A stretch of 21,924 nucleotides of DNA from Treponema sp. GTDB taxonomy: Bacteria; Spirochaetota; Spirochaetia; Treponematales; Breznakiellaceae. The DNA lies in assembly GCA_031273185.1 (NCBI GenBank), contig JAISSG010000072.1, positions 1 through 21,924 of the forward strand, in the 5' to 3' direction. The notes under the pieces are model-generated. The model was given only the letters and a program-made list of their open reading frames with translations, did not search any database and was not told where the DNA came from. The translations under genes and the position numbers were made by a program. Below, piece by piece: positions 1-21,924 of this stretch; position 1 is the first letter of the stretch; every line of letters starts with the position of its first letter.

Positions 1-267
1 AAAGACGTGTTGTTTTTCGAAGAAGCTATTCAACCACTGGAAAGCATTTTCAATGGCTTTCTTTTACATCAATTATGGTTTCGTTTGACCTTCATCATAC
101 TTTTTAGATCACCACCAAATTTTTAAGGGCCTCCCGCATGCCCCAACAAAACCATACCTAAAGCCGCGTTTTTAGCATTCATTTCCGAATTATCGTATTT
201 TCAAGCCGCCGGATGGTAATTTAAGATAGCCTCTGCGGGAGCCTTTGTTATAAACTGCGTTCAAGAT
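1..267. other. Low-GC left edge, no convincing gene
   Basis: This stretch is clearly richer in A+T than the genes to its right. On the plus strand the frame starting at base 1 is open to a TAA at 124-126 (41 codons), so a gene ending here cannot be excluded. On the minus strand bases 3-59 read as a protein-like 19-residue stretch (AIENAFQWLNSFFEKQHVF), but an in-frame TAA lies just upstream and no start codon follows. I do not recognise either product. An 8-bp inverted repeat (CTCCCGCA at 131-138, TGCGGGAG at 234-241) spans the segment just before the first gene. The right part holds the likely promoter of the first gene. Confidence 0.4.
246..254 (+). promoter_or_regulatory. Extended -10 promoter of pflX-like operon
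   Basis: TGT at 246-248 followed by TATAAA at 249-254 reads as an extended -10 box. I see no good -35. The predicted start of transcription, near 261, would leave only about 7 nt before the ATG at 268, and no Shine-Dalgarno is visible there. Confidence 0.4.
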
Positions 268-1233
268 ATGGATGTTGCACGGTTATACAGGAACTGCCGC
301 CTTTGCCCCCGCGACTGCGGAACCGACAGGGTTTCCGCCCTGGCCGGAACCCGCTGCGGCGCGTACTGCGGGGAAGGCGCCGATCTGAGGCTGGCCTTTG
401 CCGGCCTGCACCTGGGCGAGGAGCCGCCCCTGAGTGGGAAAGGCGGCTCGGGCGCGATTTTCGTGAGCGGCTGCAACCTGGGCTGCGCCTTTTGCCAGAA
501 CTGGCAGGTTTCCGGGGGCGGAAGCGCGGGCGGCGCTCAGCCGGGGGGCAGGCTTGGCCGCGCCGTGTCCACGAAAGAATTTGCCGCCATCTGCGCCGGG
601 CTTGAACGTCGGGGCGCGGAAAACGTGAACATCGTCACGGGCAGCCACGCGGTTCCCGCCATCGCCCGGGGCCTGCGCGCCGCCAAGGTCTGCGGCCTTG
701 GGATACCCGTGCTGTGGAACTCATCCGCCTACGAGCGCACCCAGACGCTGGAGCTGCTTGACGGGCTTGTCGACACCTGGCTGCCCGACCTTAAAACCCT
801 GGACAGCGATCTGGCGGCGCGGTTTTTCCGCGCCCCCGATTACCCTCGCGTCGCAGCCGCCGCGATTCGCTGGATGGCTGAAAACAGGCCGCATGGCGTT
901 ATCGTCCGGCACCTCATCCTTCCCGGTCGCATCGAATCCACCCGCGAGGTGCTGCGCTGGTTCGCCGGCAACGTGGCAGGCAGCGCCCAGCTTTCGCTGA
1001 TGAGCCAGTACACGCCGATGGCTCCCGGCAGAGCGAGGCAGCCGGGGCGTTTCCTGAGCAGGCGGGAATACGAGACCGTGCTGTGCTGGCTGGGGGAATT
1101 CGGCATCGAAGACGGCTTTTGCCAGGAGCTGGCTCCCGGCAGTGGCTGGCTGCCGGACTTCAACCGGCCAAACCCATTTTCGTCGGGGCTTTCCGTGCCG
1201 GTGTGGCATTTTGCCGAAAATATAGTAAACTAG
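268..1233 (+). CDS. PflX-like radical SAM protein (pyruvate formate-lyase activase-like)
   Basis: This 321-residue protein is a radical SAM enzyme of the PflX/COG1313 type, related to pyruvate formate-lyase activating enzymes. The N-terminus has a cysteine-rich start (C10, C13, C17, C30, C34) typical of that group. The SAM-binding [4Fe-4S] motif CX3CX2C follows at C69, C73 and C76, within GCNLGCAFCQNW. Members are cytosolic and are presumed to make a 5'-deoxyadenosyl radical, but the substrate of the PflX branch is not established. Length is normal for the family. The ATG at 268 follows an extended -10 box closely and lacks a clear ribosome binding site. It is the first gene of a tight run: the DUF2804 gene starts 7 nt after its stop. 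Family assignment is firm; the substrate is unknown. Confidence 0.83.
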   Translation: MDVARLYRNCRLCPRDCGTDRVSALAGTRCGAYCGEGADLRLAFAGLHLGEEPPLSGKGGSGAIFVSGCNLGCAFCQNWQVSGGGSAGGAQPGGRLGRAVSTKEFAAICAGLERRGAENVNIVTGSHAVPAIARGLRAAKVCGLGIPVLWNSSAYERTQTLELLDGLVDTWLPDLKTLDSDLAARFFRAPDYPRVAAAAIRWMAENRPHGVIVRHLILPGRIESTREVLRWFAGNVAGSAQLSLMSQYTPMAPGRARQPGRFLSRREYETVLCWLGEFGIEDGFCQELAPGSGWLPDFNRPNPFSSGLSVPVWHFAENIVN

Positions 1234-1240
1234 AATCATA

Positions 1241-2290
1241 ATGTACGCACGGGAAATCCTGATGCCGAGGGGCAGCCCTATTGAAAACGGAATCCCCCTT
1301 GAGGGGACCTGGAACAGGGCGTTCAGCCATGTGAACCTTTTGGACATCCACCGGCCCTATCGCTGCCCGCTTCCTCGCTGGCTGAGGGATTGCCGGATCA
1401 AGGAATGGGAAGGCTTCAGCGTGCAGGACGACTGCTTTGTGCTGGAAGCCTTCCTGATGAATATCAAGCTGTGCCGCATAGCCCAGGTGATCCTGTACAG
1501 CAAGGAAAGCGGGGAAAACTATGTCTTCAGGAAATTCCTGCCCGCCAGCGGCTGGCGACTGCCCCGGAGCCTGGCGCACGGGTCGGTCGAGTGCCGATCC
1601 CCCCGCTTTTTTTTTCGTATCAATACCTGGCTCAACGCGGATACGATAAAGCTGGATTTTGACATCGCTGCGACATGGTGGCAGCCGGCCTTTGCCGCCC
1701 ACCTGTCGTTTAACATGGGAAGCCGCGAAGTCACGCCGTCCGTCGTGTCGCTCAAATTTGCCGAGCGGCGCAGCATGTACGCATACAAGGCCCTTGCTAC
1801 GGTGCGGGGGGACATCGTTCTCGACGGAGAGCATTTCAGCCTGAACCCGGCGCGGTGCACGGGGATTTTCCGCGACTACAAGGGGTTTTTTCCCTATCAG
1901 ATGCGGGGCGTTCTCTGCGGTGCGGCAGGTTTCGACGGGGAGGGCAGGCGCTACGGGTTTCACGTTGCGGAAAACCAGGCAAAGGAAACCCGGAAAAACA
2001 ACGAGAACGCGATGTGGGTAAACGGCCGGCTTACCCCCCTGCCCCCGGTTCGGATCACCATGCCGAACGGCCCGGAATCGGGCTGGGTCATACAGGACGT
2101 TGACGGCATGGTTGACCTGGTGTTCAGCCCCAACAAGCTGTACCGGTTTGGGGCGGGCCTGCTGGTAGCAAGCGGTGATTTTTTTGGAGCTTTGGGTTAT
2201 TATAACGGGATGCTGGTCAGCGCCAACGAAGAGCAAATTCAGGTGCGAAACCAGTGGGGTGCAGGCGAAAAACTATATTTGCGGGTGTGA
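1241..2290 (+). CDS. DUF2804 family protein
   Basis: A 349-residue protein with the look of the DUF2804 family: an early GTWNRAF segment, a central DYKGFFPY block and GFHVAENQ near residue 240, with many aromatic residues and alternating beta-type segments. DUF2804 proteins have no proven function that I know of. There is no signal peptide or membrane helix. It starts 7 nt after the radical SAM gene, and its stop lies 2 nt before the next gene, so the three are almost certainly co-transcribed. A second in-frame ATG at 1262 is an alternative start; neither has a strong ribosome binding site. Inside the gene a run of six C is followed closely by nine T (1607-1615), a spot prone to slippage. The family call comes from motif memory, not a profile search. 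Confidence 0.7.
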   Translation: MYAREILMPRGSPIENGIPLEGTWNRAFSHVNLLDIHRPYRCPLPRWLRDCRIKEWEGFSVQDDCFVLEAFLMNIKLCRIAQVILYSKESGENYVFRKFLPASGWRLPRSLAHGSVECRSPRFFFRINTWLNADTIKLDFDIAATWWQPAFAAHLSFNMGSREVTPSVVSLKFAERRSMYAYKALATVRGDIVLDGEHFSLNPARCTGIFRDYKGFFPYQMRGVLCGAAGFDGEGRRYGFHVAENQAKETRKNNENAMWVNGRLTPLPPVRITMPNGPESGWVIQDVDGMVDLVFSPNKLYRFGAGLLVASGDFFGALGYYNGMLVSANEEQIQVRNQWGAGEKLYLRV

Positions 2291-2292
2291 CT

Positions 2293-4395
2293 ATGGCAAG
2301 AAAACCGAATGCGATTTACGAGCCCGGCGAGCTTGACCGGGTGCGCGAAAAGCTGGGCGACATCGACGACTCGGAAGCAAAGCGGATGGCCCAGATACTT
2401 GGCGGCGAGGTGGGCACGGAAAAAAGCGCCAAGGTACGCGAGCCGGGGAAACCCCTTGGCCAGATCAAGCGGAAAACGGTGGAACTGGCTGTTCCCGGCA
2501 ACAGGAAGGCGGGCAGCGAGCGGGTCTCGGAGATCGGCGGCAAGGGCGGCAAGCAGCCATCGTCCAAGTCGAAACGCAGCGATGCCGACGATCCTTCGGT
2601 TGTGCTCAAGACCTCTTACTTTGAGCGGGTGAAAATGGACCGCTACGCGTCCCAGTTTGAATTCGAAATCAAAAGCTCCCTGCAGGCGCTTGTCTCGATG
2701 TTTTCGTTTGTGGGCGACCCTGCGGATTACGTCAGCCCCAATTTTGTCAGCCGCCGGATGAACGGTTATTACCAAAAAATAGAGCAACTGGTCAATTCGA
2801 CCAGGGCGTTGTTTCCCCGCAACAACGCCCGGCGCACCGAGCGGCTTAAAAAAACGTCGCCCTTTGTGTTTCGCATCCTTGACACCATTCGGTACTGGAA
2901 CATAGAGCGTATTGACGGGGATCTGGCCAAGGTACAGGCCCACCCGCGCTCGGTGCGTATCTCCGAATTGGCCGACATTACCAGGGCGGTGTACAAACCC
3001 CTGTTCATCCTGGAAAAACTCGATATGGACATCCATATCAAGGGCGCGTACAAGCTGCTGAACAAGCTGATATTCATCGAGAACCCGACGGAGTCAAAGG
3101 AAAGAAACCAGGACCTTATCCGTATCGCCCTGTCCTCGTTTGCCGACATTCGCCGCGAGGTGCATTTCGGCATGTACCCCCTGGTCATGAAATTCATCTC
3201 CGACCGCTGGTTTCCCTACGAGCGGCTGTTCATCGAGCGGAGTCGCCGTTTCATGGCCTTCCTCAGCATTACCGAGGACGACCAGATCGAGCCCCTGGCC
3301 CTAAGCGCGGAGCAGGTTGAGGCGGGAAACCTTGAGGCGATAAAGGAGGATGTCAAAAAAGAGCAGGAGGAGGAAGAGGCGGCGGCAAACCAGGAAAATT
3401 CGGAAGAGGGAGATCCCGATGATCCCAAGGAGGCTGAACGCAAGGCCCGGGAAGCTGCGATGGAAGCGGAGAGAAGGGCGCTGAGCCACAGCCTCGGCGT
3501 GCTGGAAACCCTGTTCCCCAAGGCCGGCTGGGATCGGCTGGCGGACTTTCCCGATCTTTACCCCTACTTCGTCAACACCTACGAGTTGAAGCGGGGCTAC
3601 GAGCTGATTGCGCCCAACGATCCCCTCCAGCAGGTTGCCGTGCTGATGCACGTGCTGGAAGACCTCTGCGTTGCCCTCCGTTATGTGATATTTGGCGCTG
3701 TAACCGGGTCTGACGGAAAACCTGTCCAGGCAGGGGATATTCTCGGGGGGACAATCGCCAACTGGCGGCGTAACGTTGACAGCGGCTTTTCCAAGGAGTA
3801 TCTGCCCCGCCTTGTCGAGTATTGCCGCCTGCTGGAGCATTCCTCGGAGACCAGGACCTCGCCGTATGCCAAGCGCACCCTGAACGAATTGCGCTGGATC
3901 AAGCGGCTGTACTTCCTGCCGTACTTTAAATTCGATTCGCTGGGGCCGCCGCCTTTTCAGAAGCAGGACGTTTTGTCCATTTACAGCGAAATCAGGAGCT
4001 TCCGCAAGTGCCTTACCATGGTTGCTACCGGCATAGAGCAGGCGAACCGCAGGGGCGGCGCGGAGGCAAAAGCCCCTTGCGACAGCGTTGAAAACCCCTG
4101 GGAGCAGTACAACTTTGAGGTGCCCAACCCGGTGTCAAAGCGCCTGGACGTGCTTCTTGGCCCCGGCAAGCGAAACAACGCGGCCCTGATCTTTTTCGCG
4201 CTCTCTGCGGTGACGGTGCTGGATTACCTGGTAAACAACGAATCTAGCTGGGCCTACGGGGAGCGCACGGGAACGGTATTCCGCAGTGTCGGCGGCGCCG
4301 GGGTGGTGCCGCTGTTTGGCGTTGATAACAAGCTTGATGCCGATCAAATCTTCAAGGATTCTATGAAGCAGAGGGAAGAGAAACGGCAGGCTTAG
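2293..4395 (+). CDS. Large conserved-hypothetical protein, possibly spirochete-specific
   Basis: This 700-residue protein matches no family I recognise. The start at 2293 (MARKPNAIYE) is preferred over an upstream ATG at 2254 because it lies 2 nt past the DUF2804 stop and avoids a 37-bp overlap. Residues 1-110 are basic, glycine/lysine-rich and probably disordered. About 115-340 is alpha-helical and ordered-looking. A charged segment near 350-395 (runs of E and K, EEEEAAANQENSEEGDPDD) should form an acidic linker or coiled coil. A second helical domain covers about 400-690, with a hydrophobic stretch near 630-645 (ALIFFALSAVTVLDYLV). No signal peptide is present, so it is probably cytoplasmic. 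It is the last gene of the three-gene run. Hairpin-forming sequence follows at 4427-4462. Confidence 0.7.
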   Translation: MARKPNAIYEPGELDRVREKLGDIDDSEAKRMAQILGGEVGTEKSAKVREPGKPLGQIKRKTVELAVPGNRKAGSERVSEIGGKGGKQPSSKSKRSDADDPSVVLKTSYFERVKMDRYASQFEFEIKSSLQALVSMFSFVGDPADYVSPNFVSRRMNGYYQKIEQLVNSTRALFPRNNARRTERLKKTSPFVFRILDTIRYWNIERIDGDLAKVQAHPRSVRISELADITRAVYKPLFILEKLDMDIHIKGAYKLLNKLIFIENPTESKERNQDLIRIALSSFADIRREVHFGMYPLVMKFISDRWFPYERLFIERSRRFMAFLSITEDDQIEPLALSAEQVEAGNLEAIKEDVKKEQEEEEAAANQENSEEGDPDDPKEAERKAREAAMEAERRALSHSLGVLETLFPKAGWDRLADFPDLYPYFVNTYELKRGYELIAPNDPLQQVAVLMHVLEDLCVALRYVIFGAVTGSDGKPVQAGDILGGTIANWRRNVDSGFSKEYLPRLVEYCRLLEHSSETRTSPYAKRTLNELRWIKRLYFLPYFKFDSLGPPPFQKQDVLSIYSEIRSFRKCLTMVATGIEQANRRGGAEAKAPCDSVENPWEQYNFEVPNPVSKRLDVLLGPGKRNNAALIFFALSAVTVLDYLVNNESSWAYGERTGTVFRSVGGAGVVPLFGVDNKLDADQIFKDSMKQREEKRQA

Positions 4396-4426
4396 CGGGT
4401 GGCAAGTACCAGGTAACATGAGGGAG

Positions 4427-4462
4427 GCTTTTCCAAAACTTCGGTTTTTGGGAAAGCTGCCT
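4427..4462 (+). terminator. Hairpin with cUUCGg loop after the three-gene operon
   Basis: AAAAC-TTCG-GTTTT forms a stem closed by the very stable cUUCGg tetraloop. The stem extends outward imperfectly through CC/GG and TTT/AAA pairs. It lacks a clear U-tract, so it may be a terminator or an RNA stabiliser between the unknown gene and the nitroreductase gene. Confidence 0.5.
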
Positions 4463-4501
4463 TAGGTTTGGCGATGCAATATTTTTTAGGAGGCAATCAA
4501 A

Positions 4502-5065
4502 ATGAAAAGAACTGTTTTTGCCGTGCTGTTGTTTGCGGCGCTCTGCGTTTTCTCCCTGCCTGCCCAATCGGAGAACCGGGCGGGGGTCATGCTCAGCCAT
4601 TACTCGACACGCGCTTTTGCCACGGGGGCGATTCCCAGGGCCGATCTGGAACTTATCGTGCAGACGGGTGTCCGCGCCCCCAGCGCGGTTAACCGGCAGC
4701 CCTGGCATTTTACCGTCGTTCAGGACCTGGAACTGGCCAAAAGAATAGTGCCCCAGACGGTGGAAGGCAACGTCCTTATCATTATCTCTGCCGCAGGGGA
4801 CAGCAAGACCAACACCAGGGAAATCATCGACTGCGCCCTGGCAACGCAGAGCGTTTACCTGGCGGCGCAGGCCCTGGGCTACGGCTCCCGGATATACACC
4901 GGCCCCATAGACGCCCTCAACAGGAACCTGAAAAACGAGGTTGGCCTTCCCCGCAACCACAGCGCCGTAGCCCTGGTTCGCATCGGCAGGGTTGAGGGAA
5001 ACGTTGACGCGACCAGCGCCGCCTCGGGGCGAAAAGCCGCCAGCGACGTTGTGACTTACAAATAG
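4502..5065 (+). CDS. Exported nitroreductase-family protein
   Basis: A 187-residue protein with a nitroreductase fold, which normally binds FMN and reduces nitro or quinone-type compounds with NAD(P)H. Family signatures are STRAF near residue 36 (FMN phosphate contact), RAPSAVNRQPWHF near 58-70 and the later ALGYGSRIYTG block. Unusually, residues 1-22 form a classical signal peptide ending FSLPAQS, the same ending as in the exported protein at 15106, so the product should reach the periplasm. The start is secure: AGGAGG lies 7 nt upstream of ATG 4502. At 187 residues, with about 22 removed, the mature domain is slightly short. It is monocistronic, with hairpins on both sides, and converges on the DUF2314 lipoprotein gene. 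The physiological substrate is unknown. Confidence 0.85.
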   Translation: MKRTVFAVLLFAALCVFSLPAQSENRAGVMLSHYSTRAFATGAIPRADLELIVQTGVRAPSAVNRQPWHFTVVQDLELAKRIVPQTVEGNVLIIISAAGDSKTNTREIIDCALATQSVYLAAQALGYGSRIYTGPIDALNRNLKNEVGLPRNHSAVALVRIGRVEGNVDATSAASGRKAASDVVTYK

Positions 5066-5080
5066 GCGGGAAACAGGCCG

Positions 5081-5113
5081 CTGTCCTGCGGGGGCTTGTC
5101 GCAAGCCGCACAG
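5081..5113. terminator. Bidirectional hairpin between convergent genes
   Basis: GGCTTG (5093-5098) pairs with CAAGCC (5102-5107) around a TCG loop. CTGT (5081-5084) and ACAG (5110-5113) extend the structure. It lies in the 50-bp gap between the ends of the nitroreductase (+) and DUF2314 (-) genes, so it probably stops transcription from both sides. Confidence 0.6.
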
Positions 5114-5115
5114 GG

Positions 5116-5616
5116 TCACTCAAACATCCGCAGTATTTTCCGCTGCCCCTCGCTGCGCTGGCTTTCGGGAATTTGTTCCAGCAGGTATTTGATCGAACGC
5201 CCCCCGGCGATTTTCCCGTCCCGGACGTACATCCAGTCGGTGATTGCGTCCATGTCCAGGGCCACCGTGTCGCCCTTTTGCATGCCGCTAACGTGCGCGG
5301 GATCGCCGGCAAGGATGCCAAAAAACACCCCGTCTTTGAAGTGAATGCCGTCAAGCCATAACTGCTCCATGCCTATGCCCGAGCCGTCGTCCGCCCTGAA
5401 CGGGTGCTTGATGCTAAAGCCGCTTTCTTTCGCGTCTCCCCTGGCCAACTGCCGGAAAAAAATCGGCAATGTCCTGCGGGCGTCTATCGCTATCCGCAGA
5501 ATCTCCCCGTCGTCCTGCTCCGCGTATGCCGTTTCCGCCCTGATTTGCTGGCCAGGCGCGGACGGCTGCCTGTCGCAGGACATGAAGAAAATACCGCACA
5601 GAAGAAGAAAAAGCAT
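5116..5616 (-). CDS. DUF2314 lipoprotein
   Basis: A 166-residue lipoprotein. Residues 1-14 are a short hydrophobic leader ending FFMSC, a relaxed spirochete lipobox with C14 as the lipidated residue. The rest matches the DUF2314 (YegJ-like) pattern: an A/R-rich opening helix, FSIKHPF, an acidic EQLWLDGIHF block, GILAGDP, and DWMYVRDGKIAGG near residues 128-142. The function of DUF2314 is not known. The ATG at 5616 is preceded by an extended -10 box ending only 5 nt upstream, so the message is probably leaderless; the AGGAGG-like sequence near 5653 is too far away to act as its ribosome binding site. The gene is convergent with the nitroreductase and shares a terminator hairpin with it. Confidence 0.75.
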   Translation of the reverse strand: MLFLLLCGIFFMSCDRQPSAPGQQIRAETAYAEQDDGEILRIAIDARRTLPIFFRQLARGDAKESGFSIKHPFRADDGSGIGMEQLWLDGIHFKDGVFFGILAGDPAHVSGMQKGDTVALDMDAITDWMYVRDGKIAGGRSIKYLLEQIPESQRSEGQRKILRMFE

Positions 5617-5621
5617 GAGCG

Positions 5622-5630
5622 ATTATATCA
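5622..5630 (-). promoter_or_regulatory. Extended -10 promoter of DUF2314 gene
   Basis: Read on the minus strand, TGATATAAT is a TGn-TATAAT extended -10 box. It ends 5 nt before the ATG at 5616, and the -35 position is poor. A transcript from here would begin at or very near the start codon. Confidence 0.5.
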
Positions 5631-5673
5631 AATTGCGCTCGTGAAAATCCCTCCTTCATGGCGATTCGTTCCC

Positions 5674-5702
5674 TTGACAGGATTTCGCCGATTTGCTAGG
5701 CT
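5674..5702 (+). promoter_or_regulatory. Sigma70-type promoter of acyl carrier protein gene
   Basis: A perfect -35 box TTGACA (5674-5679) is followed after exactly 17 bp by TAGGCT (5697-5702), a weak -10. Transcription would start near 5709 and give a leader of about 20-35 nt. Confidence 0.5.
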
Positions 5703-5731
5703 CGTTAAAACTACTGGTTTATCGCCGTTGA

Positions 5732-5989
5732 GTGGGGATTTTTTTGGACAACGATATCATCTACGAAAAAATAAAGGAACTGCTGGTCTCGGATTTCGAG
5801 GTTGACCCCGAATCGATCGGGCTTGAAAAATGCCTGGACGAGGACTTAAAGCTGGATTCGCTGGATGCGGTTGATATAATAATCAGCCTCAAGGATTATA
5901 TCGGCGACAAAATCGATCCCGCCCTGTTCAAGAACGCCCGCACGGTGCAGGACATGGTAAATTTACTCCAGCCCCTCTGGAAAGCATAG
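5732..5989 (+). CDS. Acyl carrier protein
   Basis: An 85-residue acidic four-helix carrier protein. The phosphopantetheine attachment motif LKLDSLDAVDI places the modified serine at residue 43, as in acyl carrier proteins of fatty acid or related thioester pathways. The reading starts with GTG at 5732. A TTG at 5744, giving a product four residues shorter, has the better ribosome binding site (GAGTGGGG just upstream) and may be the true start. It sits alone rather than in a fab cluster, so it may be a dedicated carrier rather than the housekeeping AcpP. Its last 27 bp overlap the end of the convergent gene on the other strand. No partner synthase is visible. The nearest neighbours are a B12-type radical SAM gene and a small unknown gene. 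Confidence 0.88.
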   Translation: MGIFLDNDIIYEKIKELLVSDFEVDPESIGLEKCLDEDLKLDSLDAVDIIISLKDYIGDKIDPALFKNARTVQDMVNLLQPLWKA

Positions 5990-6334
5990 GTTTCTGGTTT
6001 CCGTGGCCCCAAGCTGGCGGTAAACCGGCTTTGGGCCGCTGGCAAAGTCAACCTCAAAAAATTCCTCGTCATAAAACGAAAGTTTTGAATGGGTGTCGGG
6101 GTTGCATTCAAGGTACATGATCTCCCTGAGGTCCAGGCCCTTGTCGCGGCAGATCTGCTCCGCCAGGGCCTTCCCTGCGGCGGTAACCGAGGTCCCCGGA
6201 TTGTCCTGGTAAAGCTCGGTAACAATCACGACGGTTTTTCCCCGCCGGAGGATTCTCAGGCCGCAGCGGGAAGGCACGCCCCATTGGCCCTTGAAGTCAA
6301 AAATCTCATCGTAGTATTTTTCCGGCACCTGCAT
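5963..6334 (-). CDS. Small hypothetical protein in operon with radical SAM gene
   Basis: A 123-residue soluble protein of no family I recognise. Notable blocks are QWGVPSRCGLRI near residues 17-28, KTVVIVTELYQDNPGTSVT near 33-51, and MYLECNP near 73-79, alternating strand and helix as in a compact alpha/beta domain. The start codon at 6334 lies 3 nt after the stop of the upstream B12-type radical SAM gene, so the two are translationally coupled or at least co-transcribed; a shared task is likely. The 3' end runs 27 bp into the convergent acyl carrier protein gene. No signal peptide or membrane helix. It reads as a real gene because of its tight coupling and full-length open frame. Confidence 0.65.
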   Translation of the reverse strand: MQVPEKYYDEIFDFKGQWGVPSRCGLRILRRGKTVVIVTELYQDNPGTSVTAAGKALAEQICRDKGLDLREIMYLECNPDTHSKLSFYDEEFFEVDFASGPKPVYRQLGATETRNLCFPEGLE

Positions 6335-6337
6335 GGC

Positions 6338-7624
6338 TCAGCGTTCGCCCGCCTCTGCGTCCTTTGACAGGGTTTTGCCGAATGACCTGTGTATCAGCCG
6401 CCTGTTCCGGGGGCGGTAGGTTCCGTCTTCCATCTCGCGGTTGACCACGGCGAAAAACAACTGGAACATTTTTTCTTCCTGGGATTCGTCCTTGTAAAAA
6501 GTTTCCCAGGCGTAATCGTACAGCTCTTGCAGGCGCTCTGCGCTCATGTGCTTCGGGGTAAAGACCACCTCCCCCGCGTTATAGTGATTCCAGTCCCGGT
6601 CAAAAATGCGCCCCTGCCGCTCCATATCGTCCCAGGCCTTGGTATGGGGGAAGGGGGTCATCACGGTGAATTCCGCCAAGTCCAGGTTGATCTCCATGAG
6701 GAAGTCGATGAGCCGCTTGATGTCGTCCTCGGTCTGGCTGTCCAGGCCCAGCAGTATCGTCCCCTCCACGCCGATGCCGTGGTCGTGGTAACGCCTCACC
6801 CGCTCCTTTATGTAGTCCGACGTGTCATAAATCGCCTGGTACACATACCATGCCCCGGCCTTTGCGGCAAGCTCCAGCACTTTCGGGTCATCCTCAATCG
6901 TGTGGCTGATCCACTTTTTCTTGAGGGGGATCATTTCCCGGAACAGGTCCATTTCCCATTCCTTGTCCTGCGCCAGCGAGTTGTCCACGATAAAAAGCCG
7001 GTTGTTTTCAATGCCCGCCAGCTCCTCGATTGTCCTGTTCATGGGACGGGGCCGGAACGAGCGGCCTCCCAGATAGGAGACGGCGCAGGGGTAGCAGCTA
7101 AAGCGGCAGCCACGGGACGCGTGGAAAAGGTCAACCATCTGCACCCCCTTGTGGTTGTACATTTCCCGCTTGTACAGGTCCCGCCGGGCCGGGCCAATGG
7201 CCTCGACAGGCGGCTGCTGCGTCATAAAATTGTACACCTGCTGCAGGCGGCCATGCTTCCAGTCGGCGATGACCTGTTCCATGCGGGTCTCGGCCTCGCC
7301 GAGAAATACCGAGTCCGCGTGGGGAATGGTTTCCTCGGCGTGCAGCATGGCGGCAATGCCGCCGAAAATGACCTTCTTGCCCCGGCGGCGGTACTCGTCG
7401 GCAATCGCCCAGCCCCGCTTCACCTGGGTGCTGAGCATCATGGAGATCGCCACGACATCGCAGTCCTCGTCAAAGTCAAGGCTCTGGACGTTTTCGTCGG
7501 TAAAGGAAACCTCCACGTCGGGGGGAAGCGCGGCGGCAAATACCACCGGCCCGTGCGGGGGAAGATTAAAGGTTGTCTGCCCAGGCAGCTTGTTCCATCG
7601 GGGGTAAATAAGGTTTAGCTTCAT
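6338..7624 (-). CDS. B12-binding-domain radical SAM protein
   Basis: A 428-residue radical SAM enzyme of the class with an N-terminal cobalamin-type Rossmann domain (about residues 1-125: MKLNLIYPRW, DVVAISMMLSTQ, KKVIFGGIAAMLHAEE, VFLGEAE). The SAM radical domain carries CX3CX2C at C173, C177 and C180 (GCRFSCYPC). The classic DxHxxG cobalamin motif is not visible, which is common in this class. The start at ATG 7624 is chosen over an in-frame ATG at 7651 because that one lies between the -35 and -10 boxes of the promoter. The leader would be only about 11 nt with no clear ribosome binding site. The small unknown gene follows 3 nt downstream, and an acyl carrier protein gene converges beyond it. 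The substrate cannot be read from the sequence. Confidence 0.8.
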   Translation of the reverse strand: MKLNLIYPRWNKLPGQTTFNLPPHGPVVFAAALPPDVEVSFTDENVQSLDFDEDCDVVAISMMLSTQVKRGWAIADEYRRRGKKVIFGGIAAMLHAEETIPHADSVFLGEAETRMEQVIADWKHGRLQQVYNFMTQQPPVEAIGPARRDLYKREMYNHKGVQMVDLFHASRGCRFSCYPCAVSYLGGRSFRPRPMNRTIEELAGIENNRLFIVDNSLAQDKEWEMDLFREMIPLKKKWISHTIEDDPKVLELAAKAGAWYVYQAIYDTSDYIKERVRRYHDHGIGVEGTILLGLDSQTEDDIKRLIDFLMEINLDLAEFTVMTPFPHTKAWDDMERQGRIFDRDWNHYNAGEVVFTPKHMSAERLQELYDYAWETFYKDESQEEKMFQLFFAVVNREMEDGTYRPRNRRLIHRSFGKTLSKDAEAGER

Positions 7625-7641
7625 ACTTACAGTTAAACTTG

Positions 7642-7670
7642 AATATGGCATATCCGTTTCCGCCTGTCAA
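7642..7670 (-). promoter_or_regulatory. Sigma70-type promoter of B12 radical SAM operon
   Basis: On the minus strand TTGACA (7670-7665) is followed by a 17-bp spacer and CATATT (7647-7642). The upstream in-frame ATG at 7651 falls within this promoter, which supports the ATG at 7624 as the start. Confidence 0.55.
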
Positions 7671-7743
7671 CCGCCCGCGTTGCCCCGTGTCGCCTCGTAA
7701 CGGGCCTGCCGCAACCGCGCCGTGAAGCGCATCGTGATGCGCG

Positions 7744-7772
7744 TTGCAAAAATCGCGGCTTTGGCGTACAAT
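7744..7772 (+). promoter_or_regulatory. Sigma70-type promoter of dapA, leaderless geometry
   Basis: TTGCAA (7744-7749), a 17-bp spacer and TACAAT (7767-7772) form a good promoter. Only 7 nt separate the -10 box from the ATG at 7780, so the predicted transcript would begin at or beside the start codon. Confidence 0.6.
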
Positions 7773-7779
7773 CGGTGAC

Positions 7780-8682
7780 ATGGCAGAGTTTCGCGGCGCG
7801 TTTACGGCGCTTATCACCCCGATGAAGGATTCCGGCGAGGTTGATTACGAGGGCTACAGCCGTTTTATCGATTTTCAGATAGCGGAAGGAATCGACGGCA
7901 TTGTCCCGCTGGGAACCACCGGCGAAACCCCCACCCTTGACGAGGCCGAGGAAGACAAGCTGATCGGGATTGCCGTGGAGACCGTCAAGAAGCGGGTTCC
8001 CATCATCGTGGGGACCGGCTCGAACGATACCAGGCACGTGATGAAGTACACCGAGAGGGCCAGGCGCATGGGCGCCGATGCCGCGCTGGTCGTCACGCCC
8101 TACTACAACAAGCCGAACGACGACGGCCTGTTCCGGCATTTTGAGGCCGCCGCTTCCGTGGGCATCCCGGTCATCGCGTACAACATCGGCTCGCGCACGG
8201 GGCGGAACATCCAGACCCCGCTGCTGGAGAAAATTTCCCGCATACCGGGCATAATCGGAGTGAAGGAAGCGTCGGGCGACATCAACCAGATGGGCGACGT
8301 TATCCGCGAGATCGCCCTGCCCCGCAAAGCCGAGGGCAAGGACTTTTGGGTGCTGTCCGGCGACGACTCCATGACGCTGCCCCTTGCGGCTCTGGGCGGC
8401 GATGGAATTATCTCGGTCATTGCCAACGCGGTGCCGGCAAAGGTAAAAGCCCTTGCCGCTGCCTGCCTTGCCGGGGATTTGGGGAAGGCCAGGGAAATTC
8501 ATTTTGAGTTGCTTCCCTTTGTAAAAGCGGCCTTTGTGGAGACCAACCCCGTCCCCATCAAGCAGGCGGTGAACTGGCTTGGCCTCCCCGCCGGGCCCGT
8601 CCGCCTGCCGCTGGGCAAGCTTTCGCCTGCAAGCGAGGCGGCGCTGAAAAAGGCAATGGTCGATTTAGGGCTGATCAAGTAG
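7780..8682 (+). CDS. dapA: 4-hydroxy-tetrahydrodipicolinate synthase
   Basis: A 300-residue TIM-barrel lyase that condenses pyruvate with aspartate semialdehyde, the first committed step of diaminopimelate and lysine synthesis, in the cytosol. All key residues are visible: the GTTGE loop at 45-49, Y108 in TPYYNKP, Y134 in IAYNIGSRTGRN with R140, and the Schiff-base lysine K162 in IGVKEASG. Length matches the family. The ATG at 7780 is preferred because the promoter boxes occupy the sequence upstream, leaving a TTG at 7744 outside the transcript. No Shine-Dalgarno is needed or seen. It is transcribed separately from the asd operon 720 bp downstream, with a lipoprotein gene on the other strand between them. 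A hairpin overlaps its stop codon. Confidence 0.95.
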   Translation: MAEFRGAFTALITPMKDSGEVDYEGYSRFIDFQIAEGIDGIVPLGTTGETPTLDEAEEDKLIGIAVETVKKRVPIIVGTGSNDTRHVMKYTERARRMGADAALVVTPYYNKPNDDGLFRHFEAAASVGIPVIAYNIGSRTGRNIQTPLLEKISRIPGIIGVKEASGDINQMGDVIREIALPRKAEGKDFWVLSGDDSMTLPLAALGGDGIISVIANAVPAKVKALAAACLAGDLGKAREIHFELLPFVKAAFVETNPVPIKQAVNWLGLPAGPVRLPLGKLSPASEAALKKAMVDLGLIK

Positions 8683-8696
8683 CCTGGCTGCTACTT
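8677..8696. terminator. Bidirectional hairpin overlapping the dapA stop codon
   Basis: AAGTAGC (8677-8683) pairs perfectly with GCTACTT (8690-8696) around a six-base loop. The stem includes the TAG stop of dapA and fills most of the 22-bp gap to the convergent lipoprotein gene. No U-tract follows. Confidence 0.5.
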
Positions 8697-8704
8697 CCTG
8701 GGTG

Positions 8705-9166
8705 TTAACTTGTTTGCCTTGTTAGTGGCATGAAGGCTATTCTGTTGTCATCTTCGGGACATGCTATGGGGAAAGGCGGTTGATCGTATATCGCAATCCC
8801 CCATATATTGTTGCTGGTTTTGGCACAAGCGAGGGAATAATGGATTCCCGGATCAAGCGTATACTTGAATGAAACATCCTTGGCGAAAAAACGCTCGTTG
8901 CCGTCCGTCCAGTTAATATCCAGCGTGAATTTCGCTTCGCCGGGCGGAAGGGTCACGTCACGCCATGTTGAAGCGGAATTGCCCAGTATCTTTTTTGCCG
9001 GTACGGGAGTCCCGTTGTATATGGTCACCTCAAGCCCGTGGTAAAAAAACAGGCGGCTTGACTCCGCTTCGGGCAGGCTATCGTCAAGAACCACCGGCGG
9101 CGTAGCGCAGGTCCTTAACACCAGCAAGGCGCAAACCGCGCTAAGTACCACCGCTATTTTTTTCAT
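8705..9166 (-). CDS. Putative lipoprotein, unknown function
   Basis: A 153-residue exported protein. MKKIAVVLSAVCALLVLRTC forms a basic start and hydrophobic core ending at C20 (LRTC, a relaxed spirochete lipobox), so it is probably a lipoprotein. The remainder is beta-rich (FYHGLEVTIYNGTPVPAKKIL, EAKFTLDINW, HYSLACAKTS) and resembles no family I can name. The frame stays open upstream through the heptanucleotide repeat, but ATG 9166 is the right start: GGAGGT lies 8 nt before it and the signal sequence begins there. It faces away from asd and converges on dapA. A promoter is visible at 9194-9222. Confidence 0.72.
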   Translation of the reverse strand: MKKIAVVLSAVCALLVLRTCATPPVVLDDSLPEAESSRLFFYHGLEVTIYNGTPVPAKKILGNSASTWRDVTLPPGEAKFTLDINWTDGNERFFAKDVSFKYTLDPGIHYSLACAKTSNNIWGIAIYDQPPFPIACPEDDNRIAFMPLTRQTS

Positions 9167-9193
9167 TACAGCACACCTCCGTTGTATAACTAA

Positions 9194-9222
9194 AATATAC
9201 GAACACACTCCCCGCAAGGCAA
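9194..9222 (-). promoter_or_regulatory. Promoter of the small lipoprotein gene
   Basis: On the minus strand TTGCCT (9222-9217), a 17-bp spacer and TATATT (9199-9194) form a plausible sigma70 promoter. The leader of about 20 nt contains the GGAGGT ribosome binding site. Confidence 0.45.
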
Positions 9223-9277
9223 ATTTTTCCCGTGCCGCCTTTGTTGCATACGGCGGCATTTGTTTGGGCTCTTGCCA

Positions 9278-9368
9278 CTCCCCACTCCCCGTTCCCCGTT
9301 CCCCGTTCCCCGTTCCCCATTCCCCACTCCTCATTCTCCATTCCCCCCTCCCCATTCCCTATCCCCCA
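9278..9368. repeat. Heptanucleotide tandem repeat, 13 units, upstream of asd
   Basis: Thirteen contiguous 7-bp units follow the pattern YTCCCCR, with TTCCCCG repeated three times in a row and point variants at the right end. It lies between the divergent lipoprotein and asd genes. The -35 position of the asd promoter falls within its last units. The unit equals CCCCRYT, close to the cyanobacterial STRR1 heptamer CCCCART. A second tract of the same type is found inside the lysA-like gene. Confidence 0.9.
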
Positions 9369-9375
9369 CAATATT

Positions 9376-9384
9376 TGCTATCAT
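9376..9384 (+). promoter_or_regulatory. Extended -10 promoter of asd operon
   Basis: TGC TATCAT at 9376-9384 reads as an extended -10 box just downstream of the heptamer tract. The -35 position is C-rich repeat sequence. The short leader would hold the AGGAGA ribosome binding site at 9392-9397. Confidence 0.4.
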
Positions 9385-9402
9385 TCGACCCAGGAGAAGA
9401 TA

Positions 9403-10503
9403 ATGGCAAAGATACCGGTCGGCGTGTTGGGAGCGACGGGCATGGTGGGGCAGAACTATATCACCCTGCTCAATAACCACCCCTGGTTCGAGGTGCGCTA
9501 CGTCGCGGCCTCGCCACGGAGCGCCGGGAAAAAATACGCGCAGGCGGTCGCCGGACGCTGGCAGCTTGCGGCAACCTACGCCCCCCATGTCGGGGAGCTT
9601 GTCGTCGGGGATGCCAACGACGTTGGCGCGGCATCTGCGGCGCACAAGCGGGGTGACTGCGCCTTCGTGTTTTCCGCGCTGGAGATGGGCAAGGACGAGA
9701 CCCGCGCCCTTGAGGAAGCGTATGCCGCAGCGGGCATTCCGATTATTTCCAACGCCTCGGCGCACCGATGGACCGCCGACGTGCCGGTGCTTATCGGCGA
9801 GGTGAACCCCCACCACGCGGACATCATCCCCATGCAGAAAAAGGCCCGGGGCTGGGACAAGGGCTTTATCGCGGTAAAACCCAACTGCTCGATACAGAGC
9901 TACATGATCCCCCTGCACGCCCTCGCGCAGGCAGGGTACCCGGCGCAGCGGCTCATCGTTACCACCATGCAGGCGGTTTCCGGCGCGGGCTACCCCGGCG
10001 TGCCAAGCCTCGACATCATCGACAACATCGTCCCCTACATCGGCGGCGAGGAGGAAAAGTCCGAAACGGAGCCGCTGAAAATCTTTGGGACGATTGCTGA
10101 CGGCGTGTTCAAAAACGCGGATCTGCCGAAAATTTCCGCGGCCTGCAACCGGGTGCCGGTTGTTGACGGGCATATCGCCTGCGTCAGCCTGGAGTTCGGC
10201 GAGAAAAAACCTTCTATCGACGAGATAAAAAACATCTGGGCAACGTTTCAGGCGCTGCCCCAACAGATGGATTTTCCCTCGGCACCCAAGCCGCCGATTG
10301 TCTACCGGGAAGAGGACAACCGTCCCCAGCCCCGCAAGGACCGCGACGTTGGCGGGGCGATGGCGGTGGTGATCGGCAGGCTACGCCCCTGCAAGGTGTT
10401 CGACATCCGCTTCACCGCATTTTCGCATAACACGGTGCGGGGCGCGGCGGGCGGCGGCATTCTCAACGCGGAACTGCTGAAGCACAAGGGGTATTTGGGT
10501 TAA
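9403..10503 (+). CDS. asd: Aspartate-semialdehyde dehydrogenase (archaeal/fungal-type)
   Basis: A 366-residue enzyme that reduces aspartyl phosphate with NADPH to aspartate semialdehyde, the substrate of DapA. GATGMVGQ at 10-17 is the nucleotide-binding loop. C162 in KPNCSIQSY is the catalytic cysteine, and H257 in VDGHIACVSLEF is the likely catalytic base. The PNCS context and overall pattern fit the archaeal/fungal branch rather than the E. coli type. The frame extends upstream through the heptamer repeat, but ATG 9403 has AGGAGA 5 nt before it and begins the conserved domain. It heads an operon with the lysA-like and dapL genes, with gaps of 10 and 13 nt. Confidence 0.93.
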   Translation: MAKIPVGVLGATGMVGQNYITLLNNHPWFEVRYVAASPRSAGKKYAQAVAGRWQLAATYAPHVGELVVGDANDVGAASAAHKRGDCAFVFSALEMGKDETRALEEAYAAAGIPIISNASAHRWTADVPVLIGEVNPHHADIIPMQKKARGWDKGFIAVKPNCSIQSYMIPLHALAQAGYPAQRLIVTTMQAVSGAGYPGVPSLDIIDNIVPYIGGEEEKSETEPLKIFGTIADGVFKNADLPKISAACNRVPVVDGHIACVSLEFGEKKPSIDEIKNIWATFQALPQQMDFPSAPKPPIVYREEDNRPQPRKDRDVGGAMAVVIGRLRPCKVFDIRFTAFSHNTVRGAAGGGILNAELLKHKGYLG

Positions 10504-10513
10504 TGGAGATTAT

Positions 10514-11863
10514 ATGAGCGAAAAACATTTCCCCCTGACCAGGGCCGATCTTGAACGGCTGGCGCAAACTTACCCAACACCCTTTTACCTTTACGACGAG
10601 CGGGGCATTGTCGAAAACGCCCGCAGGATTAAAGCGGCGTTTTCGGTTTTTCCCGGCTACAAACAGCACTTTGCGGTAAAGGCCCTGCCCAATCCCTTCA
10701 TCCTCAAACTGCTCGCCGCCGAGGGCCTTGGCGCGGACTGCTCAAGTTATGCGGAATTGCTCCTCGCGCAAATGGCGGGCATAGCGGGCGAGGACATCAT
10801 GTTCTCCTCCAACGAAACCCCGGCGCGGGAGTACGAACTGGCAAAGCAGCTTGGCGCGGTGATCAATCTGGACGATTACACCCACATCGAATTTCTGGAA
10901 AAGACCGCCGGATTGCCCCGGCTTATTTCCTGCCGCTACAACCCCGGCCCGCTCAAGGAGGGCAACGCGATCATCGGCAAGCCGGAGGAGGCAAAGTACG
11001 GCTTTACCCGCGAGCAGCTTATCGACGGCTACAAACTGCTCAAGGCAAAAGGCGTGTCGCGTTTTGGCCTGCACGTCATGGTCGCTTCCAACGAACTCAG
11101 CCTGGACTACCATCTTGAGACCGGCAAACTCCTTTTTGAGCTTGCTATGGAAATAAAGGCAAAGTGCGGCGTCAGCCTTGAGTTCGTTAACCTCGGCGGC
11201 GGCCTGGGGATTCCCTACCGGCCCGAGCAGGCGGCGGTAAGCTGGGAAGCCCTCGCCAGCGGTTTGCGAAAGCTCTACGATGAAATCATTGTGAAGGGCG
11301 GGCTTGACGGCATGGCAATTCACACCGAGTACGGGCGGCCAATTACCGGGCCCTACGGCTGGCTGGTGGCGCGGGCGATTCACAAAAAGGAAATTTACCG
11401 CAATTACATCGGCCTTGACGCATGCATGGCCGACCTTATGCGCCCCGCCCTGTACGGCGCGTATCATCACATCACCATACCGGGAAAGGAAACCGCCCCG
11501 TTAAGCGAAACCTATGACGTTGTGGGAAGCCTCTGCGAGAACAACGACAAGTTTGCCATACAGCGCAAACTGCCGAAGATCAAAACCTCAGCGGAAGCCC
11601 TGATAAAAACCGCCGCCCCAGTCCCCGATCCCCCGTCCCCGATCCCCAGTCCCCAGTCCCCACTCCCCCCCCCCGGCGACTTTGTGGGGGTCCACGACGC
11701 GGGGGCGCACGGCAGGGCGGTGGGCTTCAACTACAACGGCAAGCTCCGTTGCGGCGAACTGCTGTTGCGGCAGGACGGATCGGTCGTGCAGATACGCCGG
11801 GCGGAAACCGTGGAAGATTATTTTGCGACGCTTGACATAGCAAGCCTGAAAAATTTTTGTTAA
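10514..11863 (+). CDS. lysA: Diaminopimelate decarboxylase-like protein with repeat-derived insertion
   Basis: A 449-residue PLP enzyme of the ornithine/diaminopimelate decarboxylase fold III. In the DAP pathway it would convert meso-DAP to lysine. K56 in HFAVKAL binds PLP, GGGLGIPY (228-235) contacts its phosphate, EYGRP (272-276) is conserved, and C341 in GSLCENND is the catalytic cysteine from the partner subunit. Between RKLPKI (351-356) and GDFVGVHDAGAHG (388-400), which sit next to each other in ordinary family members, lie about 31 extra residues rich in proline and serine. They are encoded partly by a heptamer repeat and a C10 run. The start at 10514 has GGAG nearby. Enzyme specificity within the family is inferred from the neighbours. 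Confidence 0.86.
   Translation: MSEKHFPLTRADLERLAQTYPTPFYLYDERGIVENARRIKAAFSVFPGYKQHFAVKALPNPFILKLLAAEGLGADCSSYAELLLAQMAGIAGEDIMFSSNETPAREYELAKQLGAVINLDDYTHIEFLEKTAGLPRLISCRYNPGPLKEGNAIIGKPEEAKYGFTREQLIDGYKLLKAKGVSRFGLHVMVASNELSLDYHLETGKLLFELAMEIKAKCGVSLEFVNLGGGLGIPYRPEQAAVSWEALASGLRKLYDEIIVKGGLDGMAIHTEYGRPITGPYGWLVARAIHKKEIYRNYIGLDACMADLMRPALYGAYHHITIPGKETAPLSETYDVVGSLCENNDKFAIQRKLPKIKTSAEALIKTAAPVPDPPSPIPSPQSPLPPPGDFVGVHDAGAHGRAVGFNYNGKLRCGELLLRQDGSVVQIRRAETVEDYFATLDIASLKNFC
11621..11674 (+). repeat. Heptanucleotide repeat and C10 tract inside the lysA-like gene
   Basis: Seven 7-bp units (GTCCCCG, ATCCCCC, GTCCCCG, ATCCCCA, GTCCCCA twice, CTCCCCC) at 11621-11669 run into a run of ten C at 11665-11674. 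They are translated as a proline/serine-rich segment. The unit is the same family as the tract before asd. Seven units make 49 bp, so the reading frame depends on the copy number and on flanking bases. Confidence 0.9.
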
Positions 11864-11876
11864 TAAGGAAAGAACA

Positions 11877-13076
11877 ATGCGACGAAACCCTTGTATAGCC
11901 AACATAAGAGCCGGATACCTTTTCCCCGAAATCGCCAAGCGGCGGCGGGAATACGCTACTGCCCATCCAGATGCAAAGATCATCAGCCTGGGGGTGGGGA
12001 ACACCACCGAGCCGATTCTGCCCCACATCAACGACGGGCTTGTGGACGGGGCAAGGCGGCTTGGCACCGTGGAAGGCTACTCTGGCTATCAGGACGAGGG
12101 GCTGCTTGAACTGCGGCAGAGAATATCGGCGGTGTTTTACGGCGGCAAATTTACCGCAAATGAAATTTTTATTTCCGACGGGGCCAAGTGCGACATCGGC
12201 AGATTGCAGTTGCTGTTCGGCGCGGGAACCAAAGCGGTGGTTCAGGACCCCTCGTACCCCGTATACGTTGACGGCTCTGTGATGGTAGGCGCCGCCGGTG
12301 GTGCGGCAAAAAGCGGCTACGAGGGCATCGTCTACCTCCCCTGCACGGCGGCAAACGGCTACTTCCCCGACCTTTCGCTGATCCCCCCGAAAAGCCTTGT
12401 CTATTTCTGTTCGCCGAACAACCCCACCGGCGCGGTTGCTACCAGGGAACAGCTTACCGCACTGGTGCAAGCGGCCACCGAAAAAGGTGCAATCATTATC
12501 TTTGACGCGGCGTACAGCGAATTCATCCGCGACCCGGCGCTTCCCAAAAGCATTTTTGAAATTGAAGGTGCGCGGCACTGCGCCATCGAGGTTAACTCGT
12601 TTTCCAAAACCGCCGGTTTTACCGGTGTGCGTTTGGGCTGGACGGTGGTTCCGGCGGAACTGCGCTACGAATCGGGCGAAAGCGTCAACGCTGACTGGGA
12701 CCGTGTTTGCGCGACGATTTTCAACGGCGCTTCCAACATCGCCCAGGCTGGCGGGCTTGCCGCGCTGGGCGACGAGGGCCTCAAGGAAATTCGCAGTCTT
12801 ACCGATTTTTACCTGGGCAACGCCCGCCTGATCCGCGAGGCCCTGCACGGACTGGGCATAAACTGCGTGGGCGGGGACAACTCGCCGTACATCTGGGCCC
12901 ATTTTCCGGGCAGGGATAGCTGGGAAGTTTTCTCCGAAATCCTTGAAAAGTGCCAGGTGGTGACAACCCCCGGCGCGGGGTTTGGCCCGGCGGGCGATGG
13001 CTACGTCAGGTTTTCCGCCTTTGGCCACCGCGCCGACGTGGAGGAAGCCTGCCAGAGACTGCGGCGGTGCCTTTGA
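11877..13076 (+). CDS. dapL: LL-diaminopimelate aminotransferase
   Basis: A 399-residue fold-I PLP aminotransferase. It converts tetrahydrodipicolinate directly to LL-diaminopimelate with glutamate as amino donor, bypassing the succinyl or acetyl branches. K244 in NSFSKTAGFTGVRLGW is the PLP lysine. SPNNPTG, DAAYSEFI and the N-terminal IRAGYLFPEIAKRR and GNTTEPILPH blocks are characteristic of DapL. The start follows AAGGAAAG closely and lies 13 nt after the lysA-like stop. It is the last gene of the asd operon, followed by a hairpin. DapL is known from spirochetes, chlamydiae, cyanobacteria and plants. dapB and dapF are not in this window. Confidence 0.93.
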   Translation: MRRNPCIANIRAGYLFPEIAKRRREYATAHPDAKIISLGVGNTTEPILPHINDGLVDGARRLGTVEGYSGYQDEGLLELRQRISAVFYGGKFTANEIFISDGAKCDIGRLQLLFGAGTKAVVQDPSYPVYVDGSVMVGAAGGAAKSGYEGIVYLPCTAANGYFPDLSLIPPKSLVYFCSPNNPTGAVATREQLTALVQAATEKGAIIIFDAAYSEFIRDPALPKSIFEIEGARHCAIEVNSFSKTAGFTGVRLGWTVVPAELRYESGESVNADWDRVCATIFNGASNIAQAGGLAALGDEGLKEIRSLTDFYLGNARLIREALHGLGINCVGGDNSPYIWAHFPGRDSWEVFSEILEKCQVVTTPGAGFGPAGDGYVRFSAFGHRADVEEACQRLRRCL

Positions 13077-13095
13077 TAGGGGAATTTTATGCTAG

Positions 13096-13127
13096 AGTTG
13101 TTCGGAAACTTCAGTTTCTGGACAACT
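13096..13127 (+). terminator. 14-bp hairpin after dapL
   Basis: AGTTGTTCGGAAAC (13096-13109) pairs with GTTTCTGGACAACT (13114-13127), with two G-U pairs and a TTCA loop. It follows the dapL stop by 19 nt. No U-tract follows, so it may terminate weakly or stabilise the message. Confidence 0.55.
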
Positions 13128-13323
13128 TCCTCCAAAAATCCGCTATTTTGATAACCGCATAGCCTCCCATAACGGCAAAAACCTAAAACCGCTGTTGCGG
13201 CACCCAAAACCATGCCGAATCGCTGTTGGGGCATGCAAAATTCCCCGGATTCCAGGAAGGAGGTGCCAATCGGCGTTCTCGCTTTCGTTCGCGTGCTTGT
13301 TGTGTAAAACCCCCTGATTTCAC
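13128..13323. other. Intergenic region with imperfect 20-bp direct repeats
   Basis: No gene is supported in the gap between dapL and the lipoprotein. Two 20-bp copies, 13190-13209 and 13221-13240, match at 17 of 20 positions (CGCTGTTG...GGCA..CAAAA) with a 31-bp period. A long open frame on the minus strand crosses the region but lacks codon bias, a family match and a ribosome binding site. Confidence 0.5.
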
Positions 13324-13352
13324 TTGAAAGGTTACCGTAGGCGTGGTATAAT
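13324..13352 (+). promoter_or_regulatory. Strong sigma70-type promoter of lipoprotein operon
   Basis: TTGAAA (13324-13329), a 17-bp spacer and a perfect TATAAT (13347-13352) make this the best promoter in the window. Transcription would start near 13359 and give a leader of about 57 nt with AAAGGAG before the ATG at 13416. Confidence 0.75.
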
Positions 13353-13415
13353 GGAACGCAGGGCGTAGCCCCGAAAACTCCGAACAAGGAGACAAGAAGT
13401 TTAAAGGAGATGTCT

Positions 13416-14477
13416 ATGAAAAAGATCAACTTCGCGGCGGCAGCCGTACTGCTGGCGGCGATACTGGCAGCCTGCAACGCGTTCCCTCCCGATGAGGTGG
13501 GTAACCCGCCAGTGTATTACGATGACAATGGCCGACAATTGGTGGAGGTGTCCATCGGAGCTGTAGGGGCCGCCCGTTCCCTTGTTGCCACCGCGGCGCC
13601 GGGCAACGCCTATTACTTTGAAGTGGTATTCTATGATGTGGTCAACACAAAGTACTACCGTAGGGCATGGATGCGGACACCAGATCCGGTTACTATAAGA
13701 ATCCCGCCGCTTAAGTATAACAACGACTTGGAGGGCAAAGCGGTGTTGTTTGCCGGAGCAAAAGTCAACGGGGTTAATGTCCTCCTTGCCATCGGTAAAA
13801 TATCTACTGGTACCGCCAATGTTACCGCCAGCACCACCAGCATAACCTTTGAGATGTCCGCGTTAAACGCCGTGCTGGATGCAAATGACTGGGCTTCTTG
13901 CCCGCTTGAATTTACCTCCGGTAGTAGCCAGCTGGGGCATAAGACTTTCTCATCAGAAAGCCTTCCGATTTTTGAACTTGACTCAGATGAGACGATAGTA
14001 GCCACGTATACCATTGGTCTTGTAGGAACGGTAACTTCCTGGGCTCCGTTTGCCGGCCTGGTAGTACTGAGAGATTTCGGCACAGTATCTATACAAGGGG
14101 CCACAGACTTGGCAATAGCCACCGGCCACCGGGATTTAACCTCCGACATAAACTCGACAATCGACAATGTCACCCCAGACAACAGTTCACCTCCCATTTC
14201 CTTTGGTGGTACAATCGGGTTTGAGTTTGATACAGCAACTGCCAGTGGCCTGGCCCTGCTTACCTTTAGTTTCCCGGTTAGCGCCATTGCCACGGACACG
14301 TTAGCAATTACTCCTGAACCCTGGGTCATTCGGAACGGGTTCTACAATGCCCTCGGCGACATTGACAACGGCTCGGGAACTTCCCTCAACGGCGGTATCC
14401 TGCTTGGCATAGGCGAATATGATTCTCCCAATGATGGCAATGTTGGGGTCACCATTGGGAACGACCTGTACCCGTAG
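13416..14477 (+). CDS. Putative lipoprotein, unknown function
   Basis: A 353-residue lipoprotein. MKKINFAAAAVLLAAILAAC is a clean signal with lipobox LAAC and C20 as the lipidated residue. The mature part is threonine/serine/glycine-rich with many predicted strands (AYYFEVVFYDV, VTIRIPPLKY, ISFGGTIGFEF), which suggests an extended extracellular or periplasmic beta fold. I recognise no domain. ATG 13416 is preferred over ATG 13410 because AGGAG lies 6 nt before it. Base composition is noticeably richer in A+T and less biased than the neighbouring metabolic genes. A strong promoter and long leader suggest high expression. The hairpin at 14512 separates it from the next lipoprotein gene. Confidence 0.75.
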   Translation: MKKINFAAAAVLLAAILAACNAFPPDEVGNPPVYYDDNGRQLVEVSIGAVGAARSLVATAAPGNAYYFEVVFYDVVNTKYYRRAWMRTPDPVTIRIPPLKYNNDLEGKAVLFAGAKVNGVNVLLAIGKISTGTANVTASTTSITFEMSALNAVLDANDWASCPLEFTSGSSQLGHKTFSSESLPIFELDSDETIVATYTIGLVGTVTSWAPFAGLVVLRDFGTVSIQGATDLAIATGHRDLTSDINSTIDNVTPDNSSPPISFGGTIGFEFDTATASGLALLTFSFPVSAIATDTLAITPEPWVIRNGFYNALGDIDNGSGTSLNGGILLGIGEYDSPNDGNVGVTIGNDLYP

Positions 14478-14511
14478 CTAACGTGTTGTTCTGGTAAGGC
14501 ATTTGCATCGG

Positions 14512-14551
14512 GGCACATACCCGCACACCCCAAAGGGTGGGGGGATGTGCC
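14512..14551 (+). terminator. Strong G/C hairpin after the first lipoprotein gene
   Basis: GGCACAT (14512-14518) pairs with ATGTGCC (14545-14551). An inner CACCC-CAAA-GGGTG stem (14526-14539) lengthens it. No U-tract follows immediately. It may end or attenuate transcription before the next gene. Confidence 0.6.
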
Positions 14552-14589
14552 TCTTGCATACTCTTAAAAACTAAACAAGGATGGGCGGT

Positions 14590-15090
14590 ATGCGCCGGTA
14601 TCTGTTAAGGTTTCTTGTTGTTATAGCTGTTACGTTTACAGCCGGGGGTTGCGTCTCCCCAATAGGGAGCATCGGCGATTTTAAATACGATGCCTTTTGG
14701 GTTGTGCCAAAGCGCATGACATACATGCTCAGCGACGGCTTCCGGCCACAAGACGATCTGTCGGCGTTCGCCTCTTTTCAAGGCGCGGTAGATTCCGTCC
14801 CCATAAACCAGGTTAGCGTCTCTATCTCCGAGGCCCCCGGCACCCCTTCTGCCATCTGGACCACTGTCCATTCGGATGGCTTATTTAGTTTTTATGGCGG
14901 AACCAGCGGGGAAAAAGGCATCAGGGTAGTGTACACCACCCACACCGCCGAGTATTCGATTATGGTACTCGGCTCGTCAGACGGGAATGGTAATGGGAAC
15001 GGGAACGGAAACGGGTATGGGTATGGAAACGGAGATGGCAACAGTACGGGAGTAATAATAGACTGGGGCGGCATTGGCCAAAACCCATAA
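14590..15090 (+). CDS. Putative lipoprotein with Gly-Asn repeat tail
   Basis: A 166-residue lipoprotein. MRRYLLRFLVVIAVTFTAGGC is the signal, with lipobox AGGC and C21. Residues 22-125 form a small beta-rich domain (YDAFWVVPKR, VSVSISEAPG, IRVVYTTHTAEYSIMVLG). Near the C-terminus a low-complexity stretch of alternating glycine and asparagine, with some tyrosine and aspartate, is encoded by degenerate 6-bp repeats around 14985-15045. ATG 14590 is favoured over ATG 14581 because the purine-rich AAGGA lies at a workable distance from it but abuts the first ATG. The barrel-like protein gene begins 15 nt after its stop, so the two are co-transcribed. No family is recognised. Confidence 0.7.
   Translation: MRRYLLRFLVVIAVTFTAGGCVSPIGSIGDFKYDAFWVVPKRMTYMLSDGFRPQDDLSAFASFQGAVDSVPINQVSVSISEAPGTPSAIWTTVHSDGLFSFYGGTSGEKGIRVVYTTHTAEYSIMVLGSSDGNGNGNGNGNGYGYGNGDGNSTGVIIDWGGIGQNP
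14984..15050 (+). repeat. Hexanucleotide-type coding repeat (Gly-Asn)
   Basis: Degenerate 6-bp units of the form GGNAAY, some GGNTAY or GGNGAY, encode alternating Gly-Asn/Tyr/Asp. Synonymous variation between units suggests the protein sequence, not just the DNA repeat, is kept. Confidence 0.7.
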
Positions 15091-15105
15091 CGCTTGCGGT
15101 GAAAA

Positions 15106-16131
15106 ATGAGGATTTGCGCTGTATTGGTGTTGCTGCTTGGTGCCGCTTTTTCCCTGCCTGCACAAAGCCCCAAAGATGTTTCTGTGTTTATCCCGCCGGT
15201 AAGCGGGACCGGCATTACGCCGGAGGATAACGCCTTTTTTTTCGATGTCCTGGCCAGGGAGGTCGGGGCCTGGGATTTCATGCTGGCGCAAGCGCCGAAT
15301 GAAGCGGACTACGTCCTGGTGTCTTCAATCGTGCCTCCCCACATGGCTGACGAGGGTATCGCGGCGCAGGAAACCGGGGACGATTACTACCTGTATGCGG
15401 CCCTGGAAGACAAATCCGGCACGGTACTGTATGCGCAGAATTTTTACTACGGGACTACGGAAGAAATAACCAGGTACATGCCGGGCATTTTGCGTGATTT
15501 TATTTCCAATGTCGTTGCCATGCTTTTCCCGGCCCCCGGCGAGAAAATCGAAGTTATCAGGGTGGTCGAACAGAGGCCGCCTGAGCGCAAGGTTGACCCC
15601 AACGCCTGGCGCAACAAGCGGTGGTATATAGGCATTGGCGCTTTCTGGAACCCCCGGCTGTATCAGGGCTCAAGGCTGTCGAGCAACCTTTTCAATTTCG
15701 GCCTCGGCTTTTCGGCGGAATTTTACCTCCTGCAATTCCTGGCCCTGGGATCGGGCGTGGAGCTGGCGACTGACTGGGTCGTGGCTTCCCCCAGGGCCAG
15801 CGATGCCTACAGGAACATGATTGTGCAAATTCCCCTTTCGCTGAACTTTGCGTTAAAACCCGGCGACAAATACATGCACGAGCTTTACGGGGGCGCATAC
15901 TTCAACATCCCGCTTTTTTCCGACACCACCGTTCCCCTGTTTTCATGGAAAGCCGGTTTTCAGTTCGGCGTCAAGGCCGGCCAGGGCATTGCCTTTGCCG
16001 ATGCCCGGTTTTCGATGGACTTTGGCAAGGCCGGCCTGGACTCAGGCCGCCCGTCTGATACGCGCCAGTACACCCGGTACATGGCGTACCTCGGCATAGG
16101 TTACAAATACGGCTTTAGGGATATAAAGTAG
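15106..16131 (+). CDS. Exported beta-rich protein, possible outer-membrane barrel
   Basis: A 341-residue secreted protein. MRICAVLVLLLGAAFSLPAQS is a signal peptide with a signal-peptidase-I type end, identical in its last seven residues (FSLPAQS) to that of the nitroreductase at 4502. Residues 22-145 are an alpha/beta domain (SVFIPPVSG, ADYVLVSSIVPP, YYLYAALEDKSG). From about residue 165 (NKRWYIGIGAFWNP) to the C-terminus, short alternating hydrophobic strands with aromatic girdles and GxG turns (FNFGLGFSAEFYLLQFLALGSGVELA, YMAYLGIGYKYGF) resemble an outer-membrane beta-barrel or lipid-facing beta domain. GGTGA precedes the ATG. It ends in a perfect hairpin that begins in its stop codon. Function unknown; a surface role together with the two lipoproteins is an inference. 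Confidence 0.75.
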   Translation: MRICAVLVLLLGAAFSLPAQSPKDVSVFIPPVSGTGITPEDNAFFFDVLAREVGAWDFMLAQAPNEADYVLVSSIVPPHMADEGIAAQETGDDYYLYAALEDKSGTVLYAQNFYYGTTEEITRYMPGILRDFISNVVAMLFPAPGEKIEVIRVVEQRPPERKVDPNAWRNKRWYIGIGAFWNPRLYQGSRLSSNLFNFGLGFSAEFYLLQFLALGSGVELATDWVVASPRASDAYRNMIVQIPLSLNFALKPGDKYMHELYGGAYFNIPLFSDTTVPLFSWKAGFQFGVKAGQGIAFADARFSMDFGKAGLDSGRPSDTRQYTRYMAYLGIGYKYGFRDIK

Positions 16132-16161
16132 CGGTTCCAAAATCCGGCATTTTGGAACCGC
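16131..16161. terminator. Perfect 13-bp bidirectional hairpin
   Basis: GCGGTTCCAAAAT (16131-16143) pairs exactly with ATTTTGGAACCGC (16149-16161) around CCGGC. The stem starts at the last base of the upstream TAG stop and lies between the convergent barrel-like and ricT genes. Confidence 0.8.
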
Positions 16162-16197
16162 CTCGATTGCTGGTTTGCGATGCCGGGTATTATCCCT

Positions 16198-17109
16198 TCA
16201 CTTGACTTTCCAGCGGTTGTCGACACGCTCGAAGCGGTCGGAGGAAAGCGTAACCAGGCGGCCGTCGCTGCTGCTCATCTTTACGCGGCCAGAAACCATG
16301 TTCGCCTCGGTAACGGACCATAGCTCGTTTTCGTAGCCTACTTTGGCTCCTTCCTGGGGAATCTGGCGGACCTGCTCGCTGTAAAAGGCATGCTCGTAGG
16401 AAAGGCAGCAGAGCAGCCGCCCGCAGGGGCCGGAAATTTTCATTGAATTGAACGAAAGGTTCTGATCCTTCGCCATCTTGATCGACACCGGCTTGAGCTT
16501 GTCGGAGACTGTGTGGCAGCAGTAGCCCCGCCCGCAGACACCGAGGCCGCTGACCACCCTCGCCTCGTCGCGCACCCCGATCTGCCGCAGTTCGATGCGG
16601 GTTTTGAAGACGCTGACCAGGTCCTTCACCAGTTCCCGGAAATCCACGCGGTTTTCGGCGGTGAAGAAAAACAGTATCTTGGGCTCCTCAAGCAGGTAAT
16701 GGACGCGAACCAGTTTCATCTCCAGCCGGTGGCTCCCGATTTTTTCCCTGCATATCCTGAACGCTTCCTCTTCCAGGCCGCGGTTGTGCTGGGACTTATC
16801 AAGGTCTTCCTTTGTCGCCGAGCGCTCGATCCATACGATGTCGGAGGCATCGTGCTTGCCGCGAACCGGCCCTATCACCTGCGCCAGGTCCTTGCCGTAG
16901 CGCGTTGGCACTATCACCATGGAACCGGGGGCAAGGAGGTCGTTGCGGTAGATTGCAAGAAACGTTTCGTGGGAATATGAAAGCCGCAGCCGGTAGATGG
17001 GCGTGTCGGGGGCGATAGACCCAAGCCCCTTGCTGGCGATGACGCTGGTCTCGCGCTCCTCGGGCCTGTCCTCAAGCTCGGAAATATCCTCGTCTTCAAA
17101 ATCGCTCAT
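16198..17109 (-). CDS. ricT: PSP1 domain / RicT (YaaT) family protein
   Basis: A 303-residue cytosolic protein with the PSP1 domain of RicT/YaaT. The diagnostic cysteines are C192, C197 and C198 in VCGRGYCCHT, and C229, C234 and C235 in GPCGRLLCCLSYE. In Bacillus RicT, such residues bind Fe-S clusters within the RicA-RicF-RicT (Y-complex) that works with RNase Y in mRNA processing. The N-terminal 20 or so residues are acidic. AAGGA lies 6 nt before the ATG and the start is 8 nt past the YaaR stop. It is the last gene of the M23-bactofilin-YaaR-RicT operon. RicA and RicF homologues are not in the window, so whether a Y-complex exists here is open. Confidence 0.9.
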   Translation of the reverse strand: MSDFEDEDISELEDRPEERETSVIASKGLGSIAPDTPIYRLRLSYSHETFLAIYRNDLLAPGSMVIVPTRYGKDLAQVIGPVRGKHDASDIVWIERSATKEDLDKSQHNRGLEEEAFRICREKIGSHRLEMKLVRVHYLLEEPKILFFFTAENRVDFRELVKDLVSVFKTRIELRQIGVRDEARVVSGLGVCGRGYCCHTVSDKLKPVSIKMAKDQNLSFNSMKISGPCGRLLCCLSYEHAFYSEQVRQIPQEGAKVGYENELWSVTEANMVSGRVKMSSSDGRLVTLSSDRFERVDNRWKVK

Positions 17110-17117
17110 GGCTATCC

Positions 17118-17678
17118 TTATTGCAACAAGTCTATCAAAAGTCCTTTTATTTCCTCAAGGCGGGAGGCAAGCTCCAACTGGGGCATCTGGCTGGAAAGAA
17201 GCATTGCCGCCATGTCCTCCAGCTTTTTGTCGATAACCTGGATTTTCGTGTAGGTGAGCCGGTTCATCGCCTCGGGGGTATCGCGGGGGCCGTTATAGCC
17301 GCCCCTGAATTTCCTGGGGATGCCGGTCTCGTGATCCAGGCTGTAGCAGTTTTCCACCACGTAATGCATAAAATTGCGGACCGCCTGCTTGTAGCGGATG
17401 ATCTCGTCGGGAAGGGGCCGGTTCCGCAGGCCGTCCCCGGCGCTGCGAACCTCGTCCATCAGGAAATTCAGGGTTTCCTCGGACACCGGCAGATCGGCAA
17501 GCGGGCCAAGCTCCCCGGCGGTATTGCCCCGGATTTTGTCAAAAATGCGGGAAAACTCGGTTTTGCCGGCTCCTTTCAGCCCGGGCCTGGCGGCCCTGGT
17601 TTTCTTGTCGTCTTTTACCTGGGAATAGGCCGACGGGTTCATATAGAAGGACGGAACGTCGGTATCGACTTTTGCCAT
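17118..17678 (-). CDS. YaaR family protein (DUF327)
   Basis: A 186-residue, mainly helical cytosolic protein of the YaaR/DUF327 family. Family-like features are the EFSRIFDKIRG block near 41-51, the conserved YKQAVRNFMHYVVENCY near 96-112 and the C-terminal helix RLTYTKIQVIDKKLEDMAAMLL. The biochemical role of YaaR is not known. In Bacillus, yaaR also lies near yaaT, so the pairing with ricT here matches a known neighbourhood. GGAGG stands 8 nt before the ATG; the start is 3 nt after the bactofilin stop. Its own stop leaves 8 nt before ricT. Confidence 0.82.
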   Translation of the reverse strand: MAKVDTDVPSFYMNPSAYSQVKDDKKTRAARPGLKGAGKTEFSRIFDKIRGNTAGELGPLADLPVSEETLNFLMDEVRSAGDGLRNRPLPDEIIRYKQAVRNFMHYVVENCYSLDHETGIPRKFRGGYNGPRDTPEAMNRLTYTKIQVIDKKLEDMAAMLLSSQMPQLELASRLEEIKGLLIDLLQ

Positions 17679-17681
17679 CGC

Positions 17682-18116
17682 CTAGGCCTCCGCCCTCCGG
17701 GAAAAAACGGGCAGCGCGGATTTCACGCCCTGCGCGTCGCGGTACTCGCTGACCGCGTATTCCCAGCCAGCCTCGTCGGGGCATACCAGCACCCTGCCGT
17801 GGATAAGGCAGCCCTCGTTCGCCTGTATCCGGCGGGTAATGATGTCGCCCAGCACCAGCGCGGTGGAGAGTATCACCAGCGATTCCCCGGCTATCACGTT
17901 GCCGCACACCACCCCGCCTATGGTAATCGCCGTGCCGCTGACGTCGCTCTTCATCCGCGCCCGCTCGCCGATCACCACCCTGCCGGAGGCCTTGACGTTC
18001 CCCGTGATGCTGCCGTCGATGCGGGTAAAGCCCCCCGTCTCGATGTCCCCCTTCAGGCTGGTCTTGGGGCCGATGATGGTGTTGACGGAGAAATCATCGT
18101 GCTTGCCGGATGGCAT
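17682..18116 (-). CDS. Bactofilin (polymer-forming cytoskeletal protein)
   Basis: A 144-residue bactofilin. The centre (about 15-115) is a run of short strands with spaced glycine and hydrophobic residues (TIIGPKTSLKGDIE, RIDGSITGNVKASGRVVIGERA, TAITIGGVVCGNVIAGESLVIL), which folds as a right-handed beta helix and self-assembles into filaments without nucleotide. Short flexible tails flank it. Bactofilins often work with M23 peptidases to shape the cell wall, as CcmA does with its partners in Helicobacter, and here the M23 gene lies just upstream with a 12-nt gap. The product is expected to be cytosolic, lying under the inner membrane. Length is normal. Confidence 0.9.
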   Translation of the reverse strand: MPSGKHDDFSVNTIIGPKTSLKGDIETGGFTRIDGSITGNVKASGRVVIGERARMKSDVSGTAITIGGVVCGNVIAGESLVILSTALVLGDIITRRIQANEGCLIHGRVLVCPDEAGWEYAVSEYRDAQGVKSALPVFSRRAEA

Positions 18117-18128
18117 AGGCGGCTTCTT

Positions 18129-19160
18129 TCAACGCCCCTGCCTGGCGATGCTGGAACGAATCGTGATGTACTTGTAGGGATCGACGACATCCGACCCTAT
18201 GTGGACCTCGTAATGCAGGTGCGGGCCGGTCGAAAGGCCGGTATTGCCGATATAGCCGATAACGTCGCCCTGCTGCACCCTCTGCCCCAGCCTGACCCTG
18301 GACGAGAGCAGGTGGGCGTACCGGGTGTAGTAGCCGTGCTTGTGCCTGATGATCACGTAGTTGCCAAAGTCCTCGGTGTAGTCGATGGTGACCACCTGCC
18401 CGTCGGCGGAGGAGACAACCGGGTCGCCGGATCGGTAGGTGGAAATGTCGATCCCCTTGTGGATGTAGTACTGCCCGCTGAAGGGATTGATGTTCTGCCC
18501 AAAGTACATCGATATGTGCCCAAGGCCGCCCTTGATGGGCCAGATGCTGGGTATCTCGGTAAGCAGGGTGCTCTGGGAATTCAGTATGGTGCCGATTTCC
18601 CTGACCGGCTCCGCCACCGACGCAAGGTAGGCGGAAAGCTGCCTGATGTCGTCAACCTCCTGCAGCGTGTCCTGCGGGGTTTCCCGAATGTTGAAAAAAG
18701 ACCCTAAGTCGCCCCCTGAGGCCGGGGACCTTTGGGCATTGAAGTCAGAGCCAAGGGAGGAAAGGGCGCCGGAAAGGGCGCTCTCAAAACCCCGCGCCTC
18801 CCGCAGCAGCATCGTCGTTTCGTCGCGCAACTGGTCAAGGCTTGCCTGGATGTCCTGAAGGCGGCTGTCCTTACTGACAAGCATGGCGCGGGCCGAATTG
18901 TACGAGGCTCCGTACCAGAAAAAAGCCCCAACGATGCCCGTCATGACCAGGAAAAAGCACAGCATTGAAAGGACGGTGACATGGAGATTGTAGACCTTTT
19001 TTTCCGAGTGGGGGACAAAGACAACGGTATAGCGCCGGGTAAAGAAGCGCCCCGCTCCACGCAGGGCTTTTGCCATCCCCCGCCCCGCTACAGCAGCGGC
19101 ACGCTTAACCTTCCTGACAGCGCCGTTTTCAAGGCGCTTATACTCGTGGACCGAGGCCAT
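18129..19160 (-). CDS. Membrane-anchored M23 peptidase (LytM domain)
   Basis: A 343-residue peptidoglycan hydrolase candidate. A basic cytosolic tail (1-55) is followed by one membrane helix (about 60-84, VYNLHVTVLSMLCFFLVMTG), a coiled coil (about 95-130), a linker and a C-terminal LytM/M23 domain (about 210-335). The zinc and catalytic residues are intact: H234 and D238 (HKGID), H283 (YAHLL), H314 and H316 (HLH). It should therefore be an active endopeptidase cutting crosslinks in the periplasm. ATG 19160 is chosen over ATG 19178, because the latter lies in the promoter spacer. It heads the operon with bactofilin, YaaR and RicT. Confidence 0.9.
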   Translation of the reverse strand: MASVHEYKRLENGAVRKVKRAAAVAGRGMAKALRGAGRFFTRRYTVVFVPHSEKKVYNLHVTVLSMLCFFLVMTGIVGAFFWYGASYNSARAMLVSKDSRLQDIQASLDQLRDETTMLLREARGFESALSGALSSLGSDFNAQRSPASGGDLGSFFNIRETPQDTLQEVDDIRQLSAYLASVAEPVREIGTILNSQSTLLTEIPSIWPIKGGLGHISMYFGQNINPFSGQYYIHKGIDISTYRSGDPVVSSADGQVVTIDYTEDFGNYVIIRHKHGYYTRYAHLLSSRVRLGQRVQQGDVIGYIGNTGLSTGPHLHYEVHIGSDVVDPYKYITIRSSIARQGR

Positions 19161-19166
19161 ACTTAA

Positions 19167-19195
19167 AATATCGCCCATATTACAGAAAATGTCAA
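19167..19195 (-). promoter_or_regulatory. Sigma70-type promoter of M23-bactofilin operon, leaderless geometry
   Basis: On the minus strand TTGACA (19195-19190), a 17-bp spacer and GATATT (19172-19167) are followed by only 6 nt before ATG 19160. The upstream in-frame ATG at 19178 is within the spacer. Confidence 0.6.
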
Positions 19196-19394
19196 GCTAA
19201 TTACGCCAGCTATTTGCACCAGGCCTTGGCCGTAGGTTAACATAATACCAAATTTCATCACGAAAAGACGCGGGGCGCGGGGAAAGGCAGGAATTTTGAG
19301 GATTTTCCCTTAAAACTTCGCTCCGGGAACCGAAAGTTTGATACGCCTTGAGAGGTATTTTCGGGATAGGTTAACGCCGGTGGCTATTGCCCCG
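19196..19394. other. Intergenic region with weak hairpin, helicase to M23
   Basis: No gene is supported. On the minus strand an imperfect 8-bp stem (AAACTT-CG with CG-AAGTTT, about 19315-19345) could terminate the helicase transcript. No U-tract is evident. Confidence 0.35.
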
Positions 19395-21299
19395 CTATTT
19401 TGAGTGTTCTGCCGGGCGGGCGGGGCGTATCACCGGCTCCTGCGGGTCTTTGCGGGAGAACGTGCAGGCCCGGTGGGCGGCATCTTCGGGAAGCGTTGCG
19501 AAAGAGCAGTAGTCCTTCATTTCGATTTCGTCCACCAGCCGCCCGGGAACGCCGCCGGCACGCATCAACAGCGCCGCTATGTCCCTCGCCCCCGCCCCGT
19601 GCTGCCGCCCCTGGCCAACGTACACCCGCACATATTCCCCCGCGCCGCCCGATTCCCGGTACTGGCCCCGGCCGGGGCGAGCCCGTTTGCCTGCGGGACC
19701 GTGCTGTGCGCCGCGAACCGGCAAATGTCCCCGCCGTCGCTCGTCCCTGAATCTGCCGGTTTTGCCCAAGCCCTTGGCAGCCTCGTTGAAGTCTTCCTCG
19801 GCGAACTCGGTTATCGGGCTGTAGCGCGCCGGATCGAAAAGGTTGCCGTAACTGAGCGACACCAGCGCCTCGACCGCCCGCTCCGGTCCCAGCCGCTCGA
19901 TGAGGTTGCGGCAGACCTTGGCAAGGAAGGGAGAAGCGGAAACGGCGCTGTCTTCCATATCCACGGGCGCTTGCCCGGCTTCCGCATCGTCAAGGGGCGC
20001 GGAGGGCGGGACAAGGTTCTCTTCGGGCAAGGCGGCGACCACTGCGGCGGTAATCCGGCGGCGCAGCGATTTCATCACTGACTTTACCGAGGGAACTTTC
20101 AGCCAGAGGACGCCGCTCCCCAGATTTTTTTCCATCATCCGCGAAATCTGGTGTATCCTACCCCGGTCGCCGGGCGTGGCAAGGCTTATGGCAACGCCCC
20201 GCCGCCCCGCTCTGGCAGTCCTGCCGATGCGGTGCACATAGGTTTCCCGGTCGCCGGGGAGGTCCCAGTTGATAACGTGGCTGAGGCTTTCGATGTCGAG
20301 CCCCCGCGCCGCCACGTCGGTGGCAACGAGGATCGCCGGTTTGCTGCTCGCCCCGGCGGAATCGGCGATGGCCTTGCGGTGCAGGCGGAAACGCCGCAGT
20401 GTGCGCTCGCGGATTTCCTGCGAAAGGTCGCCGTGTATCGCCTCGGCGGGATAGCCCGCCTCAACCAGCCGCCGCGCCAGCTCGTCGGTTTCCACCTTGG
20501 TGGCGCAGAAAATCAGCCCGTAAAATTCCGCCGCGCTGTCGATGATCCGCCGCAGGGCTTCCAGTTTGTCCTCGCGCCTGACGATTACGCAGAACTGGTC
20601 TATCAGGGGTTTTTCGTCCTCCGGCGCTGCGTCCACGATAATTTCAGCATCGCCGATGTGCCTGCGGATAACCTTGAGTATCTGATCGGGCATGGTGGCG
20701 GAGAACAGGGCGATGTGCAGGGCGCTTCCCGCCTCGGATCGCTTGCGCTCCCGCTCGTCGTTTTTGATCACGGAGAGGATTTTTTCCACGTCCTCGAAAA
20801 AGCCCATGTCGAGCATCTCGTCGGCCTCGTCCAGGATGAACCAGTCCACCGCAGAGAGATCAAGCGACTTGCGTTCCATCAGATCCATGACCCGGCCGGG
20901 GGTTCCCACGACAATTTCCGTCCCCCGCCGCAAATCGAGTATCTGGTTTCTGATTGACGCGCCGCCGTAGACCGCCGTTACCCGGGGGTAGTGGCCGGTA
21001 ACCAGCGAGGCGATTTCCTTGGAGACCTGAAGGGCAAGCTCCCGCGTGGGGGCAAGGATAAGGGCGCGGGGGGTGTGGCTCGCCTGGCCAAGCCGCTCGA
21101 TGAGGGGAATGCCAAAGGCGGCGGTTTTGCCCGTACCCGTGCGGGCCTTGACGATGCAGTGCCCCTCGTCGGCAAGCAGCCGTGGCAGGGCGATACCCTG
21201 TATCGAACTGGGGGCGGTCCAGCCCTTGCGGGCAATAGCCGACAGCATGGCATCGGACAGCCCAAATGAGGAAAAAGGATGTTCTTCGTCTATAGTCAT
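19395..21299 (-). CDS. DEAD-box RNA helicase with DbpA-type RNA-binding tail
   Basis: A 634-residue ATP-dependent RNA helicase of the DeaD/CsdA group. Both RecA-like domains are complete: motif I ARTGTGKT (52-59), DEAD (157-160), SAT (200-202), the ARGLD block and the HRIGRTARAG motif VI. A helical region follows, then an Arg/Gly-rich basic stretch (RDERRRGHLPVRG onward), then a C-terminal domain (VRVYVGQGRQHGAGARDIAAL, RLVDEIEMKDYCSFATLPE) that resembles the DbpA RNA-binding domain. It probably remodels structured RNA or assists ribosome assembly. The ATG at 21326 overlaps the promoter -10 box, so ATG 21299 is the start; no clear ribosome binding site. It is a single-gene unit. Confidence 0.9.
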   Translation of the reverse strand: MTIDEEHPFSSFGLSDAMLSAIARKGWTAPSSIQGIALPRLLADEGHCIVKARTGTGKTAAFGIPLIERLGQASHTPRALILAPTRELALQVSKEIASLVTGHYPRVTAVYGGASIRNQILDLRRGTEIVVGTPGRVMDLMERKSLDLSAVDWFILDEADEMLDMGFFEDVEKILSVIKNDERERKRSEAGSALHIALFSATMPDQILKVIRRHIGDAEIIVDAAPEDEKPLIDQFCVIVRREDKLEALRRIIDSAAEFYGLIFCATKVETDELARRLVEAGYPAEAIHGDLSQEIRERTLRRFRLHRKAIADSAGASSKPAILVATDVAARGLDIESLSHVINWDLPGDRETYVHRIGRTARAGRRGVAISLATPGDRGRIHQISRMMEKNLGSGVLWLKVPSVKSVMKSLRRRITAAVVAALPEENLVPPSAPLDDAEAGQAPVDMEDSAVSASPFLAKVCRNLIERLGPERAVEALVSLSYGNLFDPARYSPITEFAEEDFNEAAKGLGKTGRFRDERRRGHLPVRGAQHGPAGKRARPGRGQYRESGGAGEYVRVYVGQGRQHGAGARDIAALLMRAGGVPGRLVDEIEMKDYCSFATLPEDAAHRACTFSRKDPQEPVIRPARPAEHSK

Positions 21300-21324
21300 A
21301 ATGTTAATCGATACGTTATTGTTC

Positions 21325-21353
21325 ATGCTACGGCTTTACGGGACGATTGTCAA
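21325..21353 (-). promoter_or_regulatory. Sigma70-type promoter of helicase gene
   Basis: On the minus strand TTGACA (21353-21348), a 17-bp spacer and TAGCAT (21330-21325) form the promoter. The -10 box contains the upstream in-frame ATG, which supports the start at 21299. Confidence 0.6.
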
Positions 21354-21429
21354 TGTGTGCGGGAATGCCCTTTTGCATGTATTGACGTATACGGATAAAT
21401 TTTGTAAACCATACGTATAGAGGTGTTCG

Positions 21430-21455
21430 CGGTACATTGTACACGGTACATTGTA
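21430..21455. repeat. 12-bp direct repeat with 2-bp spacer
   Basis: CGGTACATTGTA occurs at 21430-21441 and again at 21444-21455. Each copy contains a near-palindrome TACATTGTA. It lies before a decayed gene on the plus strand and could be an operator, but no regulator is visible. Confidence 0.7.
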
Positions 21456-21479
21456 TTTACAAGCGAGTAGGACTATGAA

Positions 21480-21834
21480 ATGGAATTAAGAGATTTGATG
21501 AATGAAAATCCAGAATGGTGACAATGTGTTGTTGGATTTTTTATCATGGTTTTTGGTATAGTGATAATAAATGTGGGTATTATGGATTAGACATGAAATG
21601 AACGGGATTGAATATGATGATGATACAAAAAAAATATTTTTATAGTAACTTGTATTATTGGAATAGTCTTTTATGTTATTAGCATTATCAACCGGGTAAC
21701 GTAGAGATGATATCAAATTTGAGGAATTGAAAATGAATGTAATACATCATATTACTTTTAATACAAATCACGGTCGTTTTGCGTCTGAGTATTTTGAGAA
21801 AATTGGAATTATTGACCCGGCAATATATATTTAA
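21480..21834 (+). pseudogene. Decayed small membrane-protein gene (possible)
   Basis: From ATG 21480 (an AGTAGGA-like site upstream) the frame reads a 13-residue start, a TGA, then a hydrophobic helix (QCVVGFFIMVFGIVIINVGIMD) and a TAG. Another frame supplies MNGIEYDDDTKKIF from 21598. After a run of eight A the first frame resumes with a second helix (IVTCIIGIVFYVISIINRV). A third open piece (33 codons from ATG 21733 to a TAA at 21832) ends the region. Together they suggest a two-helix protein broken by stops and a frameshift. The region is far richer in A+T than the rest of the window. Sequencing error at homopolymers could mimic part of this. The product is not recognised. Confidence 0.45.
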
Positions 21835-21860
21835 ACTTAAGCGGCATATTGTATTGCCGG
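21817..21860. repeat. 9-bp inverted repeat between convergent ends
   Basis: CCGGCAATA (21817-21825) is matched on the other strand by TATTGCCGG (21852-21860). It spans the stop codons of the plus-strand piece and the minus-strand partial gene. It may be a terminator or a relic of a duplicated end. Confidence 0.55.
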
Positions 21861-21924
21861 ATCTTTGAAATATTTCACGATTCGCTCTGGTGTTTGTTTC
21901 AGCATCTGCATATGTTCTTCAGCC
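21837..21924 (-). CDS. 3' end of a gene running off the right edge
   Basis: The last 28 codons of a minus-strand gene read AEEHMQMLKQTPERIVKYFK and then DPAIQYAA before a TAA at 21837-21839. The composition is balanced and protein-like, with a clear helix. The rest of the gene lies beyond the window, so its product cannot be named. The final residues share a DPAI motif with the opposing plus-strand open piece, because the two ends form an inverted repeat. Confidence 0.5.
   Translation of the reverse strand, partial: AEEHMQMLKQTPERIVKYFKDPAIQYAA

What the first reader, a model, noticed from the sequence alone, without database searches (positions are those of the whole stretch)
11582..11676. 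Repeat-bearing insertion inside a lysA-like PLP decarboxylase
Residues about 357-387 separate two blocks that are normally adjacent in diaminopimelate decarboxylases (the segment after the catalytic cysteine C341 and the GDFVGVHDAGAHG block). The extra segment is proline/serine-rich and encoded partly by seven CCCCRYT-type heptamers and a C10 run. It keeps the reading frame, recalling palindromic elements that insert into Rickettsia genes. All catalytic residues remain. If the enzyme is active, this is a repeat element domesticated inside an essential-pathway enzyme near the active-site region.
Basis: partly seen in the sequence, partly recalled or inferred. Interest (0 to 1): 0.72.

Follow-up and report, generated by a model that had tools for sequence, protein, structure and literature searches.

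The report
Repeat array lodged inside LysA loop
A short C-rich seven-letter DNA repeat sits, without breaking the reading frame, in a loop of a lysine-making enzyme of a Treponema-like spirochete, and repeats of the same class lie in frame inside other housekeeping genes of several of its relatives.

Summary
The window's LysA (10514-11863) carries seven heptamers of CCCCRNT type (one unit off-pattern, 11616-11664) and a C10 run, in frame, between two blocks that abut or nearly abut in solved DAP decarboxylases. In this clade the site is the most length-variable segment of LysA: the 120 listed relatives have other loops there (2-27 aa, median 8; 31 aa here), none array-like. Nothing shows domestication.

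The array is not a one-off. A second lies upstream of asd in the same apparent operon. The class was found in 12 of 39 genomes of a relative's genus and 22 of 195 of its family. Of 57 array-crossing ORFs scanned from nine relatives, 33 have Pfam domains of one protein across or on both sides of the array, in frame: Lon, PriA, Mfd, RecG, ValRS, IleRS and others. Some arrays form inverted pairs around a conserved core (MITE-like), which recalls Rickettsia palindromic elements. Others are solo, as in lysA.

Best reading: a dispersed G4-type heptamer element, filtered by selection into frame and tolerant loops; a new variant of a known kind. The lysA case is a modest instance, and the in-frame invasion in relatives is the interesting part.

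The parts
10514..11863 (+). lysA, diaminopimelate decarboxylase, 449 aa
   Evidence: Pfam PF02784 + PF00278; 71-88% identity to the 120 listed relatives, many named DAP decarboxylase by their source; NCBIfam TIGR01048 257.4 bits, below cut-off 297.9, as are 6 of 6 relatives tested
11582..11676 (+). clade-specific hypervariable loop, residues 357-387 (11675-11676 fall in codon 388), bearing the array
   Evidence: segment of widest length range in the protein among 121 sequences
11616..11664 (+). heptamer array, 7 units CCCCRNT (third unit CCCCCGT), in frame, encodes APVPDPPSPIPSPQSPL
11665..11674 (+). C10 run closing the array
9275..9369 (+). second heptamer array (CCCCGTT, CCCCACT, CCCCATT units, degenerate at its end), upstream of asd
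9403..10503 (+). asd, aspartate-semialdehyde dehydrogenase (ATG 9403 after AGGAGA; the ORF is open further upstream through the array)
   Evidence: TIGR00978 368.7 bits over cut-off 301.2; sequence
11877..13076 (+). dapL, LL-diaminopimelate aminotransferase, next gene downstream
   Evidence: TIGR03542 497.4 bits over cut-off 364.7

Best explanation
The extra LysA segment is a solo copy of a dispersed, C/G-rich heptamer repeat element found in part of this treponeme group (same broad class as the G-quadruplex-forming GGGGAYT heptamers of Nostoc). It arrived, or grew, in the most length-variable loop of LysA (residues 357-387). Units CCCCRNT contain no stop in any of six frames, so copies whose total length is a multiple of three read through as a Pro/Ser-rich linker (or a Gly-rich one on the other strand). 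Selection removes out-of-frame copies and leaves those in tolerant loops and in intergenic DNA. LysA most likely stays active with 17-21 extra loop residues. Shown: the array, the frame, the loop's variability, the many in-frame copies in relatives, the inverted-pair elements with conserved cores. Inferred: that the lysA copy belongs to the same element population, that it arrived by copying rather than by local slippage, the action of selection, and that the enzyme works.
For: Loop: at the protein level none of the 120 listed relatives (the best 120 of 8000 scored) has an array-like loop; 2-27 aa, median 8, at most 3 prolines, against 31 aa and 11 prolines here; it is the segment with the widest length range of the protein. 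The two nearest relatives (P0003, P0004; 87-88% identity) have 17 and 21 aa less. Class: the exact three-unit pattern occurs in 12 of 39 genomes of the genus of G001 (247 overlapping matches) and in 22 of 195 of its family; the reversed-letter control gave 8 matches, in 3 genomes. In frame: of 99 arrays in fetched stretches of 9 relative genomes, 66 lie in ORFs (60 distinct) with >=38 aa on both sides; 55 of these 60 plus 2 with a shorter overhang were scanned with Pfam, and 33 of the 57 have a domain spanning the array or domains of one protein on both sides (array positions). Of 12 sites outside such ORFs that were examined, none shows one protein split over the array; 6 lie between two different identified proteins, e.g. 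GAPDH|PGK, GrpE|HSP70. Tolerant loop: in PriA the arrays of G013, G019 and G047, and of G015 as far as its contig shows, sit in the variable loop before (F/Y)YLYGITGSGKTEV. No stops: 0 of 24,576 frames of four-unit combinations.
Against: No genome is held for the window, so the element's copy number in this organism rests on two arrays, and these two have different units (mainly CCCCGTT upstream of asd; CCCCAGT and CCCCGAT in lysA) and 7-8 units rather than the 4-5 most common in G019 and G013. The lysA copy has no inverted partner and no core, so its descent from the paired form is not shown; slippage in C-rich DNA could make it in place. 27 of 39 genus genomes and 173 of 195 family genomes have no match. 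The stop-free property is shared by about half of all heptamers. No insertion boundary or target duplication was read. The structure model is weak (mean pLDDT 70) and low also in conserved parts such as 280-318, so its low values at 367-383 say nothing about disorder.
Confidence: 0.7

Rival explanations
1. Local birth: a short C-rich seed in a fast-evolving loop grew by polymerase slippage; no mobile element took part, and the relatives' solo arrays arose likewise, gene by gene.
For: The lysA array is solo, with mixed units and a C10 run; the window's two arrays differ in unit; a slippage origin of heptamers is discussed in PMC4692102 (Discussion read); the loop changes length freely.
Against: Several relative genomes prefer their own unit across unrelated genes: CCCCAGT 113 of 164 units in G019, CCCCGAT plus CCCCGGT 70 of 97 in G013, CCCCACT 11 of 13 in G162; G015 is mixed. 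Four to five units make up 35 of 37 arrays in G019 and 17 of 21 in G013, but only 12 of 21 in G015 and 0 of 4 in G018. Arrays pair around conserved cores. This points to copying from shared sources, at least in G019 and G013.
Confidence: 0.2
2. Contingency switch: unit gain or loss in the array shifts the lysA frame and turns lysA (and perhaps dapL behind it) off and on.
For: 7-bp units and a C10 run can slip; the conserved last 62 residues lie downstream of the array.
Against: lysA is a core metabolic gene, and arrays in relatives fall in many functional classes; PMC4692102 argues against phase variation for such repeats.
Confidence: 0.04
3. Assembly error or decayed gene: the C-tract is miscounted or lysA is a pseudogene.
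For: Arrays are hard to assemble; in G015 an array lies at the start of contig C8, and PriA is divided between C8 and C69.
Against: The frame is open through the array to the stop, with the conserved C-terminal 62 residues and the invariant residues intact; in-frame arrays recur in many genes of other assemblies.
Confidence: 0.04
4. Domesticated functional insert that adjusts LysA (e.g. oligomer contacts or regulation).
For: It lies between conserved blocks near C341 and is retained in frame.
Against: No listed relative has such a segment, and the loop is the least conserved part in length.
Confidence: 0.02

Closest known systems
GGGGA(C/T)T / GGGAATC heptamer repeats of Nostoc and Xanthomonas (PMC4692102; abstract, sections 11 and 16 and further passages read)
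   Same: Broad unit class: CCCCAGT, 3 of the 7 lysA units, is the exact complement of Nostoc's GGGGACT; dispersed arrays; preference for about four units (as in G019 and G013); G4-capable strand.
   Different: There most arrays are intergenic (68% in Nostoc) and under-represented within ORFs on the coding strand; in the sampled treponemes 66 of 99 lie in long ORFs, and many pair around a conserved core. The other lysA units differ from the Nostoc consensus. Spirochaetes and treponemes are not mentioned in that paper (term counts).
Rickettsia palindromic elements (RPE; via review PMC10969869, passages read; originals not held)
   Same: Short elements in frame inside many unrelated housekeeping genes, tolerated by the protein; about 100-180 bp for the paired form in G019.
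   Different: The lysA copy is a simple array, not palindromic. The paired form has heptamer arrays as its inverted ends. No sequence relation to RPE was tested.
MITEs
   Same: The paired form in G019 has inverted ends, a repeated core length (12 of 24 cores exactly 55 nt) and many copies.
   Different: No target-site duplication, transposase or mobility shown; the solo arrays lack an inverted partner.
Phase-variable SSR contingency loci
   Same: Tandem unit not divisible by three inside a coding region.
   Different: No variation among clones known; metabolic genes; within the gene body, not at the N-terminus.

Membership tests
Diaminopimelate decarboxylase (LysA) | PLP-binding barrel and C-terminal sheet domain | tested here: met
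   PF02784 97.7 bits, PF00278 55.8 bits, both over cut-off
Diaminopimelate decarboxylase (LysA) | Catalytic-type residues conserved (K56, C341-E342, Y407) | tested here: met
   invariant in 40 sequences; roles recalled
Diaminopimelate decarboxylase (LysA) | NCBIfam TIGR01048 equivalog cut-off | tested here: not met
   257.4 < 297.9 bits; 6 of 6 array-free relatives also below, 262.6-275.8, so the clade is divergent and the array is not the main cause
G4-type heptamer repeats (GGGGAYT class) | Unit with a run of four C/G, at least four tandem units | tested here: met
   7 units, one off-pattern
G4-type heptamer repeats (GGGGAYT class) | Unit GGGGA(C/T)T exactly | tested here: not met
   3 of 7 lysA units fit (CCCCAGT); 4 do not
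G4-type heptamer repeats (GGGGAYT class) | Dispersed in many copies in the genome | tested here: inconclusive
   2 arrays in 22 kb of window; no genome held; dispersed in some relatives
G4-type heptamer repeats (GGGGAYT class) | G-strand folds into a quadruplex | not testable with these tools
   reported for Nostoc/Xanthomonas-derived oligonucleotides in PMC4692102
Rickettsia palindromic element | In-frame insertion in a protein gene | tested here: met
   extra in-frame residues against all 120 listed relatives
Rickettsia palindromic element | Palindromic element of about 150 bp | tested here: not met
   no inverted partner or core in the window; approached only by paired elements of relatives
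Rickettsia palindromic element | Sequence similarity to an RPE family | not tested
   no RPE sequence was fetched
MITE | Terminal inverted repeats | tested here: not met
   lysA copy solo; relatives' paired form has them
MITE | Target-site duplication | not tested
   no alignable empty site in the hypervariable loop
Phase-variable contingency locus | Array length differs among clones | not testable with these tools
   no reads or strains of this species

The most novel reading that the evidence does not exclude
A group of gut treponemes carries its own family of protein-coding mobile elements, independent of Rickettsia RPEs: short elements with heptamer-array inverted ends (and solo-array derivatives such as the one in lysA) that spread through some genomes and persist in frame inside dozens of essential proteins, in tolerant loops, with the heptamer sequence often homogenised per genome.
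Probability: 0.5. Interest if true: 0.78.

Novelty: new variant of a known kind. Interest (0 to 1): 0.58.

Why it matters
In-frame selfish DNA inside essential proteins is known at high frequency from Rickettsia (review PMC10969869, passages). A second case in spirochaetes, with a simple seven-base unit that is stop-free in every frame, would be a natural experiment on where proteins tolerate insertions and how short linkers are born, and would make the question 'what moves such elements' testable in a new lineage. For lysA alone the message is modest: a tolerated insert in a loop.

Tried and rejected
Own-genome search: no genome is held. Plasmid search with the array: no match (low-complexity filter on, so little weight). 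Rfam at gathering threshold: no hit in the window. Search for the element cores in the window: none at E <= 1. Core DNA over the genus: 2 of 39 genomes match (G019 with 5 places, G015 with one short match of 29 bases), although the profile search found more distant copies in stretches of G013, G015 and G001. AlphaFold model of LysA: too weak to use; no fold search was made. Target-site duplications: not attempted. Literature: no paper on such elements in treponemes was seen over the held library (for 51 and 72 only the first 20 of 45 and of 85 papers were listed); the RPE and cyanobacterial repeat originals are not held.

Results against the reading, and rows left out. Of the 57 ORFs scanned, 24 were not counted: most have the array near one end or domains on one side only (e.g. 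TruB three times, PrmC in G019, ZnuA, FlhB, RNase II); three have no Pfam hit (L213, L220, L204); four join two different proteins and may be intergenic arrays with open frames (L162 ACS beta/CdhD, L176 HisA/HisI, L185 QueH/ThiF, L229:3650-5887 permease/ATPase). Five ORFs that met the criterion were not scanned (L165, L177:3367-3735, L202, L225:3828-4280, L232). The 99 arrays come from places that the search listed, and their neighbours, not from all arrays of those genomes. LysA loops were read in 34 of 39 genus genomes; the other 5 gave no match or only a weak one. Of the 12 sites outside ORFs, 6 have a neighbour without a Pfam hit or not scanned, so a split gene is not excluded there. 'Solo' is a strict call; some (L160, L179, L223) show a degenerate partner or a core.

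Full report
What is there. The window is from a Treponema-like bacterium: its LysA is 71-88% identical to the 120 best relatives, many of them named as Treponema MAG proteins, and its best genome hits are Treponema MAGs. That these MAGs come from termite guts is my recall and rests on no call. asd (9403-10503), lysA (10514-11863) and dapL (11877-13076) lie head to tail with gaps of 10 and 13 bases. lysA contains seven heptamers CCCCRNT, the third of them off-pattern, at 11616-11664 and a C10 run at 11665-11674; the frame stays open and the rest of the enzyme is intact. A second array, 9275-9369, lies just upstream of asd. Unit pairs at up to one mismatch are expected about once in a shuffled window and were seen 14 times, 6 of them in lysA.

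Is the site special? In the five solved LysAs shown, the flanking blocks abut or lie 1-3 residues apart. Within this clade they do not: among the 120 listed relatives the loop is 2-27 residues, median 8, with 102 distinct sequences, and it is the segment of widest length range in the protein. None looks like an array, and none has more than 3 prolines against 11 here. In 34 of 39 genus genomes the loop was read and none has an array. So the array extends an already hypervariable loop, by 17 and 21 residues against the two nearest relatives.

Is the array special? The three-unit pattern occurs in 12 of 39 genomes of the genus of G001 (247 overlapping matches, 105 of them in G019) and 22 of 195 of the family; the same pattern read backwards gave 8 matches in 3 genomes. 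Of 12 further genomes, 5 of other spirochaetes and 7 of other phyla, none has it. Units are often genome-specific: CCCCAGT is 113 of 164 units in G019, CCCCGAT plus CCCCGGT 70 of 97 in G013, CCCCACT 19 of 32 in G018 and 11 of 13 in G162; G015 is mixed (CCCCAGT 38 of 125), and the window's two arrays differ from each other.

In-frame residence. I fetched 76 stretches around listed arrays of nine relatives. Of 99 arrays there, 66 lie in an ORF with at least 38 residues on both sides, 60 distinct ORFs. Because the heptamers have no stops, an open frame alone proves little, so I scanned 55 of the 60, and 2 with a shorter overhang, with Pfam (upstream pieces of six again). In 33 of 57 a known domain spans the array or domains of one protein flank it: Lon twice, ValRS twice, IleRS, GlnRS, Mfd, PriA, RecG, two receiver domains, two ABC proteins, two E2 subunits, PrmC, a MiaB-like, three YgiQ-like, two RibF, ThrC, Lnt, a pseudouridine synthase, an AMP-binding enzyme, HydF, a phosphoglucomutase, GcpE, TrmD, PurL, a methyltransferase and an ATP-grasp ligase. 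Gene names beyond the Pfam labels are my reading. Of the 33 arrays not in such ORFs I examined 12 sites; none shows one protein split, and 6 lie between two different identified proteins. If insertion ignored frame, about two out-of-frame cases would be expected for each in-frame one, about 66 beside the 33; at most 27 arrays of the sample remain that could be such. This rough count favours selection on frame. The tolerant-loop rule is visible in PriA, where G013, G019 and G047 carry different inserts in one variable loop and G015 has an array there at its contig end.

Form of the element. In G019, 30 of 37 arrays have an inverted partner within 250 bases. Of 24 paired elements found by pattern, 12 have a core of exactly 55 nt; 23 of 24 cores link by similarity. 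Most copies of the 55-nt core match the profile on both strands at the same place, the second strand more weakly, i.e. it is an imperfect palindrome. A longer core (58-98 nt) is found in stretches of G019, G013, G015 and G001. A HydF query hit the element's peptide at 11 further listed places of G019, 10 of them without a stop. The window has neither core; its arrays are solo, as are 16 of 21 sampled in G015 and 13 of 21 in G013 by the strict test.

Mechanism. The lysA insert is best explained as a solo copy of this element population, held in frame by selection in a loop that tolerates much. How copies move is unknown: inverted ends and repeated core lengths suggest transposition of the paired form; solo arrays may be end fragments, copies by template switching, or local slippage. 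The enzyme probably works, since its invariant residues are intact, but activity was not tested.

Against known kinds. The unit class is broadly that of the G4 heptamers of Nostoc and Xanthomonas, there mostly intergenic (PMC4692102). The in-gene behaviour is that of Rickettsia palindromic elements (PMC10969869, passages). The lysA copy itself fails the palindrome test, so it is not filed as an RPE or a MITE. I saw no report for treponemes in the held library.

Noticed in passing
window 9275-9369: A second heptamer array (CCCCGTT, CCCCACT, CCCCATT units) upstream of asd, between asd and a divergent ORF (8705-9355, minus), in the leader or promoter region of the asd-lysA-dapL genes.
   Followed up: partly
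L210-L229 (G019): Inverted heptamer arrays flank a core of exactly 55 nt in 12 of 24 paired elements; an apparent MITE-like family. Paired elements with a long or short core read through in frame in HydF, TrmD, PurL, ValRS and others.
   Followed up: partly
L186 (G013 ValRS), L261 (G047 PriA): A third, GC-rich kind of core gives the same peptide (LPPSAGDTPATPPS) in ValRS of G013 and PriA of G047, each between heptamer arrays.
   Followed up: no
L181, L258, L261 (PriA); L160, L169 (Lon); L182, L208, L217 (TruB): The same region of the same gene carries different heptamer inserts in different species, as if a hot spot.
   Followed up: partly
G015 contigs C8 and C69 (L195, L204): An array lies at the very start of contig C8, and PriA is divided between C8 and C69, so short-read assemblies probably under-count arrays.
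   Followed up: no
   Followed up: no
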